From: Cocleimonas flava
GTDB lineage: Bacteria; Pseudomonadota; Gammaproteobacteria; Thiotrichales; Thiotrichaceae
DNA: 64,000 nucleotides
NCBI RefSeq assembly: GCF_004339015.1
Contig: NZ_SMFQ01000003.1
Span: 992,001-1,056,000, forward strand
Reading direction: 5' to 3'
Made by a program: the position numbers and the translations under genes. This document shows positions 1-64,000 of this stretch, one piece after another; within the stretch, counting starts at the first letter, position 1; every line of letters starts with the position of its first letter. Under the pieces are notes generated by a model. The model made no database searches. It was not told the origin of the DNA and saw only the letters and a list, made by a program, of their open reading frames with translations.

Positions 1-930
1 GCACTCGCAATAGCAGATGATATTGGCGCTATTCTTGTTATCGCACTTTTTTATAGTAATGGGTTCCACTTCGATTCCTTTCTATTTGCAGCTGGTATTT
101 TTGCAGTAATGATAGCGATGAATAGTGCGCGTATTTATTCATGCACGCCCTATATTATTCTGGGTGTTGTGCTGTGGTATTTTATTTATGAAAGCGGTAT
201 TCACGCGACATTGGCTGGTGTATTAACAGCGATCGCTATTCCGTCGAGACCATCTGCGCAAGTCATCGGAGCTGCAGCCCAGGCCGATGCACTAATCAAA
301 CATGAAATAAACAAAGGCGGAACGACAATAGGATCAAAAACCGTTCTGATACTCGAAAATATTGTCGAACGGCTTAGAGGCCCCGGGTTTCATCTGCAAT
401 ATGCATTAGAGAACTGGAATAATTTTTTCGTGCTTCCTCTATTCGCATTTTTTAATACCGGCATCTTAATTATCGGCGCTCAGTTTTCCATCCTCCAACC
501 GGAAGTACTCGGGGCGATGCTGGGTCTGGTTTTGGGAAAACCCATTGGCATATTATTGTTTGTCTTCATTTCCTTAAAATTTGGCTTCGCAAAACTCTCT
601 CCTGAAATCAACTGGCTGCATTTACTTGGTGCAGGTTGTCTTGCAGGCGTCGGTTTTACCATGTCGATATTCATCGCTTCAGCTTCATTTTCGGGTGAAC
701 AACTACAGGCTGTAAAACTAGGCGTACTCATTGCATCGCTGATAGACGCCAATATCGGTATCGTCATTTTATTATTTGCCGCGAAAAAAAGCCGTAACTC
801 CGCCAGCCCTGCGCTTGAGATTCCAGAGGCAATCCTGGAAGAGATCAAAGAAAAAGAACAGACAAACGAACAGATTACAAAAAATAGCACTGAAAATGGT
901 ACTGAAAAAGACACAAAGAAAAGCCAATAA
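1..930 (+). CDS. nhaA: Na+/H+ antiporter NhaA, 5' end cut by the window
   Basis: Inner-membrane antiporter that exchanges Na+ for H+ in pH and salt homeostasis. The frame is open from base 1, and the first residues (ALAIADDIGAILVIALFY) match the NhaA segment holding the paired Asp residues used for ion binding, so roughly the first 160 residues lie outside the window. Hydrophobic helices continue to about base 780, including the conserved GVGFTMSIFIA stretch near base 650. The last 40 residues are a charged Glu/Lys/Thr-rich cytoplasmic tail longer than usual. A C-rich hairpin with a T-run follows 12 bases after the stop. Identification is firm; only the N-terminus is missing. Confidence 0.93.
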   Translation, partial: ALAIADDIGAILVIALFYSNGFHFDSFLFAAGIFAVMIAMNSARIYSCTPYIILGVVLWYFIYESGIHATLAGVLTAIAIPSRPSAQVIGAAAQADALIKHEINKGGTTIGSKTVLILENIVERLRGPGFHLQYALENWNNFFVLPLFAFFNTGILIIGAQFSILQPEVLGAMLGLVLGKPIGILLFVFISLKFGFAKLSPEINWLHLLGAGCLAGVGFTMSIFIASASFSGEQLQAVKLGVLIASLIDANIGIVILLFAAKKSRNSASPALEIPEAILEEIKEKEQTNEQITKNSTENGTEKDTKKSQ

Positions 931-941
931 TTTACTTAAAA

Positions 942-970
942 GCCCCCCCCCCTACCTTGGGGAGTTTTTT
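942..970 (+). repeat. C-rich dispersed repeat, copy 1; likely terminator of nhaA
   Basis: A long C-run, TACCTT, GGGG, AG, then six T. CCCC (949-952) can pair with GGGG (959-962) around a six-base loop, which followed by the T-run makes a plausible intrinsic terminator. It is one of 15 loci in the window sharing the plan C5-6, TACTT, variable bases, T-run. Confidence 0.8.
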
Positions 971-994
971 ATAACATTTGATTAATAGAATCAA

Positions 995-1025
995 AACTAC
1001 GTAGTTATCACAGCTTTTCTAAGCA
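995..1025 (+). promoter_or_regulatory. Two-part operator-like site upstream of the gene at 1148
   Basis: TACGTA at 998-1003 lies inside the palindrome AACTACGTAGTT, followed by TTATCACA, and TAAGCA starts 22 bp further on (1020-1025). The same layout stands upstream of the genes starting at 8246, 10407, 12793 and 15148, always in the orientation of the downstream gene. The binding protein is unknown; a regulator of the PHB genes is inferred. Confidence 0.5.
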
Positions 1026-1147
1026 TATCTCCGAATATTAAGACAAATCAACAATCGGTATTCTAAAAACCATTGATTCATCTTTACTCTCAAGCGAAGC
1101 ATGAATCATGTCAGATTGGTTTTTTACTCTCACAAAGGAATGAACAC

Positions 1148-1387
1148 ATGGATAACTTGATGAACCAGGTTTTAAATAATATACCTGAGATATTAAAACG
1201 TGCAGATGAACCTTCAACGACGATTGCAGATAAGGATTATTCCTTTGAGAAGTGGCAACCCTTGATGGCTACGATGAAACCTTTTCTAAACGAAGAAGTA
1301 ACGCGTCTGGGCATATCGACAGAAGGAAAATCTGAAATGGATTTGGTGAAAGAAGTATTCACGACTCAAGAAAAACTGAGTATGTGA
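1148..1387 (+). CDS. Small hypothetical protein, 79 aa
   Basis: I do not recognise this family. The start at 1148 is chosen because AAAGGA lies 8 bases upstream; an in-frame extension back to 1073 has no ribosome site. The product is hydrophilic, begins MDNLMNQVLNNIPEILK and contains a Trp-bearing segment (SFEKWQPLMATM); no signal peptide, membrane segment or metal motif is visible. Its promoter region carries the same two-part site as the PHB genes, so it may belong to that regulon (inference). Confidence 0.65.
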   Translation: MDNLMNQVLNNIPEILKRADEPSTTIADKDYSFEKWQPLMATMKPFLNEEVTRLGISTEGKSEMDLVKEVFTTQEKLSM

Positions 1388-1447
1388 CTTTACTATTTTT
1401 TCTAAGCCATATTTCCAAACCAAATAAGACCATTTAACTAAACCTTG

Positions 1448-3151
1448 ATGAACTGGATAAAAAGTCAACATCCTGTAATGCGGATGACATTGCTGAGTAT
1501 CGTACTCGGATTCATTGGTGCATTTTCAGGGTTGGCTTTTATCTGGATGCTGGTTCAGGCGCAAACGTATTTACTAAGTGGTATTGGACATTACACCCCA
1601 CCTACCGTTTTAGACACCACACAAACCGCCCTACCTGTTGAATTATGGTGGATTCCGGTGGTTACCACGCTCGGGGGATTAATCTCTGGGGTGATTGTGT
1701 TTCTGTTTGCGCCTGAAGCAGAAGGTCACGGAACCGATGCCTTTATCAAATCGTTCCATCAAGATGCTGGTTATATTCGTGGTCGTGTCCCGATCGTAAA
1801 AGCCGTTGCGAGTGCAATCACTATCGGTTCGGGAGGCTCAGCAGGCCGCGAAGGTCCAGTGGCGCAAATCGCTGCCGGAACTGCCTCCAGATTATCTGAC
1901 GGATTAGGTTTAACCGTACAGGAACGACGGCAAATGACCGTCATAGGGACTGCTGCGGGATTAGCTGCAATTTTTAAAAGCCCTTTGGGAACCGCGCTGT
2001 TTGCGATTAAAGTGTTGTACTCGGGCTCTGCTTTTGAAACGTCGGTACTTTACTACTCCATTATTGCCACCGCAGTTGCCTATTCCGTTATCGGTTTGTT
2101 TAACGGCTGGTCACCCTTATTTATCTTGCCCGAAGGTTTAGCCTTCGAACACCCCTTGGAACTTCTCTGGTTTGCTGCGCTTGGTCTGGCCGTGGGTGTC
2201 GCAGGCGCGTTGGTCCCCACCATTTTTTATGGAACACGAGACATTTTTCGTGCCTTACCCATTTCTCCCTATTTAAAACCCGCCCTGGGTGGTTTGATAT
2301 TAGGTGTTATGGCGATGTTTTTGCCTGAAGTTCTCGGTGGTGGTTATGGCTGGATTCAGCTTGCCATCAACGATAAATTACCACTGGTTTTACTCGCCAC
2401 TCTGGTCATTGCCAAAACACTGGCGATGGCATTAACAGTAGGTTCGGGTGGCTCTGGCGGAATCTTTGCACCGACATTGTTTATTGGCGCCATGCTGGGT
2501 GGCGTTCTCGCATCACTGGTGAGCCAGACGGGATATTTTGTACCAGAGCATGCAGGCTTTGTCGTAATCTCCACTGCCGCATTATTTGGCTGTGCCTCCC
2601 GAGCACCTGTAGCTAGTCTGATTATGATTATAGAAATGACAGGCAGTTATAAATTAGCCGTACCCGCGATGATTACGGTTGTGATCAGTTTATTGGTGCA
2701 ACAGTTTTTAACGCGTAACGCCAAGTACCCTAGTCTTTATGAAGCACAAGTTGTTTCACCCACCGATAGCCCTGCGCATCAGGCAGAATATCTGGAAACG
2801 GTGATCAATAATTTACACCAGAAAAAAGTCCAATTGCCTGCCAATTTAGTCACAGAAGAAGCAAGTCGTTTCCTTGCGGCTGGTGGTTCCATCTCCCTAC
2901 CTAATGGAAAAAAACTAGCCACACTACAAGTTGATCCTAAATCGGTTTCCAATGGAAAATTACTCAACGACCTTGGTTTAATGGCAGATATTCAAGTGAT
3001 CGCCATATTTCAGGGAGAAACAATGATTTCCCAGTTTGAGAAGCATCAATTACAAGCGGGTGATTTGTTGGTAGTTGTAGCATCCAGAACAGGACTTTCA
3101 AAAGCAGAGCAATGTCTTTTCAATAACCCTGACACTAATACCAACAGCTAA
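1448..3151 (+). CDS. ClC-family chloride channel/transporter with C-terminal TrkA-C domain
   Basis: Multi-span inner-membrane ClC protein moving Cl-, either as a channel or as a Cl-/H+ exchanger. The selectivity-filter signatures are present: GSGGSAGREGP near residue 130, with the gating glutamate of GREGP intact, and GSGGSGGIFAP near residue 332. After the last helix (about residue 425) comes a soluble tail whose final 70 residues (VSNGKLLNDLGL onward) look like a TrkA-C/RCK ligand-binding domain, a known but less common ClC fusion. ATG at 1448 follows an in-frame TTG at 1445; neither has a strong ribosome site. The hydrolase gene begins 13 bases downstream, suggesting co-transcription. Confidence 0.92.
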   Translation: MNWIKSQHPVMRMTLLSIVLGFIGAFSGLAFIWMLVQAQTYLLSGIGHYTPPTVLDTTQTALPVELWWIPVVTTLGGLISGVIVFLFAPEAEGHGTDAFIKSFHQDAGYIRGRVPIVKAVASAITIGSGGSAGREGPVAQIAAGTASRLSDGLGLTVQERRQMTVIGTAAGLAAIFKSPLGTALFAIKVLYSGSAFETSVLYYSIIATAVAYSVIGLFNGWSPLFILPEGLAFEHPLELLWFAALGLAVGVAGALVPTIFYGTRDIFRALPISPYLKPALGGLILGVMAMFLPEVLGGGYGWIQLAINDKLPLVLLATLVIAKTLAMALTVGSGGSGGIFAPTLFIGAMLGGVLASLVSQTGYFVPEHAGFVVISTAALFGCASRAPVASLIMIIEMTGSYKLAVPAMITVVISLLVQQFLTRNAKYPSLYEAQVVSPTDSPAHQAEYLETVINNLHQKKVQLPANLVTEEASRFLAAGGSISLPNGKKLATLQVDPKSVSNGKLLNDLGLMADIQVIAIFQGETMISQFEKHQLQAGDLLVVVASRTGLSKAEQCLFNNPDTNTNS

Positions 3152-3164
3152 ACCTAGGGTAAGC

Positions 3165-4046
3165 ATGCATTATTTCATCTTTTTAATACTGGCAATCATC
3201 ATGCTTGCCGGCTTATTTTTTATCGCTATTCATTTAGGTTTCCGCGCACCCAGAAATAAAGAAACGAGTAATCCCAAAGATCTGCTTGGTATTGATTACC
3301 TTCAGTTACACATACCTATTTCTTCTAACAAACATCAAAACGACAAAAAACTTTTTGGCTGGTTACTTCCCGTATCCGGTTCTACAGAAACACTGATTAT
3401 TCTGCATGGCTGGGGTGGCAATGCAGAAGTCATGTTGCCGCTTGCCACACCCTTTTACAAAGCAGGTATCAACGTCCTGCTTTTCGATACCAGAAGTCAT
3501 GGCAGTAGTGATTCGGATACCTTCTCATCATTACCCCGGTTCGCAGAAGACCTGGGGAATGTGATTGATTGGTTAAAACAACACCATCCCGAAAAATCTA
3601 AAAGGATTGCCCTTTTAGGACATTCAGTCGGGGCAGGCGCGGTATTGTTTGAAGCCTCGAAACGCAAGGATATTGCAGCAGTAATCAGTATTTCTGCATT
3701 CGCACACCCTGAATGGATGATGCAACGATTTTTAAAACGTTTCTATTTACCTGCCGTTATCAGAAAGCTCGTGATGCGTTATGTGGAATGGGTCATCGGA
3801 CACCGCTTTGCGACATTCGCGCCGCTTGCTACAGTTTGTAAAATAAACTGCCCCATACTGATCGTGCATGGCAAAGAAGATACAACCATTCCCGTTGAAG
3901 ACGCCAGAGCAATTATAGAAAACTGCCCCGAACCGCATTTAAGCTTGCTAGAAATAGAAGATGCAAAGCATGATTCAGTCGAGAAAATAGAACTACATTG
4001 TGAAAAACTGATTAAATTTCTTCGTACATCTGGATTTCAGGTTTAA
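3165..4046 (+). CDS. Membrane-anchored alpha/beta hydrolase
   Basis: Serine hydrolase of the alpha/beta fold, substrate unknown. An N-terminal hydrophobic helix (about residues 3-25) should anchor it in the inner membrane. Next come the oxyanion-side motif ILHGWGG, the nucleophile elbow GHSVGAG (Ser near residue 152), the acid in HGKEDTTIP, and the catalytic His in AKHDS, so the triad is complete. It lies 13 bases after the ClC gene and probably shares its transcript. A dispersed C-rich repeat with a T-run follows 24 bases after the stop. The fold is certain; the reaction is not. Confidence 0.85.
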   Translation: MHYFIFLILAIIMLAGLFFIAIHLGFRAPRNKETSNPKDLLGIDYLQLHIPISSNKHQNDKKLFGWLLPVSGSTETLIILHGWGGNAEVMLPLATPFYKAGINVLLFDTRSHGSSDSDTFSSLPRFAEDLGNVIDWLKQHHPEKSKRIALLGHSVGAGAVLFEASKRKDIAAVISISAFAHPEWMMQRFLKRFYLPAVIRKLVMRYVEWVIGHRFATFAPLATVCKINCPILIVHGKEDTTIPVEDARAIIENCPEPHLSLLEIEDAKHDSVEKIELHCEKLIKFLRTSGFQV

Positions 4047-4070
4047 TGTCGTAATTACTTTAATCTTAGT

Positions 4071-4097
4071 CACCCCCCTACTTAGAGGCAGTTTTTT
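4071..4097 (+). repeat. C-rich dispersed repeat, copy 2
   Basis: CACCCCCC, TACTT, AGAGGCAG, then six T. It lies just after the alpha/beta hydrolase in gene orientation. The potential stem (CCT with AGG) is short, so terminator activity would be weak. Confidence 0.75.
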
Positions 4098-4136
4098 AAA
4101 GATCGAATAGATTTAAACAATCATTCAAATCAGGGA

Positions 4137-4178
4137 TGTTCTAATTAAGTTGTTCTCATTAAGCTGTTCTCATTAAGC
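4137..4178. repeat. Three tandem 14-bp repeats
   Basis: Units at 4137-4150, 4151-4164 and 4165-4178. The second and third are identical (TGTTCTCATTAAGC) and the first differs at two positions. They lie directly downstream of the isochorismatase-like gene, which runs on the minus strand. Confidence 0.85.
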
Positions 4179-4188
4179 TTTTTAACGA

Positions 4189-4728
4189 TTACTTAATCAG
4201 CGGCAAAATCTGTTTAAACTCCGCTCGGCGAGCATCTTTAATCAACTCATACAGGCACATTTCGACACTCGTAAGACTAGCCCCACTTTGCTCTAGCTTA
4301 TTTATCGCTAAATCAATATTGGCTTTAGAGCGGGATGAAATACCATCAGTCACCACCTCAACCTGATAATCCCTGGATAACAAACCCAAAGCAGTTTGAT
4401 ACAAACAGATATGCGCTTCAATACCGCAAACAAGCCATTGCTGCATACCACTATCCGCTATGGCTTTTTCAAAGCTGCTGCTTTCACAGGCATTAAAGGT
4501 AAACTTTTCCAGTGGTTGATTCGGCGCTAATAACTCACTTAATTCAGGAACAGTCTGCCCCAACCCCTGCGGATTCTGCTCCACCCAAACAATCGGAAGC
4601 TTCAGAATCTGGCACCCTTGAATCAACGCCTGAATATTCCGAATTAAAGCCTCGCTTTCATGCACAATACGCGCAAGCTTGCCTTGAACATCGACTATAA
4701 CCAAACCGGTATTTTCCTGATTTAACAC
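4189..4728 (-). CDS. Isochorismatase-fold cysteine hydrolase
   Basis: Cytosolic hydrolase of the isochorismatase/nicotinamidase superfamily. The three catalytic positions can be seen: Asp in LVIVDVQG (residue 14 region), Lys in LEKFTFNA (about residue 96), and Cys in VCGIEAHIC (about residue 127). The length of 179 residues is normal for the family's unassigned YcaC-like branch. It lacks the extra domain of true isochorismatases, so an isochorismate substrate is unlikely. The gene is alone on the minus strand, facing away from its neighbours, with three tandem 14-bp repeats after its stop. Confidence 0.85.
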   Translation of the reverse strand: MLNQENTGLVIVDVQGKLARIVHESEALIRNIQALIQGCQILKLPIVWVEQNPQGLGQTVPELSELLAPNQPLEKFTFNACESSSFEKAIADSGMQQWLVCGIEAHICLYQTALGLLSRDYQVEVVTDGISSRSKANIDLAINKLEQSGASLTSVEMCLYELIKDARRAEFKQILPLIK

Positions 4729-5113
4729 ATCAACCTACTCCCAGATGTTTCTCTAGTTTTTCATTAGATCTCTTGAATGATTTACACCATATTAATATTC
4801 AAACCCTCATTTAGATAGTGGTAGAGGCAATTGATAACATTTGTAAGCCACCCCCCTACTTATAGAGGCTTTTGATGATCTTTTTGTTTAAGTAAAAATG
4901 AAACCTAATTTCTCAGAAGTTGAGACTGATGAATTTCTTTGATTGTGATATAAACTATTTACTTAGGAAGGGCTCTAAATGAAACCAAATCAAAAGCAAG
5001 TTTTATACTTGATAAACTATCGAGAAGGTTTTGGACCGTCTTAATATATTGTCATATCTGAAAAAGTCAGACAGAATCACCTACATTTCTGTAATAAATA
5101 TAGAGGGTTTTAT
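4729..5113. other. Intergenic region with one dispersed repeat
   Basis: AT-rich spacer of 385 bases between the isochorismatase-like gene and the orphan gene at 5114. It holds a dispersed C-rich repeat at 4849-4873 and a possible 21-codon reading frame at 4979-5044 preceded by AGGAAG. I see nothing else of note. Confidence 0.6.
4849..4873 (+). repeat. C-rich dispersed repeat, copy 3
   Basis: CACCCCCC, TACTT, ATAGAGGC, TTTT. The core matches the family exactly but the T-run is short. No plus-strand gene ends nearby, so it is not an obvious terminator. Confidence 0.75.
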
Positions 5114-5497
5114 ATGTCAATCCATGAAGAAATAAAAGAACTTAAATATCTAGCCATCACAGGGTTTGCGTTAATAGATTTCGCTGAAAGTATATCCGAT
5201 GGTGGAAAATTCGAACTTAACAATAAACGATGGGTTATTCGTCCAAAAAATTTCGTTACACTTCAACCTCATTGGAAGCAAACATTAAACATTGCAATAA
5301 GTCTAAGGGGGAATCCACATGAGTTTGCTGAACTAACGGAACTACCGTTAAAAGAAGGGATGTCTGGATATAGTGAATGTAAAGTTACATTACCAACTCA
5401 ACTTGCAGCTGCAACTTTTTATATTAGGAGAGCAAAAGAACTTTATACCAAAGGAAATAGAAGAATTCAAAAACAACAAATTTTAAAAGAAATATAA
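5114..5497 (+). CDS. Hypothetical protein, 127 aa
   Basis: Not recognised. The reading frame starts 10 bases after GAGGG, a fair ribosome site. The product is soluble and mixed charge, with an early hydrophobic stretch (YLAITGFALIDFAE) too short and polar for a confident membrane helix, a basic middle (RWVIRPKNFV) and a Lys/Arg-rich end. It stands alone between two dispersed repeats and is more AT-rich than its neighbours, which could mean a recent arrival. No function can be offered. Confidence 0.6.
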   Translation: MSIHEEIKELKYLAITGFALIDFAESISDGGKFELNNKRWVIRPKNFVTLQPHWKQTLNIAISLRGNPHEFAELTELPLKEGMSGYSECKVTLPTQLAAATFYIRRAKELYTKGNRRIQKQQILKEI

Positions 5498-5538
5498 CAA
5501 GTAAATAAAATTTCAATCTAACCTTATAATCTTTAACC

Positions 5539-5582
5539 CACCTCTCTACTATAAAAAAACTGCCTATAAGTATAGGGGTGGC
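5539..5582. repeat. C-rich dispersed repeat, copy 4: head-to-head pair
   Basis: A diverged plus-strand copy (CACCTCTCTACT, from 5539) runs into a minus-strand copy (5553-5582, reverse complement GCCACCCC, TATACTT, ATAGGCAG, T-run). The two share the central A/T-run. The arrangement follows the orphan gene that ends at 5497. Confidence 0.7.
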
Positions 5583-5643
5583 AATGAAAATGTCTGTTTC
5601 AACTTCATTTAATACAGTGAAAAACTCAAGAAAAAATGGTCCA

Positions 5644-5688
5644 GGATGAAGGTTGTTTGAGTGAGGAACGAGCGAGTTTCCTTCATCC
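5644..5688. repeat. Inverted repeat with 9-bp arms
   Basis: GGATGAAGG (5644-5652) is complementary to CCTTCATCC (5680-5688). The 27-base loop contains GAGTGAGGAACGAGCGAG. There is no T-run, so it is not a classical terminator; the function is unknown. Confidence 0.6.
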
Positions 5689-5761
5689 CCATTGTTTCGC
5701 CTCTGAACTAAACAATATGATGTAGTGAAATTTACAGCTTTTTATTCGACTACGTCTCAAC

Positions 5762-6349
5762 CTAACTAACAATTCTCGCACTCAGTGATTTGAATTCTCT
5801 CCAACCCATATATATCCCCATAGCCACTATAAATATAACGACAGGAATCAATATCCAGACATAGGTTTCCAGATATGCTGCGATGATTGTTGCAATAGCG
5901 ATGAAAACACCCAGCACTAGAAAGCGCCAGCCGATATAAATACCTGCGAGAAACGTCGATAAACTCATCACCATCATTAATACAAAAGCGGTGGCGTTAT
6001 TGGGTAATCGACCGAGTTGCAACAGGATGAAGATCACTTTCACTGCTATAAACACAGCGGTCCAATGCAAGATTTGTTGGCGTATAAAATGAAAACCATC
6101 GATATCGCCTTTAATGTATCGCGACCATTCCAGAATGATCGCGGCAACAGCAAATACAGGAATCATCCATAGCCAGAAGTTGATACTTAAGGCTCCCACC
6201 ACGTCGGTATAGGCGATGCCTACAAAACACAATATGAGTAAGATACTCAGAATCGCTTCGCTGATAAAAATCCGGTGAAACCATCCATCGGGATGATGTA
6301 AAAGCGTGGGTTCGGGTTTGTTTGCAGTTTTATCTGCTTTTTTGTTCAT
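5762..6349 (-). CDS. Hypothetical inner-membrane protein, 195 aa
   Basis: No family recognised. After a Lys-rich cytoplasmic start and the segment HHPDGWFHR there are about five or six hydrophobic segments: around residues 30-50, 58-75, 92-110, 118-140, 143-160 and 163-182. It is the last gene of a minus-strand set (8246 to 5762) and starts 5 bases after the preceding gene stops, so co-translation is likely. Its operon partners are a coiled-coil protein, a STAS-Usp fusion and a 65-residue protein, suggesting a stress-linked role (inference). Confidence 0.7.
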   Translation of the reverse strand: MNKKADKTANKPEPTLLHHPDGWFHRIFISEAILSILLILCFVGIAYTDVVGALSINFWLWMIPVFAVAAIILEWSRYIKGDIDGFHFIRQQILHWTAVFIAVKVIFILLQLGRLPNNATAFVLMMVMSLSTFLAGIYIGWRFLVLGVFIAIATIIAAYLETYVWILIPVVIFIVAMGIYMGWREFKSLSARIVS

Positions 6350-6354
6350 GATTT

Positions 6355-6552
6355 TTACCCTGTTTTTTCAGCCTTCTCTATCTCTGCCAAACCAGTATGT
6401 ATCGCTTTGAAAATGAGCCTGTCTGCTTCGACAGGGTCATTTTCTGGTACATCCCACGCCATTATCTCCCGATATTTTTCTATCAGATGACGCAAGTCTT
6501 TAACGATGTTTCCTTGATAGCGTTCGATTTCTATATTTTGTATATCGCTCAT
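6355..6552 (-). CDS. Small hypothetical protein, 65 aa
   Basis: Short acidic, probably helical protein with no membrane segment. It contains the pattern RHLIEKYREIMAWDVPEND followed by a second helix ending in Glu/Lys. It sits 24 bases after the STAS-Usp gene and 5 bases before the membrane-protein gene, so it is embedded in the operon. No family recognised; the tight spacing is the main support that it is real. Confidence 0.65.
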   Translation of the reverse strand: MSDIQNIEIERYQGNIVKDLRHLIEKYREIMAWDVPENDPVEADRLIFKAIHTGLAEIEKAEKTG

Positions 6553-6576
6553 CTTTAGATACCTTTAAATGCTCTC

Positions 6577-7434
6577 TTAGAACGTTAAATCCTGAAGGGG
6601 GACGATCAGCATTTCACAACGGCTATTGCTCTGAACATATTGCGGAATAGTGCCGATGAGTTTGTTTAGGCCTTTTTTCTTTCTTGCGCCAAATACCACA
6701 AGGTCAGCATCTTGCGCTTCCAGGAAGGTGACGATACCGCTTTTTGTTTCACCGCAAATGACTTTGCTGATAATGGGATAATCGGTGTCTAGCTCACTGG
6801 TGAACGCTTTCATTTGTGCTTCTGACGCTTCCATCCTTGCTTGATTTTGTTCTTCAATAATCGCTTCATCAATCAGGTAAGCGCCCATTGCATCGCCATA
6901 CGCAGAATACGGTACGTACTCTAAAGCGACATTGAGCAAGGTGAGTGATGCTTTGTAGTGTTTAGCCAATTCAATCGCACGCTTGCAGGCATGTTTGGCA
7001 TAGGCTGAATAATCTACCGCTACTACGATATTTTTGTAGGGCTGGATTTGTTCTGCCAGCTTTTCAAGGTCTTCCCTTTCGCGTAGCCAATCCCATGCAT
7101 CTTGTAGATTTTCACGGTTAAAGTATTTTACTTCACCAGAGATTAAAAACGGCTTGGCGATGAAAGACATCCAGCGTTCCCATGCCTTGTCACCCACCAT
7201 TGCGATGCGTTCAAAGTTTTCGAGATGCTTCATGCCAAATTTGAAATCATCTTTGACCGCATCTAAATCCCATCCTGTGAAATTATCGAATTCGAACAGT
7301 AAGGTGATTTTTTCATGCTCTTCAATATGCTTTTCTAATTCAGGTATGAATTTTTGATAATCTTCATGACTTAACTTTCCTGAAGCTCTCACTGCGATGG
7401 TGTTACCTTCGTATACGGGTATTATTTGCAACAT
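6577..7434 (-). CDS. STAS/SpoIIAA-like domain fused to universal stress protein domain
   Basis: Two-domain cytosolic protein. Residues 1-120 have the pattern of the SpoIIAA-like/STAS family seen in stand-alone bacterial proteins (LSHEDYQKFIPELE, then LLFEFDNFTGWDLDAV). Residues 130-285 are a UspA domain: NIVVAVDYSAYAKHACKRA at the start, a middle His/Tyr-rich segment, and the nucleotide-loop region VVFGARKKKGLNKLIGTIPQYV near the end. The final loop is not the canonical GxxGxxxxxxxxGS motif, so ATP binding is uncertain. It lies in the operon led by the coiled-coil gene at 8246, downstream of a PHB-type operator. The domain calls are good; the joint function is unknown. Confidence 0.8.
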   Translation of the reverse strand: MLQIIPVYEGNTIAVRASGKLSHEDYQKFIPELEKHIEEHEKITLLFEFDNFTGWDLDAVKDDFKFGMKHLENFERIAMVGDKAWERWMSFIAKPFLISGEVKYFNRENLQDAWDWLREREDLEKLAEQIQPYKNIVVAVDYSAYAKHACKRAIELAKHYKASLTLLNVALEYVPYSAYGDAMGAYLIDEAIIEEQNQARMEASEAQMKAFTSELDTDYPIISKVICGETKSGIVTFLEAQDADLVVFGARKKKGLNKLIGTIPQYVQSNSRCEMLIVPLQDLTF

Positions 7435-7460
7435 GATAAATTCCTTTTTTCAGTGGATTT

Positions 7461-8246
7461 TTAATGTGTAGCTTGGCGAGTTTCTTTGTAGAGCTTATTC
7501 ACCAATGACATCATTGCGAAATGATGCTTTCTCATGGTGTCGTGCAATTCTGCATGTTGTTGGTGCTCTTGCTTTTCTTGCTCATGTACCGCTACTTTCG
7601 CTTCATCCTTCACTTCAAACACATGGCTGGTTGGATCTTTCTCTGCTTTCGCCATAGTCTCTTCGTGCTCATGTTCACGCGCTTCGTGGGCTGTTATAGC
7701 CTGAGCGTGTTCATCTAACAGTTGAGAGTGCTGATCGATTGCTGTTTCAATGGTGTGTAATTTATCCAATGCTTCTGCATGTTCTTTTTTCCACAGTGCG
7801 ATTTCCGCACGCCATAACGCATGCTCAGAATCCCATTGCGTATGCTCCTGGTGTTCGGTGAGATGGTCATCACTTTTTATCGCATCAACACGGTCTTTCA
7901 GATTCTTTTCGAAAGCTATTAATTGCGCGGTATTGGTGTTCATTATGGCTAGTAGTTTGCTCCAGACAGAATCTGTAACGTAAGCCGCTTCTTTTTTGAA
8001 TTCTTCTTTATACGCTTCTCTGGATTCATTTAAATTTTCATCCAGCTTTTTGAAATCATGCTTAAGCTCTGTGGTAATTTCTTCCACTTCTGCCTGGCTT
8101 AATTCCTTCCATTCGCTCAATTGTTCTTCGGCTGTATGTAATGCCTGTTGTAAGTTTTCGCCCTGATTGACGACCAAGTCTTCAACCGTATCTACCATAG
8201 TCTGGTATGCCTGTTTTAGGTCTTTATTCATTTCTTCGATTCTCAT
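7461..8246 (-). CDS. Coiled-coil, His/Glu-rich protein with DUF1451-like N-terminus
   Basis: 261 residues, start supported by GGAG 7 bases upstream. The first 110 residues resemble the helical N-terminus of the DUF1451 (YbeL-like) family (LSQAEVEEITTELKHDFKK, then YVTDSVWSKLLAI) but without its zinc ribbon. The C-terminal half is a charged helix very rich in His and Glu, with HTQWDSEHALWRAEIALWKK and a run of HEAREHEHEE. That half is clearly homologous to the protein at 14436. No membrane or signal segment. It is the first gene of a four-gene operon, behind the two-part site shared with phaB and phaC. A granule-associated or metal-binding role is possible but is inference. Confidence 0.75.
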   Translation of the reverse strand: MRIEEMNKDLKQAYQTMVDTVEDLVVNQGENLQQALHTAEEQLSEWKELSQAEVEEITTELKHDFKKLDENLNESREAYKEEFKKEAAYVTDSVWSKLLAIMNTNTAQLIAFEKNLKDRVDAIKSDDHLTEHQEHTQWDSEHALWRAEIALWKKEHAEALDKLHTIETAIDQHSQLLDEHAQAITAHEAREHEHEETMAKAEKDPTSHVFEVKDEAKVAVHEQEKQEHQQHAELHDTMRKHHFAMMSLVNKLYKETRQATH

Positions 8247-8324
8247 GACGTTTCTCCATCAAAAAGATTATTAATTACGACTATGATAATTGCGCACTCA
8301 CCCACAACATACAATTCGGTCTAC

Positions 8325-8351
8325 TACGTAATTAATTGCGGTAAATACGTA
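8325..8351 (-). promoter_or_regulatory. Two-part operator-like site upstream of the coiled-coil operon
   Basis: On the minus strand TACGTA (8351-8346) is followed by TTTACCGCA, and a second TACGTA (8330-8325) lies 21 bp further on. It is placed 80-105 bases upstream of the start at 8246, with the same plan and orientation as the sites before phaB, phaC and the PhaC-like gene. Confidence 0.5.
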
Positions 8352-8400
8352 AAACGAATGTGTTTTTTTATATGAATCAACGTTCTAAAAAAGACGAAGC

Positions 8401-8427
8401 CATCCCCCTACTTTGGAGGACTTTTTT
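8401..8427 (+). repeat. C-rich dispersed repeat, copy 5
   Basis: CATCCCCC, TACTTT, GGAGGAC, six T. TCCCCC can pair with GGAGGA with one C-A mismatch. Genes on both sides run on the minus strand, so it cannot terminate either of them in this orientation. Confidence 0.75.
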
Positions 8428-8534
8428 GAGGGTTGGAAAGATTGCCTGATACGAGGAACGGGCAGCGTACTCTTGAAAGCTGAATAATTATTGAGAGAGT
8501 GTTTGAGTGTTTGAGAAAGATTGAAGAGTGGAGT

Positions 8535-8589
8535 GAAAAGAAAGGAGAGGAGAAAAAGGAGAGGAGGAAAAGGAAAGAAGAAAAAGAAA
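8535..8589 (+). other. 55-base purine-only tract
   Basis: Every base from 8535 to 8589 is A or G, dominated by GGAGAGG, GGAGGA and GAAAAAG patterns. Such tracts can adopt triplex (H-DNA) structures. It lies between the terminator of the DUF2789 gene and the coiled-coil operon. Confidence 0.75.
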
Positions 8590-8614
8590 TCTGGAAAAGC
8601 CGAAACAAATAAAA

Positions 8615-8647
8615 ACAGCTAAAGCTAACTTGCGTAGCTTTAGCTGT
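8615..8647 (-). terminator. Intrinsic terminator of the DUF2789 gene
   Basis: Perfect 13-bp stem (8615-8627 with 8635-8647, arms ACAGCTAAAGCTA) around a seven-base loop. On the minus strand it is followed by TTTTATTTG. It lies 52 bases after the stop of the gene at 8699. Confidence 0.9.
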
Positions 8648-8698
8648 GATATTTATGAAACCATTTTGACGTCGTAACGCTTATAAATAAACGGTTAA

Positions 8699-8932
8699 TT
8701 AATCCCGCAACAAAACATTCAAATGATCGACAACAACGGCCCAGTCCGAATCTTCTGCTATCGATTCTTTTAAAAAATCTGCCTGAGACTTGCTCCAGAA
8801 TTCCGCTTCATAAAGCTCCATATCCTCTGGGATCGGCTTGTGCGTGATGATGAAGTTTTCGATACTTTCGTTGCTTTCTTCCAAGCCTAATTGTGCAAAT
8901 AAAGCGTTCATATCATGAATTGATGTTTCCAT
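8699..8932 (-). CDS. DUF2789 family protein
   Basis: 77-residue soluble protein matching the small DUF2789 family common in Gammaproteobacteria: it opens with MNALFAQLGLEESNESIENF, has ITHKPIPEDM and FWSKSQADFLKE, and ends with EDSDWAVVVDHLNVLLRD. No biochemical role is established for the family. Start at 8932, with GGAG 8 bases upstream; the in-frame GTG at 8944 overlaps that ribosome site. It has its own strong terminator, so it is transcribed separately from the coiled-coil operon. Confidence 0.85.
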   Translation of the reverse strand: METSIHDMNALFAQLGLEESNESIENFIITHKPIPEDMELYEAEFWSKSQADFLKESIAEDSDWAVVVDHLNVLLRD

Positions 8933-9091
8933 TGTTATCTCCACAGTAATTTAAAAAAGTATTTGGTTTATCTTTATAAGATAAGGCTTAGGTTTAACAG
9001 GTTTATCCATGAAAAGCAGTTAACCGTATAATGATAAGGCATTAGCAAACCATCATACGGAACGGTTTCTCCGGCAAATTCAGTTGATGTA

Positions 9092-9556
9092 TCAGCCTTG
9101 TACTTTCCAGCTGCCATCGGCTTGACGACACGCTCTGCCGTATATCTTTTCTTTTTTACCACCAATAATCGCGTCTACCGTATATTCGCGACAAGGTTGT
9201 GCAGAGTTCACCGTATAGGTTCTTGTAGGGACTACACTGTAGTGATTATGTGTGTCTGGATTGTTCCAGGTTGTAGGCACCCCAGTTCGCACTGTTTCCA
9301 GTGAATGGGCTATTTTTAAGCGATCGGTATCATCCATAGATCGACCAATTGATCCACCAATCTGTGAGCCCACAAGCGTACCAACTATCGTCGCGACCGT
9401 TCTACCATGTCCTTTGCCGATTTGGTTACCTGCAACACCACCTAACACACTACCAATAATAATCCCGGCTTGTTCATTAGGGGCGCCATTGCCTGTGCAG
9501 CCAGCCGCTGCAATACTTGCGACTAATACTGATGTCATCAAAAACGTTTTTTTCAT
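9092..9556 (-). CDS. Glycine-zipper outer-membrane lipoprotein (17 kDa surface antigen type)
   Basis: 154 residues. The signal peptide MKKTFLMTSVLVASIAAAGC has a lipobox with Cys near residue 20, so it is an exported lipoprotein. Residues 30-75 form a glycine-zipper 2TM domain (GIIIGSVLGGVAGNQIG, then VGTLVGSQIGGSIGR). The C-terminal part has a conserved Cys pair region (QPCREYT and YGRACRQADGSW) typical of the rickettsial 17 kDa antigen family, thought to stabilise the envelope. The start at 9556 is preferred because an upstream in-frame ATG would spoil the signal peptide. Confidence 0.85.
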   Translation of the reverse strand: MKKTFLMTSVLVASIAAAGCTGNGAPNEQAGIIIGSVLGGVAGNQIGKGHGRTVATIVGTLVGSQIGGSIGRSMDDTDRLKIAHSLETVRTGVPTTWNNPDTHNHYSVVPTRTYTVNSAQPCREYTVDAIIGGKKEKIYGRACRQADGSWKVQG

Positions 9557-9607
9557 TGTTATATCCAGATACTTTTTCATAATCTTTACTCAGTTCTATT
9601 TTTTTTT

Positions 9608-9641
9608 GCCAACAGGACCACTGTTAACTGGCTCTGTTGGC
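9608..9641. other. Hairpin between phaB and the lipoprotein gene
   Basis: GCCAACAG (9608-9615) pairs with CTGTTGGC (9634-9641). On the plus strand it is followed by TTTTAC. On the minus strand, the direction of phaB, it is followed by A-rich sequence rather than a T-run. Terminator use for phaB is therefore doubtful, though the position 17 bases after its stop is suggestive. Confidence 0.55.
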
Positions 9642-9657
9642 TTTTACTAAAACTCCG

Positions 9658-10407
9658 TTAATGGCTAATAAATAAGCCACCATTGACAGGAATTAAAGCG
9701 CCAGTTGTGTAACTATTTTTCTCATCTGCCAGCCATAAAACTGCCGATGCAATCTCTGCTGGATGACCCATTCTTCCCATCGGAATACCACTAATAATTG
9801 ATTCCAATACTTTCTCTGGCATATCTGCGGTCATTGCCGTTTCAGAATAACCAGGCGCAACGGTATTTACGGTCACGCCTTTACGTGCGCCTTCATACGC
9901 AGCAGACATGGTAAAACCATGGATACCCGCTTTCGCTGCCGAGTAGTTTGGCTGTCCAAATTGACCGCGTTGTCCGTTTACCGATGAAATATTGATAATG
10001 CGTCCGTAACCGCGTTCAGTCATTCCCAACATCACAGGTTTAGTAACATTGAATGCGCTGGTTAGGTTGGTATCAATGACTGCTTTCCACTGGTCTATCG
10101 TCATGTGTTTGATAGATGCATCACGAGTGATACCCGCACAGTTAACTAATACATCGATGGGGCCAATTCTGCTTTCGATATCAGTAATCATTGCACCTGT
10201 TTCATCAAAATCTGATACGTCTGCTGGAGCGATTTCGATATCAAACCCCGCTGCTTTTTGCTCGACTTGCCATTTTTCTGAGTGTTCTTTATCAGCAGGA
10301 TAGTAGTTTGCGACTACCTTGCAACCTGAGGTAAATAACTGTCGACAGATTTCACCGCCGAGCCCGCCTGTTCCGCCTGTTACTAGTGCAACTTTATTCT
10401 TACTCAT
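9658..10407 (-). CDS. phaB: Acetoacetyl-CoA reductase PhaB
   Basis: NADPH-dependent reduction of acetoacetyl-CoA to (R)-3-hydroxybutyryl-CoA, the monomer step of PHB synthesis. Short-chain dehydrogenase fold of 249 residues: the nucleotide motif TGGTGGLGG near residue 12, NCAGITRDAS, catalytic Ser in NISSVNGQRGQFGQPNYSAAK with Tyr and Lys of YSAAK, and the PhaB-typical VAPGYSETAMTADMPEKV. The start at 10407 is chosen because GGAG lies 9 bases upstream, inside a slightly longer frame. A PHB-type two-part site lies about 120 bases upstream. FabG is the alternative, but the residue pattern and nearby phaC favour PhaB. No phaA thiolase is in the window. Confidence 0.9.
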   Translation of the reverse strand: MSKNKVALVTGGTGGLGGEICRQLFTSGCKVVANYYPADKEHSEKWQVEQKAAGFDIEIAPADVSDFDETGAMITDIESRIGPIDVLVNCAGITRDASIKHMTIDQWKAVIDTNLTSAFNVTKPVMLGMTERGYGRIINISSVNGQRGQFGQPNYSAAKAGIHGFTMSAAYEGARKGVTVNTVAPGYSETAMTADMPEKVLESIISGIPMGRMGHPAEIASAVLWLADEKNSYTTGALIPVNGGLFISH

Positions 10408-10526
10408 GTTTATATACTCCATGTTTGATTTAAGTTTTATTCAGAAATACTCAAAATCTATTCGTAAATTCTATTATTCGATTGTGTAAATATAATGAAT
10501 CAACATGAGTTTTGTTACTGGGGTTT

Positions 10527-10554
10527 AACGTAATTTCACTGTGGAATATACGTA
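10527..10554 (-). promoter_or_regulatory. Two-part operator-like site upstream of phaB
   Basis: Minus strand: TACGTA (10554-10549), TATTCCACA, then TACGTT (10532-10527), a 22-bp repeat spacing. The first half is close to that before the gene at 12793 (TTTTCCACA). Orientation is toward phaB. Confidence 0.55.
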
Positions 10555-10641
10555 ATTTTTATCCTGTGCTTATGAGAAAACAGCGCCCCAATGCTCGTCT
10601 GCTAATCTACCAAACTACTAAGCGCTACTGGTCATTAGTGA

Positions 10642-11556
10642 TCAAACATTCTCGAAACAATGATCAGCTTCATCGCAGGCGATAGTCTCAAGCTGGATAG
10701 TTGAATGATTAATACCAAAATCTTCTTTGAGTGTATGAGAAATCCGATGGATCAAAGCATCACCATCATCCCCTTTCCAGACCAGATGCACCGACAACGC
10801 TGTGCGAGTTGTGGAAAGCGCCCAGATATGTAAATCATGTACGCTTGTGATTTCGGGTTGATTGATCAACCAGTCTGAGATGGCGTTACGGTCTACATTC
10901 TCGGGCACGCCATCAAGCTCCAGCCTCAATGAATCCCGCAGTAATCCCCAGGCAGTGACTGTAATCACGAGACTTACGCCAATAGCCACCACTGGATCTA
11001 ACCAGTTCCAGCCCGTCAACATAATACCTGCAGCAGCGACGACGACTGCACCTGAAACAATTGCATCTGCCGCCATGTGCAAATACGCGCCTTTGGCGTT
11101 AAGGTCTTCTTTTTGCGAACGCATAAATAACAATGCCGATCCTGCATTAACCGCAATCCCAATCAATGCAACCCAAAGAATTGTTGCCCCTGGCAGATCG
11201 ACCGTTGTACCGAAGCGGTGGGCCGCTTCCCAAATTACCAGTACTACGCCTATTAAAATGGCGATAGCATTTAGCATAGCGGCTAAAATTGTGGCGCGAC
11301 CATAACCGAAGGTATAACTTCCCGTGCCTACACGTTTAGCCAGAACCATTGCACCCCAGGCAATTAGCAGCCCAGCAACATCGGTTAAATTGTGTGCGGC
11401 ATCTGCCAGCAGAGCGAGCGAGCCAGTGATGAACCCTGCCGCGCCCTCGACTATGACATAACTGGTATTAAGCCCCACCGCCCAACGAAAAGCAGGCCCC
11501 AGATCCTTTGAGGTTATAGTCTCAATTCCGTGCGTATGTCCGTGTTTATCTGGCAT
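10642..11556 (-). CDS. Cation diffusion facilitator (CzcD/ZitB-like metal exporter)
   Basis: Inner-membrane Zn2+/Co2+/Cd2+ : proton antiporter of the CDF family, 304 residues. Six helices span residues 25-210. The metal-site pairs are visible: HNLTD (with LADAAHNLTD, near residue 55) in helix 2 and HMAAD (near residue 160) in helix 5. A His-containing N-terminus (DKHGHTHG) precedes them. The cytoplasmic C-terminal domain has SVHDLHIWALSTTRTALSVHL, normal for ZitB-type members. It lies between phaB and the PhaC-like gene on the same strand but with spacers of about 110 and 234 bases, so it probably has its own promoter. Confidence 0.92.
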   Translation of the reverse strand: MPDKHGHTHGIETITSKDLGPAFRWAVGLNTSYVIVEGAAGFITGSLALLADAAHNLTDVAGLLIAWGAMVLAKRVGTGSYTFGYGRATILAAMLNAIAILIGVVLVIWEAAHRFGTTVDLPGATILWVALIGIAVNAGSALLFMRSQKEDLNAKGAYLHMAADAIVSGAVVVAAAGIMLTGWNWLDPVVAIGVSLVITVTAWGLLRDSLRLELDGVPENVDRNAISDWLINQPEITSVHDLHIWALSTTRTALSVHLVWKGDDGDALIHRISHTLKEDFGINHSTIQLETIACDEADHCFENV

Positions 11557-11665
11557 TACGAACTCCTAAATGGATTCCTTTGCTTGATCGACTCAAGTGC
11601 AAGAATGATGCATTGATAAAATAACACCGAGCTTTTCACATCGAATATTGAACTCCATCCATGTT

Positions 11666-12793
11666 TTATTGCTTAGCGATCCACTGCGAAATCTCGGGCC
11701 AGGTCTCGCGCAAAGTACGTGATCCCATAAACAAGCCAATATGTCCGCCCGGAACGGTTTTCTTGCGGATATCTTTAGCTGGCGTACTGATTAACTGTTC
11801 AGCCGCAAGGACCTGTTCGGGGGTTGTGATGTCGTCATCTTTACCCGCGAGTAAATACGTTGGACAGCTTATCGCATTGAGATTCAACACACGCCCTAGC
11901 CCAACAAACTCACCTTTGGCAAACCGGTTCTCTTTGAATAGCTGTTGAATGACTTGCAGATACCAACGTCCTGGTAGATCGATAGGATTCTCATACCAGC
12001 TTTCGAAGCTTTCTTCTTTGCTCAAATATTCTGGGTCGTCAATGTGCTCGTAAAGTGAGACGTAATTTTTGAAGTAATGCTCTTCTGGGTGCATATTTTT
12101 CCAGCCTTGCAACATGTAACGACCAGGCATTAATCCTCCACTTGTTGCGACCATATCCTCATAAAAAGACATCGGAGATTCCTGCGCCATGTTTTTAATC
12201 GGCCCATCTCCTGCGTTGGTATCGATAGGCGCGCCAGCGAGTACTAAAGAATTTACTTTATCGGGGAAGCGTGAAGCTATCATGGCTGACACCCAGCCTC
12301 CCTGACAAAGCCCGACCAGATTGACTTTTCCACCCAGGTCTTCAATGACTGTCAGCATTTCTTCCAGATAGTTATCCACTTCTAGATTCGCCATATCTGG
12401 CGTGGCTGATTTCCAGTCGGTTAATAAGACATGTGGATGTCCATTGGCCATTAATGTTTCAATTAAACTCTGACCCTTGTGATAATCGGCAATCATCGAT
12501 GTATGACCCGCGTGTGGTGCATCAACGAGTGTTGGAATATTACCCTCGACAGGTTTTCCATATTCCCGCAGTGCCATTGTGCGCAAATCTAATCTAAGAG
12601 TATTCGGGGTTGCGAGTTTGGGCGTAAGATCATGTTCGAGTTTCATTTCCTCAGAAACGAATTTAATATTATCTGAGGCTACTTTCATGCCTTCTTCGAT
12701 CATTGCTTGCTGATACTGCAAGGGCCAGAAAAACGGTACGGAGAGTGAAGATGGCTGGGTGATACTCTGCTCAGCCTTTTGCTTATGTGTCAT
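11666..12793 (-). CDS. PhaC/PhaZ-family alpha/beta hydrolase (PHB synthase class III-like or intracellular depolymerase)
   Basis: 375 residues, alpha/beta fold with a cysteine nucleophile: the lipase-like box is GLCQGG (Cys near residue 165), the acid is in AGKDDDIT and the His in PGGHIGLFMG. Length and box resemble class III PhaC subunits (about 355 residues). However, the segments DAPHAGHTSM, HPHVLLTDW and LAGAPIDTNAGDGP recall intracellular PHB depolymerases (PhaZ). No phaE partner is present, and a full class I phaC lies nearby, which makes depolymerase or granule-turnover activity at least as likely as synthesis. A PHB-type two-part site precedes it. Family certain, direction of reaction open. 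Confidence 0.75.
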   Translation of the reverse strand: MTHKQKAEQSITQPSSLSVPFFWPLQYQQAMIEEGMKVASDNIKFVSEEMKLEHDLTPKLATPNTLRLDLRTMALREYGKPVEGNIPTLVDAPHAGHTSMIADYHKGQSLIETLMANGHPHVLLTDWKSATPDMANLEVDNYLEEMLTVIEDLGGKVNLVGLCQGGWVSAMIASRFPDKVNSLVLAGAPIDTNAGDGPIKNMAQESPMSFYEDMVATSGGLMPGRYMLQGWKNMHPEEHYFKNYVSLYEHIDDPEYLSKEESFESWYENPIDLPGRWYLQVIQQLFKENRFAKGEFVGLGRVLNLNAISCPTYLLAGKDDDITTPEQVLAAEQLISTPAKDIRKKTVPGGHIGLFMGSRTLRETWPEISQWIAKQ

Positions 12794-12873
12794 GGTATCT
12801 ACCTTGAGTGTTAGATTTAATTTAAGAGGTATTAATAATCCTTAAAAAAATCGAGAGTGATAAGTCGCTCTTG

Positions 12874-12901
12874 TGCTTAGACACTATGTGGAAAATACGT
12901 A
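12874..12901 (-). promoter_or_regulatory. Two-part operator-like site upstream of the PhaC-like gene
   Basis: Minus strand: CTACGTA (TACGTA at 12901-12896), TTTTCCACA, then TAAGCACA (TAAGCA at 12879-12874), 22 bp apart. It begins 80-108 bases upstream of the start at 12793 and closely resembles the site before phaC. Confidence 0.55.
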
Positions 12902-12933
12902 GTTTTACGGGGTACCTTGTGTAGATGAATTGA

Positions 12934-12962
12934 CACCCCCCTACTTTGGAGCACTTTTTTTT
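12934..12962 (+). repeat. C-rich dispersed repeat, copy 6, touching the patatin stop codon
   Basis: CACCCCCC, TACTTT, GGAGCAC, then eight T. The T-run overlaps the TAA stop of the minus-strand patatin gene. In that gene's direction the transcript reads an A-run first and G-run last, so it is not its terminator. Confidence 0.75.
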
Positions 12963-14157
12963 AGTCATTAACCCCTGGTGGGACTTTCTTCCATACGTCC
13001 TTTTTCAGACCTTGTTCATATCCCTTTTTAAACAATCTATTCATTTCTTTTCGATCAAATTCATCACTCTCTGTGGGCTCATATTCTTCAGGCAGTGCAA
13101 CCCAATTGAAATCCAGACCTTGTGTTTTCGCCAGCCCATAGACTCTATTCAAGTCATTGAGAGCCTGCGATTTGATCATAGAAGAAAGTGCGCGTTCGGA
13201 TATTTTGGTAAGGTTTCTGGGGACTTGTTTTAATTCGGGACCTATCTCGGCATTCCGAATAATGTAAATACTCATCTTTCGATTAGGCTCTTCCACCAGA
13301 TTCAATTTTTTCCTGAAGTCGGTTAAATCCAATGTTGCTGCAAGAAAGAATAATTGCGCTTTAACACCGCCATCGACATGCATTTCATCATAGGATGTAC
13401 CACCAACCTCGACTTTGATTAGCACAGGTGGAAATGCGACAGGCACAGAAGATGATGCGAGTATGATCTGTTGAAAAAGCTCCAATGCCTTGGGGTGTCC
13501 ACTATTAGCAATGGCCCCCATATTCCACACAACCAGTCGATCTGCGTCTAAATTTGTGGTTCCGATAAATAGACGTCGACCCTGACGGTGAGCCAAAGCG
13601 ACTTTATTTAAAACATCGTTTGTAATATAGCGTTTGATCAAACGGAGTAAGGGTGCTGTGTCGGTGAAGGAATCACTCCACATAAAACTTATCCAACGCG
13701 GAAAGTAAATATTGTTCGCATCAATCGTGGTGAAGGCTTCCTGTAAGGTGGGGTCATACTCGGGACCAATAAAGGCAAACGGAGCAATCAACGCGCCGGT
13801 ACTAATCCCTGTTACTAATTTAAAGGTGGGACGGGTTCCTGTTTTCGTCCAGCCCTGCAAAAAGCCAGCCCCAAAGGCGCCGTTATCGCCACCACCGGAA
13901 AGTGTCAAGACGCTAGAAGCGGGTAATTTAACAAGACTGCTAGCGGCTAAATGGCTCTTTTCCTGTTTTATTGAGAGTAATAAATCAGACTCGAAATCTT
14001 TACTAAATGTCCCTGACCAGGCTCTTACCCCTGACATTCCTGAAATTTTTGCGCTTAACATTTTGTCCAAAGGCGCAGGATGACGGGGCAAAGTGCTGCA
14101 TGCGCTTAACGTCGCAAAACAGACAAGGATGACAACATTACGGATGATAATTTTCAT
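12961..14157 (-). CDS. Patatin-like phospholipase lipoprotein
   Basis: Exported acyl hydrolase of 398 residues. From the ATG at 14157 the signal peptide MKIIIRNVVILVCFATLSAC ends in a lipobox Cys. The catalytic dyad and oxyanion hole are present: GGGDNGAFGAGFLQG (near residue 92), the nucleophile in TGISTGAL (GXSXG) and the Asp in HVDGGVKA. An envelope phospholipase role is likely, though bacterial patatins act on various lipids. An upstream in-frame ATG (14181) would hide the signal peptide. It has its own spacer on both sides and no PHB-type site upstream. Confidence 0.87.
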   Translation of the reverse strand: MKIIIRNVVILVCFATLSACSTLPRHPAPLDKMLSAKISGMSGVRAWSGTFSKDFESDLLLSIKQEKSHLAASSLVKLPASSVLTLSGGGDNGAFGAGFLQGWTKTGTRPTFKLVTGISTGALIAPFAFIGPEYDPTLQEAFTTIDANNIYFPRWISFMWSDSFTDTAPLLRLIKRYITNDVLNKVALAHRQGRRLFIGTTNLDADRLVVWNMGAIANSGHPKALELFQQIILASSSVPVAFPPVLIKVEVGGTSYDEMHVDGGVKAQLFFLAATLDLTDFRKKLNLVEEPNRKMSIYIIRNAEIGPELKQVPRNLTKISERALSSMIKSQALNDLNRVYGLAKTQGLDFNWVALPEEYEPTESDEFDRKEMNRLFKKGYEQGLKKDVWKKVPPGVND

Positions 14158-14435
14158 CAAGGTCTCTGGTATCAAGATCAAACCTGCTAATCATCTTTAC
14201 ATCCTATTCAACGGTTTTTAGATACATTTATTATTCACACGCGAAAGCTACGCTTATAACGTCCTGTTATTAATATCGACTAAATGAACACTAATTTCAT
14301 AAAAAAATACATTAACCGGGAGAAAAGTAAAAACTTAATGACAAAAGTCAAAAACAGATAAAACTATTCACTTTTGTTAGCAATAAACTTGTACTTTGAG
14401 GCTGAAACATCTCCGACATCATTAAGAAAAGGTAA

Positions 14436-14810
14436 ATGCAAATGGTTTCTAAACAACAGCATGAAGAGCATCAACAATGGGACAGCGATCATGAAATGTG
14501 GTTAGTCGATATTGCAATGTGGCAAAAAGAACAACAAAGCTCGGAGGAGAAATTACTCGCTATTCAAGACGCTATTCGCAAACAAAGTGAAACGTTACAG
14601 AAGCATGCACAAACCATTCATGCTCATCAACGTTATGATCATCATCATGAAACACTGCAAACAGAAGCCGAAGCTGCGATAAGCGACAAAACCCATCAGG
14701 AAATGGCGTTGAAACATTCAACCGAAACACAAATCCATGAGCATATTAAGCAACAGCATAAAGAAGCCGTGATTCTTATAGACAAGCTGTATAAGCTTTT
14801 GAAAAAGTAA
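14436..14810 (+). CDS. Coiled-coil His/Gln-rich protein, paralogue of the protein at 7461
   Basis: 124-residue, entirely helical, charged protein without signal or membrane segments. It aligns over most of its length with the C-terminal half of the protein at 7461-8246: HQQWDSDHEMWLVDIAMWQK against HTQWDSEHALWRAEIALWKK, then QKHAQTIHAHQRYDHHHE against DEHAQAITAHEAREHEHE, and closing VILIDKLYKLLKK against MSLVNKLYKETRQ. It lacks the DUF1451-like N-terminus of the longer one. Two ATGs (14436, 14442) are possible; AAAAGG serves either. It lies immediately before phaC, which makes a granule-associated role attractive but unproven. Confidence 0.75.
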   Translation: MQMVSKQQHEEHQQWDSDHEMWLVDIAMWQKEQQSSEEKLLAIQDAIRKQSETLQKHAQTIHAHQRYDHHHETLQTEAEAAISDKTHQEMALKHSTETQIHEHIKQQHKEAVILIDKLYKLLKK

Positions 14811-14875
14811 ATTTGCGACTATTCAGTGGTGTTTTACCATTCTATCTGTTCGCAAAAACAATCAAAAATACTCAA

Positions 14876-14919
14876 AGCCACCCCCCTACTTATAAGCGTT
14901 TTTTTAAGTAGGTGTGGCT
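14876..14919 (+). repeat. C-rich dispersed repeat, copy 7, with inverted partner
   Basis: The repeat (CACCCCCC, TACTT, ATAAGCG, T7; 14879-14907) is followed at once by AAGTAGGTGTGGCT (14906-14919). This is the near-complement of AGCCAC..CCTACTT at its start. The whole can fold into a hairpin of about 13 bp, downstream of the gene ending at 14810. Confidence 0.8.
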
Positions 14920-14984
14920 GTCTCCGTATCTCACATTGAAAACGGTTTAAGCGCCTTCTTAAACCCAAATCAACAATCATTAAC

Positions 14985-15012
14985 TAGGTATTTACCACAT
15001 CGAAATTAAGCA
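14985..15012 (+). promoter_or_regulatory. Two-part operator-like site upstream of phaC
   Basis: TAGGTA (14985-14990), TTTACCACAT, then TAAGCACA (TAAGCA 15007-15012), 22 bp apart. It differs from the site at 12874-12901 mainly by TAGGTA for TACGTA. Orientation is toward phaC, about 135-160 bases upstream of its start. Confidence 0.55.
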
Positions 15013-15147
15013 CATGTTCTAGCTATTTTTTTAATCACTGACTGTTAGTGTTGCTGTTGAGATATATCAAAACGCTTTGTGTATTTTGTGAATAAAATCA
15101 GCAACACAGAGAAGGGATTAAAAGCGAGAACAGCAGGTAAATAACAA

Positions 15148-16917
15148 ATGAATCAACCTAATAAAGAGATACAAGCGATCAGTGACAGTTGTCAGGATTC
15201 CGTATCGCAATACAAAGCTATTGACCATGCATTTAAAGCTAACCTTGCAAAATTCACCTTTGGATTAAGTCCTGCAGGGCTTTTACGCGATTATTTTGAT
15301 TGGGCTTCGCATCTGGCACTGTCACCAGGAAAGCAATTAGAGCTCACTGAAAAAGAGTTTCAAAAAGGCGCCAAGCTGTTACGTTACTCTATTCAATCTG
15401 CGTTAAACCCTGATTTAGAGCCTTGTATAAAGCCACTACCTCAGGATCACCGCTTTACGGATAAGGGCTGGCAGTCCTGGCCTTATAATATTTATTACCA
15501 ATCTTTTTTGTTGAACCAGCAATGGTGGCACAACGCTACGACAGATATTGATGGCTTGTCCAACAAGAGTGAAAATGTCATTTCATTTATCGCCAGACAA
15601 ATACTGGATAAATGGGCGCCCTCTAACTTCCCTTTGTTGAACCCTGAAATTACACGCGAAACTTTTTCATCATTTGGTGCAAACCTTGTTCAGGGTGAAA
15701 AAAATCTACTGGAAGATGCAGATAGATTAATTGCAGGCAAACCTGCTGCTGGTATTGAAAATTTCGCTGTGGGACAAAACCTTGCGATCACACCCGGCAA
15801 AGTGGTTTACCAGAACCATTTAATTGAATTAATTCAATATACGCCAACTACCAAAAAAGTGTATGCCGAGCCAATTTTGATCGTACCTGCGTGGATAATG
15901 AAATATTACATATTGGATCTATCCGCTGAAAATTCGATGGTGAAATACCTCGTCGATAAAGGGCATACCGTGTACATGATTTCATGGCGCAACCCAGGCT
16001 CTGAAGACAGAGAATTGCATCTGGAAGATTACCGTCGCATGGGACCTATGGCCGCTTTAGATGCTATTTCATCCATAATTCCCGATCAGAAGATACATGC
16101 GACTGGCTATTGTCTGGGTGGCACATTGCTCTCTATTGCCGCGGCTGCAATGGCACGCGATGGTGATGATCGTCTTGCCTCAATGACAACCTTAGCGACA
16201 CAAGTTGATTTTACTGAAGCGGGGGAATTGACCTTATTTATTGGTGAAAGCGAAGTATCTTATCTTGAAGATATGATGCAGGAACAAGGCTATCTTGATG
16301 GCTACCAAATGGCTGGGGCTTTCCAGATATTACGTTCAAATGATTTGGTTTGGTCACGCATGGTACACGATTACATGCTGGGTAAACGCCGTCCTATGAA
16401 TGATTTAATGGCATGGAATACAGACCTTACCCGTATGCCTTATAGAATGCATTCTGAATACCTCCGTAAGTTATTTTTAAATAACGATCTTGCCAGTGGA
16501 CGCTATCAAGTAAGCGGTCGTCCTGTGGTCATCAAAGATATTCATACTCCAATATTTGCGGTTTCTACGGTTAAGGATCACGTCGCACCGTGGAAATCAG
16601 TCTACAAAATAAATCTATTGGCTGATGCTGATGAAGTCACTTTTGTGCTCACCAGTGGTGGTCATAATGCCGGTATCGTTAGTGAGCCTGGTCATCCTCA
16701 TCGTAAATTTCAGGTGGCGACCCACTATGAAGGTGAAACCTATATTGATCCAGACACATGGCAACAGGAAACACCTTATCAAGAGGGTTCCTGGTGGCCA
16801 GTTTGGGAACAATGGTTATGTGAACGTTCATCTAAAAAAACCGAAACGCCAACCATGGGAAATGCGGAATACCCTCCCCTCATGGATGCCCCGGGTAAAT
16901 ACGTAATGATGACGTAA
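15148..16917 (+). CDS. phaC: Class I poly(3-hydroxyalkanoate) synthase PhaC
   Basis: Polymerises (R)-3-hydroxybutyryl-CoA into PHB at the granule surface, releasing CoA. 589 residues, the usual class I length, with an N-terminal PhaC_N domain (about residues 30-210, including the AITPGKVVYQN segment) and a C-terminal alpha/beta catalytic domain. The lipase-like box is GYCLGG (Cys near residue 326); the Asp in VSTVKDHVAPW and the His in SGGHNAGIVS complete the triad. IVPAWIMKYYILDL matches the conserved class I core. fabI follows after 60 bases. The upstream region carries the putative PHB operator. Confidence 0.93.
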   Translation: MNQPNKEIQAISDSCQDSVSQYKAIDHAFKANLAKFTFGLSPAGLLRDYFDWASHLALSPGKQLELTEKEFQKGAKLLRYSIQSALNPDLEPCIKPLPQDHRFTDKGWQSWPYNIYYQSFLLNQQWWHNATTDIDGLSNKSENVISFIARQILDKWAPSNFPLLNPEITRETFSSFGANLVQGEKNLLEDADRLIAGKPAAGIENFAVGQNLAITPGKVVYQNHLIELIQYTPTTKKVYAEPILIVPAWIMKYYILDLSAENSMVKYLVDKGHTVYMISWRNPGSEDRELHLEDYRRMGPMAALDAISSIIPDQKIHATGYCLGGTLLSIAAAAMARDGDDRLASMTTLATQVDFTEAGELTLFIGESEVSYLEDMMQEQGYLDGYQMAGAFQILRSNDLVWSRMVHDYMLGKRRPMNDLMAWNTDLTRMPYRMHSEYLRKLFLNNDLASGRYQVSGRPVVIKDIHTPIFAVSTVKDHVAPWKSVYKINLLADADEVTFVLTSGGHNAGIVSEPGHPHRKFQVATHYEGETYIDPDTWQQETPYQEGSWWPVWEQWLCERSSKKTETPTMGNAEYPPLMDAPGKYVMMT

Positions 16918-16976
16918 TCTGCAGACTGCACTTAAAAAAATTATCACTTATCACATGTACAAAGGAATTATTTAAA

Positions 16977-17753
16977 ATGGACGCCTCACTCCCCTTACTA
17001 AAAGGTAAAAAAGGAATCGTAGTCGGCATTGCTAACGAAAATAGTATTGCTTATGGCTGCGCAAAAGAAATACATAATACAGGTGCTGAACTACTACTAG
17101 GTTACGGCACTGAAAAGTCTGAACCTTATATTCAACCATTATTAGCAGATCTAGGTAACCCTGATTTAGTACTGTGTGATGTTACCGACGATGAACAACT
17201 GGAAAACTTATTTCAGCATGCTAAGGACAAATGGGGAAAAATAGATTTTCTGGTACATTGCATTGCATTTTGTCCAAAGGATGATTTATTTGGCAGGGTA
17301 ACCGATTGCTCTCGTGAAGGATTTAAAATAGCGATGGATATTTCCTGCTATTCCTTTATTCGTATGGCACATCTTGCTGAACCTCTTATGACAGATGGCG
17401 GCACATTGTTGACCATGACCTATTACGGATCTGAAAAAGTGGTTCCTAATTACAACATCATGGGGCCTGTTAAAGCTGCGTTGGAATCATCGGTGCGTTA
17501 CCTCGCCAGTGATCTCGGCTCTAAAGGCATTCGTGTACACGCCTTATCACCCGGCCCTATTAAAACGCGTGCAGCAAGTGGTATCGATCATTTTGAGGCT
17601 CTACTTAATGCAAGTGCTGAGCACACACCTATTCAACAACAAGTGACCATCGAAGATGTGGGTGATGTGGCTGTTGGCATGATTAGCGACTCAGCAAAAT
17701 CTCTAACGGGTCACATCGCATACGTCGATTCTGGTTACCATATTTTAGGTTAA
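16977..17753 (+). CDS. fabI: Enoyl-[acyl-carrier-protein] reductase FabI
   Basis: NADH-dependent reduction of trans-2-enoyl-ACP, the last step of each fatty-acid elongation cycle. 258 residues of SDR fold with the FabI-specific start KKGIVVGIANENSIAYGCAK, the DVTDDEQL segment and the active-site pair in YNIMGPVKAALES (Tyr-x6-Lys), ending in GHIAYVDSGYHILG. AAGGA lies about 10 bases upstream. It lies 60 bases after phaC, so fatty-acid and PHB metabolism may be co-regulated. A second fabI elsewhere in the genome is possible, since essential fabI is seldom linked to phaC. Confidence 0.9.
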   Translation: MDASLPLLKGKKGIVVGIANENSIAYGCAKEIHNTGAELLLGYGTEKSEPYIQPLLADLGNPDLVLCDVTDDEQLENLFQHAKDKWGKIDFLVHCIAFCPKDDLFGRVTDCSREGFKIAMDISCYSFIRMAHLAEPLMTDGGTLLTMTYYGSEKVVPNYNIMGPVKAALESSVRYLASDLGSKGIRVHALSPGPIKTRAASGIDHFEALLNASAEHTPIQQQVTIEDVGDVAVGMISDSAKSLTGHIAYVDSGYHILG

Positions 17754-17764
17754 TGTTGATTGTT

Positions 17765-17792
17765 ATTTGTTTAAAAAATTTTTTAAACAAAT
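17765..17792. repeat. Perfect 28-bp AT palindrome
   Basis: ATTTGTTTAAAAAA (17765-17778) is mirrored exactly by its complement (17779-17792), with part of the arm repeated again at 17793-17801. It lies 12 bases after fabI and about 65 bases before the export operon. With no GC-rich stem it is a weak terminator; a regulator site or cruciform is possible. Confidence 0.75.
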
Positions 17793-17857
17793 TTTAAACA
17801 AAATGATGACTCATTTCTTTATTTCACTTTTTATTTTTATTCCTGGGGTCCTATCCT

Positions 17858-18922
17858 ATGAGCACTAAATCCACACTAAAAACAATCAGTACCGTGGTCA
17901 TTCTGGCATTAGTCGCCGGTGGTGGATGGTATGCCTGGCAAGTTCTAAAATCGGATGAAATTCCGGAAAAACTAGAACCTTACTCAGAAGTCATTAATGA
18001 GGTAAAAAGCCATATTAAAACGACTGAAGAATTGCCTGATTATATTGCTTCAGGTAATGGACGTATCGAAGCGACAGAATATGATATCGCCACAAAAATT
18101 GCAGGTCGTTTAACTAAGGTTCTCGCTGAAGAGGGAGATACGGTAGAAGCTGGCCAAACGCTTGCTGTGATTGATACTGATGACCTTAATGCGCAACTAC
18201 GCGAAGCAAATGCCAGTTATAAAGAGGCTGTTGAAGCACGTAAATACGCGATAGCAATTGTTGAGCAATATAAGAGTGAACTGACTTATGCGCAGACTGA
18301 ATTACGCCGATTCCTTGAATTGTCGAAAAAAGGTCATGTCTCACAAGAAAATGTTGACCAGAAACGGACTGCTTTTAAATCAGCCGATGCCGCACTTAAA
18401 GCTGCCAATATCAAAGTCGTTCAATCTGCATCTGGCATAGAAGCTGCAGAAGCACGCATTCAAAGATTAAAGGCGAATATTGATGACAGCACACTTAAAG
18501 CGCCTATAAAAGGTCGTGTACTTTATCGACTTGCAGAACCCGGAGAAGTCCTTGCCAGTGGTGGTAAAGTCATGACAGTTCTGGATTTAACAGATGTTTA
18601 TATGAGTATTTTTCTTCCTACTGCCGAGGCTGGCAAAGTCACTATAGGCGCTGAAGCTCGTATGATTATTGATGCTATTCCTCAATACACGATTCCCGCA
18701 AAAGTAACCTTTGTTGCTGCGGAAGCACAGTTCACCCCGCGTTCTGTGGAAACTCGCGCTGAACGTGACAAATTGATGTTCCGCGTTAAGGTGAAAATTG
18801 ATTCTGCCTTACTTAAAAAGCATATCCAAAAAGTAAAAACAGGTGTGCCCGGCGTTACATATATTTCACTCGATCCTGAAAAAGGATGGACGGATAAATT
18901 AGAGTTGAGACTTCCTGAATGA
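17858..18922 (+). CDS. HlyD-family membrane fusion protein (YhiI-like)
   Basis: Periplasmic adaptor of an ABC export system, 354 residues. One N-terminal membrane helix (about residues 10-27, [16 protein letters not shown]) is followed by a lipoyl/biotinyl half ([34 protein letters not shown]), a long coiled-coil hairpin (residues 115-205), the second lipoyl half ([24 protein letters not shown]) and a beta-barrel region. Its stop overlaps the start of the next gene by ATGA. With the two following genes it matches the yhiI-rbbA-yhhJ arrangement of enterobacteria. Substrate unknown. Confidence 0.88.
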
Positions 18923-21798
18923 ATTCAGAGGACACATCTGTTATCGAGGTTAATGACACCGATAACAATGCCGTTAAAATTCAAAACTTAACGCATTGTT
19001 ATGCGGAGAATCATGCATTAGATGATATTAACCTGGATTTACCTGCCGGATGCATGGTGGGTTTAATCGGCCCTGATGGCGTGGGAAAATCCACACTGTT
19101 AGCGCTGATTGCGGGTGCACGAAAAATCCAGACAGGTGAGATACAAGTACTAGACGGTAATATGAAAAGCAGTCGTTTTCGTTCGACTATTTCTCCTCGT
19201 ATTGCCTATATGCCGCAAGGTTTGGGTAAAAACCTTTACCCTACTTTATCGGTGTTTGAAAACGTGGATTTCTTTGGTCGTCTGTTTGGTCAAAGCCGAA
19301 AAGAACGTAAACAACGGATTACAGATTTACTTGAAAGTACCGGACTAGAAGCCTTTGCTGATCGCCCTGCGAATAAACTATCAGGCGGGATGAAACAGAA
19401 GCTCGGTTTGTGTTGCGCATTGATTCATGACCCACAATTACTCATTCTGGATGAGCCAACTACCGGGGTCGATCCGCTCTCAAGACGTCAGTTCTGGGAG
19501 TTAATCGATCGCATTCGTAGTCGTGAAAAAGACATGAGTGTCTTGGTCGCAACGGCTTACATGGAAGAAGCGAATAACTTCGACTTTTTAGTCGCTATTG
19601 ATGATGGAAAAGTAATCGGCACCGGTGCGCCCGAAGCATTAAAAACCCAAACAAATCAGGACACTCTGGATGAAGCCTTTATTTCATTACTTCCAGAAGA
19701 GAAGCGTCACGACCATAAGCAATTGGTTGTTCCGCCACGAGAAAAAGCTGATGGGAAAATAGAAGCCGCCATTACTGCGACCGATCTGACGAAACGTTTT
19801 GGTGATTTCACTGCGGTCGATAAAGTCAGCCTAAACATAGAGCGCGGTGAAATATTCGGTTTTCTCGGTTCCAACGGCTGCGGCAAAACCACTACCATGA
19901 AAATGTTGACTGGTTTACAACCTGTAACCAGCGGAGAAGCCTTGTTATTCGGTAAAAAGGTAGATGCCAATAATATTGAAACACGCAAACGCGTGGGTTA
20001 TATGTCGCAGGCATTCTCGCTTTACAATGAATTAACGGTGCAGCAAAACTTAATGCTTCATGCGCGCCTATTTCATTTACCCCCGAATAAAATCAAACCA
20101 CGCATCAAACAATTAACCGAACGTTTTAATCTTGGTGAATACAGTGATGACTACCCTTCTGAGTTACCTTTAGGTATCCGTCAGCGACTTTCTTTAGCGG
20201 TTGCGGTGGTTCATGACCCCGATATTTTGATACTCGATGAACCAACATCAGGCGTTGACCCTGTTGCACGCGATAATTTTTGGGAGCTACTAATCGAGTT
20301 ATCACGCGACCAAGGTGTGACAATATTTATCTCTACCCATTTCATGGATGAAGCAGCACGGTGTGACAGAATATCGTTGATGCATGCGGGAAAAGTACTT
20401 GCCAGTGATACGCCTGCCGCATTACGCGAGTCACGTAATGCGGATACTCTTGAAGAGGCTTTTATTGCTTATCTGGAAGAAGCGGTAACAAAATCGTCTA
20501 AATCTAACAAGAAAAATGACAACGCCGTATCCAGTAAGAATAAACAAAACGCTGATATAAAAGACATAAATAACGATGAACAAAGTGACAAGGCGCTTGA
20601 TAAAGAAAATACGGATTCTTCACCACTCGTTTCAAGCACAATCCAGAAAAGTGACATTAAGCCACCCAAAGCATTCAGCCTTTTGCGCTTATTTGGCTAT
20701 GCACACCGGGAAACACTAGAGTTATGGCGTGACCCTATTCGTCTTACTTTCGCTTTACTTGGCTCTATCATCCTGATGTTTATCCTTGGTTATGGCATTA
20801 CCTTAGATGTTGAAGATCTCAGTTTCGCCGTACTGGATCACGACCAAACACCTGAAAGTCAAAGCTATATTGAGAATTTATCCGGTTCTCGTTATTTCAT
20901 TCAAAGAGCAGATATAAAAGACTCCGATGAACTCGATAGAAGAATGCGCAGCGGTGAACTCAGCTTTACTGTAGAAATTCCTCCTAACTTTGGCCATCAA
21001 TTAAAACGCAGTAGAGCACCTGAAGTAGCAGTAAGGGTTGATGGTTCAATGCCTTTTAGAGCAGAAACAATATCTAGTTATCTTACTGCCAACCACCTCG
21101 CTTATTTGAGTGATTTGTCATTACGAACTTATGGGATTGTGCCCACTCTGGTTCCCGCTGATATAGAATCCCGGTATCGCTACAATCAGGACTTTAAGAG
21201 TCTAGAAGCAATGGTACCTGCAGTCATACCCTTGTTACTGGTATTTATTCCCGCCATTTTAATGGCTTTGGGTGTGGTTCGTGAAAAGGAACTCGGTTCA
21301 ATCACCAACCTTTATGTTACCCCCGTTACCAGACTGGAATTTTTAATAGGTAAACAATTGCCTTACATTTTAGTCAGTATGGTGAGTTTCTTTGGTCTTG
21401 TAATGCTCGCTATCTTTATCTTTGGTGTGCCTTTAAAAGGCAGCTTTTTCGCCTTAAGTCTACTTGCGCTGTGTTATGTGACAGCAACCACAGGTATTGG
21501 CTTATTAATTTCAGCTTTTACTAATACACAAATTTCGGCGCTAGCTGGAACTGCTGTCATCATATTAATGATAGCGGTAAATTTCTGTGGACTGATTGAT
21601 CCTGTCGCATCACTGGAAGGCGCTGGCGCCATTATTGGAAAATTGTTCCCCACCACTTACTTTCTTGAAGCAAGTCGTGGTGCATTCAATAAAGCCCTTG
21701 GTCTATCTGACCTCTCTCAATACTTTCTTCCGATGATTGCATTCATTCCTGTGCTGACAATTGTTAGCGTTTTCTCACTACGTAGTCAGGACAGATGA
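18919..21798 (+). CDS. RbbA-like ABC transporter: two ATPase domains fused to a permease
   Basis: 959 residues. First ATPase (about residues 15-245) with [20 protein letters not shown] and [13 protein letters not shown]. Second ATPase (about 285-515) with GSNGCGKTT, a changed signature [11 protein letters not shown] and [13 protein letters not shown] charged Lys/Asp/Asn linker (540-585) leads to an ABC-2 permease with the periplasmic domain after helix 1 and five helices near the C-terminus (about 750-950). This is the architecture of RbbA, first described as ribosome-associated and now placed with membrane export systems. The next gene starts one base after its stop. Confidence 0.9.
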
Positions 21799-21799
21799 T

Positions 21800-22921
21800 A
21801 TGAAACATCGTGGCAATATCCTACAACTTGGCATCAAGGAATTACGCAGTCTATGGCGCGATAAAGCATTGTTATTATTTGTTGCTTTTGCATTTACCGG
21901 CTTAATTTATGTCGTTTCATCTGCTACCTCTCAAGAGTTGAATAACGCCCCAATCGCAGTCGTGGATGAAGACCAGTCTCCTTTATCAAAACGCATCATC
22001 AATGCTTTTTACGGTCCTTATTTTAAGACGCCTGATATCATCTCACTGCCTGAAGTTGACCCTGCGATGGATAATGGTAGTTACACTTTTGTGATCAATA
22101 TACCGCCCTACTTTGAGCGTGATGTTCTGGCAGGCAAGCAGCCCGACTTACAAGTGAATATCGATGCTACACGAATGACACAGGCATTCATCGGCGACGG
22201 ATATATTCAAAATATCATTGGAACTGAAATCAACGAGTTTGTGAAAGGCTATCGTGCGACGTACGTGTACCCTGTTCAGCTAACGAGTAGAATTAAATTT
22301 AATCCGAACCTGACCAGTGTCTGGTTTGGAAGTGTGATGGAGCTGATGAATGTCATCACCATGATTTCTATCATTCTAACTGGCGCAGCGGTCATTCGCG
22401 AACGTGAACACGGTACGCTGGAGCATCTATTGGTAATGCCACTCACGCCATTTGAAATTGTTGTCGCCAAAATCTGGGCTAATGGCCTGGTGATATTACT
22501 CGCAGCGGCTTTCTCCCTGTTTGTGGTGATTGAAGGCTTTTTGCATGTGCCAATTCACGGCTCAGCAGCCCTGTTCTTATTCGGCGCAGCGATTCATCTA
22601 TTTGCGACAACATCCTTGGGTATTTTATTGGGAACTCAAGCGCGAACCATGCCTCAACTTGGTCTATTGATCATCTTGATTCTACTGCCCCTACAAATGT
22701 TATCTGGCGGTATCACACCCAGAGAGAGCATGCCTGATATCGTGCAAAACATTATGCTGGTTGCGCCCACCACGCACTTCGTTAAATTTGCACAGGCGAT
22801 ACTTTATAGGGGCGCGGGTTGGGAAGTTGTTTGGCCTTATTTCCTGGCATTACTCGCCATAGGTACCGTATTTTTTCTTTTTGCATTGGCGCGCTTCCGT
22901 AAATCTGTGGCTCAAAGCTAA
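21800..22921 (+). CDS. ABC-2 permease (YhhJ-like)
   Basis: Partner permease of the RbbA-like protein, 373 residues from the ATG at 21800 (one base after the previous stop; a longer frame overlapping rbbA has no ribosome site). First helix near residues 20-40 (ALLLFVAFAFTGLIYVVSS), a periplasmic domain to about 175, then five helices (MELMNVITMISIILTGAAVI to the end), with the ABC-2 motif REREHGTLEHLLVMPLTPFE. It contains ISLPEVDPAMDNGSYTFVINIP, typical of the YhhJ/YbhR group. A dispersed repeat with T-run follows 70 bases after the stop. Confidence 0.88.
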   Translation: MKHRGNILQLGIKELRSLWRDKALLLFVAFAFTGLIYVVSSATSQELNNAPIAVVDEDQSPLSKRIINAFYGPYFKTPDIISLPEVDPAMDNGSYTFVINIPPYFERDVLAGKQPDLQVNIDATRMTQAFIGDGYIQNIIGTEINEFVKGYRATYVYPVQLTSRIKFNPNLTSVWFGSVMELMNVITMISIILTGAAVIREREHGTLEHLLVMPLTPFEIVVAKIWANGLVILLAAAFSLFVVIEGFLHVPIHGSAALFLFGAAIHLFATTSLGILLGTQARTMPQLGLLIILILLPLQMLSGGITPRESMPDIVQNIMLVAPTTHFVKFAQAILYRGAGWEVVWPYFLALLAIGTVFFLFALARFRKSVAQS

Positions 22922-22991
22922 GTCGAGCTCAGCTATGTTCTAACAAGAAACTCTATACAGTAAGATCAATGTAAATAGATAGATAGTAGGT

Positions 22992-23020
22992 CACCCCCCT
23001 ACTTATAAGGAGTTTTTCTT
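22992..23020 (+). repeat. C-rich dispersed repeat, copy 8
   Basis: CACCCCCC, TACTT, ATAAGGAG, T5-CTTTTT. It follows the export operon in its own direction and could serve as its terminator, though the stem is weak. Confidence 0.75.
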
Positions 23021-23110
23021 TTTGACAAAGGGCTATCTATGCCAGACCTTTACCATTAGAATATTTGATAATAAACATCATTGAAATCTTCTTATCTAAC
23101 TGGCATCTTT

Positions 23111-23611
23111 ATGAATAACAACCCTTATGAACCACCACAATCAAACGTATCTGGCTCTGCCGGAGACCTGAGCATCAGACCTAAATCACCTAAGGTAATC
23201 GGAATTATTTTATTAATTTTTTCGATTTTAGGATTACTTAGCATGGCGTCGCTTATTTTCTCCATGTTCGCAATTACAGACGAGACGTTAAAAGCGAGCA
23301 TGTTCCCTTACGGAGAAACCTATTCATTAGTTACTTTTGTGATTGGTGCAATCTCTACCCTATTTGCTTTTTATATTTCGATTTTACTCATTAAATATAA
23401 AGATAAAGGAAGACGATTCTTCAATTATCTGATGATTTATAGCGTTATTTCATCAATTATATCATTAGGTTATATTCTATTTTTTGTACTAGACGATTTT
23501 ACATCCAGTGTTGCAATTTCAGCCATAACCAGCACAGCGTTAGGCTTAGCTCTGTATTTAATCATTTGGTACATCATCAATAAACCAAAGGTAAAAGCTA
23601 GCTTAAACTAA
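23111..23611 (+). CDS. Hypothetical membrane protein with NPYEPP start motif
   Basis: 166 residues from the ATG at 23111, where the typical opening MNNNPYEPPQSNV of a widespread family of small membrane proteins begins; the longer frame from a TTG at 23081 is unlikely. About four hydrophobic segments follow (residues 30-55, 70-92, 105-125, 135-155). No function is known for the family. It stands alone between the export operon and the converging formate dehydrogenase operon, whose last gene ends 30 bases away on the other strand. Confidence 0.75.
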   Translation: MNNNPYEPPQSNVSGSAGDLSIRPKSPKVIGIILLIFSILGLLSMASLIFSMFAITDETLKASMFPYGETYSLVTFVIGAISTLFAFYISILLIKYKDKGRRFFNYLMIYSVISSIISLGYILFFVLDDFTSSVAISAITSTALGLALYLIIWYIINKPKVKASLN

Positions 23612-23641
23612 CTGAGAAACTCTCCTTTGTTAATGTAAGAT

Positions 23642-26398
23642 TCAAACTGCCGATAATTTCACCGCACAATATTTCACTTCTGCAATTTTCGCGGCAGGAT
23701 CCAAGGCTGCATTGGTCAGCACATTAGCAGCTGCTTCGAAATAACAAAACGGCATAAACACAGTACCAACCGGAGAATTATCGCTAACCTTGATTTTCGC
23801 TTGAAGCTCACCGCGTCTGGTTTCGAGTTTGAGGATATCACCATCCTCTAAACCTAATTTCAACGCATCACTCATATTCACCGAGATCCATGGTTCTGGT
23901 TCCAGGCTGTCTAATACGGTTGCACGGCGCGTCATACTGCCGGTGTGCCAATGTTCTAATTGACGACCTGTGATAAGTACAAAAGGGTATTCTTCATCAG
24001 GTTGCTCATCGGGAGATACGATATCCGCAGGGACTAGTTTTACTTTGCCACTGACTGTGGGGAAATCTTTCTTGAAGATCACGGGCTCACCTGCATCCCC
24101 TTCATTTTCACACGGATAAGTCACACTTTCGTTTTCTAAACGTTCCCAGGTAATACCTGCGATAGAGTCCATTGCCTGTCGCATTTCATTGAAAATATCT
24201 TTCGGCCCCTGGTAGTTCCAATCCAGACCCAGGCGCTTCGCTATTTCCTGGATAATCCACCAGTCCTGTTTTGCTTCTCCTGGAGGATTGATAGCCTGAC
24301 GCCCCATTTGCACAGCACGATCAGAGTTACTATAAGTCCCCGTTTTTTCTGGATTTGCCGCAGCAGGAAGCACAACATCGGCATAGAATGCCGTTTCTGT
24401 CAGGAACAAATCTTGCACCACAAAGTGCTCTAACTTTGCCATTGCCTCACGCGCATGTAACACATCAGGATCAGACATAGCCGGATTCTCACCTTCGACA
24501 TACATCCCTTTGATGATGCCATCGTAGGCAGCATTCATCATCTCGACGGTAGTAATACCCGGCTTGTCATCGAGCGCTTCTACATTCCAGAGTTTTCTAA
24601 AGCGATCTTGATTTTCTTCGAGTGTCACTGGCTGATAGTCTGGGAATACCATAGGAATCAAACCAACATCTGATGCGCCCTGCACATTATTTTGTCCGCG
24701 TAACGGATGTAAGCCTGTACCGTCTCGACCAATTTGCCCTGTGATCATACACAGTGAAATCAAACAACGCGCATTATCGGTGCCATGCACGTGTTGTGAG
24801 ATACCCATACCCCATAGAATCATGGCGTTGTTTGCGTTTGCATACATGCGTGCGACATCACGAATTTGTTCTGCACTAACACCACATATAGGCGACATCA
24901 CCTCTGGCGAATAATCCTGTAGATGTTCTTTTAGTGTTAGGAAATCTTCCGTACGCGTTTCTATAAATTCTTTATCGGTCAGTCCTTCTGTGACAATTAC
25001 ATGCATCATCGCATTGAGTAATGCAACGTCAGATGACGGTTTGAATTGCACATGCTGAGCAGCGTGTCGCTTCATCTCTGAACCACGTGGATCCATTAAA
25101 ATCAACTTCGTACCATTCTTGATGGCGTTCTTCATCCACGTCGCACCCACTGGATGGTTTACCGTTGGATTAGCGCCGATAATGATAATCACATCTGCTT
25201 TTTGCACATCAGCCATTGGGTTTGAAACTGCCCCCGAACCAAAACCTTCCAGCATTGCAGTCACCGAAGAAGCATGACAAAGACGCGTACAATGATCGAC
25301 GTTATTCGTTTGAAAACCGGTGCGGATTAACTTCTGGAAGATATACGCTTCTTCGTTACTACCCTTGGCGGAACCCAATCCTGCGAGTGCATATTTGCCG
25401 TCTTTTGCGATGATTTTCTTTAAACCTTCAGCGGCAAAATCGAGTGCTTCATCCCACGTTGCTTCGCGGAAAATCTCAAAAGGCTTGCCAGGATCAAAAT
25501 CCAGTAAGGCTGTTTTAGGAACATCATCACGACGAATCAAAGGAACCGTAAGTCGTTCTGGACTGTGAATATAATCAAAGCCATAACGACCTTTGACGCA
25601 CAAGCGTCCTTTATTCGCGATTCCATTTCTGCCTTCGACATGCAGAATTTTATTGTCTTTGACGTTGTAAGTCAGCAAACAGCCAACACCACAATAAGGA
25701 CAGACCGAATCGACTTTCTTGTCCGGCACAATCATGCCGACACCGTTAGCGGGCATTAACGCACCCGTAGGACAGGCTTGCACACATTCGCCACAACCAA
25801 CACAGGTACTTTCACCCATGGCATCATCGACATCGAAGACAATTTTTGTTTCGCCGCCGCGTTTTGCCAAACCAATTACATCATTCACTTGCACATCACG
25901 ACAGGCGCGTAAACAACGCGTACAGTGAATACAGGCATCAAGATTTACACCAATAGCCGGGTGTGAGAAGTCATGTTCAACTTTAGTGCGGGATTCAAAA
26001 CGTGATGCTTGTACATCCAGCCTTTTTGACCAGTGCTGTAACTCGTTATCCAGTTTGTATTGCTCTTCTGGCATATCGGCATTGAGTAATTCCAACACCA
26101 TTTTTTGCGCTTTTACTGCACGCTCATTATTTGTTGAAACCTTCATATCCTGACTCGGATTACGACAGCATGAAGGCGCTAAAACTCGTTCTCCATCAAT
26201 CTCAACCATGCAAGCACGACAGTTTCCGACTTCTTCAAGACCATCTTTGTAACACAAGGTTGGAATCTCAACACCGTTGCGCTGGGCTGCTTTTAGGATA
26301 GTTTCGTCTTTATCCGCGGTAATTCTTTTTCCGTTGAGTTCGAATTCGATAGTTGTTTTTGAGCTTGTAGTTGTTGTAGCTGTAGTAGCAGAACTCAT
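23642..26398 (-). CDS. fdsA: NAD-dependent formate dehydrogenase, molybdenum/tungsten alpha subunit (FdsA-type)
   Basis: Catalytic subunit oxidising formate to CO2, cytosolic, 918 residues. A 2Fe-2S ferredoxin domain comes first (CYKDGLEEVGNCRAC, about residues 45-75), then a NuoG-like His/Cys 4Fe-4S segment and two 4Fe-4S motifs (CIHCTRCLRAC and CVGCGECVQAC, residues 150-215), then the 4Fe-4S site CPYCGVGC (near 235) and the molybdopterin domains. The active-site ligand is cysteine, in TRLCHASS near residue 373. The molybdopterin dinucleotide-binding C-terminal domain begins near 800. The start overlaps the stop of the beta subunit gene by ATGA. No fdsC/fdsD accessory gene follows. Confidence 0.93.
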   Translation of the reverse strand: MSSATTATTTTSSKTTIEFELNGKRITADKDETILKAAQRNGVEIPTLCYKDGLEEVGNCRACMVEIDGERVLAPSCCRNPSQDMKVSTNNERAVKAQKMVLELLNADMPEEQYKLDNELQHWSKRLDVQASRFESRTKVEHDFSHPAIGVNLDACIHCTRCLRACRDVQVNDVIGLAKRGGETKIVFDVDDAMGESTCVGCGECVQACPTGALMPANGVGMIVPDKKVDSVCPYCGVGCLLTYNVKDNKILHVEGRNGIANKGRLCVKGRYGFDYIHSPERLTVPLIRRDDVPKTALLDFDPGKPFEIFREATWDEALDFAAEGLKKIIAKDGKYALAGLGSAKGSNEEAYIFQKLIRTGFQTNNVDHCTRLCHASSVTAMLEGFGSGAVSNPMADVQKADVIIIIGANPTVNHPVGATWMKNAIKNGTKLILMDPRGSEMKRHAAQHVQFKPSSDVALLNAMMHVIVTEGLTDKEFIETRTEDFLTLKEHLQDYSPEVMSPICGVSAEQIRDVARMYANANNAMILWGMGISQHVHGTDNARCLISLCMITGQIGRDGTGLHPLRGQNNVQGASDVGLIPMVFPDYQPVTLEENQDRFRKLWNVEALDDKPGITTVEMMNAAYDGIIKGMYVEGENPAMSDPDVLHAREAMAKLEHFVVQDLFLTETAFYADVVLPAAANPEKTGTYSNSDRAVQMGRQAINPPGEAKQDWWIIQEIAKRLGLDWNYQGPKDIFNEMRQAMDSIAGITWERLENESVTYPCENEGDAGEPVIFKKDFPTVSGKVKLVPADIVSPDEQPDEEYPFVLITGRQLEHWHTGSMTRRATVLDSLEPEPWISVNMSDALKLGLEDGDILKLETRRGELQAKIKVSDNSPVGTVFMPFCYFEAAANVLTNAALDPAAKIAEVKYCAVKLSAV

Positions 26399-28092
26399 TT
26401 TGACACCCCCCCACTTTCAGGCACTTTTTTTGTTTTACTGGAGGTTTCATTCGGGAAATAGTTAATCACACTGTTCATAGGATTAGGTGCTGCTTGCCCT
26501 AGACCACAGATCGATGCATCCATCATTACCGTGGATAATTCCCCCATTAACTCAGTATCCCATTCTTCTTGTTGCATTAGTTTTACAGCCTTCTCAGTAC
26601 CGACACGGCAAGGTGTGCATTGCCCACAAGATTCATGTCTGAAGAAATTCATCGCATTGATTGCGGCATCACGGGCTGAATCTTTATCTGATAATACAAT
26701 CACCGCCGCAGAACCGATAAACGCACCGTGCTCATTTAAAGTATCGAAATCTAACGGAATGTCAGCCATGCGTTCGGGCAAAATCCCACCTGAGGCACCA
26801 CCGGGAAAGTAGCCATAGAGTTCCTGACCATCCTGCATCCCACCGCAATATTCATTGACCAATTCACGTAATGTGATGCCAGCTGGCGCCAGATAAACAC
26901 CGGGGTTTTTAACACGCCCGCTAACCGAGAAAGAGCGCAATCCCTGTCTACCATTTTTACCATGTGAGGTAAACCAGTCAGCCCCTTTTTCTACAATTTC
27001 ACGAACCCAGTAAAGCGATTCCATATTGTGTTCAAGCGTTGGGCGACCAAACAAACCGACTTCCGCAAGATACGGTGGACGCAAGCGTGGCATGCCTCGT
27101 TTGCCTTCGATGGATTCGATCATTGCCGATTCTTCACCACAGATATAAGCACCTGCACCTCTGCGTAAATAGATTGGCGGCACGTCTGGAAGTTTGTCTT
27201 TTATAACGGCTAATTCTTGTTCGAGTAATTCTCGTAAGCCTGCATATTCATCACGTAAATAAATGTAGATGGCCGCTGTGCCTACGACTTCAGAAGCAAT
27301 TAACATGCCTTCAAAAAAACGATGTGGATCACGCTCTAAATAATAGCGATCCTTAAACGTACCGGGCTCACCTTCATCGATATTGACTGCCATCAGTCTC
27401 GGTGCGGGTTGTTCCTTAACAATGCGCCATTTACGACCGACAGGAAATCCTGCCCCCCCCAAACCACGCAGACCTGAGTCGTCTTTGGCAGATAGAATAT
27501 CTTCGTGGTGATGCTCTTTCTCTACGACTCGTTTATATAATTCATAGCCTCCGTCTTTTACGTATTGTTCATAACGAATGGCATTTTCTGGCGCTATATC
27601 AGCGGTATTACCTGCTTCAACATCCTCTATGACTTTTTCTGAAGTGGCAAACTGAATAGGTTTAGTGCCGACGACTGCGACAGGTGCTGACTCACAACGG
27701 CCCACACAGGGCACTCGTTGTACGCGTACTTTTTTACCAATTGCAGATTCTAATGTGTCTATTAAAACTTCAGCGCCCGTTAATTCACAACTGATAGAAT
27801 CACACACGCGCACCGTTAGGCTTGCTGGTTTTTGATCGCCTTCTTTGACGATATCAAAGTGATGATAAAAACTCGCAACTTCGTAAACTTCTGTCTGGCT
27901 GATTTTTAATATGGTAGCCAGTGCATGCAGGTGCTCAACGGCTAAACATTGATACTTATCCTGTATCAGGTGTAAATACTCGATCAATAAATCACGCTGC
28001 AAAGGCATGTCTTTTAAAAGAGTCTGAACGTCTAGTAACGCCTCGTTAGATAAAGGACGTCCTCTTCTTTTAATATTTTTTCTCTTTTTCAT
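26395..28092 (-). CDS. fdsB: NAD-dependent formate dehydrogenase, fused gamma-beta subunit (NuoE-NuoF type)
   Basis: Electron-transfer subunit that carries electrons from the alpha subunit to NAD+. Residues 1-165 are a NuoE-like thioredoxin-fold domain with the 2Fe-2S ligands CDSISC and CVGRC. Residues 190-545 are a NuoF-like domain with the FMN/NADH motifs GLRGLGGAGFPVGRKW and GAGAYICGEESAMIES and a 4Fe-4S site in ESCGQCTPC plus a later Cys (ASICGLG). FdsG and FdsB are thus one polypeptide, as in several NAD-linked formate dehydrogenases. The last residues (KKVPESGGVSK) are encoded by a dispersed DNA repeat. The stop overlaps the fdsA start. Confidence 0.93.
   Translation of the reverse strand: MKKRKNIKRRGRPLSNEALLDVQTLLKDMPLQRDLLIEYLHLIQDKYQCLAVEHLHALATILKISQTEVYEVASFYHHFDIVKEGDQKPASLTVRVCDSISCELTGAEVLIDTLESAIGKKVRVQRVPCVGRCESAPVAVVGTKPIQFATSEKVIEDVEAGNTADIAPENAIRYEQYVKDGGYELYKRVVEKEHHHEDILSAKDDSGLRGLGGAGFPVGRKWRIVKEQPAPRLMAVNIDEGEPGTFKDRYYLERDPHRFFEGMLIASEVVGTAAIYIYLRDEYAGLRELLEQELAVIKDKLPDVPPIYLRRGAGAYICGEESAMIESIEGKRGMPRLRPPYLAEVGLFGRPTLEHNMESLYWVREIVEKGADWFTSHGKNGRQGLRSFSVSGRVKNPGVYLAPAGITLRELVNEYCGGMQDGQELYGYFPGGASGGILPERMADIPLDFDTLNEHGAFIGSAAVIVLSDKDSARDAAINAMNFFRHESCGQCTPCRVGTEKAVKLMQQEEWDTELMGELSTVMMDASICGLGQAAPNPMNSVINYFPNETSSKTKKVPESGGVSK
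26404..26431 (+). repeat. C-rich dispersed repeat, copy 9, inside the 3' end of fdsB
   Basis: CACCCCCCC, ACTTT, CAGGCAC, T7, diverged by one base in the core (CACTTT for TACTTT). It lies entirely within the fdsB reading frame and supplies its last residues before the stop at 26395-26397. In the fdsB direction the message reads A7 ... G7. Confidence 0.8.
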
Positions 28093-28392
28093 CTACATCT
28101 CTGCCTTTGTCAAAGCTAAATTAGTTTTATATACATTGTGAACTGTCGGAGGGTAATTCTGAAGTGCGCTAATATTCGAGCGAATTTATCAGTAAATCTA
28201 CCCTTATTATCTTACGAATAATCTAATAAAAATTATCATTTAATAACGATTCCAATCATAGCCGACTATAGCGAAAAACAATCGCATGAATGTTTTAATT
28301 GCGAACATAATAGTTCGATTAACCACCTTAAACTCAAGATGATTAACCGATTCTGGAGAATGCGTTACACAGTAAGAATAACTGTATCGCTA
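28093..28392. other. Intergenic region upstream of fdsB
   Basis: 300 AT-rich bases between frmB and fdsB, both on the minus strand. The right side is the 3' flank of frmB and the left side the leader of fdsB. There is no dispersed repeat, clear hairpin or PHB-type site. The formate dehydrogenase genes therefore probably have their own promoter. Confidence 0.5.
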
Positions 28393-29235
28393 TTAGCTTC
28401 TTAGTTGTTTCTCATGAAATGCTAAGTGTTCACCAATAAATGTAGAGATGAAATGATAGCTATGATCATAACCATCCTGCATTCTCAAGGTAATTGGAAA
28501 ATCTGCCGCATCGCACGCCGCTTGTAAATTCTGAGGATATAATTGATCGGCAAGGAATTCATCATCCAGACCACTATCAATTAACACTGGTAATTTTTCA
28601 GCGCCATTTTTCACTAATTCGGTTGCATCGTATGCGTTCCAGATACTTTTATCATCCCCCAGATACGCACCAAAACAGCCTTCACCCCAAGCGCAATTTA
28701 CGGGATTACAGATAGGTGCAAACGCGGATACTGATTGATACATTCCTGCATTTTTAAACGCACAGATTAACGCGCCGTGACCACCCATTGAATGCCCTGT
28801 TATCGAACGAACGCCAGGAATAATCGGGAAGTTTTGTTCTGCTAACTCGACCAGTTCTTTGGTTACATAATCGTACATCTGATAATTTTTAGACCATGGC
28901 TCTTGTGTTGCATTAACGTAGAAACCAGCACCTTTACCGAGATCATAACGATCTTCTTCATCCGGAACATCATCACCACGAGGACTTGTATCTGGAATAA
29001 TTAAGGCTATGCCCAATTCAGAAGCGTAACGTTGCGCGCCAGCTTTGGTACGAAAGTTATCATCAGTACAGGTTAAACCTGATAACCAGTAAACGGCTGG
29101 CACTTTTTCTGTTTCTGCTAATGGTGGTAAATAAACCGAGAAAGTCATTTCACAGTTACAGCTTGATGATTGATGCGTATAGCGTTTTAAAAAACCACCA
29201 AACTCTTTGACACTTTCAGTTTCTTGAATAGACAT
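28393..29235 (-). CDS. frmB: S-formylglutathione hydrolase FrmB/FghA
   Basis: Hydrolyses S-formylglutathione to formate and glutathione, the second step of glutathione-dependent formaldehyde oxidation. 280 residues, esterase D family: LPPLAETEKVPAVYWLSGLT with the oxyanion motif SGLTCTDDNF, nucleophile elbow GHSMGGHGAL (Ser near residue 147), Asp in DSGLDDEFL and His in DGYDHSYHFI. AAGGAAAT lies upstream of the start. It follows frmA on the same strand with a 124-base gap that holds a dispersed repeat. All catalytic positions are present, so the call is firm. Confidence 0.94.
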   Translation of the reverse strand: MSIQETESVKEFGGFLKRYTHQSSSCNCEMTFSVYLPPLAETEKVPAVYWLSGLTCTDDNFRTKAGAQRYASELGIALIIPDTSPRGDDVPDEEDRYDLGKGAGFYVNATQEPWSKNYQMYDYVTKELVELAEQNFPIIPGVRSITGHSMGGHGALICAFKNAGMYQSVSAFAPICNPVNCAWGEGCFGAYLGDDKSIWNAYDATELVKNGAEKLPVLIDSGLDDEFLADQLYPQNLQAACDAADFPITLRMQDGYDHSYHFISTFIGEHLAFHEKQLRS

Positions 29236-29313
29236 ATTTACTCTATTTCCTTCTTAATTCTTTTGTTATTACATATGTAGATAAACCAGGAGGACGCCAA
29301 TAAATAATAATGG

Positions 29314-29340
29314 CACCCCCCTACTTTGAGGCATTTTTTT
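29314..29340 (+). repeat. C-rich dispersed repeat, copy 10, between frmA and frmB
   Basis: CACCCCC, TACTTT, GAGGCA, T7. The orientation is opposite to frmA and frmB, which share the minus strand, so it sits antisense inside what should be one transcript. Confidence 0.8.
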
Positions 29341-29359
29341 AATTCAATTAGAACTAGAA

Positions 29360-30472
29360 TTAAAACTCAATAACAGAACGAATACTCTCGCCGCTATGCA
29401 TTAAATCAAATGCTCTATTGATGTCTTCTAATGGCATCTTGTGAGTAACCAAACTATCTAGCTCGATCTCTCCTGCCATGTAACGATCAACATAACCCGG
29501 AAGTTCAGTTCTGCCTTTTACACCACCGAATGCCGTTCCCATCCAGGTACGACCAACAACCAGGTTGAATGGACGCGTTTGAATGACCTGACCAGCGCCA
29601 GCTACACCAATTACCACTGACTTACCCCAACCCATGTGCGTACACTCTAGTGCATCACGCATAACGTGGACATTACCAATACACTCGAATGAGTAATCTG
29701 GGCCACCATCAAAGGTATCCTGCATATATTCTACAAAGCCACCTTCTGGAATATCTTTAGGGTTTACAAAATCAGTACAACCTAATTGTTTAGCGAACTC
29801 GAACTTATCAGGGTTGATATCGATACCGATGATACGCTTAGCACCCGCCATTACCGCACCTTGAATACACGATAAACCAATACCACCCAGTCCAAATACT
29901 GCCACGGTAGAGCCTGCTTCAACTTTAGCTGTATTCAGCACAGCGCCGATACCTGTTGTAACACCACAACCTAACAAACAAGCCTTATCCAAAGGTGCGG
30001 CTTTATTTATTTTTGCCAGTGCGATTTCTGGAACAACCGTGTACTCAGAAAACGTCGAACAGCCCATGTAATGGAAGATGTCTTTACCGCCCTGAGAGAA
30101 ACGACGTGTACCATCAGGCATATAACCGGTCCAGATAGTTGGTGCTATTGTCTGACATAAATTCGACTTGGTTGAATTACAGTATTCACAATCACCACAT
30201 TCAGCGATGTAAAGTGGAATTACATGATCACCGACTTCCAGGTTCTTAACTCCGGGACCTAACTCAACAACTTCACAACCCCCTTCGTGTCCTAAAATAC
30301 AAGGAAACGAACCTTCAGGATCATCCCCAGAAAGTGTGAATGCATCGGTATGACATACGCCAGACGCGATGACTTTAAGGAGAACTTCGCCCTCTTTTGG
30401 TCCCATTACTTCTACTTCCTCTATGACTAGAGGCTTTTTTGGTTCCCATGCTACTGCTGCTTTACATTTCAT
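29360..30472 (-). CDS. frmA: S-(hydroxymethyl)glutathione dehydrogenase / class III alcohol dehydrogenase
   Basis: Oxidises the spontaneous formaldehyde-glutathione adduct to S-formylglutathione with NAD+. 370 residues, zinc alcohol dehydrogenase family. Catalytic zinc ligands are in SGVCHTDAF and GHEGG and the later Cys in LGCGVTTG. The structural zinc cluster is in [15 protein letters not shown]. The nucleotide fold is [13 protein letters not shown] followed by GIDINPDKF. Class III features such as [10 protein letters not shown] are present. GGAG lies upstream of the start. It follows the Sco gene by 75 bases on the same strand, so formaldehyde from the upstream MtoX would be handled by the same gene set. 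Confidence 0.95.
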
Positions 30473-30547
30473 TTGAATAATTCTCCGTTTTAAAATGCTA
30501 ATTTAAAATATGTATAGTATGTTTTGACTAAAGATTACAAAAAATCT

Positions 30548-31138
30548 TTAGAGTTTGTTAATTTCGTTTTTTATCACACGTAAAATATGATCTGTCGGTA
30601 GTCCAAAAGGTATGATATTTAATAACTTACCGTCGGCGCCTAAAACGTATAAATTAGCCGAATGGTCTACCAGATAATAATCACTCCCTTTTTTCTTTGA
30701 ATGAATTTTGGTTTGTACCTTATACGCATCAGCAACCGCACTTATTTCATCAATACTCCCTGTAAGCCCAATTAAATCAGGGCTAAAAAAAGGAACATAG
30801 TTTTTCAACTTATCGGGAGTATCACGTTCTGGATCTACCGAAATGAATAATGCGCTCACATTATCAGCATCATCGCCGAGGGATCTTAACACCTTGGCTA
30901 ATGAAGATAACTCGCTTGGGCAAATATCGGGGCAAAAAGTATAACCAAAGAAAATCAATACCAACTTGCCACGTAACTGCTTTAGTTCAAACGGTTTTCC
31001 ATCATGGTCTGTTAACGTAAAGTCACCACCAACACGAGTCGTTTCACTGGCATAAACAATTCCAGTGCCGGATTGTAAAGTCATACTTAAAAGCATGACA
31101 AGTCCTGAAAACCCAAGTTTGTTTAATATGCTCCTCAC
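30548..31138 (-). CDS. SCO1/SenC copper-handling protein
   Basis: Periplasmic thioredoxin-fold copper chaperone of 196 residues with an N-terminal hydrophobic signal or anchor (about residues 8-30). The copper ligands of the family are intact: FCPDICPSE (CxxxC near residue 70) and the His of DHSANLYVLG near 160. It begins with GTG, one base overlapping the TAG of the Sco-MauG gene, with GGAGC 9 bases upstream. SCO1/SenC is a recurring neighbour of mtoX, and copper delivery to the methanethiol oxidase is the likely role (family knowledge plus inference). Confidence 0.92.
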   Translation of the reverse strand: MRSILNKLGFSGLVMLLSMTLQSGTGIVYASETTRVGGDFTLTDHDGKPFELKQLRGKLVLIFFGYTFCPDICPSELSSLAKVLRSLGDDADNVSALFISVDPERDTPDKLKNYVPFFSPDLIGLTGSIDEISAVADAYKVQTKIHSKKKGSDYYLVDHSANLYVLGADGKLLNIIPFGLPTDHILRVIKNEINKL

Positions 31139-33123
31139 TAATTATTTGCTCCATCGTGCGCCCAATTCGGGTCACTATTAGTAAGGTCGCCAATGGGTGC
31201 ATCGAAAGCATCTGACACCAGCATATCGACATTACTTCCGGTTAGTGCTTTCAGGAATGACACCAAATCACTCTGTTCTTGTTCTGATAAACCCAACGGT
31301 GTGATCAACGGATCTAACAGTTTATTTTTCACCCCGCCTTTATTGTAAAAACTGACGACATCATAGAGTGTCTGTAATGAGCCATTGTGCATATATGGTG
31401 CGGTTAAACTAATATTTCGCAGGCTCGGCGTTTTATATTTCCAGCGATCATCCGGGTTTTGTGTTATTTCATATAACCCCGTATCAGCTGCTTTCTTTTC
31501 GCCGACAGAATCCAGTATCGCACTATCAACCTCAACGAATACACCTGGGGCTAAAACAACCCGTTCTGTAACCGGTTTAATACCCATCGCTTCGTTGTAA
31601 CCAATACCGGTGTTATGCAATTTATTGTCGGTAAATAAAGCATGATCTTCACTAATGGTATGGCAGCTACTGCAGCGGCCTTTCCCTGTGAAAATCTGAA
31701 ATCCGCGTTGTGCTTTTTTACTTAAAGCGCCTTCTTGTTTACCAAAGTACCAACGATCAAAGGAAGAGTCTGCAGATACCAATGTTCTCTGATAATCAGC
31801 TAATGCACGACCTAGATTTCGCATATTCACGCCACCGCCATCAAATGCTTTTTCAAACAAACCTTTGTAGTCAGGCATTTGTTTAATCTTATTGATGACA
31901 TGACCAATCGAAGGATTAGACATTTCATTATGTGCTAATAACGGCCCCCATATTTGTTGTTCCAAGGTCTGTTCACGACCATCGTGGAACAGACTAGTGT
32001 TGTAAGCGACATTGTACAAAGTGGGGGAATTACGCCGATGACTTCGACCCTCAATGCCTATTGCCATCGCTAGTTCATTATTGGCAAACCCTTGCTCAGG
32101 GATATGGCAAATAGCGCAAGAAAAAGTATCGTTGAACGATAATCTCCGATCAAAAAACAACCTACGACCTAGCTCTATTTTTTCTGTGGTTAATCGATTA
32201 GTTTCTGGCTCTGGAACTGCTGGTAAACCTAATGGTGGGTTTTTAGCTAATGCCAATAAATCTGCTTTGGCGCCGCGACGTGCGCTGATAGATTTACTTC
32301 GGGTGACATAATCACCTGTTTCGTAGCCGCTTTTGTCATCACCCGGAACAGATAATATGGGAACTAGGTGATTATCTTTTTCTGTATTTTCATTACTCGC
32401 AATCTTGTATGAATCATCTTCCAGAATCAGTGTTTTAATATCCGTTATTATTAAATCAGGATGTAAAAAACCCAGACTATATATATTACGAATTTTTAAT
32501 TTCGGGTCGATCAGAAACACTCTTAATATATGCGAAATATCCCCAGTTTCTTCACCGTTAACGCTCATTTCACGTTGAATATCCTGATTATAATCTTGCA
32601 GGATTGGTTCAAGCGCCGACAAAGAGGACGTCGTTAAAAAACGCCACTCTCCCTTATCACCAGCAAACTTGAAATTTGCTCCGTATAGACGCATTACTTC
32701 GGGCGAATCGTGTTCTGGATCAAAACTCAGGCTGGCTAAACGTAATTTACTCGCAAGCACAGGATCTGTTTTCATTTCTGCTTTTAATTTATAAAAAACA
32801 TAAGAAGCCAAAGGACAGCCATTCACATCTTTACAGTTACTGTAGATAAAACTTAAGAGTGTGTATTTCCCCTCGTAAATATCATGTAACGAATTTTCTC
32901 GACCTTGTTCATCCAGAATTTTACCGTCAGGCGCATTGCCTAATGGTGGAAGTTTATAGCTTCCTGCCGCGGCCATTTTATAGCCTAAAGAACCGTAACC
33001 CGGAGCCAGTGGAATTGTATTATTTATTTTTGATGTAGCATTATTCTCAAGCGATGCAGCACTAATCTCAAACATAGCAAGGAAACAACTAAACAGAATT
33101 ACCCCCGCACTAAATACTTTCAT
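31138..33123 (-). CDS. Sco-like domain fused to MauG-type di-haem peroxidase
   Basis: 661-residue periplasmic protein. After a signal peptide (cleavage probably near ISAAS) comes a Sco/thioredoxin-fold domain (about residues 55-245). Its cysteines are spaced C-x5-C (CKDVNGC) instead of CxxxC, and it has a His in SHILRVFLID. From about residue 280 follows a MauG/cytochrome c peroxidase region with two c-haem motifs, CAICH (near 338) and CSSCH (near 484), and LYNVAYNTSLFHDGREQTLEQQ. mauG and SCO1 homologues are known mtoX neighbours as separate genes; here one is fused. It may mature or activate MtoX. The gene starts 126 bases after mtoX ends and overlaps the next gene by one base. Confidence 0.9.
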   Translation of the reverse strand: MKVFSAGVILFSCFLAMFEISAASLENNATSKINNTIPLAPGYGSLGYKMAAAGSYKLPPLGNAPDGKILDEQGRENSLHDIYEGKYTLLSFIYSNCKDVNGCPLASYVFYKLKAEMKTDPVLASKLRLASLSFDPEHDSPEVMRLYGANFKFAGDKGEWRFLTTSSLSALEPILQDYNQDIQREMSVNGEETGDISHILRVFLIDPKLKIRNIYSLGFLHPDLIITDIKTLILEDDSYKIASNENTEKDNHLVPILSVPGDDKSGYETGDYVTRSKSISARRGAKADLLALAKNPPLGLPAVPEPETNRLTTEKIELGRRLFFDRRLSFNDTFSCAICHIPEQGFANNELAMAIGIEGRSHRRNSPTLYNVAYNTSLFHDGREQTLEQQIWGPLLAHNEMSNPSIGHVINKIKQMPDYKGLFEKAFDGGGVNMRNLGRALADYQRTLVSADSSFDRWYFGKQEGALSKKAQRGFQIFTGKGRCSSCHTISEDHALFTDNKLHNTGIGYNEAMGIKPVTERVVLAPGVFVEVDSAILDSVGEKKAADTGLYEITQNPDDRWKYKTPSLRNISLTAPYMHNGSLQTLYDVVSFYNKGGVKNKLLDPLITPLGLSEQEQSDLVSFLKALTGSNVDMLVSDAFDAPIGDLTNSDPNWAHDGANN

Positions 33124-33248
33124 TGTCTAACACCTTGAATACTGTAATTAAATCGAATCAGTTTTGCCACATGGACAAAACTGATTCTAAAAACCTCACA
33201 GATTATGAGGAGCCAGAAGACTTTATTTTCTTATTATTAAATAACTCA

Positions 33249-34640
33249 TTATTGCTTTGTGATACTGGCTACTTTTTTTACCTCGCTCATTTCTGGCTTC
33301 TTTTTGCTATATAAAGAATAAGCTCCAAAACGCATCTGATGAGCTCTTCCTAATTTTAAGGCATTGAAATCGATACTGAATTTCTCATCCAGCTCTTTTC
33401 CATTCCAGACATAGCTTTTAAAATACTGCGAATTATCATCCCCTTTCTTATCCCAGTTAGCTAACAACGAAGAGGTGTAATAAACTCGTTTTCCATCCCA
33501 GCTAGAAGATGCCATATTCACTTGTTTGTCGATTTGCTTCTCGTAAGTTTGCTTAGGCGCATTGATGTTAGAAAGATCAAAATAACGTGTCTTGCCGTCC
33601 ATAAAGGTATTCACCCAAAGACCTGAATCATCTGATGTCAGAGAGATATCTACCGGTAGTGGAATTTTTGACGCATCACCAATATCTGCCACATCCTTCG
33701 CTTGCCATTCACCTTTATCATCTTCATAGATTAACCAGATTTTTGAGGTTAAAGCTGTGGTAGTTAAACACCAGTTATGATTTGGCTGCCATGCACAACG
33801 AACTTCAAGAGGAGCACCCGGAACATCTAAAACTTTCTTTGGCTTTCTGGTATGCAAATCCCAAATAACCACGGTATTTCCGAAACGTTTCATTGCTTCT
33901 GGATCTTTTACCATTTTACCGAGATCCATCATGTAATTAGACCAACCAGTAAACGATGATGTCACCATTACATTTCGTCTAGGTAAGGCACGTAAGTCGT
34001 AGCCATAACCATCTGCGTACTTTCCAGATTTCTTCGCTCCATTGAGGTTTTCATCCGTTGGCATCCAGTGAGTTGCCACATATTTACCTTCATTGGTGTA
34101 TTCCACCATTGCCGTTCTTCCACCGTGATCAGCATTATTTGATAAACCGGTAACCATCATTCGTCCTGGTAATGCATAAGTTGTATGAGGCCCAACAACG
34201 CCACCACTGGCTGATACAAAATCGGTGATAACCTTGTTCAAAGTTGGTTTGGCAGGATCAGTATGAACATCAAATACAAAGATTTTATTGGTATCTAAAC
34301 CACCTGCCCAAAGGTATTTGCGGTCATCAGTTAAACCAGAGTGATGTGCTTCATTTCGACCACCTACTGAAAGTGTTTCGATAACTTTTCCGTATTTAGG
34401 TGAATTAGGATTAACATCAACAGTAACCAGCTTGTCTTGGCCATCCCCCAAACCTTCAACCCCAAGCGTCCAGATATAAACAAAATCTTCCTGCCCTACG
34501 ATTTTAGCCATATAGGGAGACATACACGTTTCATCGGCTTGTGTTGTAGATACTATTCCACCCACACCCAATAACAATGTTGATATCGTAAACGTTTTAG
34601 CTATATTCTTGCAGATTGGTCCGAAAATATTCCTCTTCAT
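33249..34640 (-). CDS. mtoX: Methanethiol oxidase, SBP56 (selenium-binding protein) family
   Basis: Oxidises methanethiol with O2 to formaldehyde, H2S and H2O2 in the periplasm; family members are copper-dependent. 463 residues, with a signal peptide ending near TTQADE. SBP56 hallmarks are present in order: EAHHSG (near residue 98), VGPHTTYALPG, GYDLRALPRRNVMVTSS, PLEVRCAW, DISLTSDDSGLWVNTF, YYTSSLLANWDK and LGRAHQMRFGAYSLY. AAGGAG lies 6 bases before the start. Downstream are Sco and MauG functions and a full formaldehyde-to-CO2 route, and a TetR gene is divergent, all consistent with MtoX rather than another SBP56 role. Confidence 0.93.
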   Translation of the reverse strand: MKRNIFGPICKNIAKTFTISTLLLGVGGIVSTTQADETCMSPYMAKIVGQEDFVYIWTLGVEGLGDGQDKLVTVDVNPNSPKYGKVIETLSVGGRNEAHHSGLTDDRKYLWAGGLDTNKIFVFDVHTDPAKPTLNKVITDFVSASGGVVGPHTTYALPGRMMVTGLSNNADHGGRTAMVEYTNEGKYVATHWMPTDENLNGAKKSGKYADGYGYDLRALPRRNVMVTSSFTGWSNYMMDLGKMVKDPEAMKRFGNTVVIWDLHTRKPKKVLDVPGAPLEVRCAWQPNHNWCLTTTALTSKIWLIYEDDKGEWQAKDVADIGDASKIPLPVDISLTSDDSGLWVNTFMDGKTRYFDLSNINAPKQTYEKQIDKQVNMASSSWDGKRVYYTSSLLANWDKKGDDNSQYFKSYVWNGKELDEKFSIDFNALKLGRAHQMRFGAYSLYSKKKPEMSEVKKVASITKQ

Positions 34641-34693
34641 TTCTCACTCCTTAGCTGATAAGTTATTCTTCATTTTTATTGTTATTGGCAACT

Positions 34694-34749
34694 TACAAAA
34701 AAATATTTGTAAAATGTTGCTATAATACAAAATAGAATGAATGTTCATT
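34694..34749. promoter_or_regulatory. mtoX-tetR divergent control region
   Basis: AATGAA-TG-TTCATT (34736-34749) is a perfect inverted repeat with a two-base centre, the usual form of a TetR operator. A second inverted repeat TACAAA-N6-TTTGTA lies at 34694-34711. Between them TGCTATAAT (34718-34726) is a good extended -10 for the tetR direction. The repressor could thus control both genes; ligand unknown. Confidence 0.6.
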
Positions 34750-34790
34750 TTTGTCAAATTTTAAAATAGATATAGCGAATAAACTTACAT

Positions 34791-35426
34791 ATGCCCTATT
34801 TAAAAAGAGAAGCCCCAAACCCGGAACCAATTGACTGTAGAATTTTAACTGCAGCGTTGGATTTATTTGTGAACTCTGGTTATCACAACGTATCTGTTCA
34901 TGAAATTCAAAAGCAAGCGGATGTCAGTATTGGTTCAATCTACAAGCACTTTGGTGGTAAAGACGGCATCGCAAAAGCCTTGTATAAACATATACTAAAT
35001 GAAATGGACGAGCTGGTTGATGATGTTATGAATGAACATAAATCACCCAAAAAACAATGCGAAGAAATCATCAGGTTACTGTGCGGATACACCGAAACAC
35101 ATTACGATATTATGGCATTTATATTTCATGCAAAACACACCGAATTTGTCCCGGATGAACCTCTAATTTGTAACACCCTACCCTTTATAAAAATTCGAGA
35201 AATAGTCAAAAGTGGAATGGAATGCGGAGAATTTAGAGAAATTAATTCCTGGGTAGCCGCATCAACAATCTTCGGTGGCGTCATAAGAATGATCCAGCTA
35301 AGACTGGATAATATGATCGAAGAACCATTACCCACTTATTTCGAGACACTCATAGATGCTTCACTAAATGGAGTTCTTACCAGTGATACAACAAAGACTG
35401 ATAATAAGATATCTGCGGTTTTATAA
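34791..35426 (+). CDS. TetR-family regulator of the methanethiol module
   Basis: 211 residues. The N-terminal helix-turn-helix (about residues 17-62) reads ILTAALDLFVNSGYHNVSVH, then ADVSIGSIYKHFGGKDGIAKAL, the standard TetR recognition pattern. The C-terminal ligand domain is less conserved and contains two Cys (CEEIIRLLCGY). The gene diverges from mtoX across 150 bases that contain two inverted repeats, so it most likely represses mtoX and itself, relieved by a C1 or sulphur compound (inference). A dispersed repeat able to form a CCCC/GGGG hairpin with a T-run follows 72 bases after the stop. Confidence 0.88.
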   Translation: MPYLKREAPNPEPIDCRILTAALDLFVNSGYHNVSVHEIQKQADVSIGSIYKHFGGKDGIAKALYKHILNEMDELVDDVMNEHKSPKKQCEEIIRLLCGYTETHYDIMAFIFHAKHTEFVPDEPLICNTLPFIKIREIVKSGMECGEFREINSWVAASTIFGGVIRMIQLRLDNMIEEPLPTYFETLIDASLNGVLTSDTTKTDNKISAVL

Positions 35427-35498
35427 AATGCAATTTCAAACAAGAAACCTCCTAATAAAGTGACGTTTCACTTTGTTTAAATGCTTATTTATTTTTTA

Positions 35499-35527
35499 CA
35501 CCCCCCTACTTTGGGGCACTTTTTTTA
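35499..35527 (+). repeat. C-rich dispersed repeat, copy 11; good terminator of tetR
   Basis: CACCCCCC, TACTTT, GGGGCAC, then T7. CCCC pairs with GGGG around the six-base loop TACTTT, followed by the T-run. It has the right orientation to end the tetR transcript. Confidence 0.82.
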
Positions 35528-35533
35528 AAACAT

Positions 35534-35562
35534 AAAAAAACCCGAGACAAGCTCGGGTTTTT
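35534..35562 (-). terminator. Intrinsic terminator of ssrA, bidirectional
   Basis: CCCGAG (35541-35546) pairs with CTCGGG (35552-35557) around ACAAG, flanked by seven A on the left and six T on the right. It lies 5 bases beyond the tmRNA 3' end. It ends ssrA on the minus strand and would also stop read-through from tetR. Confidence 0.92.
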
Positions 35563-35566
35563 AAAT

Positions 35567-35927
35567 TGGTGGAGGCGGCGGGGATCGAACCCGCGTCCGC
35601 AAATAGTCCATCTGAAGGCGCTACATGTTTAGTCTAGCTATTAATTTAACTCTTATCTAACCACTAGACAGGATTGAAAAGAGCGATTCCGGTAAAAGTT
35701 TTAACGGCTCCGTCCCAGACGTACTTCACCGCGATCCCGTATAAATGATCCCGAACACTTGCCCTACAGGCGAGGAAAGGTCAGGAGTCTAGTGATGCTT
35801 ATTAAGCAGCTAGAGCGTAGTTGTCATCATTGGCAACTAAAGTTTTTTAGATAGTGTTTAAGTGCTCACTAAACGCACTACATGCTCCTTAGGTTTCGTG
35901 ATCCACGTCGAAGCCAGAATCGCCCCC
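35567..35927 (-). ncRNA. ssrA: Transfer-messenger RNA
   Basis: One-piece tmRNA of 361 bases that rescues stalled ribosomes and tags their products. The 5' end GGGGGCGATTCTGGCTTCGA and the 3' end with GGTTCGATCCCCGCCGCC, then TCCACCA, pair as the tRNA-like acceptor; the CCA is encoded. The tag frame lies at 35834-35802 and reads ANDDNYALAA before TAA TAA, differing from the common gammaproteobacterial ANDENYALAA at one position. A strong terminator follows. Confidence 0.97.
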
Positions 35928-36096
35928 AAAGGTTGAGAATAAATTCTCTATGATGATAGGATGACTTTCAGCATCCCTGTAACTATGACATTCTACAGAC
36001 TGTTTTAGTTCCTGTCTGCATAGTTTTTATTTAGTTAAGATTATATACAGTTTGCTTCACTTATAATCGAAGTAAATAAAAATAATCATCTACGTC

Positions 36097-38079
36097 ATGT
36101 ATCGCAAACTATTTTTCTTGGCATTCTCGCTTACTCCTTTTTTAGCCAGCGCTTATCCCATTACGTCTTATCTGGAAATGGTGAAAGTTGCCAGCGTGGG
36201 CAGTGCATGGCAAACCTTGGCTTTATCAAATTCTTACAGTAATCCTGTTGTCGCTTGCACCTATAATCTTCCTTCTTCTGCCAGCAACGAGGCTGCAGTT
36301 AGGGTTCAAGTAATTGGCTCAAGCATTCAGGTTAAAATTCAACAGCCTTTAAACTCAACGGCAATTACTGCTTCGGCGGTATATTGCACAATATCACAAG
36401 CTGGTTCTTATACTTATCCGATTAAATATGAAGCACATACAGTAAATTCAACGTTAACAAATTATGGAAGTAACTGGAATGCTACACAAATGGTTAATGT
36501 GTCTTCTAGCCCATATAAAGTGCAAAACTATACTAAGCCAGTCGTTACTGGACAGGTGATGAGTTACAACAATCCTAATTTTTCTGTTTTCTGGAGTAAT
36601 AACTGTGCAAGCCGCTCAACTCCTCCAAGTAATTCTGCTATTTGTGTGGGCAAACATACGGGGCAAACGACACCTACTTCCCCAACTACTGAGATTTTAG
36701 GATATTTCATTGCTGAAGAAGGCGAGTATATTCAAGCTAGTTCCTATGTGAAAATTGCTCTAGGCACCGATACTGTCGCAGGTACTAAAAATACACCACC
36801 TTATAATTATAATCTTGGACAGAATTATACTTACGCAACGGCTACTCAGTCAGCGGAAGACGGCGGAAACGGAAGCTGGGCTGTTCTCTACGGTAGTTCG
36901 CCAGTATCCACACAATTAGGACTTGCGGTTGAAGAGGAAACAGTCACAGGAGATAAATCAAGAACTCATACAAATGAACAAGTAGCCTACTGGGCAATGG
37001 AACCTATCAATAAAACGTACGCTGATCTTAGAATAAATGAAATTCTATACCGTCAAAATGGAACAGTTTTAAGAGAATTCATAGAATTTACTGTATTAAG
37101 TGGTGGCAGTATTCTTAATTATTTAGTCAGTAGTCAGGATGGAACAGGACAAAATTACCGTTTACCAGATATCACCGTCAATACTGGAGATTACGTTATC
37201 CTTCATTCCAATACAGGTACTCCCAGTAGTTCTGGGGGAGTGCATCATGTATATACTGGCAGCACATCAACACCTTTGAATAATACAGCCGATGACGTAG
37301 TCTTGTTAAAACCTTCTGATAGTGATGCAACAACACTTGTAGGATCTGGAACGCATAATGTAATTCCAGTGGATTATGTTTCTTATGGAACTGCCTCAGG
37401 TGTTGATCCTGTACCTGTCAGTAACAATGGGGTCACAGTATCCTGGAATAGTGTTGATAATGCGAGATTAGATGGTGCTGCGTTGGGTCAATCTATAAGC
37501 CTGACGCCAAATGGCGTTGATTCTAATACCAGTGCGTGCTGGGAACTAACAAGCAGTGGGGATGCGAGCGGATGTCCTAGCTATATTATTACATCCGATA
37601 CTGACTCTTCCGCGAATATTAATAGTCAGGGCATGAACAATAATTTAGCGCCGGAAATAAGCTTAACGAAAACAGTAACGACAATTTACGACCCATATAA
37701 TGGCGCGAGTAATCCTAAAGCGATACCGGGCAGTGTACTTGAATACAGCATTACAGCCACAAACGATGGACCTTCGGCCGCCGATAACAACTCCATTAAA
37801 TTATCAGACATCATTCCTGCAAACACTAAACTATGCGTAAGCAATACTGGAAACTGTAGAGCCCCCTATTTTGTTAATGGCTCGCCTTCAAGCGGCTTAA
37901 GCTTAGGAACTGTTACTTATTTAGATAACTCAAATACTGTTATTGCCTCATCGCCTGATTCCGATGGAGCTAACAGCAATGTCGCCAAACTAGAAGCGGC
38001 TATGAATGGAAGTTTTGCTGCTAAAAGCGCTACTACAGGACCTAATTTCAGTCTTAAATTTAGAATAGTTGTTGAATAG
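36097..38079 (+). CDS. Large secreted protein with lamin-tail-like and DUF11-like domains
   Basis: 660 residues, signal peptide cleaved near LASAYP. The first 300 residues are Ser/Asn/Thr-rich with several Cys and no recognised family. Residues 305-440 have the pattern of a lamin-tail (LTD) domain (ADLRINEILYRQNGTVLREFIEF, then NTGDYVILHSN and DDVVLLKPSD). The end (about 515-660) resembles a DUF11/conserved-repeat domain (PGSVLEYSITATNDGPSAADN). Such proteins are usually cell-surface or secreted; a nearby type II secretion operon could export it. Monocistronic, followed by a strong repeat-type terminator. Substrate and role unknown. Confidence 0.75.
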   Translation: MYRKLFFLAFSLTPFLASAYPITSYLEMVKVASVGSAWQTLALSNSYSNPVVACTYNLPSSASNEAAVRVQVIGSSIQVKIQQPLNSTAITASAVYCTISQAGSYTYPIKYEAHTVNSTLTNYGSNWNATQMVNVSSSPYKVQNYTKPVVTGQVMSYNNPNFSVFWSNNCASRSTPPSNSAICVGKHTGQTTPTSPTTEILGYFIAEEGEYIQASSYVKIALGTDTVAGTKNTPPYNYNLGQNYTYATATQSAEDGGNGSWAVLYGSSPVSTQLGLAVEEETVTGDKSRTHTNEQVAYWAMEPINKTYADLRINEILYRQNGTVLREFIEFTVLSGGSILNYLVSSQDGTGQNYRLPDITVNTGDYVILHSNTGTPSSSGGVHHVYTGSTSTPLNNTADDVVLLKPSDSDATTLVGSGTHNVIPVDYVSYGTASGVDPVPVSNNGVTVSWNSVDNARLDGAALGQSISLTPNGVDSNTSACWELTSSGDASGCPSYIITSDTDSSANINSQGMNNNLAPEISLTKTVTTIYDPYNGASNPKAIPGSVLEYSITATNDGPSAADNNSIKLSDIIPANTKLCVSNTGNCRAPYFVNGSPSSGLSLGTVTYLDNSNTVIASSPDSDGANSNVAKLEAAMNGSFAAKSATTGPNFSLKFRIVVE

Positions 38080-38100
38080 TCGTAGAAATACTTTGTAAGT

Positions 38101-38127
38101 CACCCCCCTACTTTGAGGGGCTTTTTT
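38101..38127 (+). repeat. C-rich dispersed repeat, copy 12; best terminator form
   Basis: CACCCCCC, TACTTTG, AGGGGC, T6. CCCCT pairs perfectly with AGGGG around ACTTTG, followed directly by the T-run. It lies 21 bases after the secreted-protein gene. Confidence 0.87.
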
Positions 38128-38196
38128 AGATAATGATCAATTTTAAATCTATTGGGAATGACACCAATAGATTTAAACAAATTATTACAGGACTAC

Positions 38197-38961
38197 TTAA
38201 AGACCTAAGATAGAAAATGGCGCTGTCACAGCTGGCAAGTATTCCAGAACTTTCTTTTCTCTTACTTTTGCACTGTCTTGCATAACCACTATTCGATCAT
38301 CTCCGCGAAGACCCGGATCAGCGATTGTGCCATTTCTGACTAAATCAAGATTTACCAGATGACGTGTTCCATCTCTATAAAAGAAAACACCACGTGAATC
38401 ACCAACCTCAGTTAGCCCTTGCGCAAGCGCTATTGCTTGTAAGAAACTCATATTACCTTTGATAGGAAATACACCAGGAGACTTTACAGCGCCTTCAACA
38501 GTGACACGATTTTCAATCGCTTTATTGGTTCTACTGATGCTCACCTGAGGGTCTTGCATGAACTCTTTTAGTCGTTGTGTGATTTTTTGTTCTGCCTGAG
38601 CTATCGTCAATCCGGCCACTTGAACAGTACCAACTAATGGTAACGAAATAGCTCCACTGGCTTCTACGGTCAAATCTCTTGCTGATAAATCAGGCACTTT
38701 AAATACATTTACATCAAGTTTGTCTTCCGTTGAAATTCTATCTGAAGCCGTAGGAACTCGTTTGTAGCTTGGTGCACGATTATTACTGTAATTACTTGTA
38801 GCAGGTGCTGTGGCAGCATAAGAACCAGACTGTGCATTCAATGCATCAACTGAATTTGCTGCTGCAGTTGTTTCTGCAGGTGTGGGCACATAAGGACTTG
38901 AACTAGTACATGCTGTGAGTACTAATAAAGGTAGTAATGCTGATAAAGTTTTGTTTTTCAC
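38197..38961 (-). CDS. Polysaccharide export lipoprotein (Wza/GumB-like)
   Basis: 254 residues, lipoprotein signal ending LLVLTAC. A Poly_export domain (about residues 75-155, STEDKLDVNVFKVPDLSARD, then EASGAISLPLVGTVQVAGLT) is followed by one SLBB domain (NRVTVEGAVKSPGVFPIKGN onward). It is shorter than full Wza (about 380 residues), so it is probably the smaller exporter type lacking the outer-membrane helical barrel. The gene follows galE by 26 bases on the same strand, fitting an exopolysaccharide role, although no glycosyltransferase or polymerase genes are next to it. Confidence 0.87.
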   Translation of the reverse strand: MKNKTLSALLPLLVLTACTSSSPYVPTPAETTAAANSVDALNAQSGSYAATAPATSNYSNNRAPSYKRVPTASDRISTEDKLDVNVFKVPDLSARDLTVEASGAISLPLVGTVQVAGLTIAQAEQKITQRLKEFMQDPQVSISRTNKAIENRVTVEGAVKSPGVFPIKGNMSFLQAIALAQGLTEVGDSRGVFFYRDGTRHLVNLDLVRNGTIADPGLRGDDRIVVMQDSAKVREKKVLEYLPAVTAPFSILGL

Positions 38962-38987
38962 TGAATATCCTCTTTAACCAATTGCAA

Positions 38988-40034
38988 TTAAGCTATTGCT
39001 TCTTTAGTTTTGTTATTTGTTTTGTAGCCCATTGGGTTATTACTTTGCCAACGCCAGGTATCATCACACATTTCTTGAATACCACAGGTTGCCTCCCAAT
39101 CTAGCAATTGCTTGGCAAGGGTTGGGTCTGCGTAACAACATGCAATATCACCCGATCTTCTCTCGACAATTCTATATGCCACTTTTTTACCAGAGGCATG
39201 TGAAAATGCTTCAACCATTTCTAATACAGAATAACCCTTACCAGTTCCAAGGTTGACAGTGTAAAGGTTATCTACGTTACTATTCTCAAAGGCTTGTAAT
39301 GCCTTTACGTGGCCTTTCGCCAGATCAACCACATGAATATAGTCTCTAACACCGGTGCCATCTGGTGTAGCATAATCTCCACCAAAAACGGAAAGTTGCT
39401 CGTAACGCCCTACTGCAACTCCAGAGACATAAGGCATCAGATTATTTGGTATATCATTCGGATCTTCACCTATCAAACCACTAGGATGAGCACCGACAGG
39501 ATTAAAATAACGTAGCAAAGCGATATTCCAGCTTTTATCGGAAATAAATATATCCCGCAATATCTCTTCTATATGAAGTTTGGAACGTCCATAAGGATTG
39601 GTAGCACTTACTGGAAAACTCTCGAGTATCGGGACTGTTTCAGGGTCACCATACACAGTGGCAGATGAGCTAAAAATAACACGCTTCACATTATTGCGAT
39701 TCATTGCACTAAAAAGGCTTATGCTTCCAGCTATATTGTTATCGTAATACATTAATGGCTTTTCTACGGATTCACCTACTGCTTTCAAGCCTGCAAAATG
39801 AATCACACCATAGATATCGTGTTTCTGAAAAACTTGATCAAGAAGGTCAGAATCTCTGATATCACCTTCTATAAAAGTGATCGTTTGTCCGGTAATTTCT
39901 TTAACTCTATCAAGAGAAACCGTTGAACTATTGCATAAATTATCAAAAACTATGGGGGTATATCCTGCTGCGAGCAGTTCTATACATGTGTGTGAACCTA
40001 TATATCCGGCGCCACCGGTAACTAATATATTCAT
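38988..40034 (-). CDS. galE: UDP-glucose 4-epimerase GalE
   Basis: Interconverts UDP-glucose and UDP-galactose with bound NAD+. 348 residues, extended SDR family: MNILVTGGAGYIGSHTCIEL at the start, the YGDPETVPI segment, catalytic Tyr and Lys in NPYGRSKLHIEE, then LRYFNPVGAHPSG and the C-terminal VERRSGDIACCYADP. Length and motifs are typical. It lies just upstream of the polysaccharide-export lipoprotein on the same strand, so it likely supplies UDP-galactose for a surface polysaccharide. Confidence 0.94.
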   Translation of the reverse strand: MNILVTGGAGYIGSHTCIELLAAGYTPIVFDNLCNSSTVSLDRVKEITGQTITFIEGDIRDSDLLDQVFQKHDIYGVIHFAGLKAVGESVEKPLMYYDNNIAGSISLFSAMNRNNVKRVIFSSSATVYGDPETVPILESFPVSATNPYGRSKLHIEEILRDIFISDKSWNIALLRYFNPVGAHPSGLIGEDPNDIPNNLMPYVSGVAVGRYEQLSVFGGDYATPDGTGVRDYIHVVDLAKGHVKALQAFENSNVDNLYTVNLGTGKGYSVLEMVEAFSHASGKKVAYRIVERRSGDIACCYADPTLAKQLLDWEATCGIQEMCDDTWRWQSNNPMGYKTNNKTKEAIA

Positions 40035-40090
40035 CTAATTATTTTAATCTGTTTGTATGAATTTAAAAGAAGATTACCTTTCTGTATAAA

Positions 40091-40124
40091 AAATAGCCAG
40101 TTTTCTCGAAAGAAACTGGCTATT
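40091..40124 (-). terminator. Intrinsic terminator of the gspDEF-comEA operon
   Basis: Perfect 12-bp stem (AATAGCCAGTTT, 40092-40103, with 40113-40124) around a nine-base loop. On the minus strand it runs into a T-rich stretch. It lies about 70 bases after the comEA stop. Confidence 0.9.
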
Positions 40125-40194
40125 CCGTACTTATTAACCGACGGCCTGCAAGGTCAAAATATTAAACCCTGGAGAGCTCGTCTTAAGTAATTAA

Positions 40195-40839
40195 CTACTT
40201 TTTATCTTTAGTTGTTTTCTTTTTAGTAGTTTTCTTCTTAGTTGGTTTCTTTTTAGTTGTTTTTGTCTTAGTAGACGTTTTCTTACTGGTAGTTTTCTTC
40301 TTAGGAGTTGCCTTTTTAGAGTCAGTCTTTTTACTTGTTGATGATTTCTTTGAAGACTTTTTCTTAGTAGAAGCTTTCTTATCCGTTTCTGCTATTTTTG
40401 AAGACTTGTTTTTAGAAGAAGTAGATGACGTTTTTGAGCTAGAAGAGCTTGATGACTTCTTTGTTGTTTTCTTTTTTGATGAAGAGCTATTTGCTTTACC
40501 CATTTTATAACCATCAGGAGCAACGCTTTTACCTCGTGAAGTAGATACGTTCTTCTTCATATCTTTATAGGTTTCTTCACCAATTCCTGGGACATTTTTT
40601 AAATCATCAATTTTTTTAAAACTACCATTAGATTTACGGTATTTAACAATCGCTTCCGCTTTAGTTGGCCCCACACCTTTCAAATAAGCAGCTAATGTTG
40701 ATGCATTAGCTTTATTGATATTAACTGTTTCTGTACCTTTGTATTCCGTCGATGCCGAAACTAAAGCAGGAATAAGCATCACAGAAAATATTACACCCAT
40801 AAGCGCTTTACGAACAGTAGAACTAAAATTTAAACCCAT
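40195..40839 (-). CDS. ComEA-like helix-hairpin-helix protein with long Lys/Ser/Thr tail
   Basis: 214 residues. Signal peptide (ALMGVIFSVMLIPALVSAS), then a ComEA-type double HhH domain (residues 35-100): VNINKANASTLAAYLKGVGP and FKKIDDLKNVPGIGEETYKD. This domain binds duplex DNA in the periplasm during transformation. The last 100 residues are almost only Lys, Ser and Thr with blocks such as KKTTSKKTSTKTKTTKKK, like histone H1 tails. The start at 40839 is chosen because GAGGAT lies 7 bases upstream. It is the last gene after gspD, gspE and gspF, 42 bases from gspF. Confidence 0.87.
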   Translation of the reverse strand: MGLNFSSTVRKALMGVIFSVMLIPALVSASTEYKGTETVNINKANASTLAAYLKGVGPTKAEAIVKYRKSNGSFKKIDDLKNVPGIGEETYKDMKKNVSTSRGKSVAPDGYKMGKANSSSSKKKTTKKSSSSSSSKTSSTSSKNKSSKIAETDKKASTKKKSSKKSSTSKKTDSKKATPKKKTTSKKTSTKTKTTKKKPTKKKTTKKKTTKDKK

Positions 40840-40881
40840 TTTTTTATCCTCTATTGACATGTTATTTACCACTTAGGGTAT

Positions 40882-42096
40882 TTACAATACTAATTGGTTC
40901 AAATTCAATATAGGCAACAATATCGATAGAACGATTAGTAGCACAACAGCACCCATGACTAAAATAAGCACAGGCTCAAATATGCCTAACATATTGGTCA
41001 ACATCGCATCAGTTTCTCTTTCCTGCTGCATTGCTGCACGTTCCAGCATATCGTCGAGGCGCCCACTACTCTCACCACTTGCAATAAGGTAAACAGTCAT
41101 AGGTGGGAAATATCCAGATTGCTCGAGGGCACGATTAATTGTCATACCTTCTCGAACCTTGATCGCAGCATCTGTTACAGCCTGTCGCATCGGCATATTT
41201 TGAACAACCTGGGCAGAAATAGACATGGCATCAAGAATAGGAACGCCACTAGACGCTAAAATACTCAAGGTTCTGGCAAAGCGAGCTGTATTCAAGCCTC
41301 TTACCATCTTTTTAATCAAAGGAACTTTCAATAAAAATGAATGATAACGGTATTTCCATTTTGGGATTTTTATCATTTGTTTAAACACGATAAATAGAAC
41401 CACAAGCAACACGGCAATATAAATACCATAGGCTCTTACAAAATCACTAATCGCTATAAGCACCTGAGTCATCGCAGGCAATTCTTGCCCCACATTATCA
41501 AACACATCAACGATTTTAGGAACGATAAACGCCAAAAGTCCGGCAACAATTGCTACCGATAAAATAGTTAAAATAACAGGATAGAACATTGCCGTAGATA
41601 TGCGCTGCTGAGTTTCCTGTCGTGATTCTGTGTAATCTGCCATTCGCTCTAACACAGCATCCAAGTGACCTGATTGTTCACCTGCAGCAACAGTCGCTCG
41701 ATACATGTCTGGAAATACTGAGGGATATGTTTTCAAGCCATCAGCAAAAGAAAAGCCTTCCACAACTTTTGAACGAACCGCTGATAGAATATGCTTAATA
41801 TTTCGTTTTTCACTCTGCTTAGCAGTAGTCGCTAAAGCTTCTTCGAGCGGAGAACCCGATTGCACCAACGTAGCTAGCTGACGCGTTAAAAGTGCAAGTT
41901 CGGACGCTTTTACTTTACCGGCTCTTCTGGTTTTTACTTTATTGTTATTTTCAGATTTTTCTACCTGATTAACCTCTAAAGGAGTGAGATTGCCATCACG
42001 TAGAATTTGTCTTATTTGCTTGGCGTTATCCGCCTCGAGCATCCCTTTTTCTTCTTGACCTTTTGCATCAAGGGCGATGTATTCAAATGCTGGCAT
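40882..42096 (-). CDS. gspF: Type II secretion inner-membrane platform protein GspF
   Basis: 404 residues, normal length. An N-terminal cytoplasmic segment (MPAFEYIALDAKGQEEKGML) is followed by two homologous T2SSF domains (about residues 70-195 and 270-395). Membrane helices lie near 170-190, 220-240 and 375-395, and the family pattern SGSPLEEALATTAKQ is seen in the first domain. It couples the GspE ATPase to pseudopilus assembly. It lies 13 bases downstream of gspE and upstream of the ComEA-like gene on the same strand. PilC of type IV pili is related, but gspD and gspE as partners favour GspF. Confidence 0.9.
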   Translation of the reverse strand: MPAFEYIALDAKGQEEKGMLEADNAKQIRQILRDGNLTPLEVNQVEKSENNNKVKTRRAGKVKASELALLTRQLATLVQSGSPLEEALATTAKQSEKRNIKHILSAVRSKVVEGFSFADGLKTYPSVFPDMYRATVAAGEQSGHLDAVLERMADYTESRQETQQRISTAMFYPVILTILSVAIVAGLLAFIVPKIVDVFDNVGQELPAMTQVLIAISDFVRAYGIYIAVLLVVLFIVFKQMIKIPKWKYRYHSFLLKVPLIKKMVRGLNTARFARTLSILASSGVPILDAMSISAQVVQNMPMRQAVTDAAIKVREGMTINRALEQSGYFPPMTVYLIASGESSGRLDDMLERAAMQQERETDAMLTNMLGIFEPVLILVMGAVVLLIVLSILLPILNLNQLVL

Positions 42097-42109
42097 ACGC
42101 TATAAACTT

Positions 42110-43681
42110 TTAAGCCTGTTTGGTTTGATCAGTTTGTTTTGGCTGATCTTCACGCGTAACACGCAAAACTTCTTCTAATGAAGTTCTACCTGCCAAAACC
42201 AGTCGAACACCATCTTGTCTAATTGTAGGTACATTCTGATGAACATATTCCTCAACAGTTTGCTCACTTGCGCCATCATGAATTAAATTACGAGTGGTAT
42301 TATCAATTTCTACAAATTCATAAATACCATTTCTGCCAACATAACCTGAGTGGTTACATACAGCACAACCTTTATGACGGAAAAGCGTTGGTGGATTGTT
42401 ACTATCTACATGAATGAGATCACATTGTGCTGCATCAGCTATATATGGCTCTCGACACTCCTGACATAATAACCTAACCAGTCTTTGAGCAATAACACCG
42501 ATTAAACTTGAGGAAAGTAAGAAAGGCTCCACACCCATATCTCGCAAACGTGTTACTGCGCCTACCGCTGTATTAGTATGTAATGTAGAAAAAACCAAAT
42601 GCCCAGTTAATGACGCCTGCACTGCAATTTCTGCGGTTTCCAAATCTCGGATTTCACCAATCATTACTACATCGGGATCTTGTCGTAATATTGCCCTTAA
42701 ACCACGAGCAAAACTCATATCGACTTTATTATTTACCTGGGTTTGCCCTATCCCATCAATGTAATACTCAATCGGATCTTCTACAGTAAGAATATTTCGA
42801 GTGCTTTCGTTTAGATTCGTTAAAGCGGCATATAATGTAGTAGTCTTACCTGAACCTGTTGGACCTGTTACTAGAATGATTCCATGAGGCTTCTTGATTA
42901 ATTCTTTCAAGCGTTCATGTGTTGCAGGATCCATTCCCAGATGTTCTAGATTCAATCTACCCGCTGACTTATCCAGTAAACGCATTACGATGCGCTCATT
43001 GTGCCCTGAAGGTAAGGTAGAAACACGAACATCAACACCACGACCTGCGACACGTAAAGAGATACGACCATCTTGAGGAATACGCTTTTCAGCAATATCA
43101 AGCTTCGCCATTACCTTGATACGAGATATCACCAATGCAGCCAATGTTCTTGGTGGTTCTAAAATCTCTCGAAGTACCCCATCGACACGCATTCGAACAA
43201 TCATACGATTTTCAAAGGTTTCTATGTGAATATCAGAAGCATTTTCTTTAACGGCTTGCGTCAAGATTGCATTGATCAAACGAATAATAGGAGCATCGTC
43301 TTCAGACTCTAATAAGTCTTCTGGCTCTGGCAAAGAATCAGCGACATCATGTAAATCAAAGCCTTCACCAAAGTCTTCCATCATGGCGCTTGCACCAGCA
43401 GCACCACTATTATCATATTGACGCGCTAACATATGTTCAAACGCATCGTTATCGATTTCTTTGAAAACAACTTTTTGATTTAAAAAACGATTAACTTCAC
43501 TCGCAATAACAGGGGTTAAGCCTTGTTTATAGTAAACAGTAAGTTCAGCATCATCATCACGGACACCACGCTGAAGCACAACCCCATTTCTCTTTGCAAA
43601 GCTATAAGGAAAGTCCAGAGCTTGTTCAGCCTCTTCTTGTCCTTGTGCTTCCAGGTCCTCAAATTCGACAGGTTTATTCAT
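42110..43681 (-). CDS. gspE: Type II secretion ATPase GspE
   Basis: 523-residue cytosolic hexameric ATPase. An N-terminal N1E/N2E region (to about residue 130) binds GspL. The ATPase core has GPTGSGKTTTLYAAL (Walker A, near 265), the Asp-box ILTVEDPIEYYIDGIGQ, the Walker B DPDVVMIGEIRD and the His-box region VFSTLHTNTAVGA. The Cys4 zinc finger that marks GspE rather than PilT is present (CQEC ... CAVC, about 395-440). It is 11 bases from gspD and 13 from gspF. Confidence 0.94.
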   Translation of the reverse strand: MNKPVEFEDLEAQGQEEAEQALDFPYSFAKRNGVVLQRGVRDDDAELTVYYKQGLTPVIASEVNRFLNQKVVFKEIDNDAFEHMLARQYDNSGAAGASAMMEDFGEGFDLHDVADSLPEPEDLLESEDDAPIIRLINAILTQAVKENASDIHIETFENRMIVRMRVDGVLREILEPPRTLAALVISRIKVMAKLDIAEKRIPQDGRISLRVAGRGVDVRVSTLPSGHNERIVMRLLDKSAGRLNLEHLGMDPATHERLKELIKKPHGIILVTGPTGSGKTTTLYAALTNLNESTRNILTVEDPIEYYIDGIGQTQVNNKVDMSFARGLRAILRQDPDVVMIGEIRDLETAEIAVQASLTGHLVFSTLHTNTAVGAVTRLRDMGVEPFLLSSSLIGVIAQRLVRLLCQECREPYIADAAQCDLIHVDSNNPPTLFRHKGCAVCNHSGYVGRNGIYEFVEIDNTTRNLIHDGASEQTVEEYVHQNVPTIRQDGVRLVLAGRTSLEEVLRVTREDQPKQTDQTKQA

Positions 43682-43692
43682 AGTATCAAAGC

Positions 43693-45969
43693 CTATTGAT
43701 TAGGACGTTCGTCTTCCTGATAGCGCCTTTTTACTGGCATTACTTGTTTAAGACGAGCTGGTATCTGCATATTAGCGACAGGTTGCGGCTTAGCAAGAGT
43801 GGTTGTGGCAGTCCCATTTCTTCTAGCCTGAAGTGCTGCCGCCTGCTTTTGCTGAGCCAGTTTTGCTTGTTGAATTCTATTTTTATATTCACGTTCACGC
43901 TGTTGTTGCTCACGAATAATAATCTGCTTTTTCTGAGCAGGTGTTAATTTCGTCGCAAGATCACGGCGTAAATCAGCAGGGAATTGAGAAGCCTTGTCTT
44001 TAAGTATCCCTCTGTTCGTGATATTAGATACTTTTTGCGCTTGTTTTAATTTGTTGTACTTTTGCCTTGTATAATGATCTCCGCTCAAGACATCACGCAT
44101 TATCATAGGATGAATGAAAACCATCAAATTTGTCTTAGACTTTTCAGTCGTTGTACTTGAAAACAATTTACCCAGAACCGGGATATCACCCAGTAAAGGC
44201 ACCTTTGACACCTGATCAGTAAATTGGTCTCTCATCAAACCACCAAGAACTAATACCTGATCATCTTCAACCATAACACTCGTAGCAATTGAGCGTTTAT
44301 TCGTAATTCTATCCTCCGCACTTGTAGAGGATGCAGATATGCTAGACACTTCTTGTTCAATATCCAGACGAACACTACTACCATCATTTATTTGCGGTTT
44401 AATCTTTAGGGTTATACCAATATCTTCCCTTTCAACCGTTTGAAATGGGTTTGAAACACTGGTGCCATCACCTGTTGACGTGTAACTACCCGTTACGAAA
44501 GGTACTTCTTCACCAATAACAATACTGGCCTCTTCATTATCTAATGCCAAAACCGTAGGAGTTGAGAGCACATTGGTCGCACCGTCTCCAGATAGGGCCT
44601 CGACTAACAGCCCAAATTTATTGCTACCAACATTATCAATTAGACCGAGAGTACCGCCATCTCCAGACAAGCCTGTTGCTATATCATCAGAATCTGCTGT
44701 AAAAATACTCAGCAATGAACTGACACCAGCAACAGTTCCCGTCGCGCCAATGATTCCTTCAGTACTTGAGATACCTAAGTTTGCACCTAAGGTTTTCGAT
44801 AAACTTGCAGAAACTTCTGCGATCACAGCTTCAACCATCACCTGCGCTCGTCTAACATCTAAACGGCTAATTACTTTGGCTAGATTTCTTTGCACATCTG
44901 GCTCGGCAGTAATTATTAATGAGTTTGATGCTTCATCAGCCTGGATATCTATATCAGCTTTTTGCGTTCCAGCGGCGCCTTTTGTCGTCGCTTTTGTTGT
45001 TTTCTGCACAGCAGAAAAACCTGTTAAAACTTTTGCTAAATCAACAGCTTTTGCATACTTCAAATAGATTACTTTGGTCTTTTCTTGAAGTGGTTGACTC
45101 GTATCTAGCTTCGCAATAATTTTTCTAACTTGTTGTCTAGACGACTTATCACCACTGATTAACAGACTATTGGTTCTATCATCAGCTGAAATCTTGTTTT
45201 TTGTAGGAGCCCCTTTAACTGTTGATTGCTGTAGTGTTTGAATCGTCGCAGCGAGGTCTTTTGCTGAAGCAAATTTTAATGGTATAACTTCTAATTCTTC
45301 ATCATCTGCTCTATCCATGCGTTTGATGACTTTGATCAAACGCTCAATATTTGCGGCTCTATCAGATATTAATATCGTATTACTTGGGCCGTAGGCCTGA
45401 AGTTGACCAGTACTAGGAACTAAAGGACGTAAAATTGGAACCAACATCGCAGCTGGCACATGCTCAACACGAATAACGCGGGTAATTAATTCGTCTGCAT
45501 CACGTGAACTTTTCTTTTTGCTTTGCTCCTCTTTTTCACCAATCACTGGCACAGGTTGTTGCTTTGCCTGATTAGACGGAACAACTTTCACTAAATTACT
45601 GCCTTCTCCTGCTGGTACCGCAGAAAAGCCATGAACCTGAAGAATCGATAAAAATGTTTCATACAATTCATTCTTATCAATATCACTGCTCGTTATTACC
45701 GTGACTCTTCCCTTGACTCTTGGGTCGATAATAAAACTTTTACCCGTTATTCTAGAGACTGTTTCAATGAGCGTAGGAATTTCCACATCACGCAAATTTA
45801 TTTGAGCAGATTCTTCTGCGTAAACAGCGGGAGCAGTAAATGCAACTGATAACGAAATAGCAAACACCAGAGAGCTGGCATTTTTCTTAGATCCTAACAA
45901 GCCCCAAAACCCCAATTTATTCTTAGCAAACAATGACCACTCTCCAAAAAAGGCTTTCAAAAAAACCAT
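43693..45969 (-). CDS. gspD: Type II secretion outer-membrane secretin GspD
   Basis: 758 residues. A signal segment of unusual length (cleavage near AVYAEE, residue 52) precedes the N0 domain (INLRDVEIPTLIETVSRITG), three N domains (about 120-345, with ILISDRAANIERLIKVIKRMD and TNSLLISGD repeats) and the secretin barrel (about 370-620), including VLSTPTVLALDNEEASIVIGEEVPF and VLGGLMRDQ. A Gln/Lys/Arg-rich C-terminal extension of about 110 residues follows the normal S-domain position and looks coiled-coil. First gene of the gspDEF-comEA operon. gspC and the pseudopilin genes are not beside it. Confidence 0.93.
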   Translation of the reverse strand: MVFLKAFFGEWSLFAKNKLGFWGLLGSKKNASSLVFAISLSVAFTAPAVYAEESAQINLRDVEIPTLIETVSRITGKSFIIDPRVKGRVTVITSSDIDKNELYETFLSILQVHGFSAVPAGEGSNLVKVVPSNQAKQQPVPVIGEKEEQSKKKSSRDADELITRVIRVEHVPAAMLVPILRPLVPSTGQLQAYGPSNTILISDRAANIERLIKVIKRMDRADDEELEVIPLKFASAKDLAATIQTLQQSTVKGAPTKNKISADDRTNSLLISGDKSSRQQVRKIIAKLDTSQPLQEKTKVIYLKYAKAVDLAKVLTGFSAVQKTTKATTKGAAGTQKADIDIQADEASNSLIITAEPDVQRNLAKVISRLDVRRAQVMVEAVIAEVSASLSKTLGANLGISSTEGIIGATGTVAGVSSLLSIFTADSDDIATGLSGDGGTLGLIDNVGSNKFGLLVEALSGDGATNVLSTPTVLALDNEEASIVIGEEVPFVTGSYTSTGDGTSVSNPFQTVEREDIGITLKIKPQINDGSSVRLDIEQEVSSISASSTSAEDRITNKRSIATSVMVEDDQVLVLGGLMRDQFTDQVSKVPLLGDIPVLGKLFSSTTTEKSKTNLMVFIHPMIMRDVLSGDHYTRQKYNKLKQAQKVSNITNRGILKDKASQFPADLRRDLATKLTPAQKKQIIIREQQQREREYKNRIQQAKLAQQKQAAALQARRNGTATTTLAKPQPVANMQIPARLKQVMPVKRRYQEDERPNQ

Positions 45970-46528
45970 AATCTAATACTTTTATTTTAAATAAATTAAC
46001 TTTATTCGTCGACTTACAAACCCTTTAAATACAAATCGACCAGTTATCCGCGTAATACTAACACTTATCAACTTTATACGCTAAATGTTTGAGCCATGAT
46101 TAGGGACAATGAATCTGAAGATTAATACCTTAGAAAAAATAAAAAACCTGAATAAAAAGACTACGCTACGGCATCTAAGTTCAAAAACCATTTGTAACAT
46201 TTTGCTTTATACGTAATCAAAACATTTCAGCATAAACAACGAATATGAAATAAATATGAAAGTAGTGAGGACTCACACTTCGAACAAGAAAGAAAATATA
46301 ACTTTAGTCATTCAAAATATTCACGTTTAATCCAATGAAAACAGATAGATAACGTGCTTCATTATCATTCACTCATTTCATCAAAAAAATATTCTTTAAC
46401 AATTTCTCACCATCAACAATCAATGAAATAAATTCAACTCGAAGAATAAACAGATTTATAAAATTATCACGGAATCAATTAAAACGATATGATAATGTAC
46501 CCTAAATCAGATATTTAAAACCAGAATC
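45970..46528. other. AT-rich divergent intergenic region
   Basis: 559 bases between gspD (minus) and the YjbQ-family gene (plus). No reading frame, dispersed repeat or clear hairpin is visible. It should contain promoters in both directions. One TACGTA lies within TTTATACGTAATC (about 46207-46219), without the second box seen at the PHB sites. Confidence 0.5.
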
Positions 46529-46960
46529 ATGTGGATACAAAAAGAAATACAAATAAAACAAAAATCTCGCGGTTTTCATATTATTACCGATGAAATACTA
46601 AACAAACTCATAGAAATAAAAGACATTGAAGTTGGTTTAATGAATGTTTTCATCAAGCACACTTCTGCATCATTAACTATCAATGAAAATGCAGATCCAA
46701 CGGTGCGTCAGGATTTCGAATCCTACTTCAATAAAGCAGTCCCAGAGAATGAGCCGTATTACAAACATACGCTTGAGGGTTCAGATGACTTACCTGCTCA
46801 CTTAAAGGCTAGTATTCTCGGCAGCAGCCTAAACATCCCTATTACAAATGGCAGACTCAATATCGGCATCTGGCAAGGTATTTACTTATGCGAACACCGT
46901 AATATGGGCGGTTCCAGAAACCTTTTGATAACCCTGTCAGGCCAGAAGTCTGAAAATTAA
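46529..46960 (+). CDS. YjbQ/UPF0047 family protein
   Basis: 143-residue cytosolic protein of the widespread YjbQ family (UPF0047), sometimes described as a side-activity thiamine-phosphate synthase; the true role is unsettled. Family landmarks are GLMNVFIKHTSASLTINENAD (with the conserved His and Asn), the middle NEPYYKHTLEGSDDLPAHLKA, and NGRLNIGIWQGIYLCEHRN with a further conserved His near the end. It is a single gene with a large upstream spacer. The family assignment is firm. Confidence 0.92.
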   Translation: MWIQKEIQIKQKSRGFHIITDEILNKLIEIKDIEVGLMNVFIKHTSASLTINENADPTVRQDFESYFNKAVPENEPYYKHTLEGSDDLPAHLKASILGSSLNIPITNGRLNIGIWQGIYLCEHRNMGGSRNLLITLSGQKSEN

Positions 46961-47346
46961 TACTTTTTTGTGAGAATTCATGATCAGGTTCTCGCAGTAC
47001 ATACATAAACGAAGCACTTAAGAAGAGAACTTGGATTAGCTACTCTCAAGTCACTCACGATATCTTTCGAAAACAGCTCAACAATACTTTGCGAAAGCCT
47101 TTTCAAACACTCTGCTTAAAGCTAAATTAAATTCACACCCCCCTACTTTGGAGCCTTTTTTTATAAAAACTTAATTTATAGTCAGCCTTAAATGCGCCTG
47201 CACTCGACCCGTTTTTACTGCATATAAAATTCTGAAGAGAAATTAATTTAACAGCTAGTCGGAATCCACTTTACCCATACAAAGCGAATATTTTAAAATC
47301 GGGATATATTCTATTCAATAATTCTAATAATAAATGGGTACCGCAA
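46961..47346. other. Intergenic region with a dispersed repeat
   Basis: 386 bases between the YjbQ gene and pilU. A C-rich repeat lies at 47136-47162, 175 bases after the YjbQ stop. The 180 bases before pilU presumably carry its promoter. Nothing else recognised. Confidence 0.6.
47136..47162 (+). repeat. C-rich dispersed repeat, copy 13
   Basis: CACCCCCC, TACTTT, GGAGCC, T7. It has the orientation of the flanking plus-strand genes but is far from the upstream stop. The stem would have a C-A mismatch. Confidence 0.78.
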
Positions 47347-48651
47347 ATGGACTTCAAAAAATACCTCCGCATTCTTGTCAAAAATGATGGTTCAGATCTT
47401 TACTTAACATTTAATGCGCCACCTTCTGCTAAATTTAATGGCGAGCTTAAAGCTTTAAGTCGAGAAAGAATGACTTCAGAACAGCTCCATGAAATTGCAG
47501 AGTTTCTAATGAATAAGGAACAGCTGGATCAATTTGAGCATAAACCTGAAATGAATCTCGCTCTGGATGAGCCAGACATTGGTCGCTTCCGTATCAATAT
47601 ATTCAAACAGCGTACAAATCTTGCGATGGTTATTCGTAATATTAAAGTCGAAATTCCGAATGCAGATGATTTAGGTCTCCCACAAGTACTCAAAGAACAA
47701 ATCATGAAAAAGAGAGGCTTAATTCTCTTTGTTGGTGGTACAGGCTCAGGTAAATCTACTTCATTGGCCGCACTAATTGATCATAGAAATTCTAATTCTG
47801 CAGGTCATATTGTTACTATTGAAGACCCGATTGAATACGTTCATCCCCATAAAAAGTCTCTAGTCAGCCAACGAGAAGTAGGTGTTGATACAGATACTTA
47901 TGAAGATGCCCTCGAGAATACTTTACGTCAGGCTCCTGATGTTATCTTAATCGGTGAGATTAGAACTGAAGAAACCATGGAACATGCCCTAGCGTTTGCT
48001 GAGACAGGTCACTTATGTCTATCGACCTTACATGCAAATAATGCGAATCAGGCACTTGATAGAATTATCAACTTCTTCCCTGAAGAACGTCACAGCCAGT
48101 TATTAATGGATATTGGTTTAAACATTCAAGCGTTTATTTCACAACGATTAATTCCGACTGTTGATGGTAAGCGGGTTGCAGCTATTGAAATTTTAATCGG
48201 CACTCAAACCATTCGTGACTTAATCATGAAAGGTGATGTATCAGCGATTAAAGAGATCATGGAAAAGTCGGAAGAACTAGGTATGCAAACCTTCGACAGC
48301 CACATCTATAAACTACATAAACAAGGCATTATATCTCTTGAAGAAGCACTCAAAAATGCCGATTCACCGAGCAACTTACAAGTTAAGCTGAATTTAGAAG
48401 ACAGTACCTATTCTAATATGACTAGCGATGAAGACACGACTGAAGAAGAACAAGCTGCTATAGACCTGGCATTTGGTGATCTGGCATTAGAAGAAATGGA
48501 TGACGGAAAACCAAAAATAGATGAAGAAAACAAAATTCTAAAAACACCACAAGAGCTGATGGAAGAAAAAATTGCCAGGCGCTTGCAAGAAGATGCTAGA
48601 AATGCAGAAGAATTAAAAAAGATGGAAGAGATTCTTCAAAAGAATATGTAA
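47347..48651 (+). CDS. pilU: Type IV pilus accessory retraction ATPase PilU
   Basis: 434 residues. PilT-family ATPase with an N-terminal PAS-like region (MDFKKYLRILVKNDGSDLYL), Walker A VGGTGSGKSTSLAAL (near residue 135), Asp-box TIEDPIEYVHPHKKS, Walker B APDVILIGEIRTEETM and His-box CLSTLHANNANQALDR. The PilU-type reading QREVGVDTDTYEDALENTLRQ and the charged C-terminal extension after residue 345 distinguish it from PilT (about 345 residues). PilU assists PilT-driven retraction in twitching and DNA uptake. pilT, which normally sits just upstream, is absent here. Confidence 0.9.
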   Translation: MDFKKYLRILVKNDGSDLYLTFNAPPSAKFNGELKALSRERMTSEQLHEIAEFLMNKEQLDQFEHKPEMNLALDEPDIGRFRINIFKQRTNLAMVIRNIKVEIPNADDLGLPQVLKEQIMKKRGLILFVGGTGSGKSTSLAALIDHRNSNSAGHIVTIEDPIEYVHPHKKSLVSQREVGVDTDTYEDALENTLRQAPDVILIGEIRTEETMEHALAFAETGHLCLSTLHANNANQALDRIINFFPEERHSQLLMDIGLNIQAFISQRLIPTVDGKRVAAIEILIGTQTIRDLIMKGDVSAIKEIMEKSEELGMQTFDSHIYKLHKQGIISLEEALKNADSPSNLQVKLNLEDSTYSNMTSDEDTTEEEQAAIDLAFGDLALEEMDDGKPKIDEENKILKTPQELMEEKIARRLQEDARNAEELKKMEEILQKNM

Positions 48652-48693
48652 AACATAATTCAAAAATTTATATTCAAATGATGCTTACAAAAA

Positions 48694-49992
48694 TTATTTC
48701 ATATCAATAGCTGCAGAAATTAACCGATCCAATCTTGCAGTAACACCGCGGTGTTGCTGCATGAATTGCTCTGATTTTTGAACAAATTCAACTTTCTGTT
48801 GATTTGATAAATTTTCATCCAACCATTTACGTACTTCTTCTGTAAGCTCACTTTCAGTATCACAGACTGTCATCAAACCTTCATCCGCAAGTTGATGCGA
48901 GATATCATCAAAATTAAACATGTGCTTGCCGCTCACAACAGGAACATTCAATGCTGTCGCTTCCAATGGGTTATGTCCTCCTGTATTTACCAGGCTTCCA
49001 CCGATAAAAACAACATCAGCCGTAGCGTACCAGGACTGTAATTCACCCATGGAATCTCCGAGTATCAAACTCACATTATTACCATCATAACTTTTCTTCA
49101 AACTATGACGCATATAACTGTTTTTATTATCAAAAATACTCATACAGAGTTGATCCACATCGTCAAAACGCTCTGGGTGCCTCGGGACGATAATTAACAA
49201 TAACTCTGGCAGATCTTTTAGCAAACTCTGATGAATACGTAGAATTATCTCATCTTCACCTTTATGAGTGCTTGCTGCCACCCATACCGGTCGATTAGCA
49301 CCCCAATACTGTTGTCGCTCCTTTCCAGCTTTGATTTGTTGCTGATTAAGCTGAACATCGAACTTTATGTTTCCAACAACTTCTATCTGCTCTGGTTTTG
49401 CGCCTAATGCTTTAAATCTTTGTGCATCTGCTTCTGCTCTTACTGCAATAGTATGTACTCTTAACAATGTCTCTTCGACCAATCCCCTGATTTTTGAATA
49501 AGACTGGGTAGATCGATCTGATAAGCGTGCATTCGCAATAATAATCGGGATAGATCGTTGCTGGCATTTTGCATATAAATTTGGCCAGATTTCAGTTTCC
49601 ATCACAATCAATAAATCAGGTTTCATTGTGCGAACAAATCGAGCAACCGCGTCGGGCAAATCATAAGGAAAGTAAACATGCGACACTCTACTAGCAAACA
49701 TTGATATAACACGATCAGAACCGGTCGGTGTCGTTGTGGTCACCAATAGTCGATGAGTGGGGTATTTTTCAAGCAGCAACTCAATCAGCGGCTTTGCTGC
49801 TATCGACTCACCTACTGATACAGCATGCAACCAAATAACAGGCAATTCTGATTGATTAGTGACAAAACCAAGACGTTCAGAAATACGTTTTCTGTAGGCG
49901 GGATTGGACCTACTGCGCCAGAATAATCTTAGGATAACAATCGGAAGAATCAGGTATAAAAAGACTGAATAAAGCGCGCGCCTAAACGACAT
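48694..49992 (-). CDS. waaA: 3-deoxy-D-manno-octulosonic acid (Kdo) transferase WaaA/KdtA
   Basis: Adds Kdo residues from CMP-Kdo to the lipid A precursor at the inner membrane. 432 residues: an N-terminal membrane anchor (ALYSVFLYLILPIVILRLFW), the family motifs WLHAVSVGES (with the catalytic Glu region), TTTTPTGSDRV, FPYDLPDAVARFV and ETEIWPNLY, and the donor-binding half with ASTHKGEDE, VPRHPERF and GGSLVNTGGHNPLE. It stands alone on the minus strand between two plus-strand genes. All glycosyltransferase motifs are intact. Confidence 0.95.
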   Translation of the reverse strand: MSFRRALYSVFLYLILPIVILRLFWRSRSNPAYRKRISERLGFVTNQSELPVIWLHAVSVGESIAAKPLIELLLEKYPTHRLLVTTTTPTGSDRVISMFASRVSHVYFPYDLPDAVARFVRTMKPDLLIVMETEIWPNLYAKCQQRSIPIIIANARLSDRSTQSYSKIRGLVEETLLRVHTIAVRAEADAQRFKALGAKPEQIEVVGNIKFDVQLNQQQIKAGKERQQYWGANRPVWVAASTHKGEDEIILRIHQSLLKDLPELLLIIVPRHPERFDDVDQLCMSIFDNKNSYMRHSLKKSYDGNNVSLILGDSMGELQSWYATADVVFIGGSLVNTGGHNPLEATALNVPVVSGKHMFNFDDISHQLADEGLMTVCDTESELTEEVRKWLDENLSNQQKVEFVQKSEQFMQQHRGVTARLDRLISAAIDMK

Positions 49993-50106
49993 TGAAACAA
50001 ATCCCCAAGCTGTGCTTCAAAAAAATAAAAGGATACCACGTAACACTATAAATTAAGACGGATTTATGGCAGACTTCGTTCCCTTTAAAATCTCTGCGGA
50101 ACGACC

Positions 50107-50604
50107 ATGAAAATTAGCGACAATAAAATTGCTTCACTTACTTACACACTTAAAAACGACGACGGAGCAATATTAGATAAAGCTGACAACGAATCACCTT
50201 TTTTATATATGCACGGCACTGGCGGAATCATTAAAGGCCTAGAAAAAGCTTTAGAAAACAAAGAGGTAAACGATAGCTTTAATCTTATTGTTGCACCTGA
50301 AGACGCTTACGGTGAACGCGACCCTAACTTGACTGAAGCTGTTCCACGCACAATGTTTGAAGGCATCGAAGATGAAAATCTAGTTGCTGGCGCACAATTT
50401 CATGCACAAACAGCTCAAGGCACTCAAATCATCACTATTGCTGATGTAGAAGGCGATATGGTAAAAATTGATGCGAATCATCCATTAGCAGGCGAAACAT
50501 TGCACTTTGATGTTGCTGTTTTAGACATACGTGATGCGACTGAAGAAGAAATTGCACATGGTCACCCACACGCTCCAGGCGGGTGTGGACACGATCACGC
50601 TTAA
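50107..50604 (+). CDS. slyD: SlyD-like FKBP peptidyl-prolyl isomerase
   Basis: 165-residue cytosolic chaperone/isomerase. The FKBP core starts ISDNKIASLTYTLKNDDGAI, has LYMHGTGGIIKGLEKAL and the inserted chaperone flap (about residues 70-125, APEDAYGERDPNL). The C-terminus is a short metal-binding tail, HGHPHAPGGCGHDHA, much shorter than the E. coli SlyD tail but still able to bind nickel or zinc. It is followed by a dispersed repeat and its inverted partner, likely the terminator. Confidence 0.93.
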   Translation: MKISDNKIASLTYTLKNDDGAILDKADNESPFLYMHGTGGIIKGLEKALENKEVNDSFNLIVAPEDAYGERDPNLTEAVPRTMFEGIEDENLVAGAQFHAQTAQGTQIITIADVEGDMVKIDANHPLAGETLHFDVAVLDIRDATEEEIAHGHPHAPGGCGHDHA

Positions 50605-50658
50605 ATAATAACTAACAAATGGATATGTTAATTTATTAACTCATCCATTTATTTTTAA

Positions 50659-50738
50659 ATACACCCCCCTACTTATAGCGGTTTTTTTTGCATGAACGTT
50701 GCAATTAAAATCATATAAATAGTGGGGTGTATTTTTTT
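50659..50738 (+). repeat. C-rich dispersed repeat, copy 14, with inverted partner 40 bases on
   Basis: ATACACCCCCC, TACTTAT, AGCGG, T8 (50659-50689), followed by ATAGTGGGGTGTAT (50719-50732), which is nearly complementary to its start, and a second T-run (50732-50738). Either T-run could end slyD transcription; the full element resembles a small element with inverted ends. Confidence 0.75.
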
Positions 50739-50769
50739 GCATTGGAATAACCCAATCCATAAAATTTTA

Positions 50770-51318
50770 TTAATCTACATACGGTAACGCAATAACGTTA
50801 TTGTTGGTTTCATCGCTAATTCTTAGAAATTCTTTTTCCAAATGCTCAAAGTCAGGCAATTTTTTCATACCTTGCCGATGAATATAGACATATCCTGCAG
50901 CAGCCCCGGCAACAAAACCAATCGGATTCTTTACCCCAATCAACGCTCGCGCACCAATACCTGCAGAATAAATCAACTTCCCGCGCTGTGACTGACTGCT
51001 CTTATGCCTACCTGAAATACACCACTCAACAAAGTGTTCACAGTTATTGTGTAAGATATGATATTGAGATTCGCCTAATCTTAAAGAAGCGCGAATAATT
51101 GCCTCATCTACTAGATACTTTCTATCCAAATGGGGTTTGATATGAATATCTTTATTTTGCGAAAACTCTTCTATCGTTATTTCCTCAATGACACCAGGCA
51201 CAGTCAAATCATTTGCTAATCCAGAATAATGAATCACTTTATCGTCACCGATACCTAAACCGTGATGCGTATAAGATCCGGAAGCTTTTTTGATATATAG
51301 ATGCTGTCCTTTAAACAT
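50770..51318 (-). CDS. LRAT-domain (NlpC/P60-like) protein with a C-terminal hydrophobic segment
   Basis: 182 residues. Residues 1-110 fit the lecithin:retinol acyltransferase-like permuted papain fold: GSYTHHGLGIGDDKVIHYSG gives the first His pair and HNNCEHFVEWC supplies the nucleophilic Cys (near residue 93). This fold acts in thiol-based acyl transfer or hydrolysis of lipids and amides. A Gly/Ala-rich hydrophobic segment (about 130-150, NPIGFVAGAAAGYVYIH) could contact a membrane. Bacterial LRAT proteins have no agreed function. The gene is alone on its strand. Confidence 0.8.
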   Translation of the reverse strand: MFKGQHLYIKKASGSYTHHGLGIGDDKVIHYSGLANDLTVPGVIEEITIEEFSQNKDIHIKPHLDRKYLVDEAIIRASLRLGESQYHILHNNCEHFVEWCISGRHKSSQSQRGKLIYSAGIGARALIGVKNPIGFVAGAAAGYVYIHRQGMKKLPDFEHLEKEFLRISDETNNNVIALPYVD

Positions 51319-51464
51319 AAGAATGAAATATCGATTTATTAAGATTTTGTTAAGTTGGTGTTAGGTTTTCTTCTAGTACAATCATATGATAAATAATGGT
51401 GTTTTTACGTCATTCTCTCATAATAAATAGAAATTAAAAAATAAGCCGACGTAACAGTATTTGC

Positions 51465-53831
51465 ATGACTCAAAAGCCAATCATATCTTATATATTTGCA
51501 CTTGCCGTGTTGATTTTAACACTACTTGCGGTTTATCTAGGCTCACCTATAGTCCCAAAAGTTATCACCACCGAAAGCGTCAAAACACAAATAAATTCTG
51601 TTATCTACAATGACAATTACTCCCTTAAATTAACTAACGAGGAAAAAGAGTATTTAACAGAAAACCCTGTTATTAAATTAGGTATAGACAGAGCATTCCC
51701 TCCTTTCGGATCAATCACTGCTGATGGAAATTACATTGGCTTCTCAGCTGACTATATGAGGATCCTCGAGCATCGCTTAAATATAACATTTGATATTTAC
51801 AAAGATGCTCCATGGGCTAAAACCATGCAATTGGCAAAAGCTGGACAAGTCGATATGGTATCCGCTTTGGTAGAAACCAGAGAGCGCTCAGATTATTTAA
51901 CCTTTACTCCACCTTTTGTACATAACCCAACCATTATTATTAACAATGGCATTAAAAACGGTTACATCGGCTCTCTTGATAATTTAAGAGGTAAAACAAT
52001 AGCCATCGAGAATGGCTCTTATGCTTCAGGAGAAATTAGTAAGAAGTATTCAGATATTGATTTAATTCTCGTAAAAAACACGGCAATGGCACTTAGCCTT
52101 GTTTCTACAGGACAGGCCGATGCTTACGTTGGTAATGCAGTCACCGCGAGCTATGAAATAAAAAAACTTGGACTACAGGACTTATCTTTCTCAGGTGAAA
52201 CTGAATACTCAAGCGACCATAGTGTTGGCATCAATAAAAACAAACCTATCTTAGCGAGCGCGATAAATAAAGCACTCTCGTCAATATCAAGAAATGACCG
52301 TGCGGCGATTAAAGAATACTGGTTTGGCATGGATATACTGCCCCAGGTTACGATTAAAACCGCTGTCTCTATCGGCTCAATACTGTTAGGCATCTTGTTT
52401 TTGCTACTTGCATGGTTAGTTAGTTTAAGGCACTCCCAATACAAACTTAAAAAAAGCCAGGAACTCATTAAAACCCAATCTGAAATTGATCATTTGACGG
52501 GGCTGGCTAATCGAAGAAAATTTTATAACATTCTTGAGTCATACATTAAAAGTAAACAAGAATTTACCCTGTTCTTCCTTGATCTGGACTTATTTAAAGA
52601 AGTTAATGATTCTTTAGGACACGCCATGGGAGATAAATTACTGGTAGAAACTGCTTCGCGAATAAACACCTGCATCAGAGATGGTGATACTAATGCAAGA
52701 TTAGGTGGTGACGAATTTATGGTTATCCTACCAGGTATCACCGATGTGGATAAAATTGAAAATATAGCCAGCAATATCAGAACCAGTCTGAGCAAGCCAT
52801 TTACTATTCAAGACAATCAAATCAACATTACAACCAGTATTGGCATAACAAGTTATCCCAATGATGCGAATAATGCAGAGCAATTAGTCATCTACAGTGA
52901 CCAGGCAATGTACCACTCGAAGAAGAAAGGCAGAAACTGCTATTCATACTTCGATCACTCTATGCAGTCAGACTTACTCAATAAGAATAGCCTGATCAAT
53001 GATCTAAAAGTGGCATTAGACAGGCAGCAGTTTGAGCTTCATTATCAACCGATTGTTAATCTCGATAATAATACAATTTCTAAAGCTGAGGCGTTGATTC
53101 GATGGAAACACCCAGCGCGCGGCTTCGTTTCACCTGAAAGGTTTATTCCGCTTGCTGAAGAAATCGGGCTTATCAACGATATTGGTGAATGGGTATTCCT
53201 AGAGGCCATCATTGAAACTGTTGAGGTTGTAAAAAACAATAAAAACTTCCAAATGAGCATTAACACCTCACCGCTGCAATACCGTAAAAATGGCATGAAT
53301 ATCTCTAGCTGGTTTAATCAATTACATGCATACGGATTAACGGGCAGAAATCTAGTACTTGAGATTACTGAGGGCGTTTTAATGGAGACCAGTGCATCGG
53401 TTAGAAAAAACCTTCATCAACTTAAAGATCTTAATATTGAAGTCGCTATTGATGACTTTGGAACGGGTTATTCATCGTTATCTTATCTCAAGAAATTTGA
53501 TATCGATTACTTAAAAATAGACAAATCCTTCATCCAAAATTTAACTGAAGAGTCGGATGATATAGCGTTAGTAGAAGCTATTATAATGATGGCGCATAAA
53601 CTTGGCTGTAAAGTCATCGCTGAAGGCATAGAAACAGAAACTCAAAAAAGAATTCTTGCTGATGCTGGCTGTGATTACGGTCAGGGATACTATTTCTCAA
53701 AACCCGTAAATGCTACACAATTTCACAAATTACTAGAAAGCTGGAATAGTAAGGAAGAACAATTATCGCGAGACACTAAAACCTTACCCTTATTTAAGGA
53801 TAACCTGACACCTATCTCACGCAACCTTTGA
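51465..53831 (+). CDS. Periplasmic solute-sensing GGDEF-EAL c-di-GMP enzyme
   Basis: 788 residues. N-terminal helix (about 8-28), a periplasmic bacterial solute-binding family 3 domain (about 62-285, with IKLGIDRAFPPFGSITADGN and TFTPPFVHNPTIIINN), a second helix (about 292-315), then GGDEF (about 340-500) with an intact RLGGDEF and EAL (about 520-770) with AEALIRWKHP, IDDFGTGYSSLSYL and IAEGIE. Both catalytic sites look functional, so a small amino-acid-like ligand could switch c-di-GMP synthesis or breakdown. It converges with the small membrane-protein gene, sharing a hairpin. Confidence 0.92.
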   Translation: MTQKPIISYIFALAVLILTLLAVYLGSPIVPKVITTESVKTQINSVIYNDNYSLKLTNEEKEYLTENPVIKLGIDRAFPPFGSITADGNYIGFSADYMRILEHRLNITFDIYKDAPWAKTMQLAKAGQVDMVSALVETRERSDYLTFTPPFVHNPTIIINNGIKNGYIGSLDNLRGKTIAIENGSYASGEISKKYSDIDLILVKNTAMALSLVSTGQADAYVGNAVTASYEIKKLGLQDLSFSGETEYSSDHSVGINKNKPILASAINKALSSISRNDRAAIKEYWFGMDILPQVTIKTAVSIGSILLGILFLLLAWLVSLRHSQYKLKKSQELIKTQSEIDHLTGLANRRKFYNILESYIKSKQEFTLFFLDLDLFKEVNDSLGHAMGDKLLVETASRINTCIRDGDTNARLGGDEFMVILPGITDVDKIENIASNIRTSLSKPFTIQDNQINITTSIGITSYPNDANNAEQLVIYSDQAMYHSKKKGRNCYSYFDHSMQSDLLNKNSLINDLKVALDRQQFELHYQPIVNLDNNTISKAEALIRWKHPARGFVSPERFIPLAEEIGLINDIGEWVFLEAIIETVEVVKNNKNFQMSINTSPLQYRKNGMNISSWFNQLHAYGLTGRNLVLEITEGVLMETSASVRKNLHQLKDLNIEVAIDDFGTGYSSLSYLKKFDIDYLKIDKSFIQNLTEESDDIALVEAIIMMAHKLGCKVIAEGIETETQKRILADAGCDYGQGYYFSKPVNATQFHKLLESWNSKEEQLSRDTKTLPLFKDNLTPISRNL

Positions 53832-53847
53832 ATCAGGATTCACTCTG

Positions 53848-53864
53848 GGTTTGTTATACAAACC
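53848..53864. terminator. Shared hairpin between convergent genes
   Basis: GGTTTGT (53848-53854) pairs with ACAAACC (53858-53864). An outer pair AATCAGG (53831-53837) and CCTGATT (53868-53874) can extend it. It overlaps the stop codon of the minus-strand gene. No strong T-run, so termination efficiency is uncertain. Confidence 0.6.
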
Positions 53865-54165
53865 AAACCTGATTCGTCATCTGGCAATCTAATGAATCCA
53901 ACGCCATATGTATCACTAAACCAACACCTATTAACCGTGTTTTGGGTATAAAACACATTCCAATATACACTACTATAGGCAACATCCGATGCAAAGGATG
54001 AAAGCCAATACTACAACGTGTAGCGTCATATATTGGAGTAGCCAGCAGATGATCAACATCAACGATCATAGTCATCATCATAATTGCATAGGCCATCTTC
54101 CAGTTCGATCGAAAGAACAAAAGTGTCACAATTGCAGGGACTATGAAATGCAAAGCCATGTGCAT
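53854..54165 (-). CDS. DUF6122-type small membrane protein
   Basis: 103 residues with three hydrophobic segments. The pattern matches the DUF6122 family: MHMALHFIVPAIVTLLFF at the start, MIVDVDHLLATPIYDATRC with the conserved Asp/His group, and IGFHPLHRMLPI followed by VIHMALDSLDC. The conserved His/Asp residues resemble membrane-bound metal-dependent hydrolases, but no activity is established. It lies downstream of tilS on the same strand, separated by a repeat-type terminator. Confidence 0.8.
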   Translation of the reverse strand: MHMALHFIVPAIVTLLFFRSNWKMAYAIMMMTMIVDVDHLLATPIYDATRCSIGFHPLHRMLPIVVYIGMCFIPKTRLIGVGLVIHMALDSLDCQMTNQVWFV

Positions 54166-54181
54166 GATAAAAACCTTTCTT

Positions 54182-54207
54182 AAAAAATCCGCTGTAAGTA
54201 GGGGGTG
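54182..54207 (-). repeat. C-rich dispersed repeat, copy 15, reverse orientation
   Basis: On the minus strand CACCCCC, TACTT, ACAGCGGA, T6. It follows the tilS stop by 27 bases in gene orientation. It is the only lone copy on the minus strand. Confidence 0.8.
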
Positions 54208-54233
54208 GCTAAATAGTATTGAAGATTTATAAG

Positions 54234-55496
54234 TTACTTGAGCGCTAAACCTATTATTTTGTATAGCTCATCTTTAATATAAATAAATGGCATACGGTCT
54301 CTCATCCAGGGAGGTACACCCTCTTCCTGAAAAAGATTTTTTACACTTAAGTTGCCACGATTCGGTATTCTGATTTTCTCTCCGCCTTGACGAAATTTAA
54401 CCGTAACACAAGAAGTATCCTCTGGTATTACGCCTGATAATTCATCGGGCTGTATGGTTAAATTTAAGGAATCAATGACTAAAGGCGCACTGAGATCCCA
54501 TTTAATGACAATACTGGGATCATGATTTATTAGCGGCTGAGAAATATAGAGGTAATTCTGAAAACGCCTAAGCTGAACTCCCTGCCATTCCAACAAAGGT
54601 TGTGTATCATGATTGGCTTCAATCACATCTGAAAACAAATGTTGGAGTTTATTTTCTGAAGGATAAGAAAATCCATTTTCCGCAATCCAATAGCGCAAAA
54701 CCAGTTTCTGCTTTGCTTTTGACAGCTTTTGTAATTGATCAATAGATAGGGCATTTTTGTTAAAATCACAAACGTGTTTTAATGTGACTTCAGCAATCTC
54801 ATTTAAAATCTCTTTTGCTTCTGCCTGTATGGCAGCTGATCGAGAAATAGATTTATCAATACTCGGCCAGCGATTAGCCAACTCAGGTAGAATACGTTGC
54901 CGCAAGTAGTTACGATCAAACGACTCATCAAGATTACTTGGATCTTCTATGACGTTTAATTGATGTTGTTTTGCATAGGACCCCAAGGTACTTCTACGGC
55001 ATGAAAGAAGCGGCCTAAGTAATTGGCGTTCTGATCCAGCAGGTCCGAATAATCTTGAAATAGGCATTGAAGCCAAGCCATCAACCCCTGCCCCACGAAA
55101 TAAATTCAATAAGAAGGTTTCAGTTTGATCGTTTTGATGATGAGCTGTAAGTAATGATTCATTTTTGCCTAAAGACTGATGAAGCGCCTCATAGCGAGCG
55201 ATTCGTGCAACTTCTTCTACACTTTGTCCTTTTTGAACACTGAGCTTGAGTGAAATTTGCGCGAATGGAATACCCAATGCCCGACATACTGTTTCGCAAT
55301 GGCTAGCCCAGCTTTGCGAAGCTAATTGCAAACCGTGATCGATATGAATTGCCCTGACTTGACTTTGAGCATTTGGAATTTGCGAAAGTAAGTGCAACAG
55401 CACATGAGAATCAAGACCTCCACTATAAGCTATAACGAAAGTCTTTTCAGGAGCAAGCATCCTTAGTTGTCGATAGATTTCACTAACACTTATCAT
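54234..55496 (-). CDS. tilS: tRNA(Ile)-lysidine synthetase TilS
   Basis: Converts C34 of the CAU-anticodon tRNA-Ile to lysidine with ATP and lysine, an essential step for AUA decoding. 420 residues from the ATG at 55496, with AGGA 8 bases upstream. The PP-loop is YSGGLDSHVLLHLL (near residue 25), followed by IDHGLQLASQSW, TAHHQNDQTETFLLNLFRGAGVDGLASM and the RPLLSCRR segment. The C-terminal substrate-binding domains are full length (GGEKIRIPNRGNLSVKNLFQEEGVPPW motif region, about 355-400). It lies downstream of accA in a housekeeping run. Confidence 0.95.
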   Translation of the reverse strand: MISVSEIYRQLRMLAPEKTFVIAYSGGLDSHVLLHLLSQIPNAQSQVRAIHIDHGLQLASQSWASHCETVCRALGIPFAQISLKLSVQKGQSVEEVARIARYEALHQSLGKNESLLTAHHQNDQTETFLLNLFRGAGVDGLASMPISRLFGPAGSERQLLRPLLSCRRSTLGSYAKQHQLNVIEDPSNLDESFDRNYLRQRILPELANRWPSIDKSISRSAAIQAEAKEILNEIAEVTLKHVCDFNKNALSIDQLQKLSKAKQKLVLRYWIAENGFSYPSENKLQHLFSDVIEANHDTQPLLEWQGVQLRRFQNYLYISQPLINHDPSIVIKWDLSAPLVIDSLNLTIQPDELSGVIPEDTSCVTVKFRQGGEKIRIPNRGNLSVKNLFQEEGVPPWMRDRMPFIYIKDELYKIIGLALK

Positions 55497-55591
55497 GACA
55501 TAATCCTGCAATATAGCTTCAGAAAGCGCTTAAAACTATATTGCAGTTGATAGATATTTTACTGATAGATGATAAAACCAACTATCACAAA

Positions 55592-56545
55592 TTAAGAATC
55601 AAACTGACCAAAACTCATAAGTTTCTGATAACGTTTTTCAAGAAGCTGATCAGTGCTCAATGCGCGCAACTCCCTTAAACTTGCTTCTAATGCTTCACGG
55701 ATACTTGATGAGACAGCATCGTAATCTCGATGCGCACCACCCAATGGCTCTGTAATAATACGATCAATCAGGTTTAGTTTGCTCAGCTTGTCTGCCGTTA
55801 TACCCAAGGCTTCTGCAGCTTCTGGCGCTTTTGCTGCATCTTTCCATAGAATAGATGCACACCCTTCCGGAGAAATGACAGAATAGGTACTGTATTGCAT
55901 CATCATGACTTTATCTGCCACAGCAATAGCCAATGCTCCACCAGAACCACCTTCACCCATAATAGTAGATACGATAGGAGTTCTTAGCTTAGCCATCTCA
56001 AATAGATTTCTGGCGATAGCCTCACTCTGACCACGCTCTTCAGCACCGATACCTGGATAAGCACCAGGAGTATCGACAAATGTGATAACGGGTAAGTGAA
56101 ATTTTTCAGCCATTTTCATCAAACGCAAAGCTTTACGATAACCTTCAGGACGAGGCATACCAAAATTACGTTTAATGTTTTCTTTAGTATCACGACCTTT
56201 TTGATGACCAATAACCATCACCGGATTGCCTTCAAAACGAGCCATTCCACCTATGATAGCTTTATCATCACCATAGGCTCTGTCGCCATGCAACTGTTGG
56301 AAATCGGTAAATATGCGATCAATTATATCAAACGTATAAGGACGTTTTGGATGTCTCGCTAACTGACCTATTTGCTTTGAGGTTAGTTTAGAGAAGATAG
56401 ACTTTGTAAGTGTATTTACCTTCTCTTCTAAGCGCTCAACTTCGTCACCTAGGTTAACATCAGAGCTACTTACGTAGCGCAACTCGTCTATTTTTGCTTC
56501 TAATTCAGCTATTGGCTGTTCAAAGTCAAGAAAATCTGGATTCAT
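55592..56545 (-). CDS. accA: Acetyl-CoA carboxylase carboxyltransferase subunit alpha
   Basis: With AccD transfers the carboxyl group from carboxybiotin to acetyl-CoA, making malonyl-CoA. 317 residues, standard length: [19 protein letters not shown] at the start, [22 protein letters not shown], the CoA/oxyanion region [20 protein letters not shown] and [17 protein letters not shown], and [21 protein letters not shown] near the end. It stands between the thioredoxin gene and tilS on the same strand, 23 bases from the thioredoxin stop. Confidence 0.96.
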
Positions 56546-56568
56546 ATTATTACTTTTAGGTGTTGCGG

Positions 56569-56934
56569 TTATTTTTGTTCTTGGCTAGCAATTTCTTCGT
56601 GTACTTTTTTCATATCTACTTCTTGTACTTTGCTGATTACATCTTCTAATTGCTCTGCATTTAACATGCCTGGCTGAGAGAAAAGAACAACCTGCTCACG
56701 GAAAATCATCAACGTCGGAATTGAACGAATTTGAAAATGCCCTGCTAATTCTTGCTGAGACTCAGTATCGATCTTTCCGAATACTATGCCTTCGTGTTTA
56801 TTTGAGACTTCCTCGTAAATAGGTGAAAAAGACTTACAAGGTCCGCACCATTCTGCCCAAAAATCGACAATAACAATATCGTTCTTCTCAATAGTTTCTT
56901 CAAACGTCTCAGCTGTAATATCGATGGTCGCCAC
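56569..56934 (-). CDS. Thioredoxin
   Basis: 121-residue thioredoxin-fold protein with the redox motif [12 protein letters not shown] (near residue 30), the cis-Pro segment [10 protein letters not shown], and the usual beta-alpha order. A C-terminal extension of about 13 residues ([14 protein letters not shown]) exceeds classic TrxA (108 residues). It may be a TrxA or a TrxC-like relative without the zinc-binding N-terminus; the WCGPC active site makes a disulphide reductase role likely. It lies between ubiX and accA. Confidence 0.92.
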
Positions 56935-57040
56935 AATGCGCTCCTATTCTAGTAATAAATTAATATGCTGGGGAATATAAGGTTTAGCGCAAGGAATAGC
57001 AAGTTGCCGTATGGCTTGCTAGTCTTTTATTTAAAATCAC

Positions 57041-57646
57041 TTACGATCCCCAAACAGGTAAAATTTCATGAGGTATTTCCAGATGCTCAAGTATTCTGGC
57101 TACCATAAAGTTTATGATATCTTCAAGAGACTCAGGTTTATAATAAAAACCGGGGTTTGCAGGCATTATGACTACCCCCATTCTGGAAAGTTTTAACATA
57201 TTCTCCAGATGTATGTCCGAGAAAGGTGTTTCGCGTACAACCAGTATGACTTTCTTGCGCTCTTTTAGCGCAACATCCGCGGCTCGCTCCAATAGGTTTT
57301 TACTACTTCCCATCGCGATAGACGACAAAGTCCCTGTCGTACACGGGCAAACCACCGTAGCATCTGCTACGCCGCTACCGCTAGCAACAGGCGCCATCCA
57401 CTGCTCTTTCTCATACACCTTTATTTGATCAGGCTCCGCACCATATAGTTCACTAAAAAATACCTCAATCTCCGCAGCTCTTGAGGGGATTTTAATATCA
57501 GTTTCAGTGTTTATTACGATTTGCGCTGGCCTTGAAAGTAATAGCGTTATATTTTTTTTTGCTTTTACCAATTCTTCTAGTAAACGCAAACCATACTGGG
57601 CACCAGAAGCTCCAGTCATAATTAATGTAACGGATTGAGTTGGCAT
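57041..57646 (-). CDS. ubiX: Flavin prenyltransferase UbiX
   Basis: Joins a dimethylallyl group to FMN, making the prenylated cofactor for UbiD in ubiquinone synthesis. 201 residues, flavoprotein fold: TLIMTGASGAQYGLRLLEEL at the start, the dimethylallyl-phosphate region GSGVADATVVCPCTTGTLSS, and LLERAADVALKERKKVILVVRETPFSDIHLENML. The stop-start junction with mpl shares one base, so the genes are translationally coupled. Call firm. Confidence 0.95.
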   Translation of the reverse strand: MPTQSVTLIMTGASGAQYGLRLLEELVKAKKNITLLLSRPAQIVINTETDIKIPSRAAEIEVFFSELYGAEPDQIKVYEKEQWMAPVASGSGVADATVVCPCTTGTLSSIAMGSSKNLLERAADVALKERKKVILVVRETPFSDIHLENMLKLSRMGVVIMPANPGFYYKPESLEDIINFMVARILEHLEIPHEILPVWGS

Positions 57647-59064
57647 TAGTTTTTTAGGCTTTCTAATTGCTGTAAAAGTTTATCGTGAATACCGCCAAAA
57701 CCACCATTACTCATAACAAGAATATGATCTCCAGCCTGGATAGTTGGGATAAAAGCCTTAATTAACTGATCAATATTACTATGCAAACTCGCCTTATCAC
57801 CTAAAGCATCAATAACATCATGCATATTCCAATCAACGTTTTCAGGTTGAAACAGAATAACCTGATCAGCTTCTTCTAATGATTTTGCCAAGGTTAGTTT
57901 ATGAACGCCCAATTGCATGGTGTTAGATCTAGGCTCAAGAATCGCGATTATTTTCTTGTCTGAAACATGCTGCCTTAAACCTTTTAAGGTAGTTTCTATG
58001 GCCGTGGGGTGATGGGCGAAATCATCATAAACTCTGACACCATTCACTTCCCCACGAAGCTCCATACGGCGCTTTATACCTTTAAATTCAGACAATGCTT
58101 CGATTGCAAATTTCGCCGGAACACCAGCGTGCCTAGAGGCAGCAATAGCTGCCAAAGCATTTGATACATTATGCTTACCTAGCAATGACCAATTCACAAC
58201 ACCTTGTTGCTGCCCATCAAAAAACACCTTAAATTCACTACCATCAGTATTAATATATTCCGCGGTCCAGCCTTTATCTGACGCAGTATCAGTGCCGTCA
58301 TCTGCAGAAGCTGAAAAAGCTTCTAAGGACGTCCAGCAACCCTGCTCTAAAACATCTGAAATGTTTTCTTCTTCATCATTTACTACAATCAAACCATTCT
58401 GAGGAATCACTCGAATAAGATGATGAAACTGGGTTTTGATCGCATTCAAATCAGGAAAAATATCTGCATGATCATATTCCAGATTATTTATCACCAAAGT
58501 ACGGGGGTGGTAATGGACAAATTTAGAACGCTTATCAAAGAAGGCAGTATCGTATTCATCTGCTTCTACAACAAAAAAAGGTGAATCTCCACTAAGCCTT
58601 GCAGAGACCCCAAAATTCTCTGGCACACCACCAATAAGAAATCCAGGACTCAAGCCCGCATATTCGAGTATCCAGGTAAGTATACTTGCTGTTGTCGTTT
58701 TACCGTGAGTTCCTGAAACAGCTAGAACCCACCTATCCTTTAAAATATTTTCATACAGCCATTGCGGGCCAGAGGTATATGGTAAATTCTGATTGAGTAC
58801 ATACTCAACCACGTCTTTACCTCTACTCATGACATTACCAACGACAACCTGACTTTGTTCACCAGCATCTAATTCAGATTCTAATTCGCTTAAATGTTCT
58901 TGCTTAAAACCTTGATCTAGCTTGATACCTTGTGACTCAAGCATGGTACTCATAGGCGGATAGACATTTTCATCCGAGCCACTCACTTTAACACCAGATT
59001 CTCTCGCCAATAAAGCAATACCACCCATAAAGGTACCGCATATTCCTAAAATGTGAATACTCAT
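57646..59064 (-). CDS. mpl: UDP-N-acetylmuramate:L-alanyl-gamma-D-glutamyl-meso-diaminopimelate ligase Mpl
   Basis: Murein tripeptide ligase that recycles peptide from cell-wall turnover onto UDP-MurNAc, cytosolic, ATP-dependent. 472 residues of Mur-ligase fold: MSIHILGICGTFMGGIALLA (Mpl-type start, distinct from MurC), Walker A VSGTHGKTTTAS, VEADEYDTAFFDKRSKFVHY, LLGKHNVSNALAAI and DDFAHHPTAIETTL. Length and the ICGTFMGG start separate Mpl from MurC. It starts 23 bases after mlaA ends and overlaps ubiX by one base. Confidence 0.95.
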   Translation of the reverse strand: MSIHILGICGTFMGGIALLARESGVKVSGSDENVYPPMSTMLESQGIKLDQGFKQEHLSELESELDAGEQSQVVVGNVMSRGKDVVEYVLNQNLPYTSGPQWLYENILKDRWVLAVSGTHGKTTTASILTWILEYAGLSPGFLIGGVPENFGVSARLSGDSPFFVVEADEYDTAFFDKRSKFVHYHPRTLVINNLEYDHADIFPDLNAIKTQFHHLIRVIPQNGLIVVNDEEENISDVLEQGCWTSLEAFSASADDGTDTASDKGWTAEYINTDGSEFKVFFDGQQQGVVNWSLLGKHNVSNALAAIAASRHAGVPAKFAIEALSEFKGIKRRMELRGEVNGVRVYDDFAHHPTAIETTLKGLRQHVSDKKIIAILEPRSNTMQLGVHKLTLAKSLEEADQVILFQPENVDWNMHDVIDALGDKASLHSNIDQLIKAFIPTIQAGDHILVMSNGGFGGIHDKLLQQLESLKN

Positions 59065-59087
59065 ATTAAGATTAAGCCCTATCTAAT

Positions 59088-59894
59088 CTACAGATCATCT
59101 AAACTTTCCAACCGATCGATTAAATCTGAAGCCGAATCTTTAGAGGATTTACCATCGGTAATTAAATAATCACGGCGTTGCAACCAGGCATCCCTAAGAG
59201 CCACATATTGGTCATTCGAGATATTCTCAAATGCTTTTTCCTCATTTAAGAGATCTGCTCTTTTATCAATCATTTCAAGCGCAAAATAATACAGGCTTTC
59301 ATCAGAGTAATTAGTTACATCAGTCAATCTATCAACGGTAAATTTTGCACTTGCATCACGAACCGTTGATGGGCCTAAGAAAGGCAGCATGATATAAGGA
59401 CCAGATCCTACCCCCCAACGCGCCAGTGTTTGTCCAAAATCCTCATTATGCTTTTCTAAGCCAGCTGCGGAAGCCACATCAAGCAACCCGGCAAAACCAA
59501 ATGTAGAGTTAAACACAAATCGCTCAGTATCATTGATTGCATCACTGACTTTAAATTGCAGTAGGTTGTTGATTGCATTACTGACATCACCCAAATTTGA
59601 AAAGAAATTTGTGACACTGGTATCTACAAATTCGGGGGTAACAGCCTTATAACCCTTTGCAACCGGCTTTAAGAAGTAGTTATCCAGACCAACATTGAAT
59701 GAATAGATACTACGATTGAATTTTTCTAAAGAATCTTTGTTTGATGGATTATTAGATGCAGAAACAACAGCAGAATCGGTAGAACTTACACCTTCGGCTT
59801 GTGTCGTTTTAGTTTGGCTACATGCCGTTAAAGACATTAGTAAGGCAACACTCAAAATGACTTTTTGAGTTGCGCTATTATTATTTAATCCCAT
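59088..59894 (-). CDS. mlaA: Outer-membrane lipid asymmetry lipoprotein MlaA (VacJ)
   Basis: Outer-membrane lipoprotein that removes phospholipids from the outer leaflet and passes them to the Mla pathway. 268 residues: lipoprotein signal ending LMSLTAC, then KFNRSIYSFNVGLDNYFLKP, VTNFFSNLGDVSNAINNLLQ, FVFNSTFGFAGLLDVAS and WGVGSGPYIMLPFLGPSTVRD, all MlaA hallmarks. The C-terminal tail is Asp/Ser-rich. No other mla gene lies here, as in many Gammaproteobacteria where mlaA is separate. Confidence 0.94.
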   Translation of the reverse strand: MGLNNNSATQKVILSVALLMSLTACSQTKTTQAEGVSSTDSAVVSASNNPSNKDSLEKFNRSIYSFNVGLDNYFLKPVAKGYKAVTPEFVDTSVTNFFSNLGDVSNAINNLLQFKVSDAINDTERFVFNSTFGFAGLLDVASAAGLEKHNEDFGQTLARWGVGSGPYIMLPFLGPSTVRDASAKFTVDRLTDVTNYSDESLYYFALEMIDKRADLLNEEKAFENISNDQYVALRDAWLQRRDYLITDGKSSKDSASDLIDRLESLDDL

Positions 59895-60017
59895 TATTCT
59901 CTTCCTTAAGAGATAAGATTCATTTTCAATAAGTAGAGAATGAAATCGTAATTGTTTAATTAGGGGATTATAAATAATTTTCGTATTAAAGTATTATTAT
60001 ATTAAAAACTTAAGCTT

Positions 60018-61862
60018 TTAATTTGCTACCTTATCATCCACATGACTATCTAGCATGTGGTTTCTGATTACTATTTCCAATGGTCCAGGGCGTGCAATTT
60101 CATAACCTTGACCGTAATCAACACCCATTTCTCGCAACAGATGGATGATTTTCTCGTTTTCGACATACTCAGCAATTACTTTAAGGTTCATTGTATGCCC
60201 AACCTGATTAATGGATTGAACCATTGTTTTGGCCACTTCATCGTTGGCAATATTTTTCACAAAACTACCATCAATTTTAAGATAATCGACATCAAGAGAT
60301 CTTAAATAACCGTAAGAACTCACACCTGTTCCAAAATCGTCTAATGAGAACTTACAACCCAATGCTTTCAAAGACGCCATCAATGCATTGATTAAGGTTA
60401 AATCTTCTACAGCCACTTGCTCAGTAATTTCAAAACATAGCATCTGTGGATCTACACCTGAGGCTTTAATCTCCTTCGTTACAAAGTCAAGGAAGTGAGG
60501 ATCATTCAAACTTTGTCCTGATAAATTAATCGCAAAGACTGGCAGTGGGCTTTGTTCTGGTAATGCGCTGATTTGTTTCAATACATTTCTGATCACCCAT
60601 TTATCTAACTCAGGCATCATAGAATAATATTCAGCTGCAGAGATAAATTCATCGGGAGCGATAGGATTGCCTTTCTCATCTGACAATCTAATCAAAAGCT
60701 CATAATGATAAAAAGGCTTTTTATATTCACTCGCTTTCAATGGGTGAATGGGCTGTGCATGCATGCGAAAGCGGTTTTCCTGAAGAGCTTTTTTGAGGAT
60801 CATCACCCACTCAAGATTTCCTTCCATTTTCTGAATTTCAGAATCTTCTGACTTATAAGCTGAAACACGATTACCACCGCGTTTATTGGCCAAGTTACAT
60901 GCAGTATTAGCCTCTGAAATTGCTCGAGTTGAAGAGGTAGTTTTCTGATCAACAACCACAAAACCACAACTCATTGTTATTGAGTATTGCTGACCTCGTG
61001 ACATGAATTTGTATTCTGAAACATCAGTTAAAATCTCTTGAATTGTTTTTATCGCAGAAGTTAATTTACGCTCGCAGAAAACCACTGCAAATTCATTTGC
61101 CCCTACTCTTCCGACAATATCCAAGGGAGTAAACAAGTGATTCTTGATTTGCTCCCCCATGCTAGTGATTAGATTATCACCACTAGCGTAACCAATTGTA
61201 TCGTTGATTACTTGAAACTGATCAATAGAGAAATAAGCCAATACATGTTTAGAGCTATGCTTGTGTGCATTATCGATGAGTTGCTTTACTGCTGCATCAA
61301 ATGATTTACGATTTAACATACGTGTTAAACCGTCATAAGTTTCAAGGTTAGATAATTTTGACTCTAAAGCTTTACGCTCTGTAATATTATTAATGACAAG
61401 CAAAATATGATCTTGCTCTTGATCAGCAAAACGCCTCAATGGAATAAGATTTAGCTCGATCGAGACAGTCTGATTCATTGTTGTCTGCAATATACAATCT
61501 CGTGTCATTCTCTCAGTCAGGAATGCAGCATCACCACCTAAAACACCTTGCAGAACCCTTCCTGTATTGGGATTCAATAGCGTAAAAACATCACTGCAAT
61601 CTCTACCCATCACACGTCTAAGCTTGCAACTGAGCATATTTTCAGCTTCAGGATTCAAGTATATGATTTTATTATCTATATTGAGTATAACGATAGGCTC
61701 AGGCAATAATTTATATGCATCTTCCTGACAATTATCTGTTGATTCCTCGAACTGAGGCTTGTGCTTTTTATAATAAAAAAACATATAAAGACCCAAAGCA
61801 ATAATGATCAGCATCAAGCCGATTATCACTAGGGAAAGTATATTTATTTCTGTATTAGGCAC
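60018..61862 (-). CDS. PAS-GGDEF-EAL protein with degenerate GGDEF motif
   Basis: 614 residues: one N-terminal membrane helix (about 8-30), a PAS sensor (about 48-165, PEPIVILNIDNKIIYLNPEAE), a GGDEF domain (about 175-335) and an EAL domain (about 345-600). The cyclase motif reads RVGANEF instead of RGGDEF, so diguanylate cyclase activity is doubtful. The EAL part keeps YELLIRL, LDDFGTGVSSYGYL and VIAEYVEN, so phosphodiesterase activity is likely. It sits alone upstream of mlaA on the same strand, with a 123-base gap. Confidence 0.9.
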   Translation of the reverse strand: MPNTEINILSLVIIGLMLIIIALGLYMFFYYKKHKPQFEESTDNCQEDAYKLLPEPIVILNIDNKIIYLNPEAENMLSCKLRRVMGRDCSDVFTLLNPNTGRVLQGVLGGDAAFLTERMTRDCILQTTMNQTVSIELNLIPLRRFADQEQDHILLVINNITERKALESKLSNLETYDGLTRMLNRKSFDAAVKQLIDNAHKHSSKHVLAYFSIDQFQVINDTIGYASGDNLITSMGEQIKNHLFTPLDIVGRVGANEFAVVFCERKLTSAIKTIQEILTDVSEYKFMSRGQQYSITMSCGFVVVDQKTTSSTRAISEANTACNLANKRGGNRVSAYKSEDSEIQKMEGNLEWVMILKKALQENRFRMHAQPIHPLKASEYKKPFYHYELLIRLSDEKGNPIAPDEFISAAEYYSMMPELDKWVIRNVLKQISALPEQSPLPVFAINLSGQSLNDPHFLDFVTKEIKASGVDPQMLCFEITEQVAVEDLTLINALMASLKALGCKFSLDDFGTGVSSYGYLRSLDVDYLKIDGSFVKNIANDEVAKTMVQSINQVGHTMNLKVIAEYVENEKIIHLLREMGVDYGQGYEIARPGPLEIVIRNHMLDSHVDDKVAN

Positions 61863-62022
61863 GAATTTATTTTTATTTTTTATTAGAGACTAAATATCTC
61901 AATTTTATGATTATGTGCCCATATTTTCGCATAAGCTATCTGAATCCAAGCTGAAGTTGCACGCCTATTCATTGGAACTCAATTAGTTTGCATCAAATAA
62001 AAGCTAACAAATATGTAGACAT

Positions 62023-62050
62023 AAAAAAGCCGCCTGATAGACAAGGCGGC
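62023..62050 (-). terminator. Intrinsic terminator of the rpsP-rimM-trmD-rplS operon
   Basis: GCCGCCT (62029-62035) pairs with AGGCGGC (62044-62050) around an eight-base loop. On the minus strand six T follow. It begins 19 bases after the rplS stop. Confidence 0.95.
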
Positions 62051-62069
62051 TTCTTCAAAAAGTAAATAA

Positions 62070-62414
62070 TTATACTTTTTCTTTGATTCTTGCTGCTTTA
62101 CCAGTAAGACCACGTAAATAGTAAAGCTTTGCGCGACGCACATCACCTTTACGCTTCACTTCAATACCAGCGATAGTCTGACTATAAGTCTGGAAAACAC
62201 GCTCAACACCTTCACCGTAAGAAATCTTACGAACAGTAAACGCAGAATTCAAACCACGGTTTCTAATTGCGATAACAACGCCTTCGAAAACCTGAATACG
62301 CTCACGCTCCCCTTCTACAACCTTTACTGAAACAGCAACTGTATCTCCAGGGTTAAAATCAGGAACTTCTTTGCTCATTTGTGCGGCTTCAATTGCCTGA
62401 ATAATCGTACTCAT
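62070..62414 (-). CDS. rplS: Ribosomal protein L19
   Basis: Large-subunit protein at the 30S-50S interface. 114 residues, standard length: [20 protein letters not shown] at the start, the conserved [34 protein letters not shown], and [20 protein letters not shown] at the end. Last gene of the rpsP operon, 23 bases after trmD, with a strong terminator behind it. Confidence 0.98.
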
Positions 62415-62437
62415 TTATATACCTCTAAACCTATGTA

Positions 62438-63172
62438 TTATTTCTTCAAATATTCATCAAGTAATTTCTGATCTTCATCACTCAATGCTCTGTTTTCTAA
62501 TAAATCAGGACGTTTTTCAAAAGTTCTTCCTAACGCCTGTTTTCTTCGCCAAATAGCAATCGCCTTATGATCACCACTCTTTAAAACTGCTGGCACATCC
62601 AAGTCTTCTACAACCTCTGGCCTAGTGTAATGGCCATGGTCTAATAAATTATCGCTAAATGAATCCTGTTCTGCTGACTCATTGTGCCCTAACACCGATG
62701 GTAGTAGACGAGTTATTCCGTCTATTACTACCATTGCACCAAGTTCACCACCACTTAAAACATAATCACCTATCGACCATTCCTCGTCGACTTCCAACTC
62801 GATTACGCGTTCATCAATACCTTCATATCGACCACATAACAAAATCAGCGATTGCTCATTAACCGAAGTATCTAGCAACATTGATTGTTCTAACGGTTTA
62901 CCTTGGGGACTCAAGTAAATTACTTTCGTCTTTTCAGGTGCACTTTTTTTAACTTCGCGAATTGTTTTCAACAAACAATCTGCTTTCATGACCATTCCTG
63001 GCCCACCACCATAAGGACGATCATCAACCGTTCGATGAACATCTTCTGTTTGATCCCGAGGGTTCCAACAGTGCAGCTCAATTAAATTACGTTTTTCTGC
63101 CCTTCCCGTTACACCAAACCCTGCAACAGTTTCAACCATTTCAGGCATCAGAGTAATCACGTCAAAGCGCAT
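62438..63172 (-). CDS. trmD: tRNA (guanine-37-N1)-methyltransferase TrmD
   Basis: Methylates G37 next to the anticodon using S-adenosylmethionine, preventing +1 frameshifts. 244 residues, SPOUT fold with the trefoil-knot SAM site: [13 protein letters not shown] and [33 protein letters not shown] near residue 50 and [22 protein letters not shown] complete the family signature. Third gene of the operon, 6 bases after rimM and 23 before rplS. Confidence 0.98.
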
Positions 63173-63178
63173 GGGAAC

Positions 63179-63706
63179 CTAAAACTCTGGATCCCAATCA
63201 ACAATCATCAAAGATTTTTCAAGGTCAATAGACTGTATAACATCACCCATTAAATAAGGCAGCATACGTTCTTTAACCTCTACACCGTCAGTATCTTTAA
63301 CAACAAAAACGTCATTACTGCCAGTATCGAAAAGCCAGTCAATTTGACCTAACTTTTCACCTTCTATTGTTTCTACTGAAAGACCTATCAGGTCTCGCCA
63401 GTAATACTCACCTTCGGATAGTTTCTTTAATTGATCCTTGTGGATTGCAATTTCAGAACCTACAAAAGCTTCAGCTTGATCGCGATATTGGGTATTTTCG
63501 AGCAAAGCGATAATATTCTTACCTTGCTTTTTACCATCAATAATCTTAATCGATTTCCAATCATCGCCTCTTCTCTTGATAAACCACTCTTTATATTCAG
63601 TGATTTGCTCACGAGGAGACGTATGAGAAAAAATCTTAACCCATCCTTTAATTCCATGTACTCCTGAGATTTCGCCCAGAGTGATGTAATCGCTAGATTG
63701 GCTCAT
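63179..63706 (-). CDS. rimM: 16S rRNA processing protein RimM
   Basis: Ribosome maturation factor for the 30S head, binding S19. 175 residues: an N-terminal RimM domain (ITLGEISGVHGIKGWVKIFS) and a C-terminal PRC-barrel (GEYYWRDLIGLSVETIEGEKLGQI, then LPYLMGDVIQSIDLEKSLMIVDWDPEF). It is 12 bases after rpsP and 6 before trmD, the canonical order. Confidence 0.97.
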   Translation of the reverse strand: MSQSSDYITLGEISGVHGIKGWVKIFSHTSPREQITEYKEWFIKRRGDDWKSIKIIDGKKQGKNIIALLENTQYRDQAEAFVGSEIAIHKDQLKKLSEGEYYWRDLIGLSVETIEGEKLGQIDWLFDTGSNDVFVVKDTDGVEVKERMLPYLMGDVIQSIDLEKSLMIVDWDPEF

Positions 63707-63718
63707 ATAGCCTATCTA

Positions 63719-63970
63719 TTAAGCAGCAGCTTTAGCTGACTCTTTCAATAAAGTAGCAATACGTGTAGAAAGTTGTGCACCTTCTTTGATCCAATGATCA
63801 ACACGGTCTTGCTTAAGTTCTAAACGAACTTCCTGACCAGTAGCACGAGGATTAAAGAACCCTAGTCTTTCGATGTATCCACTGTCACGTGGTTTACGTG
63901 AATCAGTAACAACAATTTTGTAAAAAGGACGTTTCTTAGAACCGCCACGAGCCATACGGATTGTAACCAT
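63719..63970 (-). CDS. rpsP: Ribosomal protein S16
   Basis: Small-subunit assembly protein, 83 residues, with the conserved [20 protein letters not shown] start, [19 protein letters not shown] and the C-terminal [13 protein letters not shown]. First gene of the operon rpsP-rimM-trmD-rplS. The 30 bases left in the window upstream do not show a full promoter. Confidence 0.98.
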
Positions 63971-64000
63971 AATCTTAAAATCTCAATAAAATGTTAAATA

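What the first reader, a model, noticed from the sequence alone, without database searches (positions are those of the whole stretch)
23642..35426. Self-contained methanethiol-to-CO2 module with its own regulator
Seven minus-strand genes in order encode MtoX (SBP56), a Sco-MauG fusion, Sco, formaldehyde-glutathione dehydrogenase, S-formylglutathione hydrolase, and a two-subunit NAD-linked formate dehydrogenase; a TetR gene diverges from mtoX. Known biology: MtoX yields formaldehyde, H2S and H2O2, and mtoX often neighbours SCO1/senC and mauG. Linking the complete formaldehyde and formate dissimilation route directly behind it makes one island that would extract all reducing power from the methyl group. 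I do not recall this full arrangement as a described unit. No catalase or sulphide:quinone reductase gene is inside, so H2O2 and H2S must be handled elsewhere.
Basis: partly seen in the sequence, partly recalled or inferred. Interest (0 to 1): 0.8.

Follow-up and report, generated by a model that had tools for sequence, protein, structure and literature searches.

The report
TetR-controlled methanethiol and formaldehyde oxidation operon
A relative of the sulfur-oxidising bacterium Cocleimonas carries one gene run that would strip the methyl group off methanethiol and burn it to CO2, and its switch belongs to a regulator family that in many related bacteria sits on formaldehyde genes in general, so the switch probably responds to formaldehyde rather than to methanethiol itself.

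Summary
In detail: seven same-strand genes encode MtoX, a Sco-MauG fusion, Sco, FrmA, FrmB and a two-subunit formate dehydrogenase, with a divergent TetR gene. The formate dehydrogenase is of the Methylorubrum FDH1 kind, not FdsABG. In the loci examined, the complete order occurs only in the window's own genus; mtoX-scoMauG-sco-frmAB recurs in Sedimenticola and Thiodiazotropha relatives.

The new result is the regulator. A palindrome, AGAATGAAYRTTCATTCT, lies inside the -35/-10 spacer of the mtoX promoter; 34 of 37 distinct tetR-mtoX intergenic regions carry an exact core site. In 369 class genomes the core occurs at 24 places, 17 of them before formaldehyde-making or -using genes (mtoX, frmA, gfa, gfa-like, xoxF-like). 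Twelve of 13 genomes with a close TetR relative have the site, against 5 of 356 others; mtoX was found in only 4 of the 13. So this looks like a formaldehyde regulon into which mtoX has been drawn, not an mtoX-specific switch. The effector (formaldehyde, perhaps through Pro2/Cys16) is inferred. Nothing has been measured.

The parts
34791..35426 (+). TetR-family regulator, 211 aa, N-terminus MPYLKREAPNPEPIDCRIL
   Evidence: AlphaFold2 model mean pLDDT 89.1; TetR fold
34729..34757 (-). predicted mtoX promoter with operator AAAATGAACATTCATTCT in the 17-bp spacer between TTGACA and TATTTT
   Evidence: exact core in 34 of 37 tetR-mtoX intergenic regions
33249..34640 (-). mtoX, methanethiol oxidase (SBP56), apparent signal peptide, TCMSPYM
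33155..33210 (-). two hairpins between mtoX and the Sco-MauG gene, possible partial terminator or attenuator
31138..33123 (-). Sco-MauG fusion, di-haem (CAICH, CSSCH), putative MtoX maturation protein
30548..31138 (-). Sco copper chaperone, FCPDIC motif, GTG start
29360..30472 (-). frmA, S-(hydroxymethyl)glutathione dehydrogenase
   Evidence: the only one over the cut-off in the genome
28393..29235 (-). frmB, S-formylglutathione hydrolase
28315..28350 (-). hairpin between frmB and the FDH genes, terminator-like
26395..28092 (-). formate dehydrogenase beta subunit (fused NuoE-like and NuoF-like domains), FDH1 type
23642..26398 (-). formate dehydrogenase alpha subunit, FDH1 type; the only one over the TIGR01591 cut-off in the genome

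Best explanation
The run is a C1 operon read mainly from the mtoX promoter. MtoX, matured by Sco and Sco-MauG, releases formaldehyde from methanethiol, probably in the periplasm. FrmA and FrmB carry the formaldehyde through glutathione adducts to formate, and an FDH1-type formate dehydrogenase takes it to CO2 and NADH. The divergent TetR represses the operon by sitting in the -35/-10 spacer of the mtoX promoter. This TetR is the local member of a wider regulator clade whose sites lie mostly before genes that make or use formaldehyde, so its release signal is most likely formaldehyde or its glutathione adduct, which would make a positive loop once methanethiol turnover starts. Shown: genes, families, operator conservation, regulator-operator co-occurrence. 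Inferred: repression, a single transcript, the effector, enzyme activities, cell compartments.
For: Genes. Operator inside the promoter. Exact core in 34 of 37 distinct tetR-mtoX, 9 of 10 tetR-frmA and 4 of 4 tetR-xoxF-like intergenic regions (TetR of 47% identity or more). Class scan: 24 distinct places in 17 of 369 genomes, reversed control 0; following genes frmA 6, mtoX 4, gfa 4, gfa-like 2, aioBA-like 2, xoxF-like 1, moaA 1, beside a distant TetR paralogue 3, none evident 1. TetR (46% identity or more) and operator co-occur in 12 of 13 against 5 of 356 genomes, Fisher p 7e-18; taking every TetR hit to E 1e-25 it is 16 of 35 against 1 of 334. mtoX was not found in 9 of the 13. Of 14 loci with the TetR or operator and both mtoX and frmA, 9 have a second exact operator ahead of the frmA unit; L025/L263 has a third 132 nt before an FDH-beta-like gene. 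The clade L003, L005, L139 (support 100/99) shares the altered site AGTGAAG(G/C)TTCATT whether the target is mtoX or frmA.
Against: G011 has the complete gene order but no such TetR (to E 1e-15) and no site within 4 mismatches in its locus. frmAB-FDH runs without a detected mtoX exist in G009 and G010, genomes 89 and 92% complete. Terminator-like hairpins lie after mtoX and after frmB, and in L036 and L038, where frmA follows sco as in the window, frmA still has its own site, so one transcript is not certain. The window operator departs once from the 18-bp palindrome. No expression or binding data exist. Some sites precede genes with no clear formaldehyde role (aioBA-like, moaA, a FIST gene). 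The pattern was drawn in part from genomes that recur in the class test (G000, G383, G188; without G000 and G383 it is 10 of 11). In the relatives frmA goes with mtoX only weakly (7 of 9 against 24 of 48, p 0.16), FDH more clearly (7 of 9 against 10 of 48, p 0.002).
Confidence: 0.63

Rival explanations
1. Dedicated methanethiol island: TetR senses methanethiol or its sulfur product (sulfane sulfur) and the downstream genes follow.
For: Cys127 in the effector domain is kept in 39 of 40 mtoX-linked regulators of the 65-row ingroup but in 15 of 25 others (Fisher p 0.00015); mtoX is the promoter-proximal gene in the window.
Against: 9 of 13 class genomes have the regulator and the site but no detected mtoX; among relatives the regulator lies beside frmA or xoxF-like genes in 11 of 17 cases. 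On independent pairs the Cys127 link points one way but is not significant (median p 0.25). One probably mtoX-linked row (L225) lacks Cys127.
Confidence: 0.2
2. Two inputs: an N-terminal Pro2/Cys16 site for formaldehyde and Cys127 for a thiol or sulfane signal, with each lost where its target gene is not under control.
For: Cys16 is kept in 27 of 27 ingroup rows with frmA in the locus and in 23 of 38 others (p 0.00015); Cys127 as above.
Against: Cys16 changes are few events (5 on the tree), and independent pairs give no significance. Locus length limits the label 'frmA in locus'.
Confidence: 0.15
3. Neighbours only: frmAB-FDH are housekeeping detoxification genes with their own promoters, placed behind mtoX by chance or selfish clustering.
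For: Hairpins at 33155-33210 and 28315-28350; G009 and G010 carry frmAB-FDH without a detected mtoX; G026 has mtoX, frmA and FDH on three contigs; in L036 and L038 frmA follows sco but has its own site.
Against: The 64-kb window holds no second site within 4 mismatches of the 18-mer, so if frmAB-FDH are under this regulator at all it is through the mtoX promoter; the order recurs in the genus.
Confidence: 0.17
4. TetR is a fatty-acid or solvent-type regulator (FadR-like) that happens to lie here.
For: FadR proteins hold most of ranks 2 to 9 among the fold matches.
Against: No lipid gene was seen among the first genes after the 24 operator places.
Confidence: 0.04

Closest known systems
mtoX-SCO1/senC-mauG operon (Eyice et al. 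2017, PMC5739008, passages read)
   Same: MtoX with Sco and MauG functions, including the fusion as in Methylophaga thiooxydans; transcription raised by methanethiol in Ruegeria. The same paper recalls that an SBP56 gene lies near formate dehydrogenase genes in Methanococcus (Self et al. 2004), an earlier hint at a C1 link
   Different: An IclR regulator lies upstream in Ruegeria; no frmAB in the unit in the passages read; here TetR plus the whole formaldehyde and formate route
frmRAB of E. coli with FrmR (PMC5146963, passages)
   Same: A repressor controlling frmA and frmB; an N-terminal proline and a cysteine as candidates
   Different: FrmR is of the RcnR/CsoR family; here TetR fold, and mtoX and FDH join the unit
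HxlR, NmlR/AdhR, TtmR, FlhRS (PMC8879981 Table 5 and passages; PMC4776306, passages)
   Same: Regulators of formaldehyde metabolism; HxlR reacts through a cysteine in its first helix
   Different: No regulator in that Table 5 is described as a TetR in the passages I saw; the regulon content differs
FDH1 of Methylorubrum extorquens (7vw6; organism recalled)
   Same: Two subunits, fused beta, matches of 1242 and 686 bits over most of the length
   Different: Set behind mtoX-frmAB; metal unknown here

Membership tests
Methanethiol oxidase MtoX (NF052453) | Score over the curated cut-off of 650 bits | tested here: met
   782.3 bits
Methanethiol oxidase MtoX (NF052453) | Copper-ligand histidines conserved with 2ECE | tested here: met
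   EAHHSG, PHTTY and RAHQ align with ELHHFG, LHTVH and RSHQ of 2ECE; ligand roles from PMC5739008 passages, matched by eye
Methanethiol oxidase MtoX (NF052453) | Reactive cysteine in T-C-x-S-P-Y-M | tested here: met
   TCMSPYM; motif TCQSPYM in PMC10936201 section 9
Methanethiol oxidase MtoX (NF052453) | Methanethiol oxidase activity | not testable with these tools
   needs an assay
MauG or MbnH proper | Score over the cut-offs of TIGR03791 or TIGR04039 | tested here: not met
   215.5 against 443.85 and 251.2 against 362.85; so only 'di-haem CCP/MauG-like', PF03150 met
GSH-dependent formaldehyde pathway FrmA/FrmB | Equivalog cut-offs TIGR02818 and TIGR02821 | tested here: met
   616.9 against 543.95 and 397.9 against 281.7
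FDH1-type NAD formate dehydrogenase | Alpha with Fer2, Fer4 and molybdopterin domains; beta with fused NuoE-like and NuoF-like domains | tested here: met
FDH1-type NAD formate dehydrogenase | Tungsten instead of molybdenum | not testable with these tools
   metal cannot be read from sequence here
FdsABG formate dehydrogenase | Separate gamma subunit and best match to FdsA | tested here: not met
   beta is fused; 6tg9 alpha 579 bits against 7vw6 1242
Known formaldehyde repressors FrmR (CsoR/RcnR) and HxlR (MarR) | Their fold | tested here: not met
   TetR_N domain and TetR fold
Formaldehyde-responsive regulator (works like) | Release from DNA by formaldehyde | not testable with these tools
   supported only by regulon content

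The most novel reading that the evidence does not exclude
A TetR-fold formaldehyde sensor, built independently of FrmR and HxlR, reads formaldehyde through its N-terminal proline and Cys16 at the start of the first helix. It runs a transferable C1 regulon (mtoX, frmAB, gfa, xoxF-like, FDH) in sulfur-oxidising gammaproteobacteria, so that methanethiol degradation is switched on by its own product, with Cys127 adding a sulfur input where mtoX is a target.
Probability: 0.3. Interest if true: 0.78.

Novelty: new variant of a known kind. Interest (0 to 1): 0.6.

Why it matters
Methanethiol is a central intermediate of marine sulfur cycling, and how bacteria couple its oxidation to handling of the toxic formaldehyde is little known outside methylotrophs (my own knowledge). 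If right, this gives a regulator, a precise operator sequence and a list of target genes that can be tested at once. It also gives a sequence marker for finding C1 regulons in sulfur-oxidising bacteria and lucinid symbionts (Thiodiazotropha), and it would add the TetR fold to the folds known to control formaldehyde genes.

Tried and rejected
Cys127 and Cys16 as proof of two sensory inputs: Fisher tests are small (1.5e-4 each) but treat related rows as independent; independent pairs are not significant. Kept only as a rival and as part of the bold reading. In one search I first had 41 of 41 mtoX-linked rows with Cys127. The sequence printed then showed that L225, cut by a contig end, is probably mtoX-linked too and lacks it, so one search counts it as linked. 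Fifteen distant rows were dropped from the 80, among them two mtoX-linked ones (L021, L177) that do have Cys127. L010 was counted as without frmA because its frmA is on another contig.

The 46% identity line in the class test was drawn after seeing the hits (next lower 43%), so the looser count is given too. The distant TetR of G376 (46%) counts among the 13 there but not.

A second operator in the window's genome: the next best site (C3:174950) sits in what I read as a terminator-like hairpin. With 3 mismatches the pattern gives 108 hits per strand against 60 for the control, so weak hits say nothing.

'frmA has its own operator only where it is split off': dropped on recount, because L036 and L038 have a site in the sco-frmA gap and L266 has none although tlpA lies between. 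For this I lowered the main confidence from 0.66 to 0.63 and raised the neighbours-only rival from 0.15 to 0.17.

Hairpin after mtoX: 34 of 89 gaps have a stem reached by at most 1% of shuffles (letters shuffled singly). Real in many lineages but not universal, and absent in L003 and L005.

H2O2 problem: rejected as a necessary gap, see PMC10936201.

Not examined: where methanethiol comes from, catalase, and sulfide or sulfane oxidation in this genome.

Literature: I saw no TetR regulator of frmA or mtoX among the titles and abstract starts listed (one search lists 20 of 67 papers, 10 of 78, 8 of 9). The library lacks most subscription papers. Only the passages or sections named in the report were read.
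Full report
What is there. The seven minus-strand genes run mtoX, a Sco-MauG fusion, sco, frmA, frmB, FDH beta, FDH alpha; tetR diverges from mtoX. MtoX scores 782 bits against a 650 cut-off and aligns with solved SBP56 2ECE at its histidines. The fusion has two CxxCH motifs but stays under the cut-offs of both MauG and MbnH models, so it should be called di-haem CCP/MauG-like. The formate dehydrogenase matches the FDH1 structures (7vw6, 7e5z) over most of its length at 1242 bits (alpha) and 686 bits (beta), with the FdsA-type 6tg9 far behind at 579; it is not fdsAB. MtoX and the fusion begin with what look like signal peptides (my reading, no predictor was run), so methanethiol would be split in the periplasm and formaldehyde handled in the cytoplasm. 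A passage of PMC6548844 places MtoX in the periplasm of Methylophaga.

Where it occurs. The nearest named record is an uncultured Cocleimonas (L012, MtoX 95% identical); its contig has the same length as that of G007, a genome of the window's genus. The complete order is in the window, in G007 and in G011, and the broken contigs of G008 fit it. In G022 and G028 the FDH pair lies upstream of tetR while frmAB follow sco; in G028 the frmAB part is on another contig. Among the 80 mtoX loci (the best 80 of 188, so the closest MtoX relatives), 50 have 6 kb or more downstream: 46 carry the fusion and 7 carry frmA on the same strand within 6 kb. The full arrangement is thus rare, and mtoX-frmAB is a recurrent minority. 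In G009 and G010 (89 and 92% complete) an frmA-frmB-FDH run exists with no mtoX found. In G010, and in G001 (frmA-frmB only), the same kind of TetR diverges directly from frmA. In 57 relatives, frmA (over cut-off) accompanies mtoX in 7 of 9 against 24 of 48 genomes without mtoX (p 0.16), and FDH in 7 of 9 against 10 of 48 (p 0.002). The 9 include a cut-off fragment in G008 and leave out a weak 107-bit hit in G054.

The operator. The predicted mtoX promoter (TTGACA, 17, TATTTT) holds AAAATGAACATTCATTCT in its spacer. Promoter-like matches as such are no more frequent here than in shuffles (22 against 33.6), so the case rests on conservation. Setting out the tetR-mtoX intergenic regions showed the same palindrome, AGAATGAAYRTTCATTCT, in the same promoter frame. 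Counted without duplicates, and for TetR of 47% identity or more, the best core site (AATGAAYRTTCRTTCTA) is exact in 34 of 37 tetR-mtoX regions, 9 of 10 tetR-frmA regions and 4 of 4 tetR-xoxF-like regions. The departures include L003, L005 and L139, whose sites share AGTGAAG(G/C)TTCATT although the target is mtoX in two and frmA in the third; their regulators form one clade (100/99). This looks like regulator and site changing together.

A class-wide scan. In 369 genomes drawn across the class, the exact core occurs 25 times at 24 distinct places in 17 genomes; the pattern read backwards occurs in none. Under uniform base composition about one hit would be expected. The genes that follow: frmA 6, mtoX 4, S-(hydroxymethyl)glutathione synthase 4, another GFA-domain gene 2, a methanol/ethanol-type PQQ dehydrogenase (XoxF-like) 1, an arsenite-oxidase-like pair 2, moaA 1, a site beside a distant TetR paralogue 3, and 1 with only a FIST gene. 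mtoX and frmA were recognised by tblastn with the window's proteins. Of the other kinds one member each was scanned against Pfam and NCBIfam (two of the synthases: L151, L167); the rest (L152, L161, L162, L166) were assigned by likeness of their translations. So 17 of 24 make or use formaldehyde, judged by family. TetR relatives of 46% identity or more are in 13 of the 369; 12 of these have the site against 5 of the other 356 (p 7e-18). With every TetR hit to E 1e-25 it is 16 of 35 against 1 of 334. Of the five, three hold the distant paralogue, G188 has sites before mtoX, frmA and gfa with one at a contig end, and G239 is unexplained. The pattern came in part from G000, G383 and G188; without the first two it is 10 of 11. 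mtoX was found in 33 of 369 genomes (E 1e-100) and in 4 of the 13. Among the relatives, 17 ingroup TetR genes have as nearest identified divergent gene mtoX (6), frmA (8) or xoxF-like (3), all within about 1.6 kb; G026 counts twice.

Co-regulation when split. Of 14 loci that have the TetR or operator and both mtoX and frmA (window included), 9 have a second exact operator ahead of the frmA unit: six in front of a tlpA gene that precedes frmA, three (L036, L038, L286) directly before frmA. The other 5 (window, L095, L258, L266, L096) have none. L025/L263 has a third, 132 nt ahead of an FDH-beta-like gene only 30% identical to the window's. Four mtoX-frmA loci without this TetR (L061, L073, L074, L077) have none. 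So control of frmA by the same regulator is conserved even where frmA is a unit of its own. In the window, L095, L258 and L096 frmA follows sco with no site of its own, which fits read-through from mtoX; but L036 and L038 have the same order and do have a site, and hairpins stand at 33155-33210 and 28315-28350. A stem reached by at most 1% of shuffles is present in 34 of 89 mtoX-fusion gaps, so partial termination giving more MtoX than maturation protein is possible.

The regulator. AlphaFold2 gives a confident TetR fold (mean pLDDT 89.1, first ten residues 85) with FadR proteins among the best matches. Most of the 65-row ingroup carries an N-terminal MPYLK...PEPIDCRIL (Pro2 in 55, Cys16 in 50); none of the 15 distant rows has Cys16. 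Pro2 and a cysteine at the start of helix 1 recall FrmR, which bridges Pro2 and Cys35 (PMC5146963, passages), and HxlR, which reacts through a cysteine in its first helix (PMC8879981, passages). Cys16 is kept in 27 of 27 rows with frmA in the locus and 23 of 38 others; Cys127 in 39 of 40 mtoX-linked rows and 15 of 25 others. Both fail to reach significance on independent pairs. I treat these as leads.

Against the reading. G011 has the operon without the regulator or site. No paper or data seen here shows binding or induction. Some targets (arsenite-oxidase-like, moaA) have no evident link with formaldehyde, although moaA would serve a molybdopterin FDH.

What is known. The mtoX-SCO1-mauG unit, including the fusion, is in PMC5739008 (passages), which also recalls an SBP56 gene near formate dehydrogenase genes in Methanococcus. 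Two mtoX clusters of Methylophaga with sco1/mauG, tlpA, pdo, sqrB, sulP and cysC are named in a supplement legend of PMC6548844 (passages). The formaldehyde regulators listed in Table 5 of PMC8879981 include none described as a TetR in the passages read. My searches for a TetR with frmA or mtoX and for this island showed none among the papers listed, in a library that lacks most subscription journals.

Verdict. But the switch belongs to a wider regulon that is mostly about formaldehyde, and that is the more useful finding.

Noticed in passing
L149 and L162 (G262, G145): The same operator lies ahead of an arsenite-oxidase-like small/large subunit pair (TIGR02694, TIGR02693 for L149; L162 by likeness); in both genomes the TetR sits beside a GFA-domain gene. 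Substrate of that enzyme unknown.
   Followed up: partly
L270, L274, L283: A TetR of the same clade, with Cys16 replaced and no operator nearby, lies behind what read as metK, ahcY and metF genes, a methyl-cycle setting (names from my reading of the translations).
   Followed up: no
L140, L143, L144, L158: Distant TetR paralogues have sites like AGAACGAACGTTCGTTCT just beside or behind their own gene, in L140 and L158 next to an AGGAGG.
   Followed up: no
window 33155-33210 and many mtoX loci: Strong but unlike-sequence hairpins recur between mtoX and the Sco-MauG gene (34 of 89 gaps), perhaps setting the ratio of enzyme to maturation protein.
   Followed up: partly
L165 (G044): The operator core lies 130 bp upstream of moaA, the first step of molybdopterin synthesis that formate dehydrogenase needs; no TTGACA is seen there.
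   Followed up: no
window 31138-33123: The Sco half of the fusion has NCKDVNGC, a CX5C, in place of the usual CX3C copper motif (recalled), which the separate Sco keeps (FCPDIC).
   Followed up: no
window 36097-38079: A 660-aa protein with weak lamin-tail and DUF11 matches follows tetR; function unknown.
   Followed up: no
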